DNA of 64,000 bases, taken from Selenomonas bovis DSM 23594. GTDB taxonomy: Bacteria; Bacillota; Negativicutes; Selenomonadales; Selenomonadaceae. Where the stretch lies: the NCBI RefSeq assembly GCF_000381005.1, contig NZ_KB908390.1, positions 1 to 64,000 on the forward strand, read 5' to 3'. Under the pieces are notes generated by a model. That model saw only the letters and a list, made by a program, of their open reading frames with translations. It ran no database searches and was not told the DNA's origin. Below, piece after piece: positions 1 through 64,000 of the stretch. Within the stretch, counting starts at the first letter, position 1. Each line of letters begins with the position of its first letter. Position numbers and translations under genes: made by a program.

Positions 1-152
1 GGATGCTTCATGTACCGCTGCTTCCAGGTATAAAGCGAATTTACATTTATATCCAGCTCACGAGCTACTTGACTGGCAGGAATGCCACTCATTACACGCT
101 TGACTGCTTCTTCCTTAAATTCATTGCTATAGGTCTTTTGTTTCGTGGACAC
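1..152 (-). CDS. IS3-family transposase OrfA, N-terminal part (partial)
   Basis: Reading from a GTG at 152 toward position 1 gives about 50 residues beginning VSTKQKTYSNEFKEEAV and continuing through a helix-turn-helix of the IS3/IS911 OrfA type (ASQVARELDINVNSLYTW). This small DNA-binding protein recognises the IS ends and is normally followed by a frameshifted OrfB with the DDE integrase domain, which would lie outside the window. An AGGTGA ribosome-binding site lies just upstream, and the ATGs there run straight into stops, which favours the GTG. The gene is cut by the window edge. Confidence 0.7.
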   Translation of the reverse strand, partial: MSTKQKTYSNEFKEEAVKRVMSGIPASQVARELDINVNSLYTWKQRYMKH

Positions 153-200
153 TATCTCATCACCTCATGGTCTTATTTTACCATTCGTTTATAGTGTCCA
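1..200 (-). mobile_element. end of an IS3-type insertion sequence (runs off the window)
   Basis: The stretch holds the start of an orfA-type transposase on the minus strand. Its terminal sequence reads TGGACACTATAAACG inward from position 200. Only one end of the element is in the window, so the full element, its second inverted repeat and any target duplication cannot be checked. The IS family is inferred from the encoded helix-turn-helix protein. Confidence 0.6.
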
Positions 201-281
201 TCAAACGGGGTATAGGCCATGGCGCACAGGGCTCGCGCAACTCAAACAGAGCTGGATCTTGGAATCATTCAAGAGGTAGAG

Positions 282-527
282 ATGGAGACAGACTACAAGA
301 GGAAGGCTGCATCGTACTTCGAAGAGATGAGCACAGAAGAAAAAAACGATTTCTTCGTCAAAAAGAAATCGTTCATCTTCAATGTATTTGGTCATAACAA
401 GGATTTTAAGCTGGATAAGTATCTGCATCGTAAGGACAATGGGAAGCCTGATTGGCGCTACAATGAAGTGCGAGCTGCCCGCGATGTTATTGCCAGCATG
501 CTAAAAAATGGAGATCTGAAAATATAA
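282..527 (+). CDS. small hypothetical protein, probably a remnant
   Basis: This is a charged, lysine-rich protein of about 81 residues from the ATG at 282, which has an AGAGGTAG sequence upstream. An alternative ATG at 219 would add 21 residues, but a TAG stop lies directly before it. I recognise no domain. The gene begins 80 bp from the IS3-type end and is followed immediately by a good terminator, so it may be the 3' remainder of a longer gene cut by the insertion. Its base composition is AT-richer than the core genes to the right, in keeping with the accessory patch. Function unknown. Confidence 0.45.
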   Translation: METDYKRKAASYFEEMSTEEKNDFFVKKKSFIFNVFGHNKDFKLDKYLHRKDNGKPDWRYNEVRAARDVIASMLKNGDLKI

Positions 528-562
528 GAGACTACCCAATTGTGATCGGTAGTCTCTTTTTT
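526..562 (+). terminator. intrinsic terminator after the small orphan gene
   Basis: The stem AAGAGACTACC pairs with GGTAGTCTCTT across an 11-base loop and is followed by a T-run. It overlaps the stop codon of the preceding gene. Confidence 0.8.
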
Positions 563-676
563 GGGTACGACAAATACGGACTGGAAAAAACTTGAATGAG
601 ATATAAATGTTTGGCGAAATATTTTTGCGTGATGGCCCTCTCTGCCCATCGGCAATACCGATGCTATCAAGCCCCT

Positions 677-1531
677 TTAAAATACTAAATTATCAAAAAT
701 TCGTTTTGCCGCCTCCGCAATCATAGCGTCGTCAGATTTTGCATTTTTTTCCGTGCGGCGCGACATTATCGCCATGACAATGGGTTTGCGATTGGGCGGA
801 TAAATCACGGCAATATCATTCCGCGCCCCATAATCGCCTGAACCGCTCTTGTCGATAACTTTCCAACCTTGCGGAGTTTCTGCCTTGATAAGCGTGTCGG
901 TTATGGAATTGTCGCTCATCCAATCAATCAGCAGTTTTTTCTTGTCGTCGCTCAAAATATCGCCGAATATATAGACTTGCAAATTTTTTACCATCTGTCT
1001 CGGTGTGCTAGTATCACGATTATCTTTTGGATTGAAAAGATTAAGTTCAGGTTCATTTCGCGCAGGTTTGGTAGTTTTGTCGCCAATATTTTTAAGTGCC
1101 ACCTTGAAATTTTCCACGCCGCCGATCTCCTGCAAAATTAAATTTGCCGCCGTGTTGTCACTCCACCTGAGCGATGCCGAACAAATTTCCGCCAGCGTCA
1201 TGCCATCAGCAACATGGTCTTTGGTGATTGGCGCGTAGGACAAAATATCTTCCGCCGAAAACTTACGAATTTCATTCAAATCGGAGGTATTTTTTTGTCT
1301 TAGCAATTCTGCGGCCGTAAAAACTTTGAGTGTCGAGCAGTAGGAAAAACGCGTATCAGGTTTGTAGCAAATTTTTTTTCCATTCTCCATGTCAACGGCG
1401 TAAACACCAATCACGGCGTTATATTTATTTTCCAGATCAGCAAGATTTAATTTCTGCCGCGCTTGACAATCCTGAAGGCAGAAAACCATCAAGCCACAGA
1501 TTATCAAAAACAAAAAACAAAATTTCTTCAT
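677..1531 (-). CDS. class A beta-lactamase, ACI-1-like
   Basis: This secreted serine beta-lactamase hydrolyses beta-lactam antibiotics in the periplasm. All class A motifs are visible: S-T-L-K at residues 66-69 (Ambler 70-73), S-D-N at 124-126 (Ambler 130), E-P-E-L-N at 160-164 (the Glu166 motif) and K-S-G at 228-230 (Ambler 234). A Cys precedes the catalytic Ser, but the Cys238 partner of KPC/SME-type carbapenemases is replaced by Gly. An N-terminal hydrophobic stretch of about 20 residues is a signal peptide. The length of 284 aa equals what I recall for ACI-1 of Acidaminococcus, a Negativicutes enzyme reported on transposons; identity to ACI-1 is inferred, not computed. A GGAGG site lies just before the ATG. 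The gene is AT-rich compared with the core genes, which suggests transfer. Confidence 0.9.
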   Translation of the reverse strand: MKKFCFLFLIICGLMVFCLQDCQARQKLNLADLENKYNAVIGVYAVDMENGKKICYKPDTRFSYCSTLKVFTAAELLRQKNTSDLNEIRKFSAEDILSYAPITKDHVADGMTLAEICSASLRWSDNTAANLILQEIGGVENFKVALKNIGDKTTKPARNEPELNLFNPKDNRDTSTPRQMVKNLQVYIFGDILSDDKKKLLIDWMSDNSITDTLIKAETPQGWKVIDKSGSGDYGARNDIAVIYPPNRKPIVMAIMSRRTEKNAKSDDAMIAEAAKRIFDNLVF

Positions 1532-1554
1532 AATAACCTCCTACTATCTGTTGA

Positions 1555-1580
1555 ACGACCCGCCAAATTCAGCGGGTCGT
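1555..1580. other. hairpin in the beta-lactamase leader
   Basis: ACGACCCGC pairs perfectly with GCGGGTCGT over an 8-base loop, between the bla start codon and the IS4 end. It has no T-run on the bla strand, so it is more likely a leader hairpin or old element boundary than a terminator. The bla promoter should lie in or near the IS4 terminal repeat just beyond, but I could not assign a convincing -35/-10 pair. Confidence 0.5.
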
Positions 1581-1604
1581 ATTGGCTATAATATACATAA
1601 GCAT

Positions 1605-3193
1605 CTCAAACTTCCCACATCACCAACACTGTTCATATGAGAACAGCAAAAGGATTTCGGGGAAATAAAAAGGCGTAAAGCCTATCCTTGTCGAAAATAG
1701 ATATAGCAATAAACCATCCGAAAAGGAGCTTTACGCTATGTCTATTCTATCATAAAATCATCCAGTTGAAAACCAGGTTGCCAATTCTATCTCTCGCTTT
1801 CTTTCAGATTTTCAGGTCATCCGCTTATTCCGTGCCTGTGGCTGCGTCAAGACGAAAGGCATTTCCGTCGAGTTCCTTTTCGCCTACATCCTCGGCAATG
1901 CCTTCCGCTCTTCCAGCTTCTACATGCAGCAACGCATGCAGGAACTGCGGGGATGCTTTTCCAAGAACACGTATTACCGTTTTCTTTCCAATCCTCATGT
2001 GAACTGGCTGCATTTCACGACACGACTGGCTGTGAGGATTATCGAGCAGTTCCTGAAGCCACTGACTTCCGAGAATCGGAGGGAGTGCTTCGTCATCGAT
2101 GATTCTCTTTACGAGCGTGCCGGTTACAAGCGCACAGAGCTTGCGGCTCGTGTATTCGACCATGTATCCATGCGATACAAGAAGGGATTCCGCCTCTTGA
2201 CGCTTGGCTGGACAGATGGCGCTTCCTTCCTCCCTGTGAATTCCGTGCTGCTCTCCTCGACGAAGGACGAGAACATTCTCGGCAAGAGATGTTCCTTTGA
2301 CCATCGGACGCTCTCACATAAACGCCAAGAGATGGCATGTGAGAAGGCAACGACTGTCATGATCCACTTGCTGAAGGAGGCGCTTGACGCAGGGGCTTCC
2401 GCGCGCTACGTCCTCTTTGACAGCTGGTTTTCCAGCCCGCGGCAGTTGCTCGATGTCCTTGCGCTCAAGCTTCATACCATCGCCATGATCAAGCGAAGTT
2501 CCAAGCGTCACTATGAGTTTGAGAGGAAACGTATGACCGTCAAGCAGATTTTTGCCGCTTGTAAGAAGCGGCGCGGGCGTTCCAGGTACCTCCTGTCTGT
2601 CCCTGTGAAAATTTCAGCGAAGGACGCGGAGGGCCGTGAGGAAACAGCTGAGGCGAGAATTGTCTGCGTGCGTAATCGTCAGAATCGGAAGGATTGGATT
2701 GCCATCATCAGCACGGATATGAGCCTCAGTGAGGAGGAAATCATCCGCCTTTACGGGAGACGCTGGGACATCGAGGTGTTCTTCAAGACATGCAAGAGCT
2801 ATCTGCATCTGCGCAGCTATCACGGGCTGTCCTATGATGCGCTTACCGCACATGTGGCGTTTGTCTTTACGCGTTACATGATGCTATCTGTGACAAAGCG
2901 GAAGGATGAGGATGAGCGCGCCATCGGCGAACTGTTCTATCTGATGGTGAAGGAAATAGCCGACGTAACGTTCCAGCAGTCCATGATGATTTTGCAGGAG
3001 GTGATGCTGGCTAGTATCAAGACGGTGTTCCATGCGACCGATAAACAGCTGCAAGTAATTGCACAGGATTTCGTCAACAGACTACCGGAATATATGCGTA
3101 GTGCACTACAAAAGTCTGCGGCTTGATAATGCTTGTTGCTGAGAGCCGTATGGTTATGGGAAAAGCTCATGTTTTTCATGTGGGAAGTTTGAG
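1605..3193 (+). mobile_element. IS4-family insertion sequence, about 1.59 kb
   Basis: Perfect 16-bp terminal inverted repeats bound the element: CTCAAACTTCCCACAT at 1605-1620 and its complement at 3178-3193. Inside is one DDE transposase gene. The bases flanking the two ends do not match, so I see no target-site duplication, which suggests an old or rearranged insertion. It sits upstream of the beta-lactamase, where an IS end often provides promoter elements. Confidence 0.85.
1756..3126 (+). CDS. IS4-family DDE transposase with an early in-frame stop
   Basis: The frame encodes a DDE transposase. Catalytic acidic residues are at IDDS (2098-2103), FDSWFSSP (Asp codon 2419) and RRWDIEVFF (Glu codon 2773). 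Homology-like N-terminal sequence extends upstream of the first internal ATG (1924), back to 1756. The only ATG with a strong ribosome-binding site (AAAAGGAG) is at 1738, in the same frame, but after five codons it meets TAA at 1753-1755. No ATG, GTG or TTG occurs in frame between 1756 and 1924. The gene is therefore either inactivated by a nonsense mutation or translated only from a poor internal start. The element's inverted repeats are intact, so it could still be moved by a related transposase. Confidence 0.8.
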   Translation, partial: NHPVENQVANSISRFLSDFQVIRLFRACGCVKTKGISVEFLFAYILGNAFRSSSFYMQQRMQELRGCFSKNTYYRFLSNPHVNWLHFTTRLAVRIIEQFLKPLTSENRRECFVIDDSLYERAGYKRTELAARVFDHVSMRYKKGFRLLTLGWTDGASFLPVNSVLLSSTKDENILGKRCSFDHRTLSHKRQEMACEKATTVMIHLLKEALDAGASARYVLFDSWFSSPRQLLDVLALKLHTIAMIKRSSKRHYEFERKRMTVKQIFAACKKRRGRSRYLLSVPVKISAKDAEGREETAEARIVCVRNRQNRKDWIAIISTDMSLSEEEIIRLYGRRWDIEVFFKTCKSYLHLRSYHGLSYDALTAHVAFVFTRYMMLSVTKRKDEDERAIGELFYLMVKEIADVTFQQSMMILQEVMLASIKTVFHATDKQLQVIAQDFVNRLPEYMRSALQKSAA

Positions 3194-3249
3194 TCATATG
3201 ATATGGTCCTTGTCTTTCTTTACACAGCCTTGGTTTCCATCTTCGTCAT

Positions 3250-3969
3250 TTATCCCCGCAGATGCCGCATAAACGTCCGATAGTAAATCCCAAGCAATAC
3301 GGCTGCGAGAATCCAGGAGAGGGGGTAGCAGAGGAGGAGATTCGCGAAGGTGCGGTAGGAGGGGAAGACGAGGAAGACCCAGGCGAGGCGGGAGCCGCAG
3401 ATGGCGAAGAAGGCGATGACGGCGGGGCCGATGCTGTTGCTGTAGCCGCGCAGGGCGGCGGAGAGGGTGTCGCCGATGGCGCAGAGAAAGCTGAAGGCGA
3501 CGACGTACTCGATGCGCGTCTCCGCGAGACGGATGACCTCGGGATCGCTGGTGAAATAGGAAAAGATCGCGTGCATGGTGAGCAGCGCGAAGATGCCGTT
3601 GAGGAGCGCGATGATGACGGCGAAGGCGAGGCAGAGCGCGGCGACGGCGAGGCCGGTGAAAAGGGCGAGCAGGATGGCGGCGTGGACGGTGCGGGAGGCG
3701 TCGCGCAGCCTGCCTGCGCCGAGCGCCTGCGCGATGAGGACGTTCGCACCGAGCGAGAGACCGAGGAAGAGGTAGATGATGAGACCGACGAGCGGCGTGT
3801 TGTTGCCGACGGCGGCCATGGCGGCCGCGCTGTCATAGCGGCCGAGGATCAGCGTGTCGGCGGCGTTGAAGAGCTGCTCGAAGATGCCGGTGAGCACGAG
3901 CGGGATGGCGAAGACGATGATTTTATTCCATAGAGTGCCGTGCAGCATATCGATTTCTCTGGCGGACAT
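3250..3969 (-). CDS. MATE-family transporter with a large internal deletion
   Basis: The first about 115 residues match the N-lobe of MATE multidrug/Na+ antiporters (MSAREIDMLHG start, then the FAIPLVLTGIFEQLFNAADT helix and GLSLGANVLIAQALGAG). The remainder matches the end of the C-lobe (FTSDPEVIRLAETRIEYVV, SAALRGYSNSIGP, and the closing helices). MATE proteins are usually about 450 aa; this one is 239 aa, so roughly 200 central residues are missing with the frame intact. The start at 3969 has a GGAGG site six bases upstream; a longer frame to 4047 lacks one. A half-size protein of about six helices is unlikely to work as a normal MATE pump and may be a decaying gene. Confidence 0.75.
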   Translation of the reverse strand: MSAREIDMLHGTLWNKIIVFAIPLVLTGIFEQLFNAADTLILGRYDSAAAMAAVGNNTPLVGLIIYLFLGLSLGANVLIAQALGAGRLRDASRTVHAAILLALFTGLAVAALCLAFAVIIALLNGIFALLTMHAIFSYFTSDPEVIRLAETRIEYVVAFSFLCAIGDTLSAALRGYSNSIGPAVIAFFAICGSRLAWVFLVFPSYRTFANLLLCYPLSWILAAVLLGIYYRTFMRHLRG

Positions 3970-4090
3970 GAGATTCCTCCCTGAATTGGATATTGGTTCT
4001 GCCGGGACGGCAGGGATATACACTGTGCAGTGCGCGCTGTGACGCATCTCCCATCATGTCGTGGAGACGGATGTGATTTGTGGGGGCGTA

Positions 4091-5770
4091 TCACGGCACG
4101 ACGCGCGCGAAGAAGGGCTGCGCCGTGAGGTCGATCTCGAAGGTGCGCGGCCACGGGAAGCCGGCGCTCGCGCGCAGGTCGTAGATGGCGAGCATCTCAT
4201 CCGTGCCTGGTACGGGGAATGGGGCGCGAAGGGAGCGCGTCTGCTTGTAGACAGCGACTTGCGCGGCGAGTCGCCGCTGCAGCATGGCGGTTGCCCAGCG
4301 GTGGTTGTGCTCGAGGTCGAGATCGGCGGTGTTCGTGTAGCCAGCCTTTTTGAGCGCGCGGTTGATGGGGTCGATGTCTTCCTTGAGGTAGAAGTAGTCC
4401 TCGAGGATGCGTCCTTGGAGGAACGTCTCATTCGCCATCGCGCCCGCTTCTCTCTGTTCTTTGCTTGTGTCCGGCCGCTGTGCGGCGAGGGCGAGGGAGG
4501 CCTCCGCGAGCGCCGTGCCGACGGCGTTGCTCGTCGTGTTCCAGCCCGCGTAGGCGGTGAGGCGCGTGAGCGGGAAGTCTCGCGCGAGGAGCAGCGGCAG
4601 CAGCGGCTCGCGCGCATCGAAATGCTTGCTGAGGTCGACGAGCGCCGTCGGTTTTTCGCGCTCGACGAGCCCGCTGAGCGCTGTGCAGGCCGCGGCGCGG
4701 GCATCGAGGGAGCCCTTTTCCGCGTCGCTCGCGATCAGGTAGAGGACGAGGTCGGCGTCCTCGGGGGTATCGACGCGGCGGCCGCCGATGAGGCGGATCT
4801 TCTCGTCCGCGGTCGCGTCCACGGAGACGGCCATGTAGGGCATGACGCGCGCAGCGGCCGCTGGCTCCGCGTAGGCGACGAAGACGCGTGGGGAGAAACC
4901 CTGCTGCTCGTTCACGCAGGCGGCGAGGAGCGTCTGTGCGATTTCGTCGGCGCCGTGCGTGAGCGTGACGCGCGCGCGCGCACCGCTCGCCTCGATGGCC
5001 TGCTGCAGGCGGTATTTCTCGATGTTCGGGATGCCGTAGGGCTCGCCGTCGTCCTGGCCGAGCACGAGGCGGGCGAGGGTGCCGTCCTCGGTGAGGGCGA
5101 TGAGCTTTTCGTTGAGGCGGGCGTTCTCGTCGAAATGGCCCTCGTAGGCGGCGAGGCTTGCATCGGAGATCTTCGCGCGCAGGCGGTCGCGCTCGGCCGT
5201 ATCGATGGCGAGGCCCGCGGCTTCTCTGCCGACGAGGCGGGAGTAGGCGATGAGCACGCGCCGTTCCTCGTAGCCGTCGATGGTGTCCTGCGGCGTGAGG
5301 CGCGGCAGGATGCTGAAGGCATAGATGCGGGCCGTCGGCTGCGCAGCGTGGAGCGCGCGCAGATAGGCGACGAGCGCGTCCTGCGCCGTCTCCGTCGCCG
5401 TGTGCTCGCGCGCGGCGAGCAGGCCGCCGTAGAGGAGCTGGTCGATGGAAAGGAGCACGGTGTCGCCGGGCGCGATGGTCTCCTGGAGCCAGGCGCGAAG
5501 CCCCGCTGTGTCGCCGGGCGCGGAGTAGTAGTCCATGAGCGCGCCGGGCGGCGTCACGACGTCGCGCCCCGCGATGCGGCCGAGCGCGGCGACGTGGGCG
5601 CGGCAGGGCGGGCGGCTGTCGAGCGGCACGAGGAGCACGCGTCCCTGCGGCGCGCGCTCAGAGGCGACGGGCGTGAGGGTGGGCTGCGGGTGGATGGCGA
5701 GGTGCCAGAGGCCGAGCGCGAGGGCGAGCAGCAGGGCGAGCAGCAGCAGGCCGCGCTTTCGTTTGGACAA
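4091..5770 (-). CDS. DUF4127 family protein
   Basis: This protein of about 559 residues matches the DUF4127 family of Firmicutes. Hallmarks are the early LLVPLDSRPPC motif, DTVLLSIDQLLYGGLLAAR, DGEPYGIPNIEKYRL and the AYAGWNTTSNAVGTALAEA segment. An N-terminal helix (LLLLALLLALALGLWHLA) suggests a membrane anchor or signal with the bulk outside the cytoplasm. I chose TTG at 5770 because AAAGGA lies ten bases before it; an in-frame ATG at 5845 is also possible. The biochemical role is not established; the family resembles substrate-binding or alpha/beta hydrolase-like folds, but that is not visible here. The gene is divergent from rsmD. Confidence 0.8.
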   Translation of the reverse strand: MSKRKRGLLLLALLLALALGLWHLAIHPQPTLTPVASERAPQGRVLLVPLDSRPPCRAHVAALGRIAGRDVVTPPGALMDYYSAPGDTAGLRAWLQETIAPGDTVLLSIDQLLYGGLLAAREHTATETAQDALVAYLRALHAAQPTARIYAFSILPRLTPQDTIDGYEERRVLIAYSRLVGREAAGLAIDTAERDRLRAKISDASLAAYEGHFDENARLNEKLIALTEDGTLARLVLGQDDGEPYGIPNIEKYRLQQAIEASGARARVTLTHGADEIAQTLLAACVNEQQGFSPRVFVAYAEPAAAARVMPYMAVSVDATADEKIRLIGGRRVDTPEDADLVLYLIASDAEKGSLDARAAACTALSGLVEREKPTALVDLSKHFDAREPLLPLLLARDFPLTRLTAYAGWNTTSNAVGTALAEASLALAAQRPDTSKEQREAGAMANETFLQGRILEDYFYLKEDIDPINRALKKAGYTNTADLDLEHNHRWATAMLQRRLAAQVAVYKQTRSLRAPFPVPGTDEMLAIYDLRASAGFPWPRTFEIDLTAQPFFARVVP

Positions 5771-5848
5771 GGGGATCAGTTCCTTTCTAGTGTGTTCGCG
5801 CCGCTGAACGGCGAGGATGTTGTTACATATCTCATAGTATATCATGGT

Positions 5849-5877
5849 TCACGAACGCAGGAAAATATGATAGAATA
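5849..5877 (+). promoter_or_regulatory. candidate sigma-70 promoter for rsmD-coaD
   Basis: TTCACG at 5849-5854 and TAGAAT at 5872-5877 are separated by 17 bp in the divergent region before rsmD. The -35 box is weak. Confidence 0.4.
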
Positions 5878-5973
5878 AGTAGTGTTTGAAATCTTTACGG
5901 AGCGCGTATGATATGCGCTGCTCCGCAAGGGCCCGCCGCATATCGGCGGGCCCGGGAAGGTGGGAATCTCCCC

Positions 5974-6552
5974 ATGAGAATCATCACGGGGCGGGCCCGC
6001 GGGACGCGCCTCAAGACGCCGCGGGGAATGGCGGTCACGCGGCCGACCTCGGACCGGGTGAAGGAGTCGCTTTTCAGCATCCTCGGTTCGCTCGTCGCGG
6101 GGCGGCGGGTGCTCGATGTCTTTGCGGGTACGGGCAGCCTCGGCCTCGAGGCGCTTTCGCGCGGGGCGGCGGCGGCGGTGCTCGTCGACGCGGTGACGGC
6201 GCCGCTTTTGCGGGAGAACGTCCGCCGCTGCCATTTCGAGCAGGCGGCGGAGGTGCTCTCGCTCGACGCGTTCGCAGCGCTCGCGAGACTCGAGCGGGCG
6301 GGGCGCACGTTCGACCTCGTGTTCTGCGATCCGCCTTATCACAAGGGGCTTTTCGAGCGGGCGCTGGCTTTCTTTGACGGTGGCCATCTGCTCGCGGAAA
6401 ACGGCATCCTCGTCGTGGAACACGGCGGGGATGAGGACGCGCTGCCGGAGCTTGCCGCGCTCGTCCGCGTGGACGGGCGGCGCTACGGCAAGACGACGCA
6501 GCTGTCCTTTTTCCAGCGGCGGAGTTTCGTGGAGGTGGATGCAGGTGAGTGA
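5974..6552 (+). CDS. rsmD: 16S rRNA (guanine(966)-N(2))-methyltransferase RsmD
   Basis: RsmD methylates G966 of 16S rRNA in the assembled 30S subunit using SAM. The protein of 192 aa starts MRIITGRARGTRLKTPRG, the family N-terminus. It shows PTSDRVKESLFSIL, the SAM-binding loop VLDVFAGTGSLGLEALSRGA and the catalytic DPPY motif (FCDPPYHKG). The start at 5974 has GGAAGGTGGG upstream; a longer frame from 5908 lacks a good site. It is directly followed by, and slightly overlaps, coaD, the usual rsmD-coaD pairing in Firmicutes. Confidence 0.92.
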   Translation: MRIITGRARGTRLKTPRGMAVTRPTSDRVKESLFSILGSLVAGRRVLDVFAGTGSLGLEALSRGAAAAVLVDAVTAPLLRENVRRCHFEQAAEVLSLDAFAALARLERAGRTFDLVFCDPPYHKGLFERALAFFDGGHLLAENGILVVEHGGDEDALPELAALVRVDGRRYGKTTQLSFFQRRSFVEVDAGE

Positions 6553-7039
6553 GAGAATCGCGGTTTGTTCCGGCAGTTTCGACCCGGTCACGATCGGCCA
6601 TGTCGATATCTTCGAGCGGGCGAGCCGCATGTTTGACGAGCTGGTCGTCTGTGTGTTCCACAACATCAGGAAGCAGTCGTATTTCACCATCGACGAGCGC
6701 CGTGCGTTCCTCGAGCAGGCGACGGCGCACCTCCCTAATGTGCGCGTGGATGCCTTTTCCGGGCTGCTCACGGACTATATGCGCTCCATCGGCGCGCATA
6801 TCATCGTGCGGGGCGTGCGCTCGGTCAAAGACCTCGAGTATGAGGAGAACGAGGCGCATATGCTGCATCACCTCGATGCGTCGGTAGAGACGGTGTTCCT
6901 GCTGACGAACCCGGCGTATTCCTTCGTGAGCTCCTCGGGCATCCGGGAGCTCGCCGCGTTCCGCGGCGATGTGCATGGCCTCGTGCCGGCGTGTGTGGAG
7001 AGAGCTGTCAGGGCCAGGTGGTCGGCAGAGAGTAGATAA
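6545..7039 (+). CDS. coaD: phosphopantetheine adenylyltransferase CoaD
   Basis: CoaD transfers AMP to 4'-phosphopantetheine in the fourth step of coenzyme A synthesis. Nucleotidyltransferase motifs are present: CSGSFDPVTIGHVDI near the start (the T/HxGH motif as TIGH), RGVRSVKDLEYE and the closing SFVSSSGIRELAAF. Length is about 164 aa, normal for the family. Two starts compete: ATG 6539 lies only three bases after GGAGG, while GTG 6545 lies nine bases after it and gives the usual N-terminus, so I prefer GTG. The gene overlaps the end of rsmD. Its TAA stop is also the first three bases of a dispersed repeat. Confidence 0.93.
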   Translation: MSERIAVCSGSFDPVTIGHVDIFERASRMFDELVVCVFHNIRKQSYFTIDERRAFLEQATAHLPNVRVDAFSGLLTDYMRSIGAHIIVRGVRSVKDLEYEENEAHMLHHLDASVETVFLLTNPAYSFVSSSGIRELAAFRGDVHGLVPACVERAVRARWSAESR

Positions 7040-7085
7040 GGAAGCGCTGATGCAAAGGCAGCGTGCCGAATGAATCCGTGGTTCC
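7037..7085. repeat. short, internally deleted copy of the TAAGGAA..GCTGATT intergenic element
   Basis: It begins TAAGGAAGCGCTGATG and ends with a segment closely matching the other terminus of the full-length copies near 37.3 and 39.0 kb (GCAAAGGCAG, then GTGCCGAA, then a TTCC end). Only the two ends are present, about 49 bp in total. The first TAA is the coaD stop codon. Confidence 0.6.
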
Positions 7086-7109
7086 GTAAATATAAAAGAG
7101 GTAGAAAAG

Positions 7110-7841
7110 ATGTCATCCAAAAAACTAGCCAAGAAGAATGCCGCAGCGCGCGTGAGTCCCTCGGGGCGCGACGCGACCTCTCGCGTGGAGGAGACGCTCA
7201 ACAAGGTGGAGGATCTCGTGGTCAATTCCTCGCATCTGCCGCTCACGGGCAAGAGTATGATCGATGAAAACGACCTCATCCATCTCGTGGAAGAGCTCCG
7301 TCAGGATCTGCCGCTCGAGCTCAATCACGCGCGGGAGATCATGGAGAAGGAAACGGAGATCATCGAGCAGGCGCATCGTGAAGCGGACGAGATCATCCAG
7401 AAGGCGAAGGACTACGCGGCGGGGCTCGTTGCCAAGGAGACTGTGGTGACAGAAGCTCAGGCGAAGGCGCGGGAGATCGAGGCGCAGTCCGAGGAAAAGG
7501 CGCGCGTGCTCGTCGAGCAGGCGCAGCAGCAGCGCGCGGAGGTGCTCGCGCGCACGCGCGAGGAGTCGAAGCAGCTGCGCGACGCGGCGGATACGTATGT
7601 GAACCAGGTATTCGACCAGCTCATCGGCCACGTCGCGGATACGGCGAAGTTCGCGCAGCAGTCTGTGAACTATCTGCAGCAGTCGGTGTCGAGCATCGAC
7701 CAGGCGCGCGGCACGCTGCAGCAGGCCAAGGAGCAGATGAACCGCGGCGCGGCCGAGGCGGCTGCTGCGGCGGAGGACGCGTTGCCAGAGGAGGCGGCGC
7801 CTGCCGAGGAGCATGTGGCCGCGGGAAAGGCAGAGGCCTGA
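7110..7841 (+). CDS. hypothetical coiled-coil protein
   Basis: This is a cytoplasmic protein of 243 aa with no signal peptide. Residues about 65-215 are rich in Glu, Gln, Ala and Lys in heptad-like order (LNHAREIMEKETEIIEQAH onward), predicting a long coiled coil reminiscent of ATP synthase b-subunit or DivIVA-like proteins. The tail is Ala/Glu-rich and low complexity. AGAGG lies before the ATG. It lies between coaD and larB, with larB starting just after its stop, so it is probably co-transcribed. No enzymatic motif is visible; a scaffold or cell-envelope role would be a guess. Confidence 0.75.
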   Translation: MSSKKLAKKNAAARVSPSGRDATSRVEETLNKVEDLVVNSSHLPLTGKSMIDENDLIHLVEELRQDLPLELNHAREIMEKETEIIEQAHREADEIIQKAKDYAAGLVAKETVVTEAQAKAREIEAQSEEKARVLVEQAQQQRAEVLARTREESKQLRDAADTYVNQVFDQLIGHVADTAKFAQQSVNYLQQSVSSIDQARGTLQQAKEQMNRGAAEAAAAAEDALPEEAAPAEEHVAAGKAEA

Positions 7842-7842
7842 G

Positions 7843-8610
7843 ATGACGGAGCGCGACATCCGCCGCCTGCTCACCGCCTACCGCGCGGGGGAGCGCTCGG
7901 AGGAGGAGACCGTCGCGGCGCTCGCCAAGGCATCCTATGAAAATCTTGGTTTCGCGCGCGTGGATCACAGCAGGGAGCTCCGGCAGGGGTTCCCTGAGGT
8001 GGTCTATGCGGCGGGCAAGACGAAGGAGCAGCTGCTCGCCATCCTGCAGTCGCTCGCGGCTGCGAGCGATGGCAGCATCCTCGCGACGCGCGCGAGCGGC
8101 GAGCAGTACGCGTTCGTCCATCCTGCGCTCCCGGAGGCGCGCTATGACGAGGCGGCGCGCGCGATCTATCTGCGTCGCGAACCACCTCTGATAGCGCCGC
8201 CGCAGGATGAGTCACATGAGATCCTCATCATCACGGCGGGGACGAGTGATATCCCCGTGGCGGCGGAGGCGCGGCTCACGGCGGAGCTCTATGGCAACCG
8301 CGTGCGCACGCTCTACGACTGCGGTGTTGCCGGTATCCATCGCCTGCTCGCGCAGGAGGAGATCATCCGCCGCGCGCGCGTCATCATCGCCATCGCGGGC
8401 ATGGAGGGCGCGCTTGCGAGCGTTGTCGGCGGCATGGCGCAGGCGCCCGTCATCGCCGTGCCGACGAGCGTCGGCTACGGCGCGTCGTTTTCCGGCGTCA
8501 CGGCGCTGCTCTCGATGCTCTCGAGTTGCGCGGCGGGCGTCTCTGTCGTCAATATCGACAACGGTTTCGGCGCGGGCGTGCTCGCGAGCAAGATCAATGC
8601 GCTCTCGTGA
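7843..8610 (+). CDS. larB: nickel pincer cofactor biosynthesis protein LarB
   Basis: LarB carboxylates and hydrolyses nicotinic acid adenine dinucleotide to start synthesis of the nickel-pincer cofactor of lactate racemase and related enzymes. The protein of 255 aa has the PurE-like C-terminal half: ILIITAGTSDIPVAAEA, YDCGVAGIHRLL, IAIAGMEGALASVVGG and PVIAVPTSVGYGASFSG. The N-terminal part (FARVDHSRELRQGFPEVVYAAGKT) is also typical. The start follows the previous stop by one base. LarC lies next; LarE and LarA are not in the window. Confidence 0.92.
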   Translation: MTERDIRRLLTAYRAGERSEEETVAALAKASYENLGFARVDHSRELRQGFPEVVYAAGKTKEQLLAILQSLAAASDGSILATRASGEQYAFVHPALPEARYDEAARAIYLRREPPLIAPPQDESHEILIITAGTSDIPVAAEARLTAELYGNRVRTLYDCGVAGIHRLLAQEEIIRRARVIIAIAGMEGALASVVGGMAQAPVIAVPTSVGYGASFSGVTALLSMLSSCAAGVSVVNIDNGFGAGVLASKINALS

Positions 8611-8638
8611 GCGTCGGCTCGTGCGGTCAGGGGGAACT

Positions 8639-9862
8639 ATGAAAGCGATTTATCTCGATGCGTTTTCCGGTATCAGCGGCAACATGTTGCTCGGCGCATT
8701 TCTTCAGGCGGGAGTGCCGGAGGGCTATCTGCAGCAGGAACTCGCGAAGCTGCCGCTCGCGGGGGAGTTCGAGCTCTCCTGCACGCCTGTCACGAAGCAG
8801 GGCATCCGTGCCGCTTACGTCGACGTGAGGCTGATGTCTGAGACAGCGCATGGAGAGGCGCAGGAAGCGCAGGCCCATGCACATGTTCATCGCACGCTGG
8901 CGGATATCGAGGCGCTGCTCTCCGAAGCGCCGCTCTCCGAAGCCGTGAAGGAAAAAGCACGCGCTGTTTTCCGCCTGCTCGCTGAGGCGGAGGGGAAGGT
9001 TCATGGCAAGCCTGCGGCAGAGGTGGCGTTCCACGAGGTCGGCGCGGTGGACTCCATCGTCGATATCGTCGGCACGGCCATCTGCCTCGACTATCTCGGC
9101 ATCGAGCAGGTGCTCGCGTCGCGGCTCAATGTCGGCAGCGGTTATGTGCGCTGCGCGCATGGCATCATGCCCGTACCGGCGCCTGCGGTCGCTGAACTCC
9201 TGATGGGGTGGCCGACGTACGCGTTTGGTGCGGAGGAAGAGCTCACGACGCCGACGGGCGCGGCAGTCGTGCGGGCGTTTGCGCAGCATGCGGCGGCGCT
9301 TCCGGAGGACTTTGCCGTCCGTGCGATCGGCTATGGCGCGGGCAGCCACGATCTGCCGCTTCCCAATGTGCTGCGTCTCTATGTCGGCGAGCGTGAGGGC
9401 GCAGCCGCGGAGGAGACGCCGCTGCTGCTCTCGACGAACATCGACGATATGAGTCCCGAGGTCTACGGCTACCTCTTCGACCGGCTGTTCGCGGCAGGGG
9501 CGCTCGACGTCTGGGTGACGCCTATATATATGAAGAAAAATCGTCCGGCGCAGCAGCTCACCGTGCTCGTGCGCCCCGCGCAGCGCTCGGCCTGCACGGA
9601 GATCATCTTCCGCGAGACGACGAGCATCGGCCTGCGCGTGACGCCCCTTGCGGAGCGCATCGCCTGTGACCGCCGCACGGCGAGCGTCGAGACGCGTTAC
9701 GGGACGGTGCGCGTGAAGGTCGCGTCCTGGCAGGGAAAGGTCGCGACGACCTCGCCGGAGTATGAGGACTGCCGCCGCCTGGCGGAGGCGCAGGACGTGC
9801 CGCTCAAGGAAGTCTATGACGAGGCGAGGCGCGCGCTCGCGTTTCGGCTCGGCGGTGCGTGA
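8639..9862 (+). CDS. larC: nickel insertion protein LarC, single continuous frame
   Basis: LarC is the CTP-dependent nickel insertase (cyclometallase) that completes the pincer cofactor. The protein of 407 aa opens with LDAFSGISGNMLLGAFL, has a His-rich patch (HAHVHRTL) and FHEVGAVDSIVDIVG, then continues into the C-terminal domain (STNIDDMSPEVYGYLFDRL, VWVTPIYMKKNRPAQQL, FRETTSIGLRV). In Lactobacillus plantarum LarC is made by ribosomal frameshifting between two frames; here both halves are one frame. The start follows GGGGGAAC and is 28 bp after larB. Confidence 0.92.
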   Translation: MKAIYLDAFSGISGNMLLGAFLQAGVPEGYLQQELAKLPLAGEFELSCTPVTKQGIRAAYVDVRLMSETAHGEAQEAQAHAHVHRTLADIEALLSEAPLSEAVKEKARAVFRLLAEAEGKVHGKPAAEVAFHEVGAVDSIVDIVGTAICLDYLGIEQVLASRLNVGSGYVRCAHGIMPVPAPAVAELLMGWPTYAFGAEEELTTPTGAAVVRAFAQHAAALPEDFAVRAIGYGAGSHDLPLPNVLRLYVGEREGAAAEETPLLLSTNIDDMSPEVYGYLFDRLFAAGALDVWVTPIYMKKNRPAQQLTVLVRPAQRSACTEIIFRETTSIGLRVTPLAERIACDRRTASVETRYGTVRVKVASWQGKVATTSPEYEDCRRLAEAQDVPLKEVYDEARRALAFRLGGA

Positions 9863-9903
9863 AGGACCGCCGCATCGCGGCGCGCGACGAAATCGCTTCT
9901 GGC

Positions 9904-9932
9904 TTGACAAACGATATGGTCATCGCTATAAT
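9904..9932 (+). promoter_or_regulatory. consensus sigma-70 promoter before yceD
   Basis: TTGACA at 9904-9909 and TATAAT at 9927-9932 are both perfect consensus hexamers with an ideal 17-bp spacer. The expected transcription start is about 9939, only some 11 bases before the likely ATG at 9950. Confidence 0.9.
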
Positions 9933-9949
9933 GGATGGAGTTGATGCTA

Positions 9950-10450
9950 ATGCATATTCATATTGCTGAATTGAATGCCGGACTCGGGAAGGAACTTCCG
10001 TTTTCGTTTACAACCGCTGCGGCAGACATTGATGCCACAGCGGCTGATTACGCTTTCGAAGGACCCATCGAGGTCGAGGGGCATGTGACGAACACAGGCA
10101 CGGGCTACCGTGTCGAGGGCGTCATTCGCGCGCGGAAGCGCTTCATCTGTGACCGCTGCCTCGAGGAATGCCTGGAGGCGCAGGAACATGCCTTTTCGGA
10201 GATGTTCCGGCAGGGGACACCTGCCGAGGGCGACGACGCGAATTTCTTTGACGGAGACGAGATTGAGCTTCAGGAGCTTGTCCGTGACACGCTTCTGGCG
10301 GCCCAGCCGCTCAGCAATATCTGCAAGCCCGATTGCAAAGGGCTCTGCCCCGTATGCGGTGCGAACCTCAACCACGGAGACTGTGGCTGCGACAGGTTCG
10401 TGCCCGACCCGAGGCTGGCAGCATTGCAGCAATTCCAAGCGAAAGAATAG
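9950..10450 (+). CDS. yceD: DUF177/YceD family protein
   Basis: YceD proteins are conserved next to rpmF and are linked to 23S rRNA or large-subunit maturation. This protein of 166 aa carries the family's Cys pairs CDRCLEEC (middle) and the C-terminal cluster CKPDCKGLCPVCG, then DCGCD, probably metal-binding. Downstream is rpmF, the classic pairing. ATGs at 9935, 9944 and 9950 compete. The first lies before the expected transcription start, and 9950 gives the typical MHIHIAELN start. If the promoter is right, the leader is very short and has almost no ribosome-binding site. Confidence 0.9.
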   Translation: MHIHIAELNAGLGKELPFSFTTAAADIDATAADYAFEGPIEVEGHVTNTGTGYRVEGVIRARKRFICDRCLEECLEAQEHAFSEMFRQGTPAEGDDANFFDGDEIELQELVRDTLLAAQPLSNICKPDCKGLCPVCGANLNHGDCGCDRFVPDPRLAALQQFQAKE

Positions 10451-10476
10451 AACGCATATAAGGAGGTGTATCCGAG

Positions 10477-10656
10477 ATGGCAGTACCTAAGCGTAAAATG
10501 TCGAAGGCTCGCCGCGATCAGCGTCGCGCGAACTGGAAACTGACGGCGCCCGGCTTTGTTTCGTGCCCGCAGTGCCATGAGCCGATGATGCCGCATCACG
10601 TTTGCCCGGAGTGCGGTTACTATGACGGCAAAGAGGTTGTGAAGGCAGCGGAGTAA
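10477..10656 (+). CDS. rpmF: 50S ribosomal protein L32
   Basis: The 59-residue protein begins [20 protein letters not shown] and has the zinc-ribbon form of L32, with two Cys-x-x-Cys pairs (CPQC and CPEC) that would bind structural zinc. AGGAGGTG lies nine bases before the ATG. The gene follows yceD by 26 bp and ends at a strong terminator, so yceD-rpmF looks like one short transcript. Confidence 0.96.
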
Positions 10657-10674
10657 GCGCCTTGACCGATAGAG

Positions 10675-10706
10675 AGCAGGACTTCATGTCCTGCTTATTT
10701 TTTTTG
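10675..10706 (+). terminator. intrinsic terminator after rpmF
   Basis: AGCAGGAC pairs with GTCCTGCT over a five-base loop, followed by TTATTTTTTTT. It separates yceD-rpmF from the fatty-acid operon. Confidence 0.92.
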
Positions 10707-10734
10707 CCCTGGCGAGGCCGCGTGCGAGGAGGGC

Positions 10735-10763
10735 TTGCAATTTCCTTGCAAAGCCGTTATAAT
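10735..10763 (+). promoter_or_regulatory. sigma-70 promoter of the fapR-fab operon
   Basis: TTGCAA at 10735-10740 and perfect TATAAT at 10758-10763 are separated by 17 bp, giving an expected start near 10770. Confidence 0.85.
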
Positions 10764-10780
10764 ATTCCTCGTTATGACAG

Positions 10781-10800
10781 GTAGTAAAAGCAGGTACTAA
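10781..10800. promoter_or_regulatory. candidate FapR operator
   Basis: On the minus strand the site reads TTAGTACCTG followed by CTTTTACTAC. The first arm agrees with the TTAGTACCT arm of known FapR sites; the second is imperfect. It lies 10-30 bp downstream of the predicted start, where a repressor would block transcription and allow malonyl-CoA-dependent autoregulation. Confidence 0.55.
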
Positions 10801-10856
10801 GGAAGTAATGATACATGTAGCGTTTCCGGTTCGTTTTGTCGGAAAGAGGTGAGATG

Positions 10857-11417
10857 ATGGCGCGCGTGAAGAAGAAGGAACGGCAAGAGCTCCTGATGCA
10901 GACGGTGAAGGAGAAGCCGTTCCTCACGGATGAGGAACTCGCAAAGGCGCTCGAAGTGAGCGTCCAGACCATAAGGCTCGACCGTCTCGAGCTCGGGATC
11001 CCTGAGCTGCGCGGCCGTATCCGCCGCATGGCGGAGACGGCGCAGAACAAGGTGAAGTCCATCGCGAGCGGTGAGGTCGTCGGCGAGCTCATAGACCTCG
11101 AGCTCGGCCGTTCGGGCATCTCGCTCCTGCGCGTGACGGAGGACATGGTGTTCGCCCGCTCGCAGATTGCGAAGGGTTACTATATGTTCTCGCAGGCCAA
11201 TTCCCTCGCGCTCGCGCTCATCGACTCGCCGCTTGCCGTCACGGGCGTGGCGAATGTGAAATACAAGGTGCCGGTGCATGTGGGGGAAAAGCTCATCGCG
11301 AAGGCGGAGATCGTCCGCGTGCGCGGCAATAAATATTTTGTCTGGGTAAAGACGAGGAATGATACGCAGGAGGTCTTCCGCGCGAAATTCATCTTGGTTT
11401 CGCTGGGGGAGAGCTAA
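10857..11417 (+). CDS. fapR: transcription factor FapR
   Basis: FapR represses fatty-acid and phospholipid synthesis genes and is released by malonyl-CoA. The protein of 186 aa has an N-terminal DeoR-type helix-turn-helix (TDEELAKALEVSVQTIRLDRLELGI) joined to a C-terminal hot-dog ligand domain. Typical features are IPELRGRIRRMAE, GYYMFSQANSLALALID and VPVHVGEKLIAKAEIV. It heads the plsX-fab operon, as in Bacillus. GAGG lies seven bases before ATG 10857; ATG 10854 is adjacent and equally in frame. Confidence 0.93.
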   Translation: MARVKKKERQELLMQTVKEKPFLTDEELAKALEVSVQTIRLDRLELGIPELRGRIRRMAETAQNKVKSIASGEVVGELIDLELGRSGISLLRVTEDMVFARSQIAKGYYMFSQANSLALALIDSPLAVTGVANVKYKVPVHVGEKLIAKAEIVRVRGNKYFVWVKTRNDTQEVFRAKFILVSLGES

Positions 11418-11430
11418 GGAGGAATGCTCC

Positions 11431-12459
11431 GTGAAGATTGCCGTAGATGCTATGGGCGGCGACTACGCGCCGCTCGAGATTGTCTTTGGCGCCGTGCGTG
11501 CCGCGAAGAAATACGACTGTGAGATCGTGCTCGTCGGCGATGAGCCGGCGATCCGCAAGGTGCTCGAGCGCGAGCCGGACTGGGAGAAGCTCGGCATCTC
11601 CATCGTGCACGCAAGCCAGGTCATCGGCATGGATGAGCATCCCGCCGACGCCGTGCGCACGAAGAAGGACGCGTCGGTCGTCGTCGCGACGCGTCTCGTG
11701 AAGGACGGGAAATGCGATGCCGTGCTCTCCGCCGGTTCGACAGGCGCGGCGGTGACGGCGGCGCAGCTCATCCTGCGGCGCATCAAGGGCATCGGGCGGC
11801 CGACAATCGCGACGCCGATGCCGACGCCGAAAGGCGTGACGCTCCTCCTGGATTCGGGCGCGAATGTGGACTCGAAGCCCGTGCACCTCGTGCAGAGCGG
11901 CCTCATGGGCTCCCTCTACGCGCAGTATGTATTCGGCGTCAAGGAGCCGCGCGTCGGCCTCCTCAACATCGGCGAGGAGGAGACAAAGGGCAACGAGCAG
12001 GCGAAGGCGACGTACCAGCTGCTGAAGAACATGCACACGATCCGCTTCATGGGCAACGCGGAGGGACGCGACGTCCCGAAGGGGAACTTTGATGTCGTAA
12101 TTTGTGATGGATTTGTGGGCAATGTTGTGCTAAAATTTGCAGAGGGCTTGGCGAAGACCATCCTGAAGCTCATCAAGGAGGCTGTGAAGAACGGCGGCTT
12201 GCTCGCGAAGCTCGGTGCGCTCCTCCTGATGCCGACGCTCAAGAAGCTCGGCAAGCGGCTCGATGTGACGGAGTACGGCGGGGCGCCGCTCCTCGGCGTC
12301 AACGGCTGCGTCATCATCAGCCATGGTTCTTCCAATGCCAAGTCGATCTGCAGCGCGATCGGTGTAGCCGTTGATTATGTCAAGGGCGATGTGCTCGCGC
12401 ATATCCGCGATTCGCTGGCAAAGGAGGAGATACTGACGAATGACGGAGAGAAGAATTAA
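11431..12459 (+). CDS. plsX: phosphate acyltransferase PlsX
   Basis: PlsX makes acyl-phosphate from acyl-ACP for PlsY, starting phospholipid synthesis. The protein of 342 aa begins with the family N-terminus KIAVDAMGGDYAP. It has SAGSTGAAVTAAQLILRRIKGIGRP, a conserved LLDSGANVDSKP and GFVGNVVLKFAEG. The GTG start at 11431 follows AAGGAGG. The end overlaps fabH by 20 bp, so the two are translationally coupled. Confidence 0.95.
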   Translation: MKIAVDAMGGDYAPLEIVFGAVRAAKKYDCEIVLVGDEPAIRKVLEREPDWEKLGISIVHASQVIGMDEHPADAVRTKKDASVVVATRLVKDGKCDAVLSAGSTGAAVTAAQLILRRIKGIGRPTIATPMPTPKGVTLLLDSGANVDSKPVHLVQSGLMGSLYAQYVFGVKEPRVGLLNIGEEETKGNEQAKATYQLLKNMHTIRFMGNAEGRDVPKGNFDVVICDGFVGNVVLKFAEGLAKTILKLIKEAVKNGGLLAKLGALLLMPTLKKLGKRLDVTEYGGAPLLGVNGCVIISHGSSNAKSICSAIGVAVDYVKGDVLAHIRDSLAKEEILTNDGEKN

Positions 12460-13444
12460 CGCGGGTATCCTCGGCACGGGGCATTACCTGCCGCCGCGCA
12501 TCCTCACGAACGAGGAGCTCGCGCAGCGCGTCGATACGAGCGATGAATGGATCACATCACGCACGGGCATCCATGCGCGCCGCATCGCGGCAGCGGATGT
12601 GCCGGTCACGGCGCTCGCGGAGCCTGCCGCGCGCATGGCGCTCGCGGATGCCGGGATCGAGGCGGCTGCAATCGATCTCATCATCTTCGCGACGCTCACG
12701 CCGGACCGCGTGATCCCCGCGGCGGCCTGCGAGCTGCAGCGGCGCCTCGGTGCCGTACATGCCGCTGCGTTTGATCTTTCGGCCGCATGCTCGGGCTTTG
12801 TCTACGCAGCGGCTGTCGCGTGCCAGTTCATCGAGGCTGGCATCTATCGCCATGTCCTCGTGGTCGGCGCGGAGGAGCTCTCGAAGGTCGTGGACTGGCA
12901 GGATCGAGGGACCTGCATCCTCTTCGGCGATGGCGCGGGCGCGGCGGTCTTCGGCCCCGTGCCCGCGGGGCTTGGCGCGCTTGCGTTCGATCTCGGCGCT
13001 GACGGCAGCCAGGGCGAGGCGCTCACGATTCCCGCGAGCGGTAGCCTGCATCCCGTCACGGAGGAGCGCCTGCGCGCGCGGGAGAACTTCATCCGCATGG
13101 ACGGCAAGGCGGTCTTCCGGTTCGCGGTCACAGTCATGGGAAAGACCGTGGAAACTTCCCTCGCCCGGGCGGGGCTCACGAAGGATGCCCTCGATTGGCT
13201 CGTCCCTCACCAGGCGAACATCCGCATCATCGAGGCGGCGGCGAAAAGGCTCGGCCTGCCGCTCGCGCAAGTCATCATCAATATCGAGAACTACGGCAAT
13301 ATGTCAGCGGCGTCCATACCTGTGGCCCTGTCGGAGGCGGCGCACGCACATCGCTTCCGCAGGGGCGACCGCATCGCACTCGCCGGCTTCGGCGCTGGGC
13401 TCACATGGGCATCCTGCATCCTGCGCTGGGCGAAGGAGGACTAA
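12440..13444 (+). CDS. fabH: 3-oxoacyl-ACP synthase III FabH
   Basis: FabH condenses acetyl-CoA, or a branched starter, with malonyl-ACP to begin fatty-acid chains. The catalytic triad is visible: Cys in DLSAACSGFVYA, His in VPHQANIRI and Asn in NIENYGNMSAAS. Length is 334 aa. It overlaps plsX at its start and is followed six bases later by fabK. Confidence 0.95.
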   Translation: MTERRINAGILGTGHYLPPRILTNEELAQRVDTSDEWITSRTGIHARRIAAADVPVTALAEPAARMALADAGIEAAAIDLIIFATLTPDRVIPAAACELQRRLGAVHAAAFDLSAACSGFVYAAAVACQFIEAGIYRHVLVVGAEELSKVVDWQDRGTCILFGDGAGAAVFGPVPAGLGALAFDLGADGSQGEALTIPASGSLHPVTEERLRARENFIRMDGKAVFRFAVTVMGKTVETSLARAGLTKDALDWLVPHQANIRIIEAAAKRLGLPLAQVIINIENYGNMSAASIPVALSEAAHAHRFRRGDRIALAGFGAGLTWASCILRWAKED

Positions 13445-13450
13445 TTTTTG

Positions 13451-14398
13451 ATGTTTGAAAACAATGTTATCTGCAAGTTGCTACAGATCGAATACCCGAT
13501 TTTCCAGGGCGGCATGGCCTGGATCGGCACGGCGGAGCTCGCCTCGGCTGTCTCGAACGCCGGCGGCCTCGGCATCATCGGTGCCGGCCACATGCCGCCG
13601 GAGCTCCTGCGCGCGGAGATCCAGAAATGCAAGGGCTGGACGAAGAAGCCGTTCGGCGTCAATGTCATGCTCATGAGCCCCTATGTCAAAGAGGTCATGC
13701 AGGTCGTGCTCGAGGAGAAGGTGCCGGTCGTCACGACGGGCGCCGGCAATCCCGGCGAGTACGTGCCGGAGCTCAAGGCCATCGGCTCGAAGGTCATCCC
13801 CGTCGTCGCCTCCGTCGCGCTCGCGAAGCGCCTCGTGCGCTCTGGCGCGGACGCCGTCATCGCTGAGGGCACGGAGTCTGGCGGACATATCGGCGAGATC
13901 ACGACGATGGCGCTCGTGCCGCAGGTCGTCGACGCCGTCGATGTGCCGGTCATCGCGGCGGGCGGCATTGCGGACGCGCGCGGCGTCGCGGCGGCGTTCG
14001 CGCTCGGCGCGAAGGCCGTGCAGATGGGCTCGCGCTTCGTCATGAGTGAGGAGTGCATCGCGCATCCGAATTACAAGAACCTCATCCTCAAGGCGAAGGA
14101 CCGTTCGACCGTCGTCACGGGCCGCACGCTCGGCCATCCGGCGCGCGTGCTCCACAACAAGCTCACGCGCAAGTACCAGGAGCTGGAGGCCGCGGGCGCG
14201 CCCGCCGAGGAGCTCGAGAAGCTCGGCGTCGGCTCGCTGCACCGCGCGACGCACGAAGGCGATGTCGAGAACGGCTCCGTGATGATCGGCGAGATCTCCG
14301 GCATGCTCAACGATATCAAGCCGGTCAAGACCATCATTGAAGATATCGTGGCGGGACTTCCCGCGACGATCGACGCGATCCGTGAGGATTTGCGCTGA
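13451..14398 (+). CDS. fabK: enoyl-ACP reductase II FabK (first paralogue)
   Basis: FabK is the FMN-dependent, NADH-linked enoyl-ACP reductase that replaces FabI in some Firmicutes. The TIM-barrel protein of 315 aa has YPIFQGGMAWIGTAELASAVSNAGGLGIIGAG at its start. It also carries FGVNVMLMSPYV, the flavin-phosphate region AEGTESGGHIGE and VIAAGGIADARGVAAAFALGAKAVQMGSRF. It lies in the operon between fabH and fabD. A second FabK-like gene follows acpP, but this copy matches FabK best. Confidence 0.92.
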   Translation: MFENNVICKLLQIEYPIFQGGMAWIGTAELASAVSNAGGLGIIGAGHMPPELLRAEIQKCKGWTKKPFGVNVMLMSPYVKEVMQVVLEEKVPVVTTGAGNPGEYVPELKAIGSKVIPVVASVALAKRLVRSGADAVIAEGTESGGHIGEITTMALVPQVVDAVDVPVIAAGGIADARGVAAAFALGAKAVQMGSRFVMSEECIAHPNYKNLILKAKDRSTVVTGRTLGHPARVLHNKLTRKYQELEAAGAPAEELEKLGVGSLHRATHEGDVENGSVMIGEISGMLNDIKPVKTIIEDIVAGLPATIDAIREDLR

Positions 14399-14452
14399 TA
14401 GATAGAACCGCGACATAGAACCTGAAGTGACTGGAAAGAGAGGTCAGCAACT

Positions 14453-15397
14453 GTGAACAAGTTAGCTTTCGTATTCCCGGGCCAGGGCGCACAGACCGTC
14501 GGCATGGGAAAGGATTTTTGTGAGAAGTACGACGTGGCGAAGAGGCTCTTCCGCGAGGCGGACGAGGCGCTCGGCTACTCCATCCAGAAGATGTGCTTCG
14601 AGGGGCCGGCGGAGGACCTCAAGCTTACGGCCAATACCCAGCCCGCCATCCTCACGATGAGCGTCATCGCCTATGAGATCCTCAAGGAGCATGGCATCGA
14701 GCCGGACATCACGGGCGGCCATAGTCTCGGTGAGTACTCCGCGCTCGTCGCGGCGGGCGTCATGGATTTTCAGGATGCTGTCCTGCTCGTGCACAAGCGC
14801 GGCACGTACATGCAGGAGGCCGTGCCGGTCGGCAAGGGCGGCATGGCGGCCATCATCGGCCTCGGCGACGATGTCATCGAGGATGCCTGCGCGAAGGCAT
14901 CCGCCGCGGCTGGCGCCGTGCAGGCCGTCAATTTCAACTGCCCGGGCCAGACGGTCATCGCGGGTACGACGGAGGGTGTCGCAGCCGCTGTCGAGACGCT
15001 CAAGGCAGCCGGTGCGAAAAAGGCCGTCATCCTCCCGGTCTCCGCGCCATTCCACTCGACGCTCATGCAGCCGGCAGCCGTGAAGCTTGCGGCGGAGCTC
15101 GACAAGGTCGAGATCCGCGACGCAAAGATCCCCGTTGTCTCGAACTACACGGGCGAGCTCGAGACGAAGGCAGACGAGATCAAGGCGAACCTCGTCGCGC
15201 AGGCGGATCATCCCGTCAAATGGATTGCCTGCGTCAAGGCGATGCAGGCGTTCGGCGCGGACACGTTCGTCGAGGCAGGGCCGGGCAAGACGCTCTGCGG
15301 CTTCAACAAGCGCATCGACCGCAGCCTCAAGAGCATGAACGTCGAAAACATCGAGACGCTCGAAAAAACCCTTGACTATTTGAGGGAGGTTCGCTAA
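14453..15397 (+). CDS. fabD: malonyl-CoA-ACP transacylase FabD
   Basis: FabD loads malonyl groups onto ACP. The 314-aa protein has the nucleophile motif GGHSLGEYSAL, the N-terminal FVFPGQGAQTVGMGKD and the catalytic-His region SAPFHSTLMQPA. GAGAGG lies upstream of the GTG start. The next gene, fabG, begins one base after its stop. Confidence 0.95.
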   Translation: MNKLAFVFPGQGAQTVGMGKDFCEKYDVAKRLFREADEALGYSIQKMCFEGPAEDLKLTANTQPAILTMSVIAYEILKEHGIEPDITGGHSLGEYSALVAAGVMDFQDAVLLVHKRGTYMQEAVPVGKGGMAAIIGLGDDVIEDACAKASAAAGAVQAVNFNCPGQTVIAGTTEGVAAAVETLKAAGAKKAVILPVSAPFHSTLMQPAAVKLAAELDKVEIRDAKIPVVSNYTGELETKADEIKANLVAQADHPVKWIACVKAMQAFGADTFVEAGPGKTLCGFNKRIDRSLKSMNVENIETLEKTLDYLREVR

Positions 15398-15398
15398 T

Positions 15399-16142
15399 AT
15401 GCTTTTAGATGGAAAGACCGCGCTTGTCACGGGCGCGTCCCGCGGCATCGGCCGCGCCATCGCGCTGCGGCTCGCAGCCGAGGGCGCGCATGTCGCCATC
15501 AACTACGCGGGCAACACCGCGAAGGCAGAGGAGACGAAGGCGGCCATCGAGGCGGCCGGCGGCAAGGCCGCGCTCTTCCAGGCGGATGTCTCCGACAGCG
15601 CGCAGGTCGAGCAGATGGTCGCAGCCGTCACGGAGGAGTTCGGCACGATCGACATCCTCGTGAACAACGCGGGCATCACGCGCGACGGCCTGCTCATGCG
15701 CATGAAGGAAGAGGACTTCGACGCCGTGCTCGACACGAACCTCAAAGGTATCTTCCATGTGACGAAGGCCGTCTCGAAGCTCATGATGAAGAAGCGTGCT
15801 GGCCGCATCGTCAATATGGCGAGCGTCGTCGGCATCATGGGCAACGCGGGCCAGACGAACTACGCGGCGGCCAAGGCCGGCGTCATCGGCTTCACGAAGT
15901 CGGCGGCGCGCGAGTTCGCCGCGCGCGGCATCACGGTCAACGCCGTCGCACCGGGCTTCATCGCGACGGATATGACGGCCGCGATGCCGGAGAAGGCGAA
16001 GGAAGCGACGCTCGCCGCCATCCCGCTCCGCCGCATGGGCGAGCCGGAGGACGTGGCGAACGCCGTCGCGTTCCTCGTCTCTGACCAAGCTTCCTATATT
16101 ACAGGCCAGGTCGTCAAGGTAGACGGCGGCATGGTTATGTGA
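15399..16142 (+). CDS. fabG: 3-oxoacyl-ACP reductase FabG
   Basis: This NADPH-dependent short-chain dehydrogenase reduces 3-oxoacyl-ACP. It shows the cofactor loop TGASRGIGRAIA, NNAG (VNNAGITRDGLLMRM), catalytic Ser in NMASVVGIMGNAGQ and the YAAAK Tyr-Lys pair. The C-terminal end ITGQVVKVDGGMVM is typical. Length 247 aa. It is part of the fab operon. Confidence 0.95.
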   Translation: MLLDGKTALVTGASRGIGRAIALRLAAEGAHVAINYAGNTAKAEETKAAIEAAGGKAALFQADVSDSAQVEQMVAAVTEEFGTIDILVNNAGITRDGLLMRMKEEDFDAVLDTNLKGIFHVTKAVSKLMMKKRAGRIVNMASVVGIMGNAGQTNYAAAKAGVIGFTKSAAREFAARGITVNAVAPGFIATDMTAAMPEKAKEATLAAIPLRRMGEPEDVANAVAFLVSDQASYITGQVVKVDGGMVM

Positions 16143-16181
16143 TATAACTATATAGTACACCAAGATAAGGAGGTGAAAGAC

Positions 16182-16427
16182 ATGGCAGATGCAGACAAGA
16201 CTTTCGAGAAAGTACGCGATATCGTCGTCGAGCAGCTGGGCGTTGAGGCCGATGAGGTTTCGATCGATTCCACGTTCATCGATGACCTTGGTGCAGATTC
16301 CCTGGATATTGTTGAGCTGATCATGGCTTTTGAAGAGGAATTCAATATTGAGATTCCGGACGAGGCTGCTGAGAAGATCAAGACGGTGCAGGACGTTGTC
16401 ACCTATATCGACCAGAACAGCAAATAA
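16182..16427 (+). CDS. acpP: acyl carrier protein
   Basis: This acidic protein of 81 aa carries the 4'-phosphopantetheine attachment motif [12 protein letters not shown] with the modified Ser at residue 40. It shuttles acyl chains among all Fab enzymes and supplies LpxD and PlsX. AAGGAGG lies upstream of ATG 16182, and a GTG nine bases earlier in frame is less likely. A 12-bp hairpin follows the gene. Confidence 0.96.
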
Positions 16428-16452
16428 AGTTTGTTCGTCTTACCTTTTCTGA

Positions 16453-16488
16453 AATCCCGTGAAGTGAAGATTCTTCGCGGGATTTTCT
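16453..16488 (+). terminator. terminator or processing hairpin after acpP
   Basis: AATCCCGTGAAG pairs along 12 bp with CTTCGCGGGATT and is followed by a short T-rich end (TTCT). It lies between acpP and the next gene, so it may reduce read-through and keep acpP message more abundant. Confidence 0.7.
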
Positions 16489-16516
16489 AAAGGTAGGATT
16501 GATTGGAGGAGTAACC

Positions 16517-17461
16517 TTGAAGCTTCCAGAGCTGAAGATTGGCACGAAGATTGCAAAAGTCCCCATCGTACAGGGAGGCATGGCCATCCGGCTTTCCACA
16601 GCGCGGCTGGCTGCAGCAGTTGCCAACGAAGGCGGGATCGGGCTCATCGCCGCATCCGGCATGTCCCATGAGGAACTTCGCTATGAAATCCGGCTCGCAA
16701 GGTCGCTGACCTCCGGGATCATCGGCATCAACATCATGGTTGCCGCCCGCGATTTTGCCGGGGTCGTCAAGACCGCCATCAAGGAAGGGATTGACCTCAT
16801 CGTCGCCGGTGCAGGATTTTCTCGTGATATGTTCGGCTACGGCAAGGAATCGGGTACGCCGATCGTCCCGATCGTCTCGTCCGTGAAATTAGCAAAGATA
16901 TCGGAGCGTCTTGGTGCGACGGCCATCGTCGTAGAGGGGAAGGAAGCCGGCGGGCATCTCGGTACGAGCACGTCTGTGCGCGAGCTCATCCCGGGCATCC
17001 GCGCTGCCGTGAAGATTCCGGTCATCGCGGCCGGCGGCGTCCTCTCCGGTCAGGACATCGTTGATTTCATAAAGATGGGCGCCAACGGCGTCCAGATGGG
17101 TTCCCGCTTCGCAGCGAGTGCCGAGTCGAATGCGGCTCCCGCACTCAAGGAGTATTATCTCAAGTCGAAGCCAGAGGATATTGTTGTCATTCACAGTCCG
17201 GTCGGTCTGCCCGGCCGCGCTGTCCGCACGCCGTTTTCGGCGCGCGTCATGGAGGGTCCGGTTCCTCCGAAAGTTTGCGACGCCTGCCTCAAGGCGTGCA
17301 AGCATAATTTCTGCATCATCCGCGCGCTCACGCGCGCGCAGCAGGGCGATGTGGAGACGGGGCTTGTGTTCACAGGAGAATACATGCCGCGCATCAAGAA
17401 GATCCTTTCCGTTCATGAGATCTTTTCCCAACTGAAACGGGAAGCAGCCGCCGCCCAGTGA
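16517..17461 (+). CDS. NAD(P)H-dependent flavin oxidoreductase, FabK/nitronate monooxygenase-like (second paralogue)
   Basis: This 314-aa TIM-barrel flavoprotein is related to FabK and nitronate monooxygenase. Motifs include VPIVQGGMAIRLSTARLAAAV, IVVEGKEAGGHLG and VIAAGGVLSGQDIVDFIKMGANGVQMGSRF. It ends with a Cys cluster (CDACLKACKHNFC) absent from the first FabK, which might bind metal or an iron-sulfur centre. The TTG start follows GGAGGAG. Its position between acpP and fabF suggests a role in fatty-acid synthesis, for example another enoyl reductase, but the substrate is not evident. Confidence 0.82.
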   Translation: MKLPELKIGTKIAKVPIVQGGMAIRLSTARLAAAVANEGGIGLIAASGMSHEELRYEIRLARSLTSGIIGINIMVAARDFAGVVKTAIKEGIDLIVAGAGFSRDMFGYGKESGTPIVPIVSSVKLAKISERLGATAIVVEGKEAGGHLGTSTSVRELIPGIRAAVKIPVIAAGGVLSGQDIVDFIKMGANGVQMGSRFAASAESNAAPALKEYYLKSKPEDIVVIHSPVGLPGRAVRTPFSARVMEGPVPPKVCDACLKACKHNFCIIRALTRAQQGDVETGLVFTGEYMPRIKKILSVHEIFSQLKREAAAAQ

Positions 17462-17545
17462 GGGAGCGCCGCGCAGGCGGCCAAGGAGGCGGCGCGCAGT
17501 ATCCGCTCGCGGGTGCTGCACATGTAGTATGAGAGGAGAATCGAT

Positions 17546-18790
17546 TTGAATAAACGCGTAGTCATTACAGGCATGGGTGCCATCACGCCGATCGGTACGG
17601 GCAAGGAAGCGTTCTGGAACGCCATGATGGAGGGAAAGAACGGCATCGGACGCATCACGCGCTTCGATCCTGAGGGATTCCACGCGCAGATCGCCGGTGA
17701 GGTCAAGGACTTTGACCCGACGGATTACCTCGACAAGAAGGAGTCGAAGCGCATGGACCGCTACACGCAGTTCGCTGTCGCGACGGCTGGCATGGCCATC
17801 AAGGACGCGGGTCTCGACCTCGAGAAAGAGAACCTCGAGCGCATCGGCACGTATGTCGGCACGGGTATCGGCGGCATCGAGACGATGCATTCTCAGTATG
17901 AGAAATATTTCGCGAAGGGGCCCTCTCGCATCAGCCCGTTCTTCGTGCCGATGATGATTGCGAATATGGCGGCAGGTCAGGTATCAATCGAGTACAAGCT
18001 GCATGGCCCGTCCTCCTGCGTGGTGACGGCGTGCGCGACGGGCACGAACTGCATCGGCGACGCGTTCCGTGTCATCCAGCACGGCGGCGCGGACGTCATG
18101 CTCGCGGGCGGTACGGAGGCTGCAATCAGCCAGGCGGCAGTCGCAGGCTTCGGCGCGATGAAAGCGCTCTGCATGGATCACAACGACGATCCGGAGCATG
18201 CCTCCCGCCCGTTCGACAAGGGACGCAGCGGCTTCGTCATGGGCGAGGGCTGCGGCATCGTCGTGCTCGAGAGCCTCGAGCACGCCAAGGCACGCGGCGC
18301 GCACATCTACGCTGAGGTTGCAGGCTACGGCGCAAACTCTGACGCCTACCATATCACGAGCCCGGCGCCGCACGGGGAGTTCCAGGCGAAGTGCATGCAG
18401 CTCGCGCTCGACGACGCCGGCATGCAGGCCAGTGAGGTCGACTACGTCAACGCGCACGGCACGTCGACGCACCTCAACGATCAGGGCGAGACCGAGGCCA
18501 TCAAGCAGGTCTGGGGCGCGGCGGCCAAGGACGTCTCCGTCTCCTCCATCAAGTCGATGACGGGCCATCTGCTCGGCGCGGCCGGCGGTGTCGAGTGCAT
18601 CGCGACGGCGCTCGCGGTCGAGAAGGACATGCTGCCGCCGACAATCAACTACGAGACGCCGGACGAGGGCCTCGACCTCGACTATGTGCCGAACAAGGCA
18701 AAGGCGAAGAAGGTCCGCGCGGCGATGTCGAACTCGTTCGGCTTCGGCGGTCACAACGCCTGCCTTCTGCTCAAGAAATACGCGGAGTGA
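17546..18790 (+). CDS. fabF: 3-oxoacyl-ACP synthase II FabF
   Basis: FabF elongates acyl-ACP with malonyl-ACP. The protein of 414 aa has the catalytic Cys in VVTACATGTNCIG, His in NAHGTSTHLND and His in KSMTGHLLGAAGG. It begins NKRVVITGMGAITPIG, the family N-terminus. The start is TTG at 17546 after GAGAGGAG. It ends the fab cluster; rnc follows five bases later. Confidence 0.95.
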   Translation: MNKRVVITGMGAITPIGTGKEAFWNAMMEGKNGIGRITRFDPEGFHAQIAGEVKDFDPTDYLDKKESKRMDRYTQFAVATAGMAIKDAGLDLEKENLERIGTYVGTGIGGIETMHSQYEKYFAKGPSRISPFFVPMMIANMAAGQVSIEYKLHGPSSCVVTACATGTNCIGDAFRVIQHGGADVMLAGGTEAAISQAAVAGFGAMKALCMDHNDDPEHASRPFDKGRSGFVMGEGCGIVVLESLEHAKARGAHIYAEVAGYGANSDAYHITSPAPHGEFQAKCMQLALDDAGMQASEVDYVNAHGTSTHLNDQGETEAIKQVWGAAAKDVSVSSIKSMTGHLLGAAGGVECIATALAVEKDMLPPTINYETPDEGLDLDYVPNKAKAKKVRAAMSNSFGFGGHNACLLLKKYAE

Positions 18791-18795
18791 ATCAA

Positions 18796-19506
18796 ATGAA
18801 CGGATGCAGTGCAGCAAGAAAAGGCGAGCTTCTCGCGCTCGCTCAGCGGCTCGGCGTGACATTCCATGACATCGGGCTCCTGCATACGGCGCTCGTTCAT
18901 ACCTCATATGCCAATGAAGCGCAGGGGCGCGTCGCACACAACGAGCGCCTCGAATTCTTGGGAGATGCTGTGCTGGAGCTTGCCTCCAGCACATATCTTT
19001 ATACGCACTTCCCGCGCCTTCCTGAGGGAGAGCTCACCAAGACGCGCGCGAGCATCGTCTGCTCGGCTGCGCTCGCGAAGATCGCGGCGCGGCTCGGGCT
19101 CGGCGAATACCTGCTTCTGGGGCATGGTGAGGAAATGAGCGGCGGACGCGCGCGCACGACGAACCTCGAGGACGCTTTCGAGGCTGTGCTCGGCGCCATC
19201 TATCTCGACCAGGGCTGGGAGACGGCGCGCGACTACGCGCTGCGCCAGCTCGCGCCGGAGTTCGACCAGGTGCGGCATGGCGAGAATCTGCAGGATTACA
19301 AGACGCTCCTCCAGGAGCTCGTGCAGAAGACGCCGGGCAGCACCATCGCCTACGAGCTCCTCGAGGCGACGGGGCCGGATCACGCGAAGCACTATCGCTA
19401 CGCCGTCGTCATCAACGGCAAGACCTGCGGCGAGGGCGAGGGCTCGAGCAAGAAGGAAGCGGAGCAGCAGGCAGCGCGAATGGCGCTTGCCAGGCAGAAA
19501 AAGTGA
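18796..19506 (+). CDS. rnc: ribonuclease III
   Basis: RNase III cuts double-stranded RNA in rRNA precursors and structured mRNAs. The 236-aa protein has the signature NERLEFLGDAVLELASS and the second acidic site NLEDAFEAVLGAIYLDQG. A C-terminal double-stranded RNA-binding domain starts at about residue 165 (DYKTLLQELVQ) and ends SSKKEAEQQAARMAL. The placement after acpP/fabF is common in Firmicutes. Confidence 0.95.
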   Translation: MNGCSAARKGELLALAQRLGVTFHDIGLLHTALVHTSYANEAQGRVAHNERLEFLGDAVLELASSTYLYTHFPRLPEGELTKTRASIVCSAALAKIAARLGLGEYLLLGHGEEMSGGRARTTNLEDAFEAVLGAIYLDQGWETARDYALRQLAPEFDQVRHGENLQDYKTLLQELVQKTPGSTIAYELLEATGPDHAKHYRYAVVINGKTCGEGEGSSKKEAEQQAARMALARQKK

Positions 19507-19520
19507 CAGGAGACGATACG

Positions 19521-20333
19521 ATGCGGAAACTCACGATGCTCGGCACGGGCAGTGCGATGGTCACCCATTGCTACAACACCTGTTTTTTCATCGAGAACGA
19601 GGACGGCAGCCTCTTGCTCACGGACGCGGGCGGCGGCAACACCATCCTGCGCCAGCTCGAGCTCACGGGCTTTGACTATGGTCGCTGTCACCACATGTTC
19701 GTCACGCACGGCCATACCGACCATGTGCTCGGCGTCATCTGGCTGATCCGCAAAATAGCGGATCTCATGAATAAGGGGAAATACGAAGGTACGTTCACGA
19801 TTTATTGTCATGATGTCGTCAGGGACATGTTGCTCACGATGACGCGCATGACGCTCAAGAAAAAAGACTTCGCGCGCATCGGCGACGGCATCGAGCTGCG
19901 CGAGGTCAAAGACGGCGAGGCCATCATGCTGCCGTTCGCGCGCCTCACGGCGTTCGACATCTGCTCGACGAAGGCAAAGCAGTTCGGCTACGCGCTCGAC
20001 TACGCGGACGGCATGCGGCTCACCTGCCTCGGTGACGAGCCCTTTAACGAGCACGACCGCGCCTATGCCGAGCACGCTGACTGGCTGCTCTCCGAGGCGT
20101 TCTGCAAATACGCTGACCGCGAGCGCTACAAGCCCTACGAGAAGCATCACAGCACCGTCAAAGAGGCGAGCGAGCTCGCGGCATCGCTCGGCGCGAAGCA
20201 TCTCGTGCTCTATCACACAGAGGACAAGACCATCGCGACGCGCAAGCGCGACTATACGGCCGAGGCGGCGCAGTACTACGACGGCGTCGTCTGCGTGCCG
20301 GACGATCTCGAGACCATCGTGCTGGAGAAGTAA
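19521..20333 (+). CDS. MBL-fold metallohydrolase, RNase Z-like
   Basis: This 270-aa metallo-beta-lactamase-fold protein has the metal motif THGHTDH and a conserved early LGTGSAMVTHCYNTCFF. A downstream Asp occurs in CLGDEPFNEHD and a final metal-binding His in LVLYHTEDKT. The pattern is closest to RNase Z/arylsulfatase-type hydrolases rather than true beta-lactamases; the substrate is unknown. AGGAGA precedes ATG 19521. It is transcribed after rnc and ends at a long hairpin shared with the convergent MarR gene. Confidence 0.85.
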   Translation: MRKLTMLGTGSAMVTHCYNTCFFIENEDGSLLLTDAGGGNTILRQLELTGFDYGRCHHMFVTHGHTDHVLGVIWLIRKIADLMNKGKYEGTFTIYCHDVVRDMLLTMTRMTLKKKDFARIGDGIELREVKDGEAIMLPFARLTAFDICSTKAKQFGYALDYADGMRLTCLGDEPFNEHDRAYAEHADWLLSEAFCKYADRERYKPYEKHHSTVKEASELAASLGAKHLVLYHTEDKTIATRKRDYTAEAAQYYDGVVCVPDDLETIVLEK

Positions 20334-20387
20334 ACATGGCGTGTGCATAGAATCGTGCAGGGCATGTTCATGTGCGGCGCTTGATAT

Positions 20388-20426
20388 GAAAATACCGGAT
20401 GTCATCTCATGACATCCGGTATTTTC
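20388..20426. terminator. bidirectional terminator between convergent genes
   Basis: An 18-bp perfect stem with a three-base loop (GAAAATACCGGATGTCAT against its complement) has A-rich and T-rich flanks, so it can terminate both the metallohydrolase and the MarR transcripts. Confidence 0.9.
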
Positions 20427-20449
20427 GTGCGCCCACAGTGTTAGGAGGC

Positions 20450-20890
20450 TCAGTCCGCTGTCGCCATCTTCTCGATGGAGCGGTTGAGGAGGTCGATGGC
20501 GTTTGCGAGCGCGTCCTGCTCCTCGGGACGGAGGTTCTTGAGGCTGCGGATGAATTTCTGGCGCACGATCTCGTTCTGATCCTCGATGAGGCGTTCGCCT
20601 GCGCTCGTGAGGGAGATGAGCACGCGTCGGCGGTCGCGTCGGTCGGTCTCGCGCTGGATGAGGCCGGAGGCCGTGAGCTTCTCGCAGATGCTCGTCATCT
20701 GCTGCTTGGAAATGTTGAGGAGCGCGCCGACGGCCGTGAGAGACTCCGCTCCGTCGACGCGCAGCGTCATGAGGACGGCGAATTGGTTGAAGGGGACGGG
20801 GACGGCGAGATGGCGGTAAAAGTTGCGGTGGATGAGCACGAGCGTCTCGATGAAGTGCATCGAGATGGACTCAGCGGCGGTTTCTGACAT
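20450..20890 (-). CDS. MarR-family transcriptional regulator
   Basis: The 146-aa protein has the MarR winged helix: LTAVGALLNISKQQMTSICEKLTASGLIQRETDRRDRRRVLISLT, with the DRR/R wing typical of the family. MarR proteins are usually repressors released by small ligands. It is divergent from the RND pump operon. The 298-bp gap between them contains a palindrome that recurs before the mla operon, so both are candidate targets. AAAGGAG lies upstream of ATG 20890. Confidence 0.9.
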   Translation of the reverse strand: MSETAAESISMHFIETLVLIHRNFYRHLAVPVPFNQFAVLMTLRVDGAESLTAVGALLNISKQQMTSICEKLTASGLIQRETDRRDRRRVLISLTSAGERLIEDQNEIVRQKFIRSLKNLRPEEQDALANAIDLLNRSIEKMATAD

Positions 20891-21070
20891 GCGGTCGTCT
20901 CCTTTTGACGGATTTCGTGGGCACAGCGGAACGGAGAGCGTCGAGGTGCGGCGGGCTGTGCGGTGGCGTTTGTTTTTATGACAGAGCGCGGGCGCGATAT
21001 CGTATCGAGGGAATGAGCTTTTCATACAATTAAATTTGCAGAAAGCGGGGCGGGATACGCTCGCGCCGCC

Positions 21071-21128
21071 TTGACTTTTCGCTAGATATACTATACTATA
21101 TTGACAATAAATAGTAAACAAATATTTA
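21071..21128 (+). promoter_or_regulatory. promoter region of the RND pump operon
   Basis: TTGACT at 21071-21076 faces overlapping TATACT boxes at 21087-21097. A second possible pair is TTGACA at 21101-21106 with TATTTA at 21123-21128, spacing 16. The operator palindrome overlaps the second pair. The remainder of the 20891-21188 gap shows nothing further that I can identify. Confidence 0.55.
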
Positions 21129-21131
21129 CTA
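21112..21131. promoter_or_regulatory. palindromic operator, probably for the adjacent MarR protein
   Basis: TAGTAAA and TTTACTA flank the six bases CAAATA, a perfect 7-bp inverted repeat whose symmetry continues two bases further out. Almost the same sequence occurs at 28106-28131 before mlaE. Confidence 0.7.
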
Positions 21132-21188
21132 ATTTTAAGAAGGAATGAGATGTCTCTTCCAGGGAAGTAAAAGAGGGAGGTTATTTTT

Positions 21189-22406
21189 TTGCATTTCGCG
21201 AAAAGAAAGAAACCGATTGCGCTCATGCTCGCGCTGGCGCTTGCGGCTTCCGCACTGCTCGCCGGCTGCGGCGGGCAGAAGCAGCAGGCGGCCGGCGGCG
21301 CTGCGCAGGTCAAGGCCATGAAGGTCCTGCAGCAGGACACGCCGGTCGTGAGCGAGTATGCGGGTCAGATCGCCGGCAAGGACGAGGTCAAGGTGCAGTC
21401 CAAGGTCTCGGGCCGCGTCGTGGAGAAGTATTTCCACGGCGGTGATTTCGTGCAGGCGGGGCAGCCGCTCTACCGCATCGACAGCCGCCAGTATGAGTCA
21501 GCGGTGTTGCAGGCACAGGCGACGCTCGCGCAGTCGCAGGCGACGCTCGCGAACGCGCAGACGGATCTCGGCCGCGACCAGGAGCTCCTGGCATCCGACG
21601 CGATCTCCGAGCAGCAGGTCACGACGCAGCAGGCGAATGTCAACGCGTACAGCGCGGCGGCGGCGGCCAACCAGGCGCTGCTGCAGAAGGCGCAGCAGGA
21701 TCTCTCCGATACGGTCGTCTACGCGCCGATGTCCGGTCAGGTCTCCGTCGATGACGTCGCCATCGGCACGTTCGCGACGGCGGGCAATACGAACCTCGTG
21801 ACGATCGGCACGACGGATCCCGTGTTCGTGACGTTCAGCATCTCCGAGACAGAGTATCTGAAGTTCCGCAACATCCAGCAGATGCAGAGCGGCAGCGGCA
21901 ATGGCATCACGGTCGCGATCAAGCTCTCCGACGGCACGACGTATCCGCTCGACGGGCGCATCGTGCAGGCGGACCGCGCGCTCACGCAGAATTCCGGCAC
22001 GCTGACGGTGAAGGCGCTCTTCGGCAATCCCGACGGGCTGCTGCTCCCCGGCATGTTCGCGCGCGTGAAGCTCACAGGCGAGACGGTGCCGAACGCGATT
22101 CTCGTGCCGCAGCGCGCGGTGCAGCAGCTCCTCGACAAGACGTTCGTCATGGTCGTCGGCGCTGACGGCAAGTCCGAGGCGCGCAAGATCGAGCTCGGTC
22201 AGCAGGTCGGCAGCTACTACATCGTCAAGAGCGGCCTCTCCGCAGAGGATACCGTCATCGTCGAGGGACTCTCGAGCCTAACGGAGGGCAAGGATCTCGC
22301 GGTGACGATGGTGACGCCTGAGGATATGGGCTTCTCGCTCGACGAGGATACGACGCCGTATGACACGATGACTTCTTCAGACGCCAGCAGCGGCAGCGAA
22401 AGCTAA
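21189..22406 (+). CDS. RND efflux pump periplasmic adaptor (AcrA/MexA-type lipoprotein)
   Basis: This membrane-fusion protein links the inner-membrane RND pump to an outer-membrane channel. It starts at TTG 21189 after GGGAGG and has a lipoprotein signal with lipobox LLAGC. A barrel-sandwich (lipoyl) domain (VVSEYAGQIAGKDEVKVQSKVSGRV) is split by an alpha-helical hairpin rich in Gln and Ala (about residues 95-165). It continues with DTVVYAPMSGQVSVDDVAIG and a C-terminal membrane-proximal domain. Length 405 aa. It is followed 13 bp later by the pump; no TolC gene is in this operon. Confidence 0.93.
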   Translation: MHFAKRKKPIALMLALALAASALLAGCGGQKQQAAGGAAQVKAMKVLQQDTPVVSEYAGQIAGKDEVKVQSKVSGRVVEKYFHGGDFVQAGQPLYRIDSRQYESAVLQAQATLAQSQATLANAQTDLGRDQELLASDAISEQQVTTQQANVNAYSAAAAANQALLQKAQQDLSDTVVYAPMSGQVSVDDVAIGTFATAGNTNLVTIGTTDPVFVTFSISETEYLKFRNIQQMQSGSGNGITVAIKLSDGTTYPLDGRIVQADRALTQNSGTLTVKALFGNPDGLLLPGMFARVKLTGETVPNAILVPQRAVQQLLDKTFVMVVGADGKSEARKIELGQQVGSYYIVKSGLSAEDTVIVEGLSSLTEGKDLAVTMVTPEDMGFSLDEDTTPYDTMTSSDASSGSES

Positions 22407-22419
22407 AGGAGGCGGCGAT

Positions 22420-25400
22420 TTGTCTAAATTCTTTATTCATCGCCCGATTTTCGCCATCGTTGTCTCGCTCATCATCGTCATCGCCGGCGCGATTGCGGCG
22501 ACGCAGCTGCCGATCGCGCAGTATCCGCAGATCTCGCCGCCGACGGTGCAGGTGTCTGCGAGCTATACGGGCGCGAGCGCCGCGGTCGTCAACCAGACGG
22601 TCGCGCAGATCGTCGAGGAACAGGTCAACGGCACGCAGGGCATGGACTACATGTCCTCGAGCTCTGACGATACGGGGAGTTACAGCCTGTCGGTCACGTT
22701 CGACGTCGGCACGGACGGCGATATGGACTCGGTCAAGGTGCAGAACAACGTCGCCTCGGCGACGAGCCAGCTCCCCTCTGAGGTTCAGCAGGTCGGCGTG
22801 ACGACGAGAAAATCGACGGATGATATGGCGTACATGATGGCGTTCTATTCGCCGGATGGTACGTATGACCGCGCGTTCATGAAGAACTACGCGACGATCT
22901 ATCTCCTGGACAAGCTCAAGCGCATCAACGGCGTCGGCGATGTCCAGGTGTTCGGCTCGGACTACGCGATGCGCGTCTGGCTCAACCCGGACAAGCTCGC
23001 GGAGCTCGGCCTCACGGTCGCCGATGTCTCGGCGGCCATCAAGGAGCAGAACGTCCAGGCGCCTGCCGGTACGGTCGGCGCGATGCCGGTCAACAACGGG
23101 CAGGAAAAGCAGATGTCCGGCAAGATCGAGGGACGTCTGACGACGCCGGAGGAGTTCGGCAACGTCATCATCAAGTCGGCTGGCGACGGCAAGTTCGTCC
23201 GCCTCAAGGATGTCGCAAAAATCGAGGCGGGCGCGCAGTCGGAGAGCATTATCTCGAAATTCAACGGCTATCCGTCCGTCGGTTTCGGCATTAACCTCAC
23301 GAGTGACGCGAACGCCATGCAGACCATCAGCGAGGTGCGCAAAGTCTTTGACGAGGCGAAGGAGACGCTGCCGCCAGGTATGGAGATGTCGACGATCTTC
23401 GACTCGACGGACTATATCAGCACATCCATCGAGGAGGTCTTGATGACCTTTGTGGAGGCGCTGCTGCTCGTCGTCTTCGTCATCTTCGTTTTCCTGCAGA
23501 ACTGGCGCGCAACGGTCATTCCGCTGCTCGCCGTGCCAGTCTCGCTCGTCGGTACGCTCGGCGCGTTCATTGTGCTCGATTTCACCATCAACACGCTGAC
23601 GCTCTTCGCGATGGTGCTCGCCATCGGCCTCGTCGTCGATGACGCGATCGTCGTCATCGAGAACGTCGAGAAGCACATGGAGGAGGGCCTGACGCCGGTC
23701 GATGCGACGGAGCGCGCGATGGACGAGGTCCAGGGGCCTGTCGTCGCCATCGCCGTCGTGCTCTCCGCCGTCTTTGTGCCGGTCGCGTTCCTCGGCGGCA
23801 TGACGGGCGTCCTCTACAAGCAGTTCGCGCTCACGATCGCCGTGTCGGTCTGCCTTTCGGCCTTCGTGGCGCTGACGCTGACGCCGGCGCTCTGCGCGAT
23901 GATGCTCAAAAAGCATACAGAAGAGGACGAAGGGGGCGTGCTCGGCCGCTTCTTCGCGGGCTTCAACCGCTGGTTCGAGCGTACAAAGCTCGGCTATGTC
24001 GGCATCGTGGCGAAGTTCATCCGCCATACGCGCCTCGCGTTCATCTTCCTGCTCATCGTGACGGGCGTCGCGGGGCTCATCTACAAGAACCTGCCGTCGA
24101 CGTTCGTGCCGAACGAGGATCAGGGCTACATGTTCGCGGCGGTCGAGATGCCGGACGGCACTTCGGCCAACCGCACGCAGGAGGTCGTTGACAAGCTTAA
24201 CGTGGCCATGATGGAAAATATCAAGGGCCTCGACGGTACGATGGCCATCACGGGCTTCTCGCCGCTCTCCGACGGCGCGTCCTCGAGCGCCGGCATGATC
24301 GTCGTCGGCATGAAGGACTGGTCGCAGCGCGAGGACGCGGCGGCCTCGGTCGACGCGGCGGTGCGCACGACGTTCGGCATCGGCGCGAAGGTCGCGCCGG
24401 AGGCCACGGTCATCGCAATGAATCCGCCGGCGCTCCCCGGCCTCGGCATGACGGGCGGCTGGACGCTCCAGCTGCAGGATATGACGGGGCACACGGAGAC
24501 GGAGCTCAACGACATCACGAAGAAGATCGTTGCGGCAGCCAACCAGCGTCCGGAGCTCGCTGGCGTGCGCTCGACGTATTCTGCCGGCTCGCCGGTCGTC
24601 CAGTATGAGGTCGACCGCGAGAAGGTCAAGAACCTCGGCATCCAGCTCTCCGATGTCTTCACGGCCATGCAGGTCAACTACGGCGGCTACCAGGTCAACG
24701 ACTTCAACCGCTTCGGCCGCAGCTACAAGGTCATGCTGCAGGCGGACAACGACTACCGCAGCTCGACGGATCAGATGAAGTTCATCTTCGTCAAGTCCGC
24801 CTCTGGCACGATGGTGCCGCTCGATACGCTCTTGAAGCCGAAGTTCACCTCCGGCCCGTCGACAATCTCCCGTTTCAACGGCACGCGCTCCATCCAGATC
24901 ACGGGCCAGGCGGGCAACGGCTATTCCTCCGGACAGGCGATGAACGCCATCAAGGAGGTCGTGCAGCAGAACGCGGGCACGGGCTTCAGCATCGAGTGGT
25001 CCGGTCAGAGCCGCGAGGAGGCGAAGGCATCGAGCTCGACGATCAAGGTGCTCGTGCTTTCACTCGTCTTTGTCTTCCTCTGCCTCGCAGCGCTCTATGA
25101 GAGCTGGAGCGTACCGTTCGCCGTCCTGCTCACGGTGCCGACGGGCATCTTCGGCGCGCTCGTCTCGGAGTATGGGCTTTCCATCCTCGAGGCGATGTTC
25201 GGCCACATGAACGCTGGCCTGCAGGACAGCGTCTACATGCAGATCGGCATCATCGCGATCATCGGCCTCGCGGCGAAGAACGCGATCCTCATCGTCGAGT
25301 TCGCCAAGGTCCGCGTGGATCGCGGCATGGAGCCGGTGAAAGCCGCGCTCGAGGCCGCGGGCCTGCGCCTGCGCCCGATCCTCATGACGAGCTTCGCGTT

Positions 25401-25611
25401 CATCATCGGCTGCGTCCCGCTCGCAATCGCGACGGGCGCCGGTGCTGCGGCGCGCAACGGCATGGGCGTCGCCGTCGTCGGCGGCATGTTCTTCGCGACG
25501 GCGATGGGCATCTTCCTCATCCCCGTATTCTTCGTGGCGACGGAATGGCTCGCCGCGAAGCTCGGCATCGTGCCGAAGGCGCGGAAAAAGACGTCCATTG
25601 ATTACATGTGA
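22420..25611 (+). CDS. RND efflux transporter, HAE1 (AcrB/MexB) family
   Basis: This inner-membrane proton-driven drug exporter has 1063 aa, normal for the HAE1 family. It starts SKFFIHRPIFAIVVSLIIVIAG with the periplasmic QYPQISPPTVQVSASYTGA region. The proton-relay Asp pair is in TM4 (IGLVVDDAIVVIENVEKHM). It has the second large periplasmic loop and closes with IIGLAAKNAILIVEFAKVRVDRG and LRPILMTSFAFIIGC. The start is TTG at 22420 after AAGGAGG. It works with the preceding adaptor and an outer-membrane factor; the nearest tolC is at 31 kb. Confidence 0.95.
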   Translation: MSKFFIHRPIFAIVVSLIIVIAGAIAATQLPIAQYPQISPPTVQVSASYTGASAAVVNQTVAQIVEEQVNGTQGMDYMSSSSDDTGSYSLSVTFDVGTDGDMDSVKVQNNVASATSQLPSEVQQVGVTTRKSTDDMAYMMAFYSPDGTYDRAFMKNYATIYLLDKLKRINGVGDVQVFGSDYAMRVWLNPDKLAELGLTVADVSAAIKEQNVQAPAGTVGAMPVNNGQEKQMSGKIEGRLTTPEEFGNVIIKSAGDGKFVRLKDVAKIEAGAQSESIISKFNGYPSVGFGINLTSDANAMQTISEVRKVFDEAKETLPPGMEMSTIFDSTDYISTSIEEVLMTFVEALLLVVFVIFVFLQNWRATVIPLLAVPVSLVGTLGAFIVLDFTINTLTLFAMVLAIGLVVDDAIVVIENVEKHMEEGLTPVDATERAMDEVQGPVVAIAVVLSAVFVPVAFLGGMTGVLYKQFALTIAVSVCLSAFVALTLTPALCAMMLKKHTEEDEGGVLGRFFAGFNRWFERTKLGYVGIVAKFIRHTRLAFIFLLIVTGVAGLIYKNLPSTFVPNEDQGYMFAAVEMPDGTSANRTQEVVDKLNVAMMENIKGLDGTMAITGFSPLSDGASSSAGMIVVGMKDWSQREDAAASVDAAVRTTFGIGAKVAPEATVIAMNPPALPGLGMTGGWTLQLQDMTGHTETELNDITKKIVAAANQRPELAGVRSTYSAGSPVVQYEVDREKVKNLGIQLSDVFTAMQVNYGGYQVNDFNRFGRSYKVMLQADNDYRSSTDQMKFIFVKSASGTMVPLDTLLKPKFTSGPSTISRFNGTRSIQITGQAGNGYSSGQAMNAIKEVVQQNAGTGFSIEWSGQSREEAKASSSTIKVLVLSLVFVFLCLAALYESWSVPFAVLLTVPTGIFGALVSEYGLSILEAMFGHMNAGLQDSVYMQIGIIAIIGLAAKNAILIVEFAKVRVDRGMEPVKAALEAAGLRLRPILMTSFAFIIGCVPLAIATGAGAAARNGMGVAVVGGMFFATAMGIFLIPVFFVATEWLAAKLGIVPKARKKTSIDYM

Positions 25612-25628
25612 TGCGATAATGGTTTCCA

Positions 25629-25661
25629 CCGTGTCGGGCTGCGTGCCCGGCACGGTTTTTC
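25629..25661 (+). terminator. intrinsic terminator after the RND operon
   Basis: CCGTGTCGGGC pairs with GCCCGGCACGG (11 bp, one G-T pair) over a five-base loop, followed by TTTTTC. Confidence 0.9.
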
Positions 25662-25683
25662 TTTTGGGAAGCGCTAGGGGGGA

Positions 25684-25715
25684 TTAAGTTCCACCTCGTT
25701 CCTGACGATGTATAG
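25684..25715 (+). promoter_or_regulatory. sigma-28-like flagellar promoter
   Basis: TTAAGTTCC, 13 bases, then CGATGTATAG. The same pair of blocks precedes the second flagellin at 62.1 kb with a 12-base gap, and AAGTT plus CGAT agree with the FliA consensus (TAAAGTTT, N11, GCCGATAA). Confidence 0.65.
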
Positions 25716-25754
25716 AAAAGAAGGGAATTTCGTCCATAGAGCAAGGAGGCTGTT

Positions 25755-27062
25755 ATGACGATCAACAATTATGTGATGTCCATCGGCATCCTCAATACCT
25801 TAAACAAGCACTCGGCAAGTATGGCGAACCACTTGCGCCATATCTCGACGGGACTGCGCATCGCGAATGTCGCGGATGATCCTGCCGGCTGGGCCATCGG
25901 TCAGCGTATGGATGTGCGTATCCGCGGGCTCGATCAGGCGAACCGCAACGCGCAGCAGTCAAAGAGCCTGCTGAAGGTCGCGGACGGCGGCATCAGCTCG
26001 ACGGTCGACATCCTGCGCACGCTGAAGGAAAAGGCCATCGAGGCGGCGAACGACACGGCGACGACGACGGACCGGCAGACCATCCAGAAGCTCTTCGACC
26101 AGTACGCCGACCAGATCGACGATAACGCGCTCGTGACGTACAACGGCAAATATCTCCTAGACGGCTCGCGGCAGGGTCTCTCGCAAAAGACGCAGCAGGC
26201 GTTCACGAACGAGCAGCTCGGCAAGGATATGAAGCTCACGACGAAGCTCACCGACCTCACGCGCCGCGACGGCTCGAGCCTCAATATTCTCGCGGGCGAT
26301 ATGGTGAACGTCTCCTACGTCAAGGACGGCAAGACGTACAGCGCGAGCTACGCGGCGAAGGATACGACGGTTGAGGATATCTTCAAGCAGATGAACGCCA
26401 TCGCGGGCGATGTATTCGATATTGCGGGTATGAGCGATACGGCGGAGATCGGCACGGGCGCGGCGGGGCAGACGGTAAAGACGGCCGATGGGGAAAGCGC
26501 GATCTCCGTCAAGGCCAAGGACGCGGGCACAGCCGGGAGCATCTCAGGCTTCACCATCGGCATCAGCGACAGCCAGGGACAGATGAAGAAGACGGTGAAT
26601 AGCGCGCTCGACGCGTTCACGGAGACCATTCAGGCGAAGGACGCGCGTGCGGACGGCTCGCTCAAGATGCAGATCGGCGCGGACGCGAACAATACGCTCA
26701 ATATCCCGCTCGGCGATATGAGCTCGCGCGCGCTCGGCCTGCGCGGCAGAGACGGCAGCGTGCTCGATGTCACGACGCAGAAGGGAGCGAACGCGGCGAT
26801 GGACGTGCTCGACAAGGCGCTCAAGCGCGCGCTCGACCAGGAGACGACGGTCGGCGCGATGTCATCGCGGCTCGACTACACCATCAGCAACCTCACGGTG
26901 CAGAGCGAGAACCTCACCGATGCGAAATCGACGCTGCTCGATGCCGATATGGCTAAGGAAATGCTTGCGTATACGCGGGAGAACGTGCTCATGCAGGCGG
27001 CGATGGCGATGCTCGCGCAGAACAACAAGAACGCGGGCTGGTTCCTCTCGCTGCTCGGCTGA
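25755..27062 (+). CDS. flagellin (first copy)
   Basis: The 435-aa protein is a flagellar filament subunit. The D0/D1 N-terminus (NTLNKHSASMANHLRHISTGLRIANVADDPAGWAIGQRM) and C-terminus (SRLDYTISNLTVQSENLTDAKSTLLDADMAKEML) are both conserved, while the centre is variable. It is clearly paralogous to the flagellin at 62.3 kb but differs, for example, in the C-terminal NNKNAGWFLSLLG. GCAAGGAGG precedes the ATG. No other flagellar structural gene adjoins it, so it is an orphan copy, probably controlled by the sigma-28-like promoter. Confidence 0.92.
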   Translation: MTINNYVMSIGILNTLNKHSASMANHLRHISTGLRIANVADDPAGWAIGQRMDVRIRGLDQANRNAQQSKSLLKVADGGISSTVDILRTLKEKAIEAANDTATTTDRQTIQKLFDQYADQIDDNALVTYNGKYLLDGSRQGLSQKTQQAFTNEQLGKDMKLTTKLTDLTRRDGSSLNILAGDMVNVSYVKDGKTYSASYAAKDTTVEDIFKQMNAIAGDVFDIAGMSDTAEIGTGAAGQTVKTADGESAISVKAKDAGTAGSISGFTIGISDSQGQMKKTVNSALDAFTETIQAKDARADGSLKMQIGADANNTLNIPLGDMSSRALGLRGRDGSVLDVTTQKGANAAMDVLDKALKRALDQETTVGAMSSRLDYTISNLTVQSENLTDAKSTLLDADMAKEMLAYTRENVLMQAAMAMLAQNNKNAGWFLSLLG

Positions 27063-27156
27063 GCCATGCCGTAGGCAAAGCGCGCGGGCGCATGAAACTA
27101 CGCGCCTTGTCATGGTCGATTCGTTTGGCCGTTTGGTACGCGTTCGTCGGATAAAA

Positions 27157-27254
27157 ACAGGGCTGCTGCACGCAGCGATTTCCTTGCATACCTGGTCGCG
27201 AGAAATGCTCGCCTGCCAGGTAACGCGGAACATGCTTACGTGCAGCAGCCCTGT
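27157..27254. terminator. large nested hairpin, terminator for rnhA
   Basis: A 16-bp perfect outer stem (ACAGGGCTGCTGCACG at 27157-27172 with its complement at 27239-27254) encloses an inner hairpin (TACCTGG and CCAGGTA around GCGAG/CTCGC). On the minus strand the outer stem is followed by TTTTTAT, giving rnhA a terminator. Such a large two-tier structure is more than a terminator needs. The rest of 27063-27289 shows no gene. Confidence 0.65.
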
Positions 27255-27289
27255 TGTGTTTGGCATGGGGGTCTGTGGATGGCGGCGCG

Positions 27290-27997
27290 TCAGCGGCAGA
27301 ACCTCATCGCCTCGCTGCGCGCGAGCGTGTCGCAGCGTTCGTTGCGCGGGTTGCCGCGGTGGCCCTTGACCCAGTGGTAGCTGATGGCGTGCGTGCGCGT
27401 GAGCGCGTCGAGCTGCTCCCAGAGGTCGCGGTTGAGTACGGGGGTGCCGTCGGCCTTCTTCCAGCCGCGCCGCTTCCAGCCCGCGAGCCATTTCGTCAGG
27501 CCGTTCTTGAGGTACTGGCTGTCCGTGTAGAGCGCGACGCGCGTGCCGGCGGGCGCGAAGGCGAGCGCCTCGATGGCGGCGGTGAGCTCCATGCGGTTGT
27601 TGGTCGTCTCGGGATGGCCGCCGCTCTTTTCCGTGAGCGTGCCGGTGCGCTCGTCGCAGGCGACGATGGCCCAGCCGCCGGGGCCGCCGGGATTCTTGAG
27701 GCAGCTGCCGTCCGTGTAGATCGTGTAGTCGGCGGGCGCGGTCGCAGCTTCTGCTGCGCAGCTCTCGCGTGGCGCGTGCGGACGGGGCGCGGCGGGCGCG
27801 CGGCGGGCGCTGCCCTGCGGCTCAGCCTTGGCGGCGTTCGTTTCGCCGTTCAGCCAGGCGAGTGCCACCGCGACGTCGGCGAAGCCCTTGTACCTCGCGT
27901 CGGGGTAGCCTTTGATTTGTTTCTCACACTCCTGCCAGCTCGTGAAGAGGCCGCAGGCACGGCCGCGCGCGACGGCGTAGATGGATGGTTTTGCCAT
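27290..27997 (-). CDS. rnhA: ribonuclease HI with N-terminal hybrid-binding domain
   Basis: RNase HI degrades RNA in RNA-DNA hybrids. Residues 1-45 form the viroplasmin-like hybrid-binding domain (YAVARGRACGLFTSW, YPDARYKGFADVAVALAWL). A Pro/Ala-rich linker leads to the catalytic domain, with Asp in IYTDGSCLKNPGGPGGW, Glu in NNRMELTAAIEAL, Asp in LYTDSQYLKNG and the HWVKGHRGN motif. Total 235 aa. The start at 27997 has a good upstream purine-rich site; an extension to 28093 lacks one. Confidence 0.94.
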   Translation of the reverse strand: MAKPSIYAVARGRACGLFTSWQECEKQIKGYPDARYKGFADVAVALAWLNGETNAAKAEPQGSARRAPAAPRPHAPRESCAAEAATAPADYTIYTDGSCLKNPGGPGGWAIVACDERTGTLTEKSGGHPETTNNRMELTAAIEALAFAPAGTRVALYTDSQYLKNGLTKWLAGWKRRGWKKADGTPVLNRDLWEQLDALTRTHAISYHWVKGHRGNPRNERCDTLARSEAMRFCR

Positions 27998-28105
27998 GAG
28001 ATCCCTCTCTCCTTGGAGAAACGCTGAGGAAACAGCGCTTTCTGCAATCGTTCTGTTTCTATTATAGCTGTCCTTTGGCGCTTCCGACAACATGGCGCTG
28101 AAAAA

Positions 28106-28131
28106 AATTAGTAAACATATCTTTACTAATT
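28106..28131. promoter_or_regulatory. palindromic operator before the mla operon
   Basis: AATTAGTAAA and TTTACTAATT flank CATATC, a perfect 10-bp inverted repeat. Its core, TAGTAAA then six bases then TTTACTA, is identical to the site at 21112-21131 beside the MarR gene. It overlaps the -35 box, so a bound protein would block transcription. Confidence 0.75.
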
Positions 28132-28150
28132 ACGCTTTGCTTGCTAAACT
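28122..28150 (+). promoter_or_regulatory. promoter of mlaE-mlaF-mlaD-tolC
   Basis: TTTACT at 28122-28127 and TAAACT at 28145-28150 with 17 bp between. The -35 box is the right arm of the operator. Confidence 0.65.
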
Positions 28151-28205
28151 AGGGAGTGTATGATTTTCCCGTGGAGAGATTCCGCGGGCATAGAGGAGGA
28201 ACGCG

Positions 28206-28973
28206 ATGCTTCATTTACTCGAACAGCTCGGCGCATTCGTGATCGCGCGCTGTGAGGCGTTCGGCACGGTGGTGCTGCTCTACGCGGAGACGATGCGGCA
28301 GCTGCGGCATCGGCCGCGCGTGCGGCACATCCTGGCGCAGATGTCGCATCTCGGTGTGGACTCGCTCTCCATCGTGTGCCTCACGTTGCTCTTTACGGGC
28401 GTCGTGCTCACGCTGCAGACAGCGCATGAGTTCATCAAGTTCGGCGCACAGGGGACGATCGGCGCGGTCATCGCAATCGCCATCGGGCGCGAGCTCGGGC
28501 CTGTGCTCGTGGGGGTTGTCTGCGCGGGCCGCGTCGGCGCGGCCATCACGGCGGAGATCTCGACGATGAAGGTCACGGAGCAGATTGACGCGCTGCGCGT
28601 GATGGCGGTGAGTCCCGTCGACTACCTCATCGTGCCGCGCATGCTCGCCTGCATGCTGGTCGTGCCGCTGCTCACGGTATTCGGTGATTTCATCGGCGTG
28701 TTCGGCGGCTGGGTGGTCGCGGTCTATTACTCAGGCGTCAGCTCGTTCCTCTTCACGAACGCCATCCATGTCTATGTCGATGCCTATGACCTCCTAGGCG
28801 GCCTCGTCAAGGCGGTCTTCTTTGGCAATGTCATCGCGGTGCTCGGCTGTTATTACGGCCTGCACGCGCCGGACGGCGCGGAGGGCGTTGGACGCGCGAC
28901 GACGCGCACGGTCGTCGCCTCCATCATCGTGATTTTCATCTTGAACGCGCTGCTCACTCTTATCCTATATTAA
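28206..28973 (+). CDS. mlaE: Mla ABC transporter permease MlaE
   Basis: MlaE is the inner-membrane permease of the Mla phospholipid transporter. The 255-aa protein has the MlaE signature GRELGPVLVGVVCAGRVGAAITAEISTMKVTEQIDAL and several hydrophobic helices, ending NALLTLILY. GAGGAA precedes the ATG. It heads an operon with mlaF, mlaD and tolC; mlaB, mlaC and mlaA are not present nearby. Confidence 0.94.
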   Translation: MLHLLEQLGAFVIARCEAFGTVVLLYAETMRQLRHRPRVRHILAQMSHLGVDSLSIVCLTLLFTGVVLTLQTAHEFIKFGAQGTIGAVIAIAIGRELGPVLVGVVCAGRVGAAITAEISTMKVTEQIDALRVMAVSPVDYLIVPRMLACMLVVPLLTVFGDFIGVFGGWVVAVYYSGVSSFLFTNAIHVYVDAYDLLGGLVKAVFFGNVIAVLGCYYGLHAPDGAEGVGRATTRTVVASIIVIFILNALLTLILY

Positions 28974-28992
28974 CAGCGCGAGCGAGGGTTTT

Positions 28993-29739
28993 ATGATAAG
29001 ATTGATAGATGTAAGCAAGAGCTTCGACGGCTATGAGGCGCTGAAACATGTGAGCCTCACGATCGCGGATGGCGAGACGCTCGCCATCATCGGCGGGTCA
29101 GGCTCCGGCAAGAGCACGCTGCTCCGACTGCTCATCGGCCTCATCAAGCCGACGAGCGGCGAGATCTATATCGGCGATCAGGAGATCGGCCATATGACGG
29201 AGCAGGAGCTCAAGCCCATCCGCCTGCACATGGGGATGGTGTTCCAGTACTCAGCGCTCTTCGACTCGATGACGGTCGGCGACAACGTCGCGTTCGGCCT
29301 GCGCGAGCACACGGATCTCAGCGAGGCGCGCATTGCGGAGATCGTGCGCGAGAAGCTCCATCTCGTCGGGCTCGACGGCGTGGAGGACCTGATGCCGAGC
29401 GAGCTCTCGGGTGGCATGAAGAAGCGCGTGAGTCTCGCGCGCGCCATCGCCATCGAGCCGTCCATCATTTTCTACGACGAGCCGAGCTCCGGTCTCGATC
29501 CCATCATGACGGAGAAGATCGACGAGCTCATCATCCATACACAGAGGGCGCTCCATGTGACGAGCGTCGTCGTTACGCATGATATGGCGAGTGCCTGCCG
29601 CATCGCGGACCGCATCGCCATGATATACGAGGGAGAGCTCATCGCCGTCGATACGGCGGAGCGCTTCCAGAGACTCAAGGATCCAAGGGTGCAGGCGTTC
29701 TTCCATACGCTACGCACGACAAAGGAGGTTTGCCCATGA
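28993..29739 (+). CDS. mlaF: Mla ABC transporter ATPase MlaF
   Basis: This is the ATPase subunit driving MlaE. The 248-aa protein has Walker A GGSGSGKST (residues 34-42), the Q-loop MVFQYSALFDSMTVGDNVAF, the signature LSGGMKKRVSLARAIA, Walker B IIFYDEPSSGLDP and the switch His in VVVTHDM. It overlaps mlaD by four bases (ATGA), a mark of coupled translation. Confidence 0.94.
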   Translation: MIRLIDVSKSFDGYEALKHVSLTIADGETLAIIGGSGSGKSTLLRLLIGLIKPTSGEIYIGDQEIGHMTEQELKPIRLHMGMVFQYSALFDSMTVGDNVAFGLREHTDLSEARIAEIVREKLHLVGLDGVEDLMPSELSGGMKKRVSLARAIAIEPSIIFYDEPSSGLDPIMTEKIDELIIHTQRALHVTSVVVTHDMASACRIADRIAMIYEGELIAVDTAERFQRLKDPRVQAFFHTLRTTKEVCP

Positions 29740-31016
29740 AGACAGAGGCGAAGGTCGGCGCGTTCACATTGGCGGGCCTGCTGCTGCTCGCAGCGCTCGT
29801 CATCGGGCTCAGCGGCTTTTCCCTCCGTTCCGGCAAGGGATATACGGTCTATGCCGGCTTCCATCAGGTCGTCGGCCTCGAGAAGCAGGCGCAGGTCTGT
29901 CTCTCCGGCGTGCCTGTCGGCGAGGTGAAGTCCATCGAGAACGATGGCGGCGGCGTGACGGTGGCGATGAGGGTCCGCCCGGACGTCCGCATCCCGGAGG
30001 GATCGCATGTGACGATCGGCACGCCGGGCGTCATGGGCGAGAAGTTCGTCAACATCCAGCCGGCGGAGGACCGCGGCTACTATATCAGCGACGGCGCGTA
30101 TCTCATCGGCGAGGACGAGGCGGGCATGGATTCGATGTTCGCGGGTATCAACCAGGCGGTGGGCCAGGTGCAGGAATTGCTCGCGAGCATGAACAGCATC
30201 GTCGGCAATGAGGGCTTCCGTACCTCCATCCTGCAGATGATGGCGAACCTGCGTGATACGACGGAGCATCTTTCAGGACTCATCGCCGTCCTCGAGCAGA
30301 CGGCGGCGGAGAACCGCGGGAATGTCCACGAGATCACGGCGAATCTCGTGACGCTCACGGCCTCGATGAACCGCACGATGGGGAATGTCGAGCACATGAT
30401 GGCGAACCTCGATGCCTTCGCGGGCGACCCGGCGACGACGGCGAGCCTGCGCGAGACGCTCACGAATATCCAGGATACGAGTGCGCGCATCGACAAGATG
30501 GCGCAGAACCTCGAGGGCGTCGCGGGCGATCCCGAGACAGCGGAAAGCCTGCGTGAGACCATAAAGAACGCGCGCGACGTGAGTGCGCGCGCAAGCAAGG
30601 CACTCAGCAAGGTCGGCAGCCTCTCGATGGAGCCGCGCGTCGACGTGCTCTACAGCGGCAAGGAACACGACTGGAGCGCGAACGCGAATCTGCGTGTGGA
30701 AAACGGCGCACGCTTCCTCGATCTCGGCGTCGATGACATCGGCAATGACAGCCTCTTCAACGCGCAGGTCGGGCGGCGCCGCGGCAGTCTCGGCGCGCGC
30801 GGCGGCGTGGTCGCCGGCAAGGTCGGCCTCGGCCTAGATGCCTATGCGGGTGATAAGTTCACCTTTTCCGCGGACGCCTATGACCCGGACGATGTGAAGC
30901 TGCGGCTGCGCGCCGCGTATGATCTCGGAGGTGGCACCGCTCTTCTCGGGCAGTTCGATGATGTGACAGACAGTGAGAAACGCGCAGGTTATTTTGGCCT
31001 GCGGCAGACGTTCTGA
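29736..31016 (+). CDS. mlaD: MlaD with C-terminal beta-barrel-like domain
   Basis: Residues 1-30 hold the inner-membrane helix and residues about 35-115 the MCE lipid-binding domain (YTVYAGFHQVVGLEKQAQVCLSGVPVGEVKSIE, ending KFVNIQPAED). Long helical repeats with SLRET segments follow to about residue 295. The last about 130 residues alternate short amphipathic strands and end in aromatic Phe (YFGLRQTF), like an outer-membrane barrel. E. coli MlaD (183 aa) lacks this; the arrangement matches the Veillonella MlaD proposed to span the envelope in one chain. The barrel assignment is inferred from strand pattern. ATG 29736 follows AAAGGAGG. Confidence 0.9.
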   Translation: MKTEAKVGAFTLAGLLLLAALVIGLSGFSLRSGKGYTVYAGFHQVVGLEKQAQVCLSGVPVGEVKSIENDGGGVTVAMRVRPDVRIPEGSHVTIGTPGVMGEKFVNIQPAEDRGYYISDGAYLIGEDEAGMDSMFAGINQAVGQVQELLASMNSIVGNEGFRTSILQMMANLRDTTEHLSGLIAVLEQTAAENRGNVHEITANLVTLTASMNRTMGNVEHMMANLDAFAGDPATTASLRETLTNIQDTSARIDKMAQNLEGVAGDPETAESLRETIKNARDVSARASKALSKVGSLSMEPRVDVLYSGKEHDWSANANLRVENGARFLDLGVDDIGNDSLFNAQVGRRRGSLGARGGVVAGKVGLGLDAYAGDKFTFSADAYDPDDVKLRLRAAYDLGGGTALLGQFDDVTDSEKRAGYFGLRQTF

Positions 31017-31042
31017 AACTGGATTTGACAGGAGGAATCACT

Positions 31043-32722
31043 TTGAAGAAAGCGAATCGTTTCCATAAAAAACTCACGGCGCTCGTGCTCGCAGGCCTTA
31101 TGGCGATGAGTGCCAGCACGGCGCTTGCAGCGAATACGGTGGAACTTGGTCTCGACGACAGCATCCAGATGGCGCTCGAGAACAACCGCAGTATCAAGCA
31201 GTCCATCGCGCAGGTAGACCAGGCGCGCTGGAATCTCTCGTCCGCGCGCCGCAGCGCGGGGCCGACGCTCTCCTGGGAGGGTACGGTGAACCGCGTAGGC
31301 GGCAAGTATTACGAGCACGCGGACTATGACACGGCCTACGGCAATACGCTGCGGGCGGGCTACAATCTCGACGCGAGCGGCAGCCTGAAGCATACGCGGC
31401 AGCGCGCGAGCTATGCGCTCAACGCGGCGGATCTCACGCTCGAAAATACGAAGCAGGCCGTGAAGCTCCAGACGACGCAGGCGTACTACCAGCTGCTCGA
31501 GTGCCGCAACCTCGTCGATGTCAACCAGGAGGCTGTCGATACGCTCGAGGAACATCTGAATAACGTCAATGCGCAGTACCGTGTGGGCACGGTCGCAAAA
31601 TCCGATGTGCTCGCCTCGGAGGTCCAGCTCGCGAATGCGCAGCAGAGCCTCGTGACGGCGCAGAATAACTATGATATCGCGATGGCATCGCTCAACAACA
31701 TCATCGGTCTGCCGTCGGATACGGTGCTTTCCGTCAAGGACCAGCTCCAGTATACGGCATATCCTGATCTGAACCTCGACAGCTGCACGGTCTATGCGCT
31801 CGACAATCGGCCGGACGGCATCGCGGCCGACTATCAGGTAGAGCAGAGCAAGGAGGCCCTCTCCATCGCGAAGGCAGGCCATTTGCCGAGCGTCACGGCG
31901 GCTGTCACGCGCAGCCTCACGGGACGCGATGAATTCAAGGAGGACATCACGGGCCAGTGGGCGGCAGGGCTCACGGCGAGCTGGAATATCTTCGATAACG
32001 GGCAGGTAGGCGCGTCCGTCGAGCAGGCGAAAGCCGGCCTGCGCGCGGCAGAGGAGTCCGCGGCAGCGACGAAGGAAACCATCCAGCTTAACGTACGCGA
32101 GCAGTTCCTCTCGCTGCAGGCGGCGGAGAAGAACATCCAGACGACATCCAAGGCCGTCGAGCAGGCAGAGGAGGATTATAAGATCGCACAGGTCCGTTAT
32201 AGTGCCGGTGTCGATACGAACCTCTCTGTCATGGACGCGCAGGAAAAGCTCACGAGCGCGCGCACGAACTACTATACGGCGCTCTATAACTACAATACGA
32301 GCAAGGCAGCGCTCGATAAGGCGATGGGCATCCCCGTCGACATCGATGTGCCGCGCTATGTCGCCGCGCAGCAAGCAGGTGATACGCCGCGCAAGACACT
32401 CGACGCTTCGCTGCTCCACGAGAAGCTCACGAAGGATGAGGAGAAATCCCTGCGCGAGGTCAAGGACGTGGTGAAGATCGCAGCCGCGAAGGAAGCGGAT
32501 GCCAAGAAGGCAGAGGCGAAGGCAAAAGCAGCGCAGGAAAAGGCTGCGGCCAAGCAGGCGAAGAAGGCAGCCAAGGCAGAAAAACCAGCGGAGAAGAAAC
32601 CAGTCGCTGACGTCAAGTCGGCCGCTGCGGAGAAAAAAGACAAAGCAGGGAAGACATCACAGCAGACCGCTGAAAACACGCAGGCGGAGAGCAGCAGTGT
32701 GGAGGCAGAGCTGGCACGCTGA
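31043..32722 (+). CDS. tolC: TolC-family outer-membrane efflux protein with Lys/Ala-rich tail
   Basis: TolC-type channels let RND pumps and other exporters discharge outside. The 559-aa protein has a signal peptide ending near STALAAN. Two OEP repeats follow, with long coiled coils (LNNVNAQYRVGTVAKSDVLASEVQLANAQQSLVTAQNNY and its partner YKIAQVRYSAGVDTNLSVMDAQEKL). After about residue 445 comes a tail of some 110 residues rich in Lys and Ala and low in complexity, unusual for TolC, which would lie in the periplasm. The TTG start follows ACAGGAGG. It is the last gene of the mla operon and the only tolC here. Confidence 0.92.
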   Translation: MKKANRFHKKLTALVLAGLMAMSASTALAANTVELGLDDSIQMALENNRSIKQSIAQVDQARWNLSSARRSAGPTLSWEGTVNRVGGKYYEHADYDTAYGNTLRAGYNLDASGSLKHTRQRASYALNAADLTLENTKQAVKLQTTQAYYQLLECRNLVDVNQEAVDTLEEHLNNVNAQYRVGTVAKSDVLASEVQLANAQQSLVTAQNNYDIAMASLNNIIGLPSDTVLSVKDQLQYTAYPDLNLDSCTVYALDNRPDGIAADYQVEQSKEALSIAKAGHLPSVTAAVTRSLTGRDEFKEDITGQWAAGLTASWNIFDNGQVGASVEQAKAGLRAAEESAAATKETIQLNVREQFLSLQAAEKNIQTTSKAVEQAEEDYKIAQVRYSAGVDTNLSVMDAQEKLTSARTNYYTALYNYNTSKAALDKAMGIPVDIDVPRYVAAQQAGDTPRKTLDASLLHEKLTKDEEKSLREVKDVVKIAAAKEADAKKAEAKAKAAQEKAAAKQAKKAAKAEKPAEKKPVADVKSAAAEKKDKAGKTSQQTAENTQAESSSVEAELAR

Positions 32723-32775
32723 GATAGCTTTCAGGCGACGCGGACTGCCTCTTGCAGGCGGGGCGTCGGAATCTG

Positions 32776-32920
32776 TAAGGAACGCACTGGTCGGATGACG
32801 TGCCCCGGAGTTACGTGGATGTGCTGTGCGCTTCGGAGAAACCGCAGGCACAGCCAAGCATGCGTTGAGGGATGCCGAGAGGGCGAGAGTCGCGTGAAGA
32901 CGGCGTGCTGAGTGCAGCAG
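32776..32920. repeat. diverged copy of the intergenic TIR element
   Basis: It begins TAAGGAAC and keeps the order of blocks seen in the full copies (GTGC, CCGGAGTTACGTGGATG, GCTGT, GGAGAAACCG), but with many differences and no clear right end. It lies between tolC and tamB; I see no terminator in this gap. Confidence 0.45.
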
Positions 32921-32956
32921 CGTTTCTTACGGCCGTACGCGAAGGGGGATGTCACA

Positions 32957-35900
32957 ATGAAGCGGAGAAACATAGTGCGCGGCGTATGTGGCCTCCTTTT
33001 TCTTTGCGTGCTCGCGGGAGCGGGGCTTTGGTATTACGTTCAGACAAGCGCGTTCATGCAGACGGCGGGAGAGCAGGCGGGACGTCTCGCCGCTTCGGCG
33101 CTCGGCACGGAGGTCGCGGTGGGCAGCATCGAGATTTCTTCCCTCCATGAGCTCTCCCTTCATGATGTCGCCATTTATGACAAGCAGGCGGAATGCATTG
33201 CGAGTGCCGAGGAGGCGCGGGTGCATTTCCGCCTGCTTGCTGTGTTTGAAAATCCCGCCGCGGCCGTGGACCAGGTGACGCTGCGCGGTGTGGCGGCTCA
33301 GCTCGCGCAGCGCGCGGATGGTTCGTGGAACGTCGAGGACATCGAGACGGGGCGCACGGGGGAGAATGCATTTCGCGGCGAGATTGCTGTGGAGGATGCA
33401 CGCGTGACCGTCCGCCAGGGCGAGCGCGCGCTCGTGCTTGACGAGGTAAAGGGCAAGGCGGATTTCGCGTCTTTCCCTGTGATCCGCGCCGAGCTGCAAG
33501 CTGCGCGGGACGGCGCGCAGGCCGAGGTCACGGCGACACTTGACAGCGACCGGCAGATCGTGAACGTGAAGGCGCGTGATGTCGATCTCGCCTCATACTT
33601 TTATCTCGTCCCGGAAGGATTGCTGCCAGATGGCGTCACGCTCGTTGGCGGCGAAGTGAAGCAGGCATCGGCGACGTTCTACCGCCATGCGGGGCAGCTC
33701 TCTATCATCGGTGACGGTGAGCTTGCGTCGGGTGCCGTTGATGTGCAGGGCAGGCAGCTGCGGGAGATTCAGGGCTTCACGCATTTCACGAACCGCTCGC
33801 TCGGCGGCGATGTCACGGCGAAGGTCAATGGGGAACAGGCGCGCGTCTACGGGGAGGTGCGTTTCGATACGTCATCTCCCGCGATGAGCCTCGCGCTCGA
33901 GGCGCCGTCGGTCGATCCCGCAGCTGTGCTCGGTGCGGCGCTGCCCATTGCCTATGAGGGGCCGGTCGCCGTTAGCGCGCATATCGGCGGTACGTTCGCG
34001 CAGCCCACAGCCGACGGCGAGGTGCGCATCGCGCGCGGTACGGCGGAGGGGATTCCCTTTCAAAATGCCGCGGCGCATCTGCGACTTCTCGGTGGTGTGC
34101 TCTATCTTCAGGACGCGCGCGTGCAGGCGTTCGGCGGCCAGATATCCGGGGAGGCAGAGCTCACCCTGGCTGATGCGTCGTTTACGGGGCACGCCAAGGC
34201 GGAGGGGATTTCGCTCGCAGCACTCGCGCCCTGCCTCAGGCCGTATCTAGGCGATGCGCAGCTCCCGGATATTGCGGGGACGCTCGCGGCGGATGTGGGC
34301 GTTTCCGGTCAGGGGGCTGATATGACGCAGCTTGCCTTTGACGGCAGTGCATCGGTCAGCCGCGGCTCCTACGGCAGCCTGCCCATCGACCGCCTCGGCG
34401 CGTCCTTCTCCCTGCGCGGGCGCGACCTCACGCTCGATTATCTGAGCGCGCGCCTGCCGAATGGCTCGAGCATCGGCCTTGAGGGAACGGTCACGGATGG
34501 CACGGCGCTCTCGCTCGCCTTCTACGGCGGCCATGTGGATCTCTCGCTGCTGCGCGACCTTGTGCCGCAGGCGGAGATCACTGGCCTAGGGGACTTCAAG
34601 GGAACGGTGCAGGGGAGCATCAGCGACCCGCAGGTCGATCTCTCCTTTTCCGCCAGGCACGGCAAGGCGTTCCAGCAGCCGTTCGACACGCTCGCGCTCA
34701 AGGCGCATGGCAGTCTCGACGGTCTCACCATCGAAGACTTCCTCATGGAGAACGGCGGCAAGGAGACGTGGCTTGTCACGGGCAGCATCGGCCTCGTCGG
34801 CGAGAAGCGCCTCGACCTGCGCGTCGATTCGATGGGAGCGCGCATGGAGGATATCGCGGCGCTCGTCGCGCCTGGTCAGCCGATCACGGGCAACGTGGAC
34901 AACACGATTCACTTCACGGGAACGCTCGATCATCCGGAGGCCGTCGGCTACATCCATTTCTATCGCGGCAGCTACCGCGGCGTGCTGCTCTCCGGCATGG
35001 ACGGCGACTATTTCATCAAGGATGATGTGCTGCGCCTGCAGGTGTTCCATATCTATTCGCCGCTCGTGGATGCCGTGCTGAACGGCACGATCGGGTTGGA
35101 TGGCAGCCTGGACCTCAAAGCGGAGGTTCGCGACATCGACATGAAGCGCATCGAGCACAAGCTGCCTTATGAGGTCTCGGGACACGGCACGTTCAACGGC
35201 ACGGTGACGGGCAGCATCCAGGCTCCCGTCTTCGATGGGACACTCGATGCCTCTGGTCTCGTATTCAACGGCGTGCCCATCGCGCGCGCCTACGGCCATG
35301 CGCGCTATGCGGATCATGTCGTAAAGCTCGACCGGTTCGGCTTCCTGCAGGGAGGCGGCAGCTACGATCTCGACCTCTCGTTTGATACGCAGAGCCGTGC
35401 GCTTGCCGGCAATGTTATCGTGGAGGACGCCGATGTGGAGAATCTTGCCGCCCTGCTCAACAAAAAAAGCGATGTCCTGCGCGGTGCGCTCGATGCCTCG
35501 GCTGTGCTGGGCGGTACAGTGGATGATCCGCGGGTGGAGTTCGAAGGCACGGTAGCAAAGGGCGAGATCGCGGGTTATGAGGTACATGATCTCGTGCTCT
35601 CGCTGAAGCTCGCGGACCGCGTGCTCTCCATCGAGGAATGCCAGGGCGCACAGGGAACATCCGGCACCTTCACGGCAGACGGCACGGTTTCCCTGGATGG
35701 ACCGATTGCTGCGCATGTGCAGGGCAGCGACATACCGCTCGGCATGTTCACGAAAGCGGCAGGCGTGCAGGCAGACGTGCTCGGTACAGCGAACATTGAG
35801 ATGACGTTCGGCGACACGCTCGCGAGCCCCTCCGCGCGCATGACGGTGCAGGCGAAGAATGGCGGCATCCAGGGTTCGACATTTGACGATCTCACGGCAC

Positions 35901-37330
35901 AGCTGCGCCTCTCTCATGGCATCCTGAATGTCGATGAGATGCAGGTGGCGAAGACGGTCGGCAAGCAGGCACCGCACACCTACCGCGCGAGCGCGAGCGG
36001 CATCGTGCCGCTGCGGGCACTCACGGCGGGGGCGGAGGATGCGCTTGCGGACTACGAGCAGATCCGTCTCAACGTCTCGCTCGACGATGCCGACCTTTCC
36101 CTATTACCTGTGCTCTCCTCCCAGGTGGATTGGGCGATGGGCGCGACGAAAGGCAGTGTGCTCGTGACGGGCACGGCGGCGCAGCCGCTCTTTGAGGGAG
36201 AGCTCTCGCTGGCAGATGGCGCGATGAAGCTGAAACCACTGGAAAAACCGATAGAACAAATGACAGGAAAGCTTACTTTTCATGGGAATGTCATGACACT
36301 GTCTGATTTTTCTGGTAAGATGGGCAGTGGTTCTTACTCAGGATCTGGCAAGGTCACGCTGGCAGGTCTTACGCCGACGGAATATGAGGCGAGCCTCTCG
36401 CTCGACCATCTTGAGGCGGTGTCTGACTTTTACAAGGGGCCGCTCACGGGGTCATTCCGGTTGACGGAGGGAGAGAGCTACGGCAGGAAACTGCCGAAGC
36501 TCTCGGGACGGCTCGTATTCGACAAGTGCGAGGTGTCCGTGCCGATGCTGCCGGATACGGAGGGCGAGCTGCCGGAATTCCTGCTCGATGTCGATGTGCA
36601 TGCCGGCGACGATGTCCATTTCTACAGTGCGGCGCTCTACGACCTCTACATCACGGGCGACGCGCACTTCGGCGGCACGACGCGCCATCCGCACCCGAGC
36701 GGTCAGTTCCGTGTGAAGCGCGGCGGCACAGTGAACTATATCAAGAATGTCTTCAAGGTCCGCGAGGGCACGGCGACGTTCGATCAGGTGGATACATTCC
36801 TGCCGAGCATCTATTTCCGCGCTGATACGATGCTCGGCGCGACGAAAATCACGCTCGGCCTCGAAGGGACGCTCGACAACCACATGAAGGTCATGCTGAC
36901 TTCCTCGCCGGAGTTCAGCGAGACGGAGATTTTGCGCATGCTCACGCTGCGCAATGCCTATCAGCATGGTGATATGGAAATCGGTGTGGCGGATGTCTTC
37001 AACATCGGCCTTTCGATGAGCGTGATTGCCGATCTCGAGGAGCAGATGCGCAGCTGGCTCTGGCTCGATACGTTCCGTATCTCGCGCGGCAGCGGCTCAG
37101 CACTCGAGCAGCAGCAGCGCGGCGAGAGCGGCAAGGATGAGGAGAATGTCTACAATGTCGAGATGGGCAAGCGTATCTCCAGCCATATGCAGGTTCATTA
37201 TGTACGTGGTGTTGGGAGCGATACGCAGCGATACGGCATGCAGTATGATGTCAATGATTTCATGGGGTTCACGCTGGACCGCGAGAGCGGTCGCTATATT
37301 TTCGGTGTGGAGGCGCAGTATAAGTTCTAA
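32957..37330 (+). CDS. tamB: TamB-like translocation/assembly (AsmA-like, DUF490) protein
   Basis: The 1457-aa protein has a single N-terminal membrane helix (IVRGVCGLLFLCVLAGAGLWYYV), then a very long repetitive beta-rich region with GxVxL/F-type strands. It ends in the TamB/DUF490 domain (HPSGQFRVKRGGTVNYIKNVFKV, EILRMLTLRNAYQ). TamB-family proteins form periplasm-spanning hydrophobic grooves for phospholipid transport and help barrel assembly. The ATG at 32957 follows AAGGGGG. It lies between the mla-tolC operon and bamA, matching a role in envelope building. Its TAA stop is the first three bases of a repeat element. Confidence 0.92.
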   Translation: MKRRNIVRGVCGLLFLCVLAGAGLWYYVQTSAFMQTAGEQAGRLAASALGTEVAVGSIEISSLHELSLHDVAIYDKQAECIASAEEARVHFRLLAVFENPAAAVDQVTLRGVAAQLAQRADGSWNVEDIETGRTGENAFRGEIAVEDARVTVRQGERALVLDEVKGKADFASFPVIRAELQAARDGAQAEVTATLDSDRQIVNVKARDVDLASYFYLVPEGLLPDGVTLVGGEVKQASATFYRHAGQLSIIGDGELASGAVDVQGRQLREIQGFTHFTNRSLGGDVTAKVNGEQARVYGEVRFDTSSPAMSLALEAPSVDPAAVLGAALPIAYEGPVAVSAHIGGTFAQPTADGEVRIARGTAEGIPFQNAAAHLRLLGGVLYLQDARVQAFGGQISGEAELTLADASFTGHAKAEGISLAALAPCLRPYLGDAQLPDIAGTLAADVGVSGQGADMTQLAFDGSASVSRGSYGSLPIDRLGASFSLRGRDLTLDYLSARLPNGSSIGLEGTVTDGTALSLAFYGGHVDLSLLRDLVPQAEITGLGDFKGTVQGSISDPQVDLSFSARHGKAFQQPFDTLALKAHGSLDGLTIEDFLMENGGKETWLVTGSIGLVGEKRLDLRVDSMGARMEDIAALVAPGQPITGNVDNTIHFTGTLDHPEAVGYIHFYRGSYRGVLLSGMDGDYFIKDDVLRLQVFHIYSPLVDAVLNGTIGLDGSLDLKAEVRDIDMKRIEHKLPYEVSGHGTFNGTVTGSIQAPVFDGTLDASGLVFNGVPIARAYGHARYADHVVKLDRFGFLQGGGSYDLDLSFDTQSRALAGNVIVEDADVENLAALLNKKSDVLRGALDASAVLGGTVDDPRVEFEGTVAKGEIAGYEVHDLVLSLKLADRVLSIEECQGAQGTSGTFTADGTVSLDGPIAAHVQGSDIPLGMFTKAAGVQADVLGTANIEMTFGDTLASPSARMTVQAKNGGIQGSTFDDLTAQLRLSHGILNVDEMQVAKTVGKQAPHTYRASASGIVPLRALTAGAEDALADYEQIRLNVSLDDADLSLLPVLSSQVDWAMGATKGSVLVTGTAAQPLFEGELSLADGAMKLKPLEKPIEQMTGKLTFHGNVMTLSDFSGKMGSGSYSGSGKVTLAGLTPTEYEASLSLDHLEAVSDFYKGPLTGSFRLTEGESYGRKLPKLSGRLVFDKCEVSVPMLPDTEGELPEFLLDVDVHAGDDVHFYSAALYDLYITGDAHFGGTTRHPHPSGQFRVKRGGTVNYIKNVFKVREGTATFDQVDTFLPSIYFRADTMLGATKITLGLEGTLDNHMKVMLTSSPEFSETEILRMLTLRNAYQHGDMEIGVADVFNIGLSMSVIADLEEQMRSWLWLDTFRISRGSGSALEQQQRGESGKDEENVYNVEMGKRISSHMQVHYVRGVGSDTQRYGMQYDVNDFMGFTLDRESGRYIFGVEAQYKF

Positions 37331-37486
37331 GGAACCGCTGATGAAATGAAGTGCTCCGGATTTACATGGATGCGCTGTATCTCTCTAGGAGATAAACCGG
37401 AGGCGTAGCAGAGCTGCGTCGAGGATTGTAGGGCGGCGGGAGGACAGTGCAGATATGGAAAAGCAGGGGGAAATGAATCAGTGATT
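37328..37486. repeat. full-length copy of the intergenic TIR element, about 160 bp
   Basis: Ends are TAAGGAACCGCTGATG on the left and GAATCAGTGATTCCC on the right. Read on the plus strand it matches the minus strand of the element at 38957-39122 over its whole length, by eye roughly 80 percent. It lies between tamB and the sigma-factor gene. Confidence 0.75.
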
Positions 37487-37519
37487 CCCCAGGTCGTGTT
37501 GCAGGAAAGGAGGTACGCC

Positions 37520-38161
37520 ATGCGTCTCGATGATTACATGCAGGAACTCAATAAGATTTCCGTGCTCTCGCAGGAGGAAGAGGCAGCTCTTTGGCGCGCC
37601 TTCAAGGAGCGGGGCGATATGCAGGCGCGGCGACGGCTCATCGAGTCCTACCAACCGCTCGTATTCAAGCAGGCGCTCCCGTATCGAGGCTACGACGGAA
37701 TCATGGACATCATCCAGGAGGGGACGGTCGGCCTCATCGAGGCGGCAGAACGCTATGAGCCGGCACGCGGCGTGGCGTTCAGTCTCTTTGCCGTACACCG
37801 CATCCGCGGCAGGATGCGCGATTTCCTGCGGCGGGAGCATGAGGCTGACATTGCCTGTATGGACGGAGGCGCTGCTGAGGACAGTATGGGGGCATCGCTC
37901 AAGGAGGCGCTCGCGGATGCCGCGGCGCTCTCAGTACCTGAGCAGGCGGAGTCGCATGAGCTCGCGGGCCGCCTGCACGCGGCGATGGAACGCCTGCCGG
38001 ACAAGGAGAGGGCTGTGCTCACGGGCGTCTATCTCGAGAGCCAGCCGGTCGACGCCGTGGCGGACGCGCTCTCTGTGAGCAAGTCCCATATCTACCGTCT
38101 GCAGAAAAGCGGCATCCGCCGTGTGCGCGGCATGCTTTCCCGCTTTATGCAGCATTGGTGA
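37520..38161 (+). CDS. sigma-70 family RNA polymerase sigma factor
   Basis: This 213-aa sigma factor has region 2 (GYDGIMDIIQEGTVGLIEAAERYEPARGVAFSLFAVHRIRGRMRDFL) and region 4 (LPDKERAVLTGVYLESQPVDAVADALSVSKSHIYRLQKSGIRRVR), with little between. The RIRGRMRDFLR segment recalls FliA-type factors (RIRGAMLDELR), and the two flagellins here have FliA-like promoters, but a link is not shown. AAAGGAGG precedes ATG 37520. It is flanked by inverted copies of the repeat element and followed by its own terminator, between tamB and bamA. Confidence 0.85.
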   Translation: MRLDDYMQELNKISVLSQEEEAALWRAFKERGDMQARRRLIESYQPLVFKQALPYRGYDGIMDIIQEGTVGLIEAAERYEPARGVAFSLFAVHRIRGRMRDFLRREHEADIACMDGGAAEDSMGASLKEALADAAALSVPEQAESHELAGRLHAAMERLPDKERAVLTGVYLESQPVDAVADALSVSKSHIYRLQKSGIRRVRGMLSRFMQHW

Positions 38162-38228
38162 GCGAGGGCAATCGCCTGAGACGGCGAAAAATGGTACATA
38201 TTGCATGCGATTGCGTGATAATCGATGG

Positions 38229-38253
38229 AAAACCGCGATATTCGCGGTTTTTT
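38229..38253 (+). terminator. intrinsic terminator after the sigma-factor gene
   Basis: AAAACCGCGA pairs with TCGCGGTTTT around TAT, continuing into TTTTTT. Confidence 0.88.
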
Positions 38254-38366
38254 CGTTTATATGCGTTGTTCAATTGAGGCGGTACGAGGGGAGTATATCA
38301 TCAGACGTGAGATGCGCGAGGCGGCCGCTGAGCGGAGCTTCCCGCGCAGCGAGAAAGGAGGAAGCC

Positions 38367-38942
38367 GTGGGAGAAGATCGGAAGCAGCAGGCGCAGCGCA
38401 TTCGCGCAGCGCGCGACTGGCTCGACGAGGCGGGAGAATCTCTGGAGCAAGGGGCAGATATCAAAGGAGACCTCAAGGTCATGCTCGCGCAGGCGGAACT
38501 CGCGCGGGCCAAGGAAACGCAGCGGCCACCGCTTTGGCGGCGCTGCGGGCGGCGCGTACTGCCGCTCGCGACGGCCTTGGCTGTGTTGTCGCTCGGCTTG
38601 TTCCTGCGCCCGGCGGTTGCGCCGCCGGAGGATCAGGCGCTCTCGTCGCCGTCACCAGCAGCAGCCGTCGTGCCGCAGGCGTCGGTACAAGGACAGGAAC
38701 AAGCAGACTCTCCTGCCCCCGCCGCCTTGCAGAAAATGCAGGGACAGGCAGCGAAGATGCAGGCTGCGGGAGAGCCTGCGCGGGCAGCGGTGCAGGAGAC
38801 TGCATCACCGCCGCAGATGCCGTCTGCGGTAGCGGTACCTGCAGTGTCGGCACAGCCGCGGGAGACACCGGCCGCCCGCCCGCCGTCGCCTGAGACGCAG
38901 AAACTCATGCAGTCTGCGGGGAAAGCCTTGCGGGCTTCTTGA
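38367..38942 (+). CDS. hypothetical single-pass membrane protein
   Basis: The 191-aa protein starts at GTG 38367 after AAAGGAGGA. Residues 1-55 are charged and helical, one membrane helix follows (LPLATALAVLSLGLFLRPAVA, about 65-85), and the rest is Ala/Pro/Gln-rich, low complexity and probably extracytoplasmic. I recognise no domain. It follows the sigma-factor gene after a terminator, and the two are bracketed by repeat elements. A partner such as an anti-sigma factor would fit the topology (cytoplasmic helix bundle, one TM, outer tail), but that is only a guess. Confidence 0.65.
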   Translation: MGEDRKQQAQRIRAARDWLDEAGESLEQGADIKGDLKVMLAQAELARAKETQRPPLWRRCGRRVLPLATALAVLSLGLFLRPAVAPPEDQALSSPSPAAAVVPQASVQGQEQADSPAPAALQKMQGQAAKMQAAGEPARAAVQETASPPQMPSAVAVPAVSAQPRETPAARPPSPETQKLMQSAGKALRAS

Positions 38943-38956
38943 GAAACCGATATAAT

Positions 38957-39122
38957 TAAAGAATCACTGATTAATTCGGCACCCTGCCTTTGCGCATCTG
39001 CACTGTCCTCTCGTCGTCGACAAATCCTCAGCGTAGCTCTGCTACGCCTCCGGTTTGTCTCCTAGAGAGATACAGCGCATCTACGCAAATTCAGGGCACT
39101 TCATTTAATCAGCGCTTCCTTA
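38957..39122. repeat. full-length copy of the intergenic TIR element, opposite orientation
   Basis: Left end TAAAGAATCACTGATT, right end AATCAGCGCTTCCTTA. It is the reverse-complement counterpart of the element at 37328-37486 and lies directly upstream of bamA. The 38943-39233 gap is almost entirely repeat sequence plus the bamA leader. Confidence 0.75.
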
Positions 39123-39171
39123 AGGAACTACTGATTAATTCGGCACTCCGTCTTCACGCATCTGCATTGTC
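39121..39171. repeat. partial second copy of the TIR element
   Basis: TAAGGAACTACTGATT followed by AATTCGGCACTCCG and CGCATCTGCATTGTC repeats the left end of the preceding element, sharing the TTAAGG junction with it. Confidence 0.65.
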
Positions 39172-39233
39172 TCGCATTGGCAATGCCACGAGAACAGGAC
39201 ACGATGCCACACCAACAATGGGAGGTTTGACCT

Positions 39234-41171
39234 TTGACGAAAGAGAATTATCGGAAACTGGCGTGCGCCATTGCGCTTGCAACGGGCTTTGCATCCTTGC
39301 CGGGCATATCGTCGGCAGAGGAGGGAAACGGGACTGGAACAGCGGCCGCGGCGCAGGCCGTCGCTGCCGCTGAGGAAAATGCAGCCACGCAGGAAAAGAA
39401 CGCGTCTGCAGATGCATCCTCCGTGCTGGAACAGACGGCTGGACAGGCGGCAGACTCCAGGAATGAGCGCATCAATGGCTGGGCGAAACTCCGTCCGACG
39501 GAGGAAGCCATCGAGGCGTACAAGAAGAAGTACGAGGGCCGGACCATCGTGGACATCGAGTTCGATGGCGTGACGGATGCGACGCGTGCGACGGCGGCGA
39601 AGGCAGGCAAGCTCCATGTAGGAGACAAGTATACTGCGGCAGGTCTCGATGAGGATATGGAGGCTTTGCTGGACACGGGATACTATTATGACCTCTTCCC
39701 CTCCTTCGAGGAGGTACCGGAGGGCGTTGTGCTCACCTATCACCTGCTCGAGAATCCAGTGCTGAAAAGTCTGAAGATCACAGGCAATACCGTGGAGAAG
39801 ACGGAGGACCTCCTCGCGCTCGTCCCGCTCAAGGTAGGCGAGCTCATGAACAGCGTCGAGCTGCGGCGCGACGTGCAGAAGATCCAGGAGCGCTATCGGG
39901 CGGACGGCTACATCCTCGCGAAGATCACCGACCTCAACATCGATAAGGAAGGTAATCTGACCATCAAGATCAACGAGGGCACCATCGAGGGCTTCAAGGT
40001 CAAGGGCAACAAGAAGACGAAGGATTATGTCATCCTGCGTGAGATGCGGCAGAAGGTCGGCGAGCCGTTCAATGCGAAGAAGACACAGCGCAGCTGGCAG
40101 CGCGTGAACAACCTCGGCTTTTTCGAGGAAGTCAATCCGAAGATTGTGCCTGGCATCAATCCGAATGCGGTGGTTGTCGAGTGGAATGTCAAGGAAAAGC
40201 GCACGGGCACGTTCAGCGTCGGCGCGGGCTACTCGAGCCAGGACGGCGTCATCGGCATGGTCTCTGTTGGTGATACGAACTTCCGCGGCACGGGCGACGC
40301 CGTAAGCATCACGTACGAGATGAGCGGCGACGATACGGATGCCCACGGCTACAGCGTCTCCTACCGTCACCCGTGGATAGACAAGAAGCAGACGGTCGGC
40401 ACGATCCGCGTCTACAACCGTACCTATGAGTATGATGACTACAATTCTGATGGAGACTATCTCGAGTCGTACATGCGCAAGTATTCTGGTGGCGAGCTCA
40501 CTTTCGGCAGGCCAGTCAGCGAGTATTCGACGAATTACATCACGCTGCGCAATCGCAAGGATGAGTATAAGAGGCACACGGAGTCCGGCCTCTACAAGGA
40601 TCGCAGCACCGAGGAGTACAAGGGCTGGCGTGATTACAATTTCGGCCTTACGCGCAGCCTGACGCTCTCGCATGTGACGGATACGCGCGACAATATTTAT
40701 TTCCCAACGTCGGGCGGCCGCGTGAGCATCACGGGCGAGCTCGGCGGCTTCGGCGGCGATTTCAGCTACCGCAAGGCGGATATCGAGGATCAGCGCTACT
40801 TCAAGGCTGGGCACGCGCAGGTCTGGGCGCTGCGCGGTCAGTACGGCTGGGGCAGCGGTCATCTCTCTGAATTCGCGAGATACAAGGTCGGCGGCCAGGA
40901 CAGTCTGCGCGGCTACCGCGATGACCAGTTCCGCGGCGAGCGCATGTTCCTCGCGACGCTCGAGTATCGCTTCCCCATCGTGAGCAAGGTGCAGGGCGCG
41001 CTCTTCACCGACTGGGGCGGTGCCTGGGACGACGGGCTCTGGCCGGATGAGGTCAAGGGCAGCGTCGGCATCGGCATGTCGCTGACGACGCCGCTCGGCC
41101 CCATCCGCCTCGACTATGGCCGCGGTGATGACGGCGGCCGTGTTCACTTCAGCGTCGGCGGCACGTTCTGA
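39234..41171 (+). CDS. bamA: outer-membrane protein assembly factor BamA
   Basis: BamA inserts beta-barrel proteins into the outer membrane. The 645-aa protein has a signal peptide (to about SSAEE) and an Ala/Glu-rich stretch. Three POTRA domains follow, beginning near IVDIEFDGV, LKSLKITGNTV and IEGFKVKGNKK. A 16-strand barrel region then contains the Omp85 motif SLRGYRDDQFRGE and terminal Phe. E. coli BamA has five POTRAs; three is a reduced set. The start is TTG at 39234 after GGGAGG. It leads the envelope cluster of OmpH-like chaperones and lpxD. Confidence 0.94.
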   Translation: MTKENYRKLACAIALATGFASLPGISSAEEGNGTGTAAAAQAVAAAEENAATQEKNASADASSVLEQTAGQAADSRNERINGWAKLRPTEEAIEAYKKKYEGRTIVDIEFDGVTDATRATAAKAGKLHVGDKYTAAGLDEDMEALLDTGYYYDLFPSFEEVPEGVVLTYHLLENPVLKSLKITGNTVEKTEDLLALVPLKVGELMNSVELRRDVQKIQERYRADGYILAKITDLNIDKEGNLTIKINEGTIEGFKVKGNKKTKDYVILREMRQKVGEPFNAKKTQRSWQRVNNLGFFEEVNPKIVPGINPNAVVVEWNVKEKRTGTFSVGAGYSSQDGVIGMVSVGDTNFRGTGDAVSITYEMSGDDTDAHGYSVSYRHPWIDKKQTVGTIRVYNRTYEYDDYNSDGDYLESYMRKYSGGELTFGRPVSEYSTNYITLRNRKDEYKRHTESGLYKDRSTEEYKGWRDYNFGLTRSLTLSHVTDTRDNIYFPTSGGRVSITGELGGFGGDFSYRKADIEDQRYFKAGHAQVWALRGQYGWGSGHLSEFARYKVGGQDSLRGYRDDQFRGERMFLATLEYRFPIVSKVQGALFTDWGGAWDDGLWPDEVKGSVGIGMSLTTPLGPIRLDYGRGDDGGRVHFSVGGTF

Positions 41172-41291
41172 TCATTTTCATAGCAGCCGCACGCTTCAGC
41201 GCACAGGGAAGTATTCATGCCTGGGGGCGCAGGCGGCTGCTTGCCGGGCGTCCGTGCAGAGTCGTCCGACAGACGAGGAGGGGAGAGGCGT

Positions 41292-42614
41292 TTGCGTATC
41301 TTAGCCACTGCGATTGCTGCTGCAGCGCTGCTCCTGCTGCCAGCGCTGCCTGCGTGGCAGGCGGTGCTGCCGGAATCTGTCGCGCAAGCGGCGCAGCGCA
41401 TCGACACCGTGCGTGCAGTCGTGCGCGCGCCCGGCGCTCTGCCGCCGCCGGTGGAGCGCCGCATGGAGGCGAGCATCGAGGCCATTTCGGAGCAGCTGCT
41501 CGTCGGCAAGCCCGCAGCGCTTGGCAACACTCAAGCGGACGAGGCAGCCGCGCTCATCAGCGAGGTTTTCGATAAGGTGCTCGTCGGCTATACGGTGCGC
41601 AGCGTCCGCGTCATACCGGCAGCGCAGGCGCTCGTGCGTGTCGAGCTCCTCCCGTGGGATGACACGATCGATAGCGTGACAGTCGAGACGCATGTGGATG
41701 GCATGCCGTCGGAGGTCGAGCAGATGGTCCGGCGCGACCTTGCCGGCATCGAGCAGGTATTCGACCGCTCGCTCATCGGCCTGCCCGTCGCAGCGACGGA
41801 TTGGACGAACGGCGTGCTCAAGCGAGAGGTCAATGAATTCCTCGCTGCGCACTTGCCGGAGTTCCGCGCGGATTTCGATGTGGCAGCGGACGCGGCAGCG
41901 CATGTGACGCTCACCGTCTATCCACGCGTTCCCGTCGTGCGCACGGTCGATCTTTCCATGCGCTCCGATACGCTGCCGAACATGTTGCTGCTCACGCATC
42001 GCGAGCTCATGCGCGAGCGTGTGGATATGCTCGTCGGCGTGCCGGTGGCCTTTACCGAGCGTCATCGGGCGGCGTTTGAAGCGCTCTTCGCGGCGGCGCT
42101 CGATGCGCAGCCGGATTTTCGCCATCAACGTATGAAGACGGTGGTGGCATTCACGCCGGGAGAGCGCGCGACCGTCATGTGTCGCTCTGATTCCCAGCGT
42201 TACCGTCTGCGCCTCACGGGCTGGCTCGACATCGGGCGCAGTGCGGGAGAGAATCACAGCGCGAAGGATGACCTGCTCGTCCGCCTGCATGCCGGGCGGA
42301 TGCTCACGCCGCGTGACGAGGCCTACGGCCTCCTCGACGTCACGCCGCAGGATGTCGCCTGGCGCTGGCAGATGGGATGGCATCATTCATTCGGACAGGG
42401 GATGCAGGCGGGCATGCGCTATGATTTCAAGGATGAGCGCCTCGTCTGGGATGCCGTCTGGCAGCTCACGCGGGATTGGCTCCTGCGCTACGAGTATCAC
42501 GAGGCGGATTCCCGCGGCGAGGGAGCGCTCCGCTATCGCCTGCACGATTTTCTCAGCGTCGAATACGCACTCGATGACGCGGGCGGCTGGCTGCGGCTCA
42601 TCGGCAATTTCTGA
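41292..42614 (+). CDS. hypothetical envelope protein with POTRA-like and barrel-like parts
   Basis: The 440-aa protein starts at TTG 41292 after GAGGAGGGGAGAGG and has a signal peptide (ILATAIAAAALLLLPALPAWQAV). The middle contains alpha/beta units resembling POTRA folds (GYTVRSVRVIPAAQALVRVELLPWDDTIDSVTVETHVDG). The last about 150 residues alternate polar and aromatic strands (WRWQMGWHHSFGQGMQAGMRYDF, WLLRYEYHEAD) and end in RLIGNF, typical of outer-membrane barrels. It directly follows bamA, so it may be an accessory of outer-membrane assembly or a lineage-specific barrel. I cannot name a family. Confidence 0.75.
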   Translation: MRILATAIAAAALLLLPALPAWQAVLPESVAQAAQRIDTVRAVVRAPGALPPPVERRMEASIEAISEQLLVGKPAALGNTQADEAAALISEVFDKVLVGYTVRSVRVIPAAQALVRVELLPWDDTIDSVTVETHVDGMPSEVEQMVRRDLAGIEQVFDRSLIGLPVAATDWTNGVLKREVNEFLAAHLPEFRADFDVAADAAAHVTLTVYPRVPVVRTVDLSMRSDTLPNMLLLTHRELMRERVDMLVGVPVAFTERHRAAFEALFAAALDAQPDFRHQRMKTVVAFTPGERATVMCRSDSQRYRLRLTGWLDIGRSAGENHSAKDDLLVRLHAGRMLTPRDEAYGLLDVTPQDVAWRWQMGWHHSFGQGMQAGMRYDFKDERLVWDAVWQLTRDWLLRYEYHEADSRGEGALRYRLHDFLSVEYALDDAGGWLRLIGNF

Positions 42615-42652
42615 ATCGCGGTTCCCCTTTGTCGTCATCGTGCAAGAAACGC

Positions 42653-42681
42653 TTGAAGAACAAATAAGACTTTGCTATAAT
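42653..42681 (+). promoter_or_regulatory. sigma-70 promoter before the OmpH genes
   Basis: TTGAAG at 42653-42658 and perfect TATAAT at 42676-42681, spacing 17 bp. It allows the periplasmic chaperone genes to be expressed apart from bamA. The leader to the gene at 42832 is about 145 nt. Confidence 0.8.
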
Positions 42682-42831
42682 GAGACATGTTTCAGGTCCT
42701 TGCGAGGCGCTTGGCATGCGGGTTCGCAGGGTGCCGCGCAGGCGGCTGATTACAAGCAAGGGATGTGCACAAGGTCTCCCTGAACGGCGTTTGTGCGTGT
42801 TGTTTACCCAGATAGGGAAAGGAAGAAAGAA

Positions 42832-43296
42832 ATGGTTACTTTACAGAAGAAAACGGTCAAGATCATCAGCGTGCTCATCGCGCTCGTCTTCGTCGGTTCC
42901 GTTGTGGCCGTAGCTCTCACGCAGTTCGGCGGCATTGCCTCCGCGTCTGGCAACGGCAACGTCGGTACAGTGGATTACCGTCAGGTCATGGCACAGCATC
43001 CGCAGCTTCAGAGTGCGAACTCCGAGCTTCAGCAAGCCGTTTCTGATGCGCAGAAAGAGTTCGAGGAGAAGTCCAAGAACATGAGCGATCAGGAGAAATC
43101 CGACTACTATCAGCAGACGCAGCAGCGCCTGCAGCAGAAGCAGCAGGAACTCATCGAGCCGATTCAGAAATCCGTCGAGGAGTCCGTGAAGTCTGTGGCT
43201 GATGCGAAGGGTCTCACCGTTGTCATCGACAAGAACGCGGTCGTCTACGGCGGCACGGATATCACACAGGATGTCATCAAGAAGATTTCCAAATAA
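42832..43296 (+). CDS. OmpH/Skp-family periplasmic chaperone, membrane-anchored (copy 1)
   Basis: Skp-type chaperones hold unfolded outer-membrane proteins. The 154-aa protein has an N-terminal helix (IISVLIALVFVGSVVAVAL), then VGTVDYRQVMAQHPQLQ, a Gln/Glu/Lys coiled-coil arm (KEFEEKSKNMSDQEKSDYYQQTQQ) and the closing strand region LTVVIDKNAVVYGGTDIT, the OmpH layout. Start at ATG 42832 after AAAGGAAG. It is the first of three OmpH-like genes between bamA and lpxD. Confidence 0.9.
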   Translation: MVTLQKKTVKIISVLIALVFVGSVVAVALTQFGGIASASGNGNVGTVDYRQVMAQHPQLQSANSELQQAVSDAQKEFEEKSKNMSDQEKSDYYQQTQQRLQQKQQELIEPIQKSVEESVKSVADAKGLTVVIDKNAVVYGGTDITQDVIKKISK

Positions 43297-43326
43297 GACA
43301 TACGTGCCACATGGCCACATGAATGA

Positions 43327-43363
43327 AAAGCTACCGAGCCATCCAATGCGCTCGGTAGCTTTC
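43327..43363 (+). terminator. intrinsic terminator after OmpH copy 1
   Basis: AAAGCTACCGAGC pairs with GCTCGGTAGCTTT over a ten-base loop; the T-tract is short (TTTC), so read-through into the next gene is possible. Confidence 0.75.
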
Positions 43364-43379
43364 TGAATGGGGGTATTTT

Positions 43380-44495
43380 ATGGCAGAGCATCCGGAAGGG
43401 GCGGCAAAGGGACAAGGGAAGCGGCGCAGACGGCTGATCGTCGGTGCGCTGATCGCTGTCCTGCTGATTGTCGTCGGTGCGGTGCTCATGCGGACTATCC
43501 TGCACCGCGAGGCGAGGCAGCCGCAGCAGACCGTAGCAGAGGTCGGCGTCGTGCGTCTGCAGGAGCTCGTGGCGGCGCATCCCGACTACGACAAGCTGCA
43601 GGCACTCCTCAAACGGCGCGAGGAAATCAGGTCGTCGCTCGATGGCCGGCTTGCGGCGCCGCTCACAGTGCAGTCGCCGGAGGTAGACCGGCAGCCTTTC
43701 GATGACTCTGTCTGGCAGAAGAGTGCGCAGGATGTCATCGGCCGCCGCAGCGCGCTCGAGCGCGCGCAGAAAAAGGCTGCTGCCGACTACAGAAAGGCGA
43801 CGGAGCCTGATTACGAGGCGCGCCGCGATGCCATCAATACGGAGTATCTCAACGAGATTCTCAATCTCAAGCTGAAACTAGACAATCGCCAAGCGATGGG
43901 GCTTACGGATGAAACGGTGGCGCAGCTCGAGGCGCAGCTGCAGGATGTCGAAGGGGAGCGCGCTGCTCGCCAGATCGCGCTCTATCGCGCTTGGCAGCAG
44001 GAAATCCAGAGCAATGCGGAAAAATCCGTCGCGAAGGAACGCGCTGGACAGGAGGCTGGCCTCGGCGATCTGCGCGCGCGACGCGAAGCGGAGGCGGCGA
44101 GAGCCCAATCAGAGGCACAGGCGCGTGACGCGGAGATGATTTCAAAGCGCATGGTGGACTCCGCGCAGCGCCAGCAGCAGGCGCAGGCGGACCAGCAAGC
44201 GCTCGCGGCAAACGAGCAGGCCATCACAGCGCTCGAGTCACGCATACTGAGTGACATCGCGGGCAAGGCGGCAAAGGTAGCGATTCTGCACCACTTCACG
44301 CTCATCGCCTGCGATCCCGCACGCAGTCTCTCCTCCCTTCTGCCCGCGGCTTTCCGTCCGGCGGCAGCGCCGGATCGTCCTGAGAAATACGTCAAGACCA
44401 TCAGCGTCTCGGCGGAGGATGTGACGGACGAGGTAAAGGCAGAACTGGCGGACATTCCTCCGGGATCCGACGCCAGCACGTCATCGGAGACTTAG
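43380..44495 (+). CDS. long OmpH-like coiled-coil membrane protein (copy 2)
   Basis: The 371-aa protein has a basic N-terminus (KGQGKRRRR), one membrane helix (LIVGALIAVLLIVVGAVLM) and VGVVRLQELVAAHPDYDKLQALL, which parallels the OmpH start. A long Ala/Glu/Gln/Arg coiled coil then spans about residues 110-290. It is twice the size of a normal Skp. The C-terminal part includes VKTISVSAEDVTDEV. Its position between two OmpH genes supports an extracytoplasmic chaperone-like or scaffold role, but a client is unknown. ATG 43380 follows GGGGG. Confidence 0.75.
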   Translation: MAEHPEGAAKGQGKRRRRLIVGALIAVLLIVVGAVLMRTILHREARQPQQTVAEVGVVRLQELVAAHPDYDKLQALLKRREEIRSSLDGRLAAPLTVQSPEVDRQPFDDSVWQKSAQDVIGRRSALERAQKKAAADYRKATEPDYEARRDAINTEYLNEILNLKLKLDNRQAMGLTDETVAQLEAQLQDVEGERAARQIALYRAWQQEIQSNAEKSVAKERAGQEAGLGDLRARREAEAARAQSEAQARDAEMISKRMVDSAQRQQQAQADQQALAANEQAITALESRILSDIAGKAAKVAILHHFTLIACDPARSLSSLLPAAFRPAAAPDRPEKYVKTISVSAEDVTDEVKAELADIPPGSDASTSSET

Positions 44496-44612
44496 TTTCT
44501 CAGGTGCGGAGCTATGGCTCCGCGGCGGTGAGTTCCGTTTCCCCGCATGTCCGGTGCTGCCCTGAGGTGGCAGTGTACCTGCGTCGGTGCAGGATAGCTC
44601 ATTTCATCAGCT

Positions 44613-44628
44613 AATCAGCGTTTCCTTA
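44613..44628. repeat. isolated terminal end of the TIR element
   Basis: AATCAGCGTTTCCTTA matches the right terminus of the full-length copies; the 110 bases before it share little with them apart from CTCATTTCATCAG. It is a remnant or diverged copy upstream of the lipoprotein OmpH gene. Confidence 0.4.
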
Positions 44629-44654
44629 ATGAAAAGAAAGAAGAGGATTTATCC

Positions 44655-45095
44655 ATGAAACTTACAAAGAAATCCCGTGCGCTCCTCCTTATTGGGGTTG
44701 CAGCCATGCTTGTCATGAGCGGCTGCGGCAAGGCGAAGATCGGCTATATCGATGGTGACCGCATTATGAAGGAGGCGCCGCAGATTCAGTCGCTCGTCGA
44801 GGAGGGCAACGCGAAGATCCAGCAGGCGCAGGAGGATGCGGAAAAAGATCTCGCGGAGAAAAAGGGCACGATGAGCGACGAGGATTTCCAGAAGGCTCAG
44901 GCAGATGCCCGCCGTAAGGTCGCTGGCCTCAACCAGTCGTACAGCGTGCAGCTCAAGCAGAAGCTCGACGCGGCCCTCGCGGATATCGCGAAGGAGAAGA
45001 AGCTCGATGCCGTCGTTGACAACCAGGCGCAGCAGAAGGTCGTCATCGAAGGCGGCATCGATGTCACGGATGATGCCATCAACAAGCTGCAGTGA
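44655..45095 (+). CDS. OmpH/Skp-family lipoprotein (copy 3)
   Basis: The 146-aa protein has a lipoprotein signal with lipobox LVMSGC, so it would be lipid-anchored. KIGYIDGDRIMKEAPQIQSLVEEG follows, the OmpH N-terminal strand, then a Lys/Glu/Gln coiled-coil arm and the C-terminal LDAVVDNQAQQKVVIEGGIDVTDDAINKLQ, all typical for OmpH. It precedes lpxD by 25 bp, the common ompH-lpxD order in diderms. Confidence 0.9.
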   Translation: MKLTKKSRALLLIGVAAMLVMSGCGKAKIGYIDGDRIMKEAPQIQSLVEEGNAKIQQAQEDAEKDLAEKKGTMSDEDFQKAQADARRKVAGLNQSYSVQLKQKLDAALADIAKEKKLDAVVDNQAQQKVVIEGGIDVTDDAINKLQ

Positions 45096-45120
45096 TTTTT
45101 CGGGATGAGAGGGTGAGTGC

Positions 45121-46146
45121 ATGAAAAAGACGTTGAGGGAAATCGCAGACTATGTCGGCGGCCGTGTCGTCGGAGATGAGAATATCGTGATTTCTGGTCT
45201 GGAGAATATCGAGGGCGCGGGCGAGCATGACCTCACCTTTGCCGTCGAGCCGCACATCGAGGAGGCAAAGTCCACGCGCGCGGCGGCTGTCATGCTGCCG
45301 GAGGGCGTCGAGGATTTCCCGCGCCCTGCGCTCTATGTCGCAGAGCCGCGGGCGGCCTTTGCCTCGCTGCTCGCGCTCTTTACGCCGAAGCTCGTCTTCT
45401 CGAAAGGCGTGAGCAGCGAAGCGCATATCGGCAAGGATGTAAAGCTCGGCGAGGATGTCACGATCCTGCCGTTCGCCTGCGTGGATGACCACGCCGTGAT
45501 CGGCGATCGCGTCACGCTCTATCCCGGCGTCTATGTTGGTCAGTACGGCGAGGTCGATGAGGATACGGTCATCTACTCCAACGCGACCGTGCGCGAGCAT
45601 TGCCGCGTCGGCAAGCGATGCATCATCCACAGCTCGGCCGTCATCGGCTCCGACGGCTTCGGCTTCACGACGAAGGACGGCGTGCATACGAAGGTGCCGC
45701 AGGTCGGCAACGTCGTGCTCGAGGACGATGTCGAGATCGGCGCCCATGACGGCATCGACCGCGCGGCGATGGGGTCGACGGTCATCGGCCACGGCACGAA
45801 GATTGACAATCTCGTGCACATCGGGCACAACTGCAAGATCGGGCCGAACTGTCTCATCGTTGCGCAGACGGGCATTTCCGGCTCGACGCAGGTCGGCCAC
45901 AACGTCACGTTCGGCGGCCAGGTCGGCACGGTGGGCCATATCAATATCGGTGCGAACTCCGTCTACGCCGCGCGCTCCGGTATCATCGGCGATATGCCGG
46001 AGGGCGTCTTCTGCGCGGGCTTCCCGGTGCAGAGCCATACGGAATGGCTGCGCATGCAAGCGGCGATGAAGCATCTGCCCGAGCTGCGCAAGGAGGTCAA
46101 GCGCCTCACGAAGGAGCTCGCGAAGCTGCAGGCGGCGAAGGAATAG
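45121..46146 (+). CDS. lpxD: UDP-3-O-acylglucosamine N-acyltransferase LpxD
   Basis: LpxD adds the second 3-hydroxyacyl chain in lipid A synthesis, using acyl-ACP. The 341-aa protein has an N-terminal uridine-binding domain and a left-handed beta-helix of hexapeptide repeats from about residue 100. The catalytic His lies in [16 protein letters not shown], followed by [27 protein letters not shown]-terminal helix ([20 protein letters not shown]) closes it. lpxA, lpxB, lpxC and fabZ, often next in diderms, are not in this window. Confidence 0.95.
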
Positions 46147-46156
46147 GAGGCAGCGC

Positions 46157-47068
46157 ATGCTTTCCTATTATATTCTGAAAGCCCTCGGTTTCCTCGCCTG
46201 CCTGCTGCCGCGCCGCGCCGCGGATGCGGTCGGCTGGGGACTTGGCCGGCTCGCCTGGCCGTTCGTACCGAAAAAGCGTCGGCGTCTCGCCGCGGAGAAC
46301 GCCCGCCGCGGCCTCGGCTGCAGCGAGGCGGAGGCGGCGCGCATCGCGAAGGCATCCGCCGTGCGCTTCGGCCCCATGCTCATGGAGGTGCTGCGCTTCC
46401 CCGTCATCGAGAGGCACATCGGCGACTACGTCGCCATCGAGGGCCTGCCGTATTTGCAGAAGGCGCTGGCGGAGGGCACGGGCGGCATCATCGCGACGGC
46501 GCACAGCGGCAACTGGGAGCTCATGGGCGGCGCGTTCGCGCTCGCGGGCATCCCGCTCGTCGGCGTCGCGCAGCAGCAGCGCTCGGCGGGTGCGGATCGC
46601 TTCATCGTCGAGCGGCGCACGCAGATCGGCATGCACATCACTTACAAGAAAGGCGTGCGGGAGATGTTCGATATGCTCGCGCAGGGCTGGTTCATCGGAC
46701 TCATCATGGATCAGGATCCCGCGAAGCGCGACGGCGTGCTCGTCGAGTTTTTCGGCCAGCCGACGAACTATTTCACAGGCGCGGCGGCCATGGGGCGGTT
46801 CCGCCGCGCGCCCATTTTCCCTGCGTTCATGCATCGTGACGACGCGACGGGCCGCCATACGCTCATCGTCGCGCCGCCTATCTATACGGACCATACGAAG
46901 GACAAGCGCGCCGACATCCAGCGCACGACGCAGCGCCTCGCGGCGCTCACCGAAGCGCATATCCGGAAGTATCCCGAGGAATGGTTCTGGCTGCACGACC
47001 GCTGGAAATCCATCCGCAAGAGCTTCTCGAGGGAAGAGCTCGCGGCGTTTGAGAAACAGCAAAAATAA
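46157..47068 (+). CDS. lysophospholipid/Kdo2-lipid A acyltransferase (LpxL/HtrB family)
   Basis: This 303-aa membrane-associated acyltransferase has the HxxxxD/E-type motif ATAHSGNWELMGGAF, then GLIMDQDPAKRDGVLVEFFG and the C-terminal YPEEWFWLHDRWK, all typical of LpxL/LpxM enzymes that add secondary acyl chains to lipid A. An N-terminal hydrophobic helix anchors it. It starts ten bases after lpxD, so the two probably act in one pathway. Which acyl position it serves cannot be told. Confidence 0.9.
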   Translation: MLSYYILKALGFLACLLPRRAADAVGWGLGRLAWPFVPKKRRRLAAENARRGLGCSEAEAARIAKASAVRFGPMLMEVLRFPVIERHIGDYVAIEGLPYLQKALAEGTGGIIATAHSGNWELMGGAFALAGIPLVGVAQQQRSAGADRFIVERRTQIGMHITYKKGVREMFDMLAQGWFIGLIMDQDPAKRDGVLVEFFGQPTNYFTGAAAMGRFRRAPIFPAFMHRDDATGRHTLIVAPPIYTDHTKDKRADIQRTTQRLAALTEAHIRKYPEEWFWLHDRWKSIRKSFSREELAAFEKQQK

Positions 47069-47095
47069 AACCGCTGACGTAAGCAGCGGATCTAG

Positions 47096-47141
47096 AAAAT
47101 CCCTTTCCTGGCGCATCTCTGCGCGGCGGGAAAGGGATTTT
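47096..47141. terminator. terminator between the acyltransferase and the convergent membrane gene
   Basis: AAAATCCCTTTCC pairs with GGAAAGGGATTTT over a GC-rich loop that can itself fold; A- and T-runs on both sides suit both directions. A smaller hairpin (CCGCTGACGTAAGCAGCGG) precedes it. Confidence 0.85.
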
Positions 47142-47165
47142 ATATTGTGGGGGATGTGCTGCGTC

Positions 47166-47495
47166 TCACGAGGTGAAGTGCACGAAGAGTGTCGCGAGGA
47201 AGAGGAGGACGGCGAGCACCATCGTGACGAGGCTGCCGCGTTCGATGAGGACGGCGGCCTTCTCGCTGAGCTGCGCGTGGCGGCGGGCGTAAGTGAGGAT
47301 GAGCGAGGCGGAGAGCAGGGCGTACATACCGCGGCTCACGTTGTCGAATTGCATCCATTCTGCGATGGTCACGAACAACGTGAAAATTGTCACAGCCATG
47401 AGCACGTAGTCCTTGCCGATTTTTTTCTCAGCAGGCTTGTGATCCGATTGCTTTTGATAGAGTTTTTCTTGCAACTTGCGATATTGTTTTGACAT
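47166..47495 (-). CDS. hypothetical small membrane protein
   Basis: The 109-aa protein has a charged N-terminus (YRKLQEKLYQKQSDHK) and about three hydrophobic helices (YVLMAVTIFTLFVTIAEWM, GMYALLSASLILTYA, GSLVTMVLAVLLFLATLFV). An AAAGAGG site lies upstream of the ATG. No family recognised. It is convergent with lpxD's neighbour and divergent from the AAA+ regulator. Confidence 0.75.
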   Translation of the reverse strand: MSKQYRKLQEKLYQKQSDHKPAEKKIGKDYVLMAVTIFTLFVTIAEWMQFDNVSRGMYALLSASLILTYARRHAQLSEKAAVLIERGSLVTMVLAVLLFLATLFVHFTS

Positions 47496-47647
47496 GGCGG
47501 TACCTCTTTCCTTGTATCATCGCCTGTCGGGGCACGGGGCCGCGCGGCAGGCGTGTAAATCTAGCTTATTATAGCATAGTTTGCCATGTCGTGGGAAATG
47601 ACGCGCGTCAAGCGGAGAAGAATTTTGCGGTTTTTCGAGGGGAATGG

Positions 47648-47676
47648 TTGCAGTTCTCTGGGATGCTTGTTAAAAT
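47648..47676 (+). promoter_or_regulatory. sigma-70 promoter of the AAA+ regulator
   Basis: TTGCAG at 47648-47653 and TAAAAT at 47671-47676 with a 17-bp spacer. A run of ATACAA-like repeats follows (about 47685-47705), a possible regulator site. Confidence 0.65.
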
Positions 47677-47828
47677 GAAGGGTACAAGTATACAAAGATA
47701 CAATTTCTATAACGAATAAGTGATAGAGATCATGATGCAGCGTGGGAGCACGCAGGGGGCTTGTTTGCTGCTCTATGGCGCGCCGCGCTGTATTCCTGGG
47801 AAAAATTTTACGAAAGGAGCGGAGTTCT

Positions 47829-49748
47829 TTGATTCGAGAACATCGCAGCCGCGAGAAGCTGGAAAGCTACTACGAAAAATTCACAGAGGAAGGCATCCTC
47901 GATCCGAATGTTCATCCCTGGGTCGCTGCGTCCTGGCAGCAGAGCCGGGCGCTCGGCGTGCCGCGGGAGAAGATGAGCACCGAGAAGCGGTTTTCACCGG
48001 AGGAGTTCCATCGCCTGCAGGCGAAGCATGAGGACGCCATCGCCTATCTCATGAAGCTCAGCGAGGGGATCCGCGAGTTCTTCCAGGAGTACAATCTCTC
48101 GCTCCTGCTCATCGACGCGGACTGCGTCGTGCTCAAGAGCTACAGCCTGCCGTTCTACCAGATGACGCCAGGCGAGATCGAGGGCGCGCGCGTCGGCGTC
48201 GAGGAGGTCGGCACGTCGAGCATCAGCGTGGCCTATGAGCATCAGACACCGTTCTGGATGTTCGGCCCGGAGATGTGGGTGAAGGAGTGCCAGCTCGGCG
48301 ATGCCTGCACGGCGCCCGTGAAGATCAACGGGGAATGCCAGTACCTCATCACGCTCGTCTCGATGGAGCAGATCGAGCTGCCGCAGGATGCCGTGATTTC
48401 CCTGCTGCTCACGATGAAGACGGCGCTCGAGGCGCATCTGACGGAGTCGGTGCGCATCAAGGCGGAGGAGGCCATCCTCGACGCGACGCCGTTCGCGGTC
48501 TACCATGTGCTGCCTGGCGGCGAGGTCGCCTATACGAACCAGCTCGGCAAGGAGCGGCTCACGCGCATCGGCGCGAAGCAGGAGCATGAGACGGGCCGCC
48601 GCCTCAACCTCAACGACGTGATCCTGAACTACGAGCATACGCCGATCTACAAGGGCTTCCGCGGCGTGCCGTCCTATAACAAGGAGGTCACGTGGATCAC
48701 GACCGCGAAGACGTATGAGGACATCACGACGGTCGTACCGCTCGAGCGCGACGAGGAGCAGGCGGTGAAGTCGGTCGTCGTCGTCTCGATGCCGATCGAG
48801 GATCTGCGGACGCTCGTCGCGCATGCGGCGGGCTACACGGCGAAATACAGCCTGCAGTCGATGGTCGGCAGCGGCGCGTCGTTCCAGAGCGTGCGCGAAA
48901 AGGCGGCGCGCGTCGCCCGCAACAAGCATCATGTGCTCATCCAGGGCGAGGCCGGCACGGGCAAGCAGCGCATGGCGCACGGCATCCATCAGGCGAGCCC
49001 GCGCGCGGCAGGCCCGCTCATCTCGCTGCGCTGCGGCGACGCGACGCCGGAGCTCTTGGAGCAGGAGCTCTTCGGCATCGTGCTGAACCAGGATGTGAGC
49101 CATCAGGGGCGGCTCGAGCTCGCCTCGGGCGGCACGCTCTTCCTCGACGAGATCGAGAAGATGCCGAAGCAGATCGCCGAGGAGCTCGCGCGCGCGCTCG
49201 AGGCGGGCAAGACGCACCGCATCGGCGAGAAGAACGTAGAGCGCACGATCGATGTGCGCATCATCGCCGCCTGCGACAGCGACCTCAAGCGCCTCACGGA
49301 GCGCGGCCTTTTCTCCAAGGCGCTCTACGACATCATCTCGAAGAGCGTCATCCGCGTGCCGTCCTTGCGCAGCCGCCGGGAGGATATCCCGGAGCTCGCG
49401 CGCCACATCGTGAGCGAGCTCGCGGAGCAGCACCAGATGGAGCCGAAGACGCTCGCGGACGAGACGATCGGCGTTCTCGAGAAATACGACTGGCCAGGCA
49501 ATATCAAGCAGCTCCAGAGCGTGCTCGAGTACGCCTTCTTCAACACGAAGGCACCGGTCATCGGCCCCGATGACATCAGCCTCATGGGCGATGTGAAGCC
49601 GGACAATAAGTGGAAAGAGGACAAGGACGTCTTCGTCAAGGCGTGGCAGGCCGCGGGCGGCAACGTGAGCCGTCTCGCGAACCTCCTCAATGTGAGCCGC
49701 GTGACGCTGTACCGCTATCTCAAGAAATACCATCTCGAAAAGAAATAA
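47829..49748 (+). CDS. GAF/PAS-AAA+ enhancer-binding-type regulator lacking GAFTGA
   Basis: The 639-aa regulator resembles AcoR-type activators: an N-terminal GAF-like sensor (about 60-195), a PAS-like region (about 205-330), an AAA+ domain and a Fis-type helix-turn-helix (GNVSRLANLLNVSRVTLYRYLKKY). Walker A is GEAGTGKQ (372-379) and Walker B GGTLFLDEIEKMP (about 434-446). The GAFTGA loop, needed to contact sigma-54, should follow ELFG but is replaced by IVLNQDVSHQG. It may therefore act on sigma-70 promoters, as TyrR does. TTG 47829 follows GAAAGGAG; a longer frame to 47742 is possible. trmB follows 12 bp later. Confidence 0.85.
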   Translation: MIREHRSREKLESYYEKFTEEGILDPNVHPWVAASWQQSRALGVPREKMSTEKRFSPEEFHRLQAKHEDAIAYLMKLSEGIREFFQEYNLSLLLIDADCVVLKSYSLPFYQMTPGEIEGARVGVEEVGTSSISVAYEHQTPFWMFGPEMWVKECQLGDACTAPVKINGECQYLITLVSMEQIELPQDAVISLLLTMKTALEAHLTESVRIKAEEAILDATPFAVYHVLPGGEVAYTNQLGKERLTRIGAKQEHETGRRLNLNDVILNYEHTPIYKGFRGVPSYNKEVTWITTAKTYEDITTVVPLERDEEQAVKSVVVVSMPIEDLRTLVAHAAGYTAKYSLQSMVGSGASFQSVREKAARVARNKHHVLIQGEAGTGKQRMAHGIHQASPRAAGPLISLRCGDATPELLEQELFGIVLNQDVSHQGRLELASGGTLFLDEIEKMPKQIAEELARALEAGKTHRIGEKNVERTIDVRIIAACDSDLKRLTERGLFSKALYDIISKSVIRVPSLRSRREDIPELARHIVSELAEQHQMEPKTLADETIGVLEKYDWPGNIKQLQSVLEYAFFNTKAPVIGPDDISLMGDVKPDNKWKEDKDVFVKAWQAAGGNVSRLANLLNVSRVTLYRYLKKYHLEKK

Positions 49749-49760
49749 AGGAGAGTTTTT

Positions 49761-50411
49761 GTGCGTTTAAGAAGGAAACCCTGGGTGGATGAGGCCATCC
49801 ACGATTTTGATGCGTTCGTATTCCCGAAGGATGCGCCCGCGAGCGAGGCGGAGCAGGGGCGCTGGGCGGAGGTGTTCGGCCGGCAGGCGCCGCTTCATGT
49901 GGAGCTCGGCACGGGCAAGGGCGATTTCATCAGCCAGCTCGCCGAACGCGAGCCGGATGTGAATTTCATCGGCATCGAGGCGCAGCAGGATGTACTCTAC
50001 GCGGCGGCGAAGAAGGTCGCGGAGAAAAATCTCGCGAACGTGCGCCTGCTCGTCTTCGACATCAACGGCATCGAGCAGATTTTCGCGCCCGGTGAGGTGG
50101 ACAGGTTCTATATCAATTTCTGCGATCCATGGCCGAAGAAGCGGCATTACAAGCGCCGTCTGACGTATGTCGGCTTCCTCGAGAAATACCGCCGCCTGCT
50201 CAAGCAGGGCGGAGAGCTTCATTTCAAGACGGACAACCATCCGCTCTTCCTGTTCTCGCTCGGCCAGTTCGAGGAGGCAGGGCTCACGGTGCGCGATGTC
50301 TCGTACGACCTCCACGCGGAGAACCGGCCCGACAACATCATGACGGAGTATGAACGGAAATTCAGCGGCTTCGGCGAGAAAATCCATCGCTGCGAAGTCG
50401 TGTTCCCCTGA
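49761..50411 (+). CDS. trmB: tRNA (guanine-N7)-methyltransferase TrmB
   Basis: TrmB makes m7G46 in tRNA. The 216-aa protein has the SAM-binding motif VELGTGKGDFISQLAER, FIGIEAQQDVLYAAAKKV and the family signature FCDPWPKKRHYKRRL. It starts at GTG 49761 after AAAGGAG. It is co-directional with the upstream regulator and with ftsW, 14 bp downstream. Confidence 0.95.
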   Translation: MRLRRKPWVDEAIHDFDAFVFPKDAPASEAEQGRWAEVFGRQAPLHVELGTGKGDFISQLAEREPDVNFIGIEAQQDVLYAAAKKVAEKNLANVRLLVFDINGIEQIFAPGEVDRFYINFCDPWPKKRHYKRRLTYVGFLEKYRRLLKQGGELHFKTDNHPLFLFSLGQFEEAGLTVRDVSYDLHAENRPDNIMTEYERKFSGFGEKIHRCEVVFP

Positions 50412-50425
50412 GGGAGGCGGCACAC

Positions 50426-51685
50426 TTGGTGGAAAAGGGAGAAGCGGCGGCAGCGCCGCGCTCGCCGCTCGTGCGGAAGAAGTTCTGGAGCAGCGATATG
50501 GAGGCCGTCTTCGGTATCACGCTCGTGCTGCTCGTCCTCGGCACGGTCAATGTCTTCAGTTCGAGCTTCGTATCGGCGGAGCTGAGGTTTGATGACGCGT
50601 ATTTCTTCTTGAAGCGGCATCTCATCTCCATGTCGCTGGGTCTCGTGCTGTTCTTCATCGGCGCGCGCGCGGACTACCATATCTGGCGGAAATTGATGCC
50701 CTGGGTGCTGGCGCTCACAGTGCTTGCGCTTGTGGCCGTGTTTTTTATCGGTCCGGAGGTCAACGGCGCGCGGCGCTGGCTGCCGCTGCCGTTCATGCAG
50801 GTGCAGCCGGCGGAGGGCGCGAAGCTCGTCGCCATCATGCTCGCGTCAGCGTCGATGGCTGCGCGCGTGCGCCACAAGGCGCGCGTGAGTCCCTTCAATC
50901 TGCAGTATGCCTGCATCCTCGTCATGGCGGCGCTCGTAGAGAAAGAGCCGGATATGGGGACGGCCTGCGTCATCATCGGCGTGCCCATCATCCTCTATCT
51001 CGTGGCCGCACAGCTGCCGCTGCGGCGGCTGCTCGCGGTGCTCGCGGCGCTTGCGGCAGGTGCCGCTTTTTTCATCATGTCGCAGACCTACCGCATCGAG
51101 CGCGTCCGCATCATGTGGGATCCCTGGCAGGACGCGCAGAATGCCGGCTATCAGATCGTGCAGTCGCTCTCGACCATCGGCTCGGGTGAGTTCCTCGGCA
51201 TGGGCCTCGGCGTGGGCGTGAGCAAGTATGACTATCTGCCTGAGGCGCATACGGATTTCGCCTTCGCGATTTTCTGCCAGGAGAACGGCTACCTCGGCGC
51301 GCTCTTCGTGTTTCTCCTCTACACGGCGCTCGCCGTCTACGGTGCCCGCATCGCGGACAAGGCGAGCGACCGCTACGGCCAGCTCCTCGCGTTCGGTATC
51401 GTCGTGCTCGTTGTCGGCCAGGCGATCTGCAATATGCTCATGGTCGGCGGCGTATTTCCCGTCGTCGGCGTGCCGCTGCCTTTCATCAGCTATGGCGGCA
51501 GCTCGCTCATCTTCACCTTGCTCTCTGTGGGCATTCTCGTGAGCATCGGCAGGATCGGCGAGGTGGCGCGGCGCGACCGCGCACGGGCTCGGGAGGAGGC
51601 GGAGGCGCGCGAGAACGCGCCGCGCCCGCATATCGGTCTGCGCGTCGTACGGGGACAGGAGACATCTTCGGGAGGAAAATCATGA
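50426..51685 (+). CDS. ftsW: FtsW/RodA/SpoVE-family peptidoglycan glycosyltransferase
   Basis: SEDS proteins polymerise lipid II during division or elongation. The 419-aa protein has about ten membrane helices and SEDS motifs NGARRWLPL, the KEPDMGTA segment, YQIVQSLSTIGSGEFLGMGLG, LPEAHTDFAFAIFCQENGYLG and GVFPVVGVPLPFISYGGSS. The GxxxxVGVPLPFISYGGSS end favours FtsW over RodA, but the pair is hard to separate by eye. The start is TTG 50426, eight bases after GGGAGG. It overlaps the next gene by four bases. Confidence 0.92.
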   Translation: MVEKGEAAAAPRSPLVRKKFWSSDMEAVFGITLVLLVLGTVNVFSSSFVSAELRFDDAYFFLKRHLISMSLGLVLFFIGARADYHIWRKLMPWVLALTVLALVAVFFIGPEVNGARRWLPLPFMQVQPAEGAKLVAIMLASASMAARVRHKARVSPFNLQYACILVMAALVEKEPDMGTACVIIGVPIILYLVAAQLPLRRLLAVLAALAAGAAFFIMSQTYRIERVRIMWDPWQDAQNAGYQIVQSLSTIGSGEFLGMGLGVGVSKYDYLPEAHTDFAFAIFCQENGYLGALFVFLLYTALAVYGARIADKASDRYGQLLAFGIVVLVVGQAICNMLMVGGVFPVVGVPLPFISYGGSSLIFTLLSVGILVSIGRIGEVARRDRARAREEAEARENAPRPHIGLRVVRGQETSSGGKS

Positions 51686-53511
51686 GGCATTATCATATCG
51701 ACGGGCTGGATGCCTTGCGCACGCTGGCGATCCTCGGCGTGACGCTGTTCCACATGTTCCCGGATACGGTGCGGGGCGGCTACCTCGGCGTGGTGCTGTT
51801 CTTCGTCCTGACCGGCTATCTGCTCGCCTATACGGGACTGCAGGAGGAGCGCGCGGGCGGGTTCCTCCTGACGCGGTATTTCCTGCGGCGTGTGAAGAGA
51901 ATCTATCCGTCGCTCTGCATCGTTCTGCTCGCCACGGCAGGCGTGTACCATTTTCTCGCGCCCGCGGCGTTGGACGGCGTGCGCCCGGAGGTGCAGTCTG
52001 TCCTGCTCGGCTACAACAACTGGTGGCAGATCGCGCAGGATGCGGATTATTTCACGCGCATCGCGAATGCATCGCCGTTCACGCATCTCTGGTTCCTCGG
52101 CATAGAGTTACAGTATTACCTGTTCTGGCCGCTGCTCTTCGGCGGTTATCTTCTCCTGCGGCGCGTTATCGGCACGCACCTGGCCCTGTTGCTCTTCGGC
52201 CTGCTGGCGCTTGTGAGCGCCGGCCTGTTGCCGTATGGCTATGCGGAGGGCATGTCGGTCACGCGGCTTTATTACGGGACGGATATGCGTCTATTCTCCC
52301 TGCTGCTCGGAGCGGTGGCAGGGCTCGCGCAGGCGGGACGGCAGCAGGGCTTGCGCCTGCCGGGCGGGCACGGCATGGCGTATGAGGCGGCCGCGGCGGT
52401 TTCTTTTCCGCTGCTTTTCGCCGTCACTCTCTGGGGCTATCTGTCTGTTGACGGGCAGGCACCCTTCCTCTATGAGGGCGGCATGCTCGTGTTCAGCCTC
52501 GTCTTCCTCGTCATGATACTCGAGCTCGGCGCGGGCGTCCTGCCGTTTGAGGGGCTTCTCGAGCACCCGCTGCTCCGCTGGTTCGGACGGCGGAGCTACG
52601 GCATCTATCTCTGGCAGTATCCGGTCATCTATCTTTTCGCTCAGCGCGGCTGGGCGGAGCTGCCGTATGCCGCCCTCGGGGAGCTGGCGCTGATTCTGCT
52701 GCTGACGGTCTGGTCGGATGCGATGGCGGCGGCGCTGCTGCAGCGGCGCGTGCCGTTCCTGGGGCGCCGTCTGGTGCTCACGCAGTATGTCTTGTTCCTC
52801 TGCCTGGTGCTCTGCAGCTTCCTGCTCATGGGTACGGGCGGCATGGCGCTCGTTTCCGCAGCGCCGACGAAGACGGCTGCGACGGAGTTGTCGGCTCAGC
52901 TGGCGGCGAATGCCGCCGCGCAGGCGGAGGAAAATGAAAAAGCGTCCGCGGGGGCGGGCGGGGACGAAGCGGCGGAGGCCGCTCCGCGAGAGGCAGACCT
53001 CCATGGCATCGCCTGTATCGGCGATTCCGTCATGCTGGGGGCGAGCCCTGCGCTGCGCCAGGTGCTGCCGGATTGCTACATCGATGCGGAGGTCTCGCGC
53101 TATGTCGGCGGCGGTCTGGAGGCGGCGCAGCGCTTCGCTGCCGGCGGGCGGCTCGGCCATGTCGTGATCCTCGCGCTGGGGACGAACGGTCCGATTGCGG
53201 GCGCAGACCGCTACACGGTGCAGACGGAGTCGCTGCTTGCTTATCTGGGTAGCGAGCGCCGGATCTTCTGGGTCAATGTCTACGCCCCGCACCTTGCCTG
53301 GCAGCAGACGAACAATGACTATCTCGCCGCGATGCCGGCCGCGCATCCGAACGTCACGATCATCGACTGGTACCATGAGGTCAAGGATCATCCGGAGTGG
53401 CTGTCGAAAGACGGCATTCATCCCAATGATGAGGGATGCGCGGCGTATGCTGCGCTCGTGCGGCGGACGGTGGCGATGGCTCTGGCCAGGGATGCGGCGG
53501 CGCAGGACTGA
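51682..53511 (+). CDS. OatA-like acyltransferase with C-terminal SGNH hydrolase domain
   Basis: The 609-aa protein has an acyltransferase-3 membrane domain of about ten helices (YHIDGLDALRTLAILGVTLFH, GVVLFFVLTGYLLAY). An Ala/Glu linker joins it to an extracytoplasmic SGNH domain with the nucleophile in CIGDSVMLGASPAL, LGTNGPIAG, and catalytic Asp/His in SKDGIHPNDEG. This is the layout of the peptidoglycan O-acetyltransferase OatA, which acetylates MurNAc. Its ATGA overlap with ftsW indicates coupling with cell-wall synthesis and supports that reading; another acetylated polymer is possible. Confidence 0.9.
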   Translation: MRHYHIDGLDALRTLAILGVTLFHMFPDTVRGGYLGVVLFFVLTGYLLAYTGLQEERAGGFLLTRYFLRRVKRIYPSLCIVLLATAGVYHFLAPAALDGVRPEVQSVLLGYNNWWQIAQDADYFTRIANASPFTHLWFLGIELQYYLFWPLLFGGYLLLRRVIGTHLALLLFGLLALVSAGLLPYGYAEGMSVTRLYYGTDMRLFSLLLGAVAGLAQAGRQQGLRLPGGHGMAYEAAAAVSFPLLFAVTLWGYLSVDGQAPFLYEGGMLVFSLVFLVMILELGAGVLPFEGLLEHPLLRWFGRRSYGIYLWQYPVIYLFAQRGWAELPYAALGELALILLLTVWSDAMAAALLQRRVPFLGRRLVLTQYVLFLCLVLCSFLLMGTGGMALVSAAPTKTAATELSAQLAANAAAQAEENEKASAGAGGDEAAEAAPREADLHGIACIGDSVMLGASPALRQVLPDCYIDAEVSRYVGGGLEAAQRFAAGGRLGHVVILALGTNGPIAGADRYTVQTESLLAYLGSERRIFWVNVYAPHLAWQQTNNDYLAAMPAAHPNVTIIDWYHEVKDHPEWLSKDGIHPNDEGCAAYAALVRRTVAMALARDAAAQD

Positions 53512-53553
53512 GCCGCGGGCGCCGTTGCCCGCGCGCGGAAGAGGAGGAGTGAG

Positions 53554-54708
53554 ATGAAGCCGTTTCCCTTTATCCTTATGATTTGCGGCCTGCTGGCTGT
53601 CGTGTTCCTGCTGCACTGGCAGGCCTTGCGGCAGGTGTTCCCTGAGCGGTGGGCGCGGCGGTTGCAGCGGCTTTCTCTCGCAGCTGTGCTGTTCACGGCG
53701 CTCGGCCTCGTGCTCGGTCCGCTCGTTTTCCGGGAGCCGGCGGGGCTGCCGGGGGTCCTGCTGCAGGTGGCGGTGGTCATCTTCGTCACGGAGGTGCTGC
53801 TCATCCTCCTCGTGGCGCTCGGCGTGCTCTGGCAGCGGCTCGCGGGGCTGCGCGGTCCCGTGCGCGTGGACTGGGGGCGGCGCCGGCTGCTGCGGCACGC
53901 GGCGGCGTATCCCGCGCTCGCGCTCGCGGGCGGGCTCTACGGCGGCCTCTATGAAAAGTCGGCGACCGTGGTGCGGGAGCACATCCTGCCCGTCGCTGAG
54001 CTCCCTGCGGCGCTGCGGGGGTTCCGCATCGCGCAGCTCAGCGATGTCCACCTCGGCTGGTTCTTCTCGCTCGAGGATTATCGGCAGCTGCTCGAGCGCA
54101 CGGCGGCGGGCGCGCCGGACGCGCTCGTCCTGACGGGCGATATTTTCGATGACGACGCGCTCAACGGGCGTGCCGTCGCGCGCACGGCGCAGTATGCCGC
54201 GCGGTTCCCGCAGGGCATCTGGTATATCTACGGCAACCATGAGCATCGGCGCAACCTGCCCGCCATCCGCGCGGCGCTGCAAGAGACGGAGATCCATCTG
54301 CTCGTCAACGAGGCGGCGCCTGTGACGGCGGGGGAGCAGCCGCTCTATTTCGCGGGCGTGGACTATCCGTTCGCGCACGGCGAGGCGTTCCGGGAGCAGC
54401 GCAGGGCGTACGCCGCACAGGCGTTTTCCGCTGTGCCGCAGGGAGCGGTGACGGTGCTGCTCGCGCATCATCCGGAGTTCATCGACGACGGCGCGGCGCA
54501 CGGTGCGGCGCTCACGCTCACGGGGCATACGCACGGCTGCCAGTTCGGCGTGCTCGGCTTGCCGCTGCTGCCGCTGTTCAAGTACACCCGCGGCCTCGTG
54601 CACACAGGTGGGCATACGGGCTATGTGCACAGCGGCAACGGCAGCTGGTTCCCGTGCCGCATCGGCTGCCCGCCGGAGATCGCGTACTTCACGCTGCGGC
54701 GGGCGTAG
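53554..54708 (+). CDS. membrane-anchored metallophosphoesterase
   Basis: The 384-aa protein has several N-terminal hydrophobic helices (residues 5-120) followed by a calcineurin-like phosphoesterase domain: QLSDVHLGWFFS, VLTGDIFDD, YGNHEHRRN, LLAHHPEF and TLTGHTHGCQFG, the five metal-binding blocks. It resembles YkuE/YpbG-type enzymes; the substrate is unknown, and lipid phosphates are possible for some relatives. GAGGAGGAGTGAG precedes the ATG. Confidence 0.9.
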   Translation: MKPFPFILMICGLLAVVFLLHWQALRQVFPERWARRLQRLSLAAVLFTALGLVLGPLVFREPAGLPGVLLQVAVVIFVTEVLLILLVALGVLWQRLAGLRGPVRVDWGRRRLLRHAAAYPALALAGGLYGGLYEKSATVVREHILPVAELPAALRGFRIAQLSDVHLGWFFSLEDYRQLLERTAAGAPDALVLTGDIFDDDALNGRAVARTAQYAARFPQGIWYIYGNHEHRRNLPAIRAALQETEIHLLVNEAAPVTAGEQPLYFAGVDYPFAHGEAFREQRRAYAAQAFSAVPQGAVTVLLAHHPEFIDDGAAHGAALTLTGHTHGCQFGVLGLPLLPLFKYTRGLVHTGGHTGYVHSGNGSWFPCRIGCPPEIAYFTLRRA

Positions 54709-54741
54709 GCAGCGCTATGGCGCTGCGATGGGAGGAACGTC

Positions 54742-56301
54742 ATGACGGAGAGAGAACGGGCAGCGCTGCGGGGCATCCGCGCACAGCTCGCGCGCGGCGA
54801 GGCAGAGGCGGCGCTCGCCGCGCTCAGAGCGCTGCGGGAGACAGCTTCGCCGGAGTTTCGCGCGCGCGAGCTCTGGCGCGTGCACGAGCTTTTCGGTGCG
54901 GCGTTCCGGCTGCTCGGCGACGCGGCTGGCTGCGCGCAGGCGTACTATGAGGCGGCGCGCGCTGACCGCTTCCTGCGCAGCCAGCGCGCGCATTATTCCT
55001 CCTACCTCTTTGCGCTGCACTACCTGCCGGGGATCTCGGCGGCGGCACTCGCGGCGCAGCATTTCGCCTGCGGCCGTCTCTATGAGGCAAGGGAGGACGA
55101 GGGCGCGAGGGCGCGGGCAGTGCCCCCGCGCCCTCTTTCGCGTGGCGGGGGAGCGGCTGGTACTGCACGGCCGCTGCGCGTGGGATTTCTCGCGCCGGAT
55201 TTCCTCGATTCCGCCGCCGCGCGGTTCTACGATGTATTTTTTGACCTGCCGCGCCGGGCGTTCACGCTGCATGCGTACAGCCTCGCGGCGGAGGAGGACG
55301 CGCTGACGGCCTCCGTGCGCGCGCGCACCGCCGCCTATCGCGTGTTCGCGGGGGAGGGCATCGCGGCGGCGGATATCGTGCGCGCCGACAGGCTCGATGT
55401 GCTCGTAGACCTCGGCGGTCATACGGCGGGCGGGGTCACGCTCCCCCTCCTCGCGCGGCGGCTCGCGCCCGTGCAGCTCGAAGCCGTAGGCTGGTTCGAT
55501 ACGACGGGCGTTCCGGCTGTCGACGCGTTGCTTACGGACGGCGTGATGGACGGCGCGGGCGCAGCGCGGCTCTTCACGGAGCGGCTCTGCCGCCTGCCGC
55601 GCGCCTGGTGCTTCACGCCGACGGCGGCGATGCGCGCGCTGGCCGCGCAGGCGAGAGAGGCGCAGGCGGCGAGAGGGACGGAGGATGCGCGAGGTACTCA
55701 GGCGGGCGCAGCGGCTGGTCAGGCAGTGGCAGGCGGCGTGACGTTTGCCGCGTTCGGGAATTTCCTCAAGATTTCCGACGCGGTGCTCGCCACCTGGCGC
55801 GAGATTCTCTGCCGACTGCCCGCGGCGCGGCTCGTGCTGCAGGACACGCTGCGCGCGCCGGTGCGCGTGCGCGCCCTGCGGGCACGCCTTGCGGCACAGG
55901 GCCTGCCGCTCGCGCGCGCCGCCGTGCGCATGGGGGAGGACGGCTACCTCGCCGCGCTCGCGCGCGCGGATGTCGTGCTCGATACGTTCCCCTATCCGGG
56001 CGGCGCGATGACGGCGACGGCGCTTGCGCTCGGCGTGCCCGTGCTGACGCTCGCGGGCAGCCACCACAGCGCGCGCGTCGGCTGCTCGCTGCTCACGGCG
56101 GCGGGCCATCCGGAGCTCATCGCGGCGGATGCCGCGGCCTATGTGCGCACGGCCTGCGAGCTCGCGCGGGACAGCGGCCGGCGGGCGCGCCTGCGCGCGG
56201 ATCTCCTGCGGCAGCAGACGGAGGCGGCCATCGCGGCGCGTCGCACGGACTACCTGCGCCATTTCGCGGCGGCGCTGCGGCAGCTTGCGGGCGGCGCATG
56301 A
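54742..56301 (+). CDS. OGT-like glycosyltransferase (GT41 / SPINDLY family)
   Basis: The 519-aa protein has a short helical N-terminal region (possible TPR remnant) and the GT41 catalytic part. Motifs: RVGFLAPDFLDSAAARFYDVFF, VDLGGHTAGGVTLPLLARRLAPVQLEAVGWFDTTG, FAAFGNFLKISDAVLATWREIL and DTFPYPGGAMTATALALGVPVLTLAG. These enzymes transfer GlcNAc or related sugars to Ser/Thr. With two flagellins and another glycosyltransferase nearby, flagellin is a plausible target (inference). An Ala/Arg/Gly-rich insertion at about residues 310-335 looks like low-complexity expansion. Confidence 0.88.
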   Translation: MTERERAALRGIRAQLARGEAEAALAALRALRETASPEFRARELWRVHELFGAAFRLLGDAAGCAQAYYEAARADRFLRSQRAHYSSYLFALHYLPGISAAALAAQHFACGRLYEAREDEGARARAVPPRPLSRGGGAAGTARPLRVGFLAPDFLDSAAARFYDVFFDLPRRAFTLHAYSLAAEEDALTASVRARTAAYRVFAGEGIAAADIVRADRLDVLVDLGGHTAGGVTLPLLARRLAPVQLEAVGWFDTTGVPAVDALLTDGVMDGAGAARLFTERLCRLPRAWCFTPTAAMRALAAQAREAQAARGTEDARGTQAGAAAGQAVAGGVTFAAFGNFLKISDAVLATWREILCRLPAARLVLQDTLRAPVRVRALRARLAAQGLPLARAAVRMGEDGYLAALARADVVLDTFPYPGGAMTATALALGVPVLTLAGSHHSARVGCSLLTAAGHPELIAADAAAYVRTACELARDSGRRARLRADLLRQQTEAAIAARRTDYLRHFAAALRQLAGGA

Positions 56302-56417
56302 GCGCGCAGCGAGCGAGGCGCGGCACTGCGCATGGCGGCAAGGGCAGGAGATTGCCTGCCGGGGGAAGCTGTGTATTTCTGCTGCGAGCGTTCCGGCAGC
56401 ACGGGGAGGAGAGAATC

Positions 56418-57272
56418 ATGATGGATGGGACACAGACGGCCGGAGCGGTGCGGGAGGAGATTGACGACCTCTATTTCGTGCCGCATGGCCCGCAGCCGCT
56501 GCGCGTGCTTGCCATCGAGGCACACGCGCTCCTGCCGCGCCTCCTGGCACGTCTGCCCGCCGCGCGCGTCACGGCCGTGACGCGCTTCGACGGGCTCGGT
56601 TTGCCTGCGTCGCTTGCGGGCCGCGTCTCGCTCGTCCGCGCGGACACGCGCGTGCAGGCGCCGCCGCTGCCGAAGGGAAGCTATGACATCATCCTCGCGC
56701 CGCATGTGCTCACGGAGGCGCTCGATCCCTACGACACGCTGCTCGCGCTCAGCCGCCTGCTCACAGACGTGGGGCGGCTCGCGACCGCGTTCCTCAACGT
56801 TCGCTGCTGCGATGTCCTCGCGGGCCTGCAGGCGGGCGAGTTCCCCTTCCGCGCGCAGCGCCTCTACGCCAAGGCGGAGGTCGTGCGCCTGCTCAACGAC
56901 GCGCTCTTCAAGGAGATCACCTTCGCGCCGGGGGCGCAGACGGAGGAAGCGCGCGGCGCGGCGTTTCGCGCGTGCGGCTTCGACGACACGAGCCACGACC
57001 TCACGACGCGCGTCTGGCTCGTGCGCGCCGACCGCTCGACGGGCGCCGTGGCAGCACTCAAGAGCCTCTATACGCAAGAAACCCGCGCGGAGCTCGCGCG
57101 CGTGCTGCACCGCATCGAGTACGGCGTCCGGGCAGAGGAGAACATCGAGCGGCTGCAGGCACTCTGTACACGAGAGGGCATCTTCCGCGACTACCTCGAG
57201 GACTTCGTGCGCGAAGTCGTCACACATCCCGCGCGCCTCAGCCGCATCATCGAGCGGCTGCGGCTGACATGA
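56418..57272 (+). CDS. SAM-dependent methyltransferase-like protein
   Basis: The 284-aa protein starts at ATG 56418 after GGGGAGGAG. It shows a Rossmann-like opening (LRVLAIEAHALLPRLLARLPAARVTAV) and YDIILAPHVLTEALDPYDTLLALSRLLTDVGRLATAF, the pattern of class I methyltransferase motif IV/V. The classic GxGxG loop is degenerate. A C-terminal helical part follows. It is next to the OGT-like gene and may modify the same product, such as a methylated glycan. Function unproven. Confidence 0.65.
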   Translation: MMDGTQTAGAVREEIDDLYFVPHGPQPLRVLAIEAHALLPRLLARLPAARVTAVTRFDGLGLPASLAGRVSLVRADTRVQAPPLPKGSYDIILAPHVLTEALDPYDTLLALSRLLTDVGRLATAFLNVRCCDVLAGLQAGEFPFRAQRLYAKAEVVRLLNDALFKEITFAPGAQTEEARGAAFRACGFDDTSHDLTTRVWLVRADRSTGAVAALKSLYTQETRAELARVLHRIEYGVRAEENIERLQALCTREGIFRDYLEDFVREVVTHPARLSRIIERLRLT

Positions 57273-57306
57273 AAAAAGCGCTTCTACATGCAGGAAGCGC
57301 TTTTTT
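57272..57306. terminator. bidirectional terminator between convergent genes
   Basis: AAAAAAGCGCTTC pairs with GAAGCGCTTTTTT over nine bases; A- and T-runs on both sides serve the methyltransferase-like gene and the TSUP gene. Confidence 0.92.
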
Positions 57307-57334
57307 CATGCCGTGATGGCCGGGATGCCCTTTC

Positions 57335-58132
57335 TCAGTGCGTGCTGCCGAGCGCGATGAGCCGCAGGCCGAGCGCGAACATCGCGCAGGAGAGCAGCAC
57401 GAGGATGACTTTCGATTTCGTCTTCTGCGAGATGCGCGCGCCGAGCTGCGCGCCGATGGCCGCGCCGAGCGAGATGCAGATGGCGGGTAGCCAGACGATG
57501 TGGTGGAGGAGGAAATGGCTGATGACGCCGAAGAGCGACGAGCACGCGAGCACGAAATGCGATGTCGCCGTCGCCACATGCACGGGGAAGCCCAAAAGGT
57601 AGATCATGAGCGGCACGTGCACGACGCCGCCGCCGATACCGAAGATGCTCGAGAGGAAGCCGACGCAGAAGCTCGCGCCGATGCCGATCCACTGGTTGAA
57701 CTGGAAGTCCGGCCCGACCTCCGCGACCTCGGCGCGGTGGCTGTGCGTCGCGTTCCAGCCCATGAGGAGGGACATGAGCAGCAGGAAGATGCCGAAATAG
57801 AAATCGAGCATCGGCCCGGAGAAATCATCGACGATGTACGAGCCGAGGATCGCGCCGGGCAGCGTCGCGAGCGCGAACGGAACCGCCGCGCGGAAAAGCA
57901 CGCGCTTCTGCCGGATGTAGGCCGCCGTCCCCGAGAGCGCGTTCGCCATGACGACGACGAGCGACGTGCCCGTGATCTGTGCCGCTGAGTGGAAATACGG
58001 ATACACGCCGCCCTCGCTCAGAAAGAGGATGAAGACCGGCACGCAGATGAGTCCGCCGCCGATGCCGACGAGCGTGCCGAACGTCCCGACCCCGATGCCG
58101 AGCAACAGGAAGAGGAGAATCTGAAGAATCAT
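57335..58132 (-). CDS. TSUP-family (TauE/SafE) membrane transporter
   Basis: The 265-aa protein has about eight membrane helices and the duplicated TSUP motif: GIGVGTFGTLVGIGGGLICVPV near the N-terminus and CVGFLSSIFGIGGGVVHVPLM in the second half. TSUP carriers export or import sulfonates, sulfite or small organic acids; the substrate cannot be told here. The start at 58132 (MILQILLFLLLG) follows GAAGGCG; a longer frame to 58174 is less likely. Confidence 0.9.
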   Translation of the reverse strand: MILQILLFLLLGIGVGTFGTLVGIGGGLICVPVFILFLSEGGVYPYFHSAAQITGTSLVVVMANALSGTAAYIRQKRVLFRAAVPFALATLPGAILGSYIVDDFSGPMLDFYFGIFLLLMSLLMGWNATHSHRAEVAEVGPDFQFNQWIGIGASFCVGFLSSIFGIGGGVVHVPLMIYLLGFPVHVATATSHFVLACSSLFGVISHFLLHHIVWLPAICISLGAAIGAQLGARISQKTKSKVILVLLSCAMFALGLRLIALGSTH

Positions 58133-58201
58133 AGAGCGCCTTCTTTCGCTAGTCAGAGTAAATTTCCCCGTCATTATACCATAAGCGTCTCTAGGCTGTC
58201 C

Positions 58202-58230
58202 TAAGGAAGCGCTGATTCATGCAAGGCGTC
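58202..58230. repeat. end of the TIR element
   Basis: TAAGGAAGCGCTGATTCATGC matches the left end of the full elements. Beyond about 58230 I cannot match it; the 58133-58522 gap otherwise holds only the cstA promoter and AT-rich sequence. Confidence 0.5.
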
Positions 58231-58384
58231 TCTTTCCTATCTTCCTTCCACTGAGGGAAGATTCGTGTTCGCAACTCAATCGGCGCGCCCCGAAGAATCT
58301 CCGTCTGCCTTCAGGGGCCTGCCGTGCATCACGTATAGAAACGAGAAAGAATCATTATAAATAATGACAAAATATTCATTTATT

Positions 58385-58413
58385 TATAGACAATTACGGG
58401 GCGAAGTGCTATA
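58385..58413 (+). promoter_or_regulatory. promoter of cstA
   Basis: TAGACA at 58385-58390 and TATACT at 58408-58413 with a 17-bp spacer, preceded by an AT-rich tract (58350-58385) that could serve as an UP element or activator site. The leader is about 100 nt. Confidence 0.65.
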
Positions 58414-58522
58414 CTTGGAAGAAATAAGATAAAATCTCATGAGAAATAAGAAACGGAGGGAGGGCCGCTCGGAACGTCCATGCCATTATTTATACGATAA
58501 AGAAACATGAGGTGAATGAAAT

Positions 58523-59947
58523 ATGACAGCATTTCTTTTTGCGCTCTGTGCACTCATCGTTGGGTATTTCGTCTACGGCAAGATCGTCGAGCACGTCTTC
58601 GGGCCGACGGATCGTCCGACGCCGGCGCTCCGCCATAACGACGGCGTTGACTACATCCCGTTGCCGACCTGGAAGGTCTTCATGATCCAGCTCCTCAACA
58701 TCGCCGGCCTCGGCCCGATTTTCGGCGCGCTCGGCGGTGCGATCTGGGGGCCGAGCGTCTATCTCTGGATCGTCTTCGGCACGATCTTCGCCGGCGGCGT
58801 GCACGACTATCTCTCGGGCATGATCTCGCTGCGCGAGGATGGCAAGAGCATCTCGGAGGTCGTCGGCAACCACATGGGGAGCACGATGCTCTTCATCATG
58901 CGCGTGTTCTCCGTCGTGCTCCTCGTGCTCGTTGGTACAGTATTCATGACGGGGCCTGCGGGGCTGCTCTCGCATCTCACGGGCGTTGCCGTCACCTATG
59001 TACTGCCCTGCGTGCTGCTCTACTACTTCCTCGCGACGCTGCTGCCGATCGACACGCTCATCGCGCGCTTCTATCCGATCTTCGGCGCCTGCCTCATCAT
59101 CATGGCGCTCGGCATCATGGCGGGCATGCTCCTCGGCGTCGGCGGGCATACGATGCCTGAGATGACGCTCGAGAACCTCCATCCGCTCGGCCCGGACAAG
59201 ATGCCGATCTGGCCGCTCATGTTCATCACAGTCGCCTGCGGCGCCGTCTCGGGCTTCCACTCCACGCAGTCGCCGCTCATGGCGCGCTGCCTCAAGGACG
59301 AGCGTCTCGGTCGTCCCGTCTTCTACGGCGCGATGGTCGCTGAGGGCATCATCGCCCTCATCTGGGCTGCGGCCGGCATCACGTTCTATGACAGCACGGG
59401 CGGGCTCGCCGCCGCGATGAAAGCGGGCGGCGCCGGCACCGTCGTCAACGACATTTGCATCGGCTTCATGGGCACGGGCATCGGCAGCGTCCTCGCCATG
59501 CTCGGCGTCATCGCCTGCCCGATCACCTCGGGCGACACGGCGTTCCGCTCCGCGCGCCTCACGCTCGCTGACTGGCTCGGCGTCCCGCAGGAAAAAGCGA
59601 CCAAGCGCCTGCTCTTTGCCGTGCCGCTCCTCACGGTCGGCGGCATCCTCTCCCAGATGGACTTCAACATCGTCTGGCGCTATTTCTCCTGGACGAACCA
59701 GACGCTCGCGATGATCGTCCTCTGGACGGGCGCCGTCTACCTCTACCGCACGAAGGTCGGCTCGAAGGCATTCATCATCCCGATGGTGCCGGCGACGTTC
59801 ATGTCTGCCGTCACGAGCACCTACATCCTGCAGGCGCCCGAGGGCCTGAAGCTCGCGACGAGCATCAGCTATCCCATCGGCATCATCTTCGCCGTCTTCT
59901 GCCTCGCGCTCTTCCTCAAGAAGACCGTGCTGAGCTCGAGAGACTGA
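58523..59947 (+). CDS. cstA: CstA-family carbon starvation protein, pyruvate/peptide transporter
   Basis: The 474-aa protein has more than ten membrane helices. CstA motifs are visible: YGKIVEHVFGPTDRPTPALRHNDGVDYIPLPTWKVFMIQLLNIAGLGPIFGALGGAIWGP, GGVHDYLSGMISLREDGKSI and VACGAVSGFHSTQSPL. It is the short form of the family (E. coli CstA is about 700 aa). Family members take up pyruvate or peptides under carbon limitation. It stands alone with its own promoter. Confidence 0.92.
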   Translation: MTAFLFALCALIVGYFVYGKIVEHVFGPTDRPTPALRHNDGVDYIPLPTWKVFMIQLLNIAGLGPIFGALGGAIWGPSVYLWIVFGTIFAGGVHDYLSGMISLREDGKSISEVVGNHMGSTMLFIMRVFSVVLLVLVGTVFMTGPAGLLSHLTGVAVTYVLPCVLLYYFLATLLPIDTLIARFYPIFGACLIIMALGIMAGMLLGVGGHTMPEMTLENLHPLGPDKMPIWPLMFITVACGAVSGFHSTQSPLMARCLKDERLGRPVFYGAMVAEGIIALIWAAAGITFYDSTGGLAAAMKAGGAGTVVNDICIGFMGTGIGSVLAMLGVIACPITSGDTAFRSARLTLADWLGVPQEKATKRLLFAVPLLTVGGILSQMDFNIVWRYFSWTNQTLAMIVLWTGAVYLYRTKVGSKAFIIPMVPATFMSAVTSTYILQAPEGLKLATSISYPIGIIFAVFCLALFLKKTVLSSRD

Positions 59948-59954
59948 AGGAACT

Positions 59955-60227
59955 TTAGGGAACTGCTGATTCATTCAAGGAATTTACCACTTTCTCTTGA
60001 GTGGATGAGAACATACCTTCTCCTCAGGAGAAGGGGGACCGCGAAGCGGTGGAAGAGGTGCTGCACGGCGGGGGAATGTGCAGAAAAACCTAAATTCGAG
60101 GCAAAACACCTCTTCCGCCTCGCTACGCTTGGCACTCCCGGGGATGCCACTGGCATCCCGCGCTGTCGCGCCCCCTGAGGGGAAGGTTAAATGAATGCGC
60201 GGCATCTATTAATCAGCGATTTCTTAG
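59955..60227. repeat. longer member of the TIR element family, about 273 bp
   Basis: Its ends are TTAGGGAACTGCTGATT and AATCAGCGATTTCTTAG, inverted repeats of the same family, but the interior differs: it carries hairpin-rich segments (CTTCTCCTCAGGAGAAGG, GATGCCACTGGCATC). The 59948-60499 gap holds this element, the terminator at 60249 and the Rpn leader; no convincing gene. Confidence 0.6.
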
Positions 60228-60248
60228 AAATCCGAGATTCCTGGACGG

Positions 60249-60280
60249 GACGCACAGGCCGCATCGCCTGTGCGTCTTTT
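60249..60280 (+). terminator. intrinsic terminator downstream of cstA and the repeat
   Basis: GACGCACAGGC pairs with GCCTGTGCGTC over six bases, followed by TTTT. Confidence 0.8.
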
Positions 60281-60499
60281 CCGTATGTCGAAATGAACGC
60301 CGACGCTTTCGAAAGAATCACTGCTCCCATCGGCACGCTACGTTTGCGGATCAAGGCGGGGTGTGGAGCTGATTTGTAAGAACGGCAGGTATATCTGAGC
60401 AATCGCGCGCAGGCATGAGCATCTACCAGCCCCTTGGAAAACGATATTTACAGTGAAATAGCGGTGAGATAAAATAAAAGCAAGAGAGGAGGCACGCAC

Positions 60500-61432
60500 A
60501 TGCTGACAAAGGAACAGATGTTTCAGGAACTGAATGAGAAAACGTTCAATCCGATGAACGATGTCGCGTTCAAATTTATCTTTGGCAAGGAAGAACGCAA
60601 GAATATCACGCTCGATTTCCTCGACGCATTTCTCTATGAGCGGCTCGAGCACCATATCACAGGCATCACCTACAAGAACACGGAGCTCGTGCCGCTGGCG
60701 GAGGACGGAAAGCTCACGCGGCTGGATGTTCGCTGTGACCTCAGCTCCGGCGAACAGGTCGATGTCGAGGTGCAGGTGCTGAACCTGAAAAATATGCGCC
60801 GCCGTACGCTCTACTATTGGGCGCAGATGTATCTGTTCTCGCTCGCGCGGGGGCAGACGTACCGGGATTTGAAACCGGCCATCACCATCAACATCCTGGC
60901 CTTCGAGCTGCTGCCGCAGAAAGCGCCGCTGGCCATGTACACGATCATGAATCCAGAGACGGGCGATGAGCTGAACAAGGATCTCTCGCTCTTTTTCGTG
61001 GAGATTCCGAAATTCGCCCGGGAACCGAAGAAGAAAATCAGCGAGATGACGAAGATGGAACGTTGGATGGCCTATTTTGCCAACCAACTCGACGATCACG
61101 AAAGGGAGGAACTTGCCATGAGTGATGCAGCCATCAGCGGCGCGATGGACGCCGCACGCGTGTTCCTAGCCGACGATGACGAGCGCTGGAACTACATCAA
61201 CCGCCAGATGGCCATCCTCGACTACAACTCCGGGATAAAGGATTCGCGCGAGGAAGGCCGGAGAGAAGGCCGGAGAGAAGGGATCGGCATCGGCAGGGTC
61301 GGGATGCTCGCGGAGCTTGTGCGGGACGGGGTCTTGACGCTGGGGCAGGCTGCCGAGAAGGCGGGGATGAGGGAGAAAGACTTCCGGAAGGCGATGGAAA
61401 ATCCAGAAATGTCGAACGAAGATACTCCATGA
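60500..61432 (+). CDS. Rpn-family PD-(D/E)XK nuclease with internal start
   Basis: The 310-aa protein belongs to the Rpn (recombination-promoting nuclease / putative transposase) family. The N-terminal part has NPMNDVAFKFIFG and the nuclease core Asp76 (LDVRCD) and Glu90-x-Gln92 (VDVEVQVLN). The tail has repeated EEGRREGRREG and GMLAELVRDGVLTLGQAAEKAGM. AGAGGAGG precedes ATG 60500. Inside, AAAGGGAGG at 61101-61109 stands eight bases before an in-frame ATG at 61118. Rpn genes of E. coli encode such internal C-terminal proteins that inhibit the nuclease. The C-terminal third is duplicated downstream. Confidence 0.88.
   Translation: MLTKEQMFQELNEKTFNPMNDVAFKFIFGKEERKNITLDFLDAFLYERLEHHITGITYKNTELVPLAEDGKLTRLDVRCDLSSGEQVDVEVQVLNLKNMRRRTLYYWAQMYLFSLARGQTYRDLKPAITINILAFELLPQKAPLAMYTIMNPETGDELNKDLSLFFVEIPKFAREPKKKISEMTKMERWMAYFANQLDDHEREELAMSDAAISGAMDAARVFLADDDERWNYINRQMAILDYNSGIKDSREEGRREGRREGIGIGRVGMLAELVRDGVLTLGQAAEKAGMREKDFRKAMENPEMSNEDTP
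61000..61432 (+). repeat. direct repeat unit 1 (Rpn C-terminal region)
   Basis: The segment starting GGAGATTCCGAAATTCGCCC is repeated at 61501 with few differences; the second unit has about 12 extra bases in the charged EEGxxEG stretch. Confidence 0.85.
61118..61432 (+). CDS. intragenic small protein, candidate Rpn antitoxin
   Basis: Translation from ATG 61118 would give the last 104 residues of the Rpn protein (MSDAAISGAMDAARVFLADD onward). The internal AAAGGGAGG with eight-base spacing is as good as any start in this window, and it recurs before the equivalent ATG in the duplicated copy. In E. coli, small proteins made this way from rpn genes block the full-length nuclease; the role here is inferred. 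Confidence 0.55.
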   Translation: MSDAAISGAMDAARVFLADDDERWNYINRQMAILDYNSGIKDSREEGRREGRREGIGIGRVGMLAELVRDGVLTLGQAAEKAGMREKDFRKAMENPEMSNEDTP

Positions 61433-61500
61433 GCCCCCTGTCAAGTCTCCATAGATGCGGACAGGGAAGAGCTGTGTGATTTACCCGGAAAAGTACATGG

Positions 61501-61945
61501 GGAGATTCCGAAATTCGCCCGGGAACCGAAGAAGAAAATCAGCGAGATGACGAAGATGGAACGTTGGATGGCATATTTCGCCAACCAACTTGACGATCAC
61601 GAAAGGGAGGAGCTTGCCATGAGTGATGCAGCCATCAGCGGCGCGATGGACGCCGCACGCGTGTTCCTTGCCGACGATGACGAGCGCTGGAATTACATCA
61701 ACCGCCAGATGGCCATCCTCGACTACAACTCCGGGATAAAGGATTCGCGCGAGGAAGGCCTGAAAGAAGGTCGGAGAGAAGGCCGGAGAGAAGGGATCGA
61801 CATTGGAAGGGTCGGGATGCTCGCGGAGCTTGTGCGGGACGGGATCTTGACGCTGGGGCAGGCGGCCGAAAAGGTGGGAATGCCGGAGAAAGAGTTCCAG
61901 AAGGCGATGGAAAAGCCCGAGATGTCGAACGAAGAAACGCCGTGA
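61501..61945 (+). repeat. direct repeat unit 2 (duplicated Rpn C-terminal region)
   Basis: This copy of unit 1 lacks the nuclease core. The reading frame is open from just after the Rpn TGA stop (61430-61432) through the end of this unit, so only that single stop separates the two. Confidence 0.85.
61619..61945 (+). CDS. free-standing copy of the Rpn C-terminal domain, candidate antitoxin
   Basis: The ATG at 61619 has AAAGGGAGG upstream, the same site as inside the full Rpn gene, and encodes 108 residues almost identical to the Rpn tail, with changes such as REGIDIGRVG and PEKEFQKAMEKPEMSNEETP. A longer start at 61547 (MTKMERWMAYF) is possible and would give 132 residues. Without nuclease residues, it could bind or inhibit the adjacent Rpn. 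Transcription is probably from the rpn promoter. Confidence 0.6.
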   Translation: MSDAAISGAMDAARVFLADDDERWNYINRQMAILDYNSGIKDSREEGLKEGRREGRREGIDIGRVGMLAELVRDGILTLGQAAEKVGMPEKEFQKAMEKPEMSNEETP

Positions 61946-61950
61946 AAGAA

Positions 61951-62122
61951 CGCAGATGGAGCGTTGGATGGCGTGGCTTGCCAACCGACTCGACGGCCGT
62001 GAATGTTGGGAGCTGATCGCACGTGATGTCGTGCCGCCGCAGATGAAAGGGAGAGTCTTGCCATGGGTGACGCAGTCGTGCTCCAAAATAAAAATTTGCG
62101 AATCACACGGAAAACCACTTAA
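61951..62122 (+). pseudogene. third, decayed copy of the Rpn C-terminal module
   Basis: Translated pieces match QMERWMAWLANRLDGRE of the module. The start region AAAGGGAGAG then CTTGCC and ATG (62063) with GGTGACGCAG is still recognisable, but after 19 codons the frame stops at TAA 62120. The coding sequence in between is shifted and shortened. The stop lies inside the flagellin promoter. Confidence 0.6.
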
Positions 62123-62149
62123 GTTCCGCGCGAGGCTCTCGATATATAG
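62119..62149 (+). promoter_or_regulatory. sigma-28-like promoter of the second flagellin
   Basis: TTAAGTTCC, 12 bases, then CGATATATAG. Spacing between AAGTTC and CGAT equals that of the FliA consensus. Expected start near 62155, giving a leader of about 175 nt. Confidence 0.7.
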
Positions 62150-62154
62150 AGTGT

Positions 62155-62327
62155 AAGGCAAAGATCATAAGCAGGAACACCCGGTCAGCTAGCAGCCGGG
62201 GCGGTAGCCTGCCTGGGATTTTGGAGCTGCTGATGCCTTGTTCTTTGTAGTAGCGGTTCCAGGAGTTAGTATCGGTCACGGATGGCCGTTACTCCATATT
62301 TACTGATTTATCAGGGAGGAATTTATC
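62155..62327 (+). other. structured flagellin leader with repeated GGA motifs
   Basis: The leader folds as GCAGG, CCCGG ... CCGGG, CCTGC (two nested stems at about 62172-62213). It carries GGA at several places, including CACGGATGG inside a CGG/CCG hairpin and the GGGAGGA ribosome-binding site. This is the layout of CsrA-regulated flagellin messages, an inference only. No known riboswitch pattern was recognised. Confidence 0.4.
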
Positions 62328-63620
62328 ATGGCAATGGTAGTCAAAAACAACATGTCGGCAGTCTCCACGCTGAATACGCTGAACAAGAACTCTTCCGCGC
62401 TCGCCAAGAGCCTGCAGAAGGTCTCCTCCGGCATGAAGATCAACTCCGCAGCAGATGATGCTTCGGGCTACGCTATCTCCGAGCGCATGCGCGTCCAGAT
62501 TCGCGGTCTCGACCAGGCGAACAGCAACACGCAGAACGGCACGAGCATGATGAAGGTCGCTGAGGGCGCTGTCTCCAGCACGGTCGACATCCTCAAGACT
62601 CTCAAGGAGAAGGTCATCAACGCAGCCAACGATTCCAACACGGACAGCGATCGCGCGACGATCCAGAAGGAGCTCGACCAGAGCATCGACCAGATCAACG
62701 ACAACGCGAACGTCACGTTCAACGGCAAGTACCTCGTCGACGGCTCGAAGAACGCTAAGACGGATGGCACCTGCACGGCCCTCACGAACGAGAGCCTCCA
62801 CAGCAGCACGGCATTCACGGATAGCTTTAGTGCACTGAGCGATCGTAACGGCAACAGCCTTAACATCAATAGCCTTGATACGGTTACGATGTCGTGGGTC
62901 AAGGAGGGCGTTACCTGCACGGCTTCTGTTAAGGCTTCGGGTAAACTGAATGATCTGATTAGCAAGGCATCTACTGACTTCGGCACGAGCTCGGTCGACT
63001 CCTACATCGGTAAAGATCTGGCGGGCGATACGGTCGCTACGGCGGACAAAGGCAATGCGCTGACGCTCGTCGCAGCGGGTTCCGGCGTGAGCAAACAGAT
63101 TTCCGGTGTCACGTTCAGCGTTACGAACACGAAGGGCCAGGTACAGAAGAGCGCGAATGCAGTGCTCGACAACTTCTCCGAGTCCATCCGCGCGCAGAAC
63201 AAGTCCGTTGACAACCAGATCACGCTCCAGGTCGGCACGAAGGCGAACCAGAGCATCAAGGTCGGTCTCACGGATATGCGCGCTGAGGCGCTCGGCCTCC
63301 AGAGCAGCTCGGGCCAGACGATCCAGATCGGCACGCAGGGCCAGGCAAATGCCGCCATCAACGTGCTCGACAACGCTGTGCAGAAGGCACTCGATCAGCA
63401 GACGACGATCGGCTCCGTCGAGAGCCGCCTTTCCTACACGAGCAGCAACCTCACGACGGCCAGCGAGAACGTCCAGAGCTCTGAGTCCACGATTCGCGAT
63501 GCGGATATGGCAAAAGAGATGACGGAGTACACGAAGAACAACGTGCTTCTCCAGGCAGCTCAGTCCATGCTCGCACAGGCGAACCAGAGCAGCTCGTCTG
63601 TTCTGAGCTTGCTCCAGTAA
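62328..63620 (+). CDS. flagellin (second copy)
   Basis: The 430-aa filament protein has the conserved ends: NNMSAVSTLNTLNKNSSALAKSLQKVSSGMKINSAADDASGYAISERMRVQIRGLDQA and SRLSYTSSNLTTASENVQSSESTIRDADMAKEMTEYTKNNVLLQAAQSMLAQANQ. The centre is variable. It is closer to standard flagellin than the copy at 25.7 kb and probably the main one, judging by its strong GGGAGGA site, long leader and terminator. A glycosyltransferase gene follows. Confidence 0.94.
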   Translation: MAMVVKNNMSAVSTLNTLNKNSSALAKSLQKVSSGMKINSAADDASGYAISERMRVQIRGLDQANSNTQNGTSMMKVAEGAVSSTVDILKTLKEKVINAANDSNTDSDRATIQKELDQSIDQINDNANVTFNGKYLVDGSKNAKTDGTCTALTNESLHSSTAFTDSFSALSDRNGNSLNINSLDTVTMSWVKEGVTCTASVKASGKLNDLISKASTDFGTSSVDSYIGKDLAGDTVATADKGNALTLVAAGSGVSKQISGVTFSVTNTKGQVQKSANAVLDNFSESIRAQNKSVDNQITLQVGTKANQSIKVGLTDMRAEALGLQSSSGQTIQIGTQGQANAAINVLDNAVQKALDQQTTIGSVESRLSYTSSNLTTASENVQSSESTIRDADMAKEMTEYTKNNVLLQAAQSMLAQANQSSSSVLSLLQ

Positions 63621-63658
63621 TTCCTATCTCGTGGATAGTAGTTACGACAGTAGCTATG

Positions 63659-63688
63659 CCCTCTCCCCTTTATGGGGAGAGGGTTTTT
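63659..63688 (+). terminator. intrinsic terminator after flagellin
   Basis: CCCTCTCCCC pairs with GGGGAGAGGG over five bases, followed by TTTTT. Confidence 0.92.
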
Positions 63689-63739
63689 CTATGTCGTAGC
63701 GAATATGTACATTATGAAGATAAAAGGGAGAGCGTGAAT

Positions 63740-64000
63740 ATGTCAGATGCGCATCTTATCGCTTATATCACCTGTGTGAATGACGAGGCTATGTATGCGG
63801 AATGCCAGCGTGCGCTCGCAGCGCAGGTATTACCCGCGGAGATGGCAGCGGAGCTCGTGCCCATCCGTAGTGCGGAGTCGATGTGTGCGGGGTACAATGC
63901 AGCCCAACGAATGACGCAGGCGAAGTATAAACTATATATCCATCAGGACTGCATCATGCAACGCCCGGATGTAGTGGCTCGCATGCTGGCTGTATTCGAC
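63740..64000 (+). CDS. glycosyltransferase family 2-like protein, N-terminal part (cut by window end)
   Basis: The first 87 residues (MSDAHLIAYITCVNDEAMY onward) match the start of the Glyco_tranf_2_5 type: SAESMCAGYNAAQRMTQAKYKLYIHQDCIM contains the acceptor/nucleotide-binding YxxHQD motif. ATG 63740 lies nine bases after GGGAG. Its place right after flagellin suggests a role in flagellin glycosylation, as in other Selenomonas-type loci (inference). The 3' part is outside the window. Confidence 0.75.
   Translation, partial: MSDAHLIAYITCVNDEAMYAECQRALAAQVLPAEMAAELVPIRSAESMCAGYNAAQRMTQAKYKLYIHQDCIMQRPDVVARMLAVFD

Follow-up and report, generated by a model that had tools for sequence, protein, structure and literature searches.

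A free-standing copy of a putative Rpn antitoxin, with one repeat more than its parent, in Selenomonas bovis

Rpn genes of Escherichia coli encode an internal antitoxin, and initiation at the internal start has been seen by ribosome profiling (Zhong et al. 2023, PMC10327210). The window analysed here, a stretch of 64,000 nucleotides from the rumen bacterium Selenomonas bovis DSM 23594, carries an intact nuclease gene of the Rpn type and, downstream of it, a second copy of the tail of that gene (Table 1), and the locus raises the question of what a free-standing tail does beside a gene that may already encode its own. We think it probable that the locus is an Rpn toxin with an intragenic antitoxin, and that the downstream cassette, an antitoxin (RpnS) that was copied or displaced, serves as an alternative specificity and as a recombination partner.

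Table 1. Features of the rpn locus in the window, and related tail loci elsewhere
Feature	Position	Strand	Description
Sigma-70-like promoter, 5′ of rpn	60447..60475	+	TTTACA-17-TAAAAT, 10/12 consensus
Shine-Dalgarno of full-length rpn	60484..60492	+	GAGAGGAGG, read from sequence
rpn full-length gene (RpnL)	60500..61432	+	310 aa, PD-(D/E)XK nuclease; PF12784, TIGR01784, alignment, AlphaFold
Internal Shine-Dalgarno	61101..61109	+	AAAGGGAGG, 8 nt ahead of ATG 61118, which is in frame with the 310-aa ORF
Internal ORF (RpnS), putative	61118..61432	+	104 aa, start ATG 61118
rpn four-residue repeats	61247..61294	+	REEG RREG RREG IGIG, read from translation
Free-standing tail cassette	61502..61945 (match from 61501)	+	frame open from 61433, no nuclease core
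Cassette Shine-Dalgarno	61602..61610	+	AAAGGGAGG, then 8 nt, then ATG 61619
Likely cassette ORF	61619..61945	+	108 aa, start ATG 61619; alternative in-frame ATG 61547
Cassette repeats	61748..61807	+	REEG LKEG RREG RREG IDIG, one more than parent; register shift and codon alignment
Third tail copy, decayed	about 61931..62075	+	73% and 84% repeat matches, weak tail-profile match, frame broken
Orphan tail, same genome	contig C8 47785-47934 (L056 1717-2136)		AAAGGAGGAACTTGCGATG (perfect), no toxin beside; TATAAT box ~30 nt upstream
Orphan tail, another Rpn subfamily	contig C9 1413-1613 (L057, ORF 1720-2100 of reversed locus)	reverse	MGDETTKIFLNSKGRREGID...
L107 array	2340-5854	reverse	one orphan tail and three full-length rpn, two subfamilies; exchanged distal tails

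The full-length protein is placed in the Rpn family by its matches to PF12784 (E=2e-55, 188 bits against a curated cut-off of 27.4, residues 18-248) and to TIGR01784 (E=2e-40, 139 bits, cut-off 52). Residues D76, E90 and Q92, which we take to be active-site residues of the PD-(D/E)XK type, are invariant in an alignment of 51 sequences, and in the AlphaFold model (pLDDT 85) a long helix, residues 226-275, bears the four-residue repeats (250-265) and is followed by two short helices. A Foldseek search of this model against the PDB returned no significant fold match, a search of PDB sequences with all of RpnL no match, and PADLOC no meaningful model. The closest match to RpnL, 98% identical over the first 96 residues, comes from a Selenomonas bovis MAG. 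An older annotation as a putative transposase suggested a transposable element, which was rejected, no terminal inverted repeats flanking rpn. The sigma-70-like site upstream of rpn is the only promoter-like site in 60250-62330, where 1.1 would be expected by chance, and is only suggestive as the rpn promoter. Further upstream lies an imperfect inverted repeat, 60020-60185 (GCGGTGGAAGAGGTG / CACCTCTTCCGCCTC), which looks like a small non-coding repeat element and of which a narrow pattern search found no second copy.

The initial annotation had pointed to AAAGGGAGG eight nucleotides before an in-frame ATG and to an antitoxin-like C-terminal protein made from that start; reading of the sequence confirmed the site and comparison with relatives supports the protein. 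The internal start, Met207 of RpnL, is invariant among the 51 aligned sequences. Among full-length family relatives, 80 distinct genes have Met at this column and 9 do not, and GGAGG stands at exactly −13 in 79 of the 80, regardless of the amino acids encoded, against one of the nine in which the column holds Ala or Glu (Fisher P=1e-9); the synonymous codons actually used at the internal Shine-Dalgarno gave a mean rank of 0.125 on resampling (P=8e-15), and both P values overstate independence, the homologues being kin. At residue −5 the codons are AAG (41), ATG (18), AGG (12), TTG (5) and ACG (4), so that the residue varies between K, M, R, L and T while the last base is always G. Every Lys here is AAG (41/41) and every Arg AGG (12/12), compared with 48% of Lys and 6% of Arg codons elsewhere in the same genes, and the Glu codon at −4 is GAG in 79/80 genes versus 41% elsewhere. 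A chance origin of the site is excluded by the spacing conserved in 79/80 homologues. The thought that Met and GGAGG are a by-product of a conserved EELAM motif in RpnL, with no internal protein at all, has in its favour that E-E-L-A-M is indeed conserved at the protein level, but it was rejected on the codon evidence and is very improbable: the codons are fixed to GGAGG while residue −5 changes, and the Met-less homologues keep similar residues yet lose the Shine-Dalgarno. Agreement on GGAGG over five different amino acids, together with its loss in the Met-less clade, is hard to explain without internal translation, and is strong evidence that a protein is almost certainly translated from 61118. 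That clade (L141, L153, L154 and L156-L161) has Ala or Glu in place of the internal Met and has lost the Shine-Dalgarno; its members may lack an internal antitoxin at this column.

The same Shine-Dalgarno and start had also been claimed for a downstream copy without a nuclease core, and this too is borne out, the match of the cassette to PF12784 being confined to the last part of the profile (positions 166-228 of 229); sequence comparison likewise supports a duplication of the antitoxin-like part as a separate module. Identity between the cassette and the rpn tail is 97% in a first segment of 282 nt and 89% in the final 180 nt; between these segments the register shifts from 501 to 513, the 12 nt of one four-residue repeat. 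Some 21 coding substitutions separate the copies in addition to these 12 nt, which makes an assembly duplicate unlikely. Similarity to the parent sets in at about −117 relative to the internal ATG. The cassette has its first in-frame ATG at 61547 (MTKMERW), but the strong Shine-Dalgarno stands before 61619 instead. The scan of 60250-62330 for promoter-like sites found no promoter for the cassette. Its model, weaker than that of RpnL (pLDDT 70), again has a long helix and two short helices; Foldseek returned nothing significant, only weak HTH-like matches, and 7TH0 (RpnA_S) was absent from the best 50 matches. In both models, neither of which has a significant PDB match, the predicted helix layout agrees with the description of RpnA_S.

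Free-standing tails are a recurrent feature of the family. Of the distinct full-length genes, 78 are followed by 1.5 kb or more of sequence, and about 8-9 of these, roughly one in ten, have a tail-only copy just 3′ of the gene. They include, besides the window locus, L053, L121, L127 (two copies, one of them truncated), L128 and L145, and L049/L090 and L040 with fragments. A tail-only copy is present in the L107 array as well, and L142 has a longer partial copy. Nuclease-only fragments of the same subfamily were not seen beside the full gene at any of the 78 full-length loci. Relative to the internal ATG the copies begin at −12 (L121, L127, L049), about −21 (L128), −9 (L107), −8 (L145), −15 (L179, L182) and −14 (E. 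coli ypaA), so that nine of 16 start within 25 nt upstream of it (P=5e-5 against a uniform 200-nt null, with offsets read by eye and the null a rough one). The remaining copies start further upstream, and the window cassette, at −117, is among them and is not a precise case. A 1095-aa frame in L183 was set aside as an artefact of masked bases. The S. bovis genome holds two further orphan tails (Table 1), and tails with no adjacent toxin occur at other loci too; the one on contig C8 is a candidate stand-alone antitoxin in the same genome. The start of the C9 tail is found again in the Selenomonas bovis MAG, where a free-standing tail (L061, reversed locus 3737-4156) lies 3′ of an rpn with a frameshift. 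Regarding the idea that tail copies might be missing from all close relatives, for the family at large the contrary was found, since they lie downstream of other rpn genes in several genera; for the nearest relatives the sequence stops at or just after the gene, the MAG contig with the orthologous locus ending inside rpn and that of a relative at 71% identity about 310 nt after it.

A mismatch in repeat number is the usual state of parent and cassette. The number of four-residue repeats varies among homologues of the window rpn, and tail length differs between parent and cassette in 8/8 intact family pairs, most plainly in repeat number, by +4, +20, +5, +4, −12, −9, −4 and −17 residues; most of these correspond to whole repeats, and the odd values are due in part to differences at the ends or in the alignment. 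The rpnE stop in E. coli K-12 is followed at once by AAAAGGAGAGATTAATG, at which ypaA starts, and ypaA exceeds rpnE by one repeat. The repeat numbers of rpnE and its cassette differ in 14/14 sampled two-copy strains (9 distinct length pairs); since chance pairing of the observed lengths would itself give only about 9% matches, we claim no avoidance of matches.

The tails also appear to move between genes. Several family pairs hardly differ in their first 45 codons and diverge from the repeats and 3′ end onward, as in the L121 pair, with 0 differences in this first part and then a dS of about 1. Within the L107 array, neighbouring genes have cores that are 90% identical and distal tails that are only 20% identical, and two genes with cores of 40% identity have distal tails of 94%. 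In E. coli without a separate cassette, rpnE bears the cassette-type 3′ end (SEADLAANNH) in 7/7 sampled, one of them with parent-type repeats. The discordance of core and tail in L107 and the E. coli end types thus point to tails as exchangeable modules. The distal tail of the window rpn (61260-61432) is 51% identical to C9 and 41% to C32, another Rpn subfamily in the same genome, more than to its core relatives; exchange at the window rpn is possible.

We propose the following course of events for the window locus. By extension from Zhong et al. (PMC10327210), RpnS would dimerise with RpnL through the repeat-bearing helix and block the nuclease until phage attack. The cassette would be a copy of RpnS that kept its ribosome site and frame and has since come to differ by one repeat, and its Shine-Dalgarno, frame and constraint suggest that it makes a second, longer-repeat tail. 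In RpnC the addition of a single four-residue repeat puts an end to inhibition, except where toxin and antitoxin both have it (PMC10327210). By analogy with this rule, which was measured in a distant relative with an antitoxin of about half the length, the cassette would neutralise the upstream RpnL poorly because of its extra repeat. It would rather hold an alternative antitoxin specificity, directed either at a toxin variant of the same repeat number or at old toxin that remains after a tail change. It could also act as a recombination partner, the tails sharing a similar 5′ part and differing in repeats and 3′ end, in which case recombination between copies would give the toxin another tail. 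A third copy in decay is in keeping with a continuing birth and loss of tails.

The initial annotation had suggested that a separate cassette would let antitoxin dose or specificity change without touching the toxin, and of these specificity has fared better. As an extra dose of the same antitoxin the cassette would inhibit the upstream RpnL and raise the antitoxin/toxin ratio, and the near-identical first 45 codons, the intact Shine-Dalgarno and frame, and the detection of the downstream YpaA/RpnE_S as a protein in E. coli (PMC10327210) all speak for it. Set against these are the extra repeat in the cassette, the length mismatch in every intact pair compared and the loss of RpnC inhibition on addition of a single repeat (PMC10327210); a tail that is displaced and mismatched is the better fit, and a simple additional dose we judge improbable. 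That the cassette is a relic without function, left by tandem duplication and deletion, unexpressed and decaying like the third copy, we regard as rather doubtful. Decay has indeed overtaken the third copy, tandem rpn arrays exist (L107), one L127 tail is truncated and no cassette promoter was found. The cassette itself, however, retains its Shine-Dalgarno and has 6 synonymous and 0 nonsynonymous changes from −117 to +135; over the whole pair there are 12.5 synonymous and 8.5 nonsynonymous changes (dN/dS 0.036/0.205), where by our own estimate about 29 nonsynonymous changes would be expected of an unconstrained cassette. The purifying selection could date from an earlier full-gene stage. Furthermore, tail copies and not nuclease fragments persist, many of them starting at the ribosome site, and orphan tails with perfect Shine-Dalgarno sequences persist alone.

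The displaced-tail reading can be carried one step further, tentatively and with odds that we would place below even: RpnS cassettes may form a store of tail specificities. A tail would then be swapped by recombination within the repeats or within the 5′ segment that the tails share, and the oligomerisation of the toxin and the specificity of the antitoxin would change as one unit, while the displaced cassette would go on expressing the old antitoxin and make the switch non-lethal. Were this true, the repeat mismatch between toxin and cassette would be a working state and not decay. Independently of this step, the analysis widens the range of the gene-within-gene antitoxin to include a distant Rpn branch, on evidence of DNA conservation and not protein conservation. 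It also offers a testable rule, that the starts of free-standing tails tend to coincide with the internal ribosome site and that such tails differ in repeat number from the neighbouring toxin and are exchanged by recombination, which bears on the fast variation of Rpn repeats and on how a toxin could change the specificity of its antitoxin without cell death.

In polymorphic toxin systems (the orphan modules of CDI and Rhs) variable C-terminal modules are swapped by recombination and old modules are kept downstream. The likeness is an analogy only, as Rpn is not a delivered toxin and its tail is itself the antitoxin. Closer relatives are RpnA, RpnB, RpnP2 and the C. difficile Rpn, which have the same PD-(D/E)XK core, an internal start with a Shine-Dalgarno, four-residue repeats in a long helix and an HTH-like end, features that in the window are read from sequence and model. 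Closest in arrangement are the E. coli pairs, and the initial statement that no Rpn locus with such a cassette had been described proved wrong: a free-standing downstream RpnS is known as ypaA (rpnE_S) after rpnE and, in some strains, as rpnC_S after rpnC, and Rpn tails can be lost or fused (PMC10327210); we re-read rpnE-ypaA in sequence. Both E. coli pairs share with the window an internal start and a downstream free-standing copy with its own Shine-Dalgarno and a repeat number other than that of the parent (checked for rpnE). The window locus differs in belonging to another Rpn branch (PF12784), in an antitoxin of 104-108 aa compared with about 50-90, and in an internal start 43 residues before the repeats compared with 8-20, the latter a general pattern and not a defining rule (PMC10327210). 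Unlike ypaA, its copy reaches back to 117 nt before the internal start and is followed by a third, decayed one. The cassette arrangement is thus already known from E. coli, and what the sequences suggest as new here is a longer antitoxin part and tails that have been copied, mismatched and swapped.
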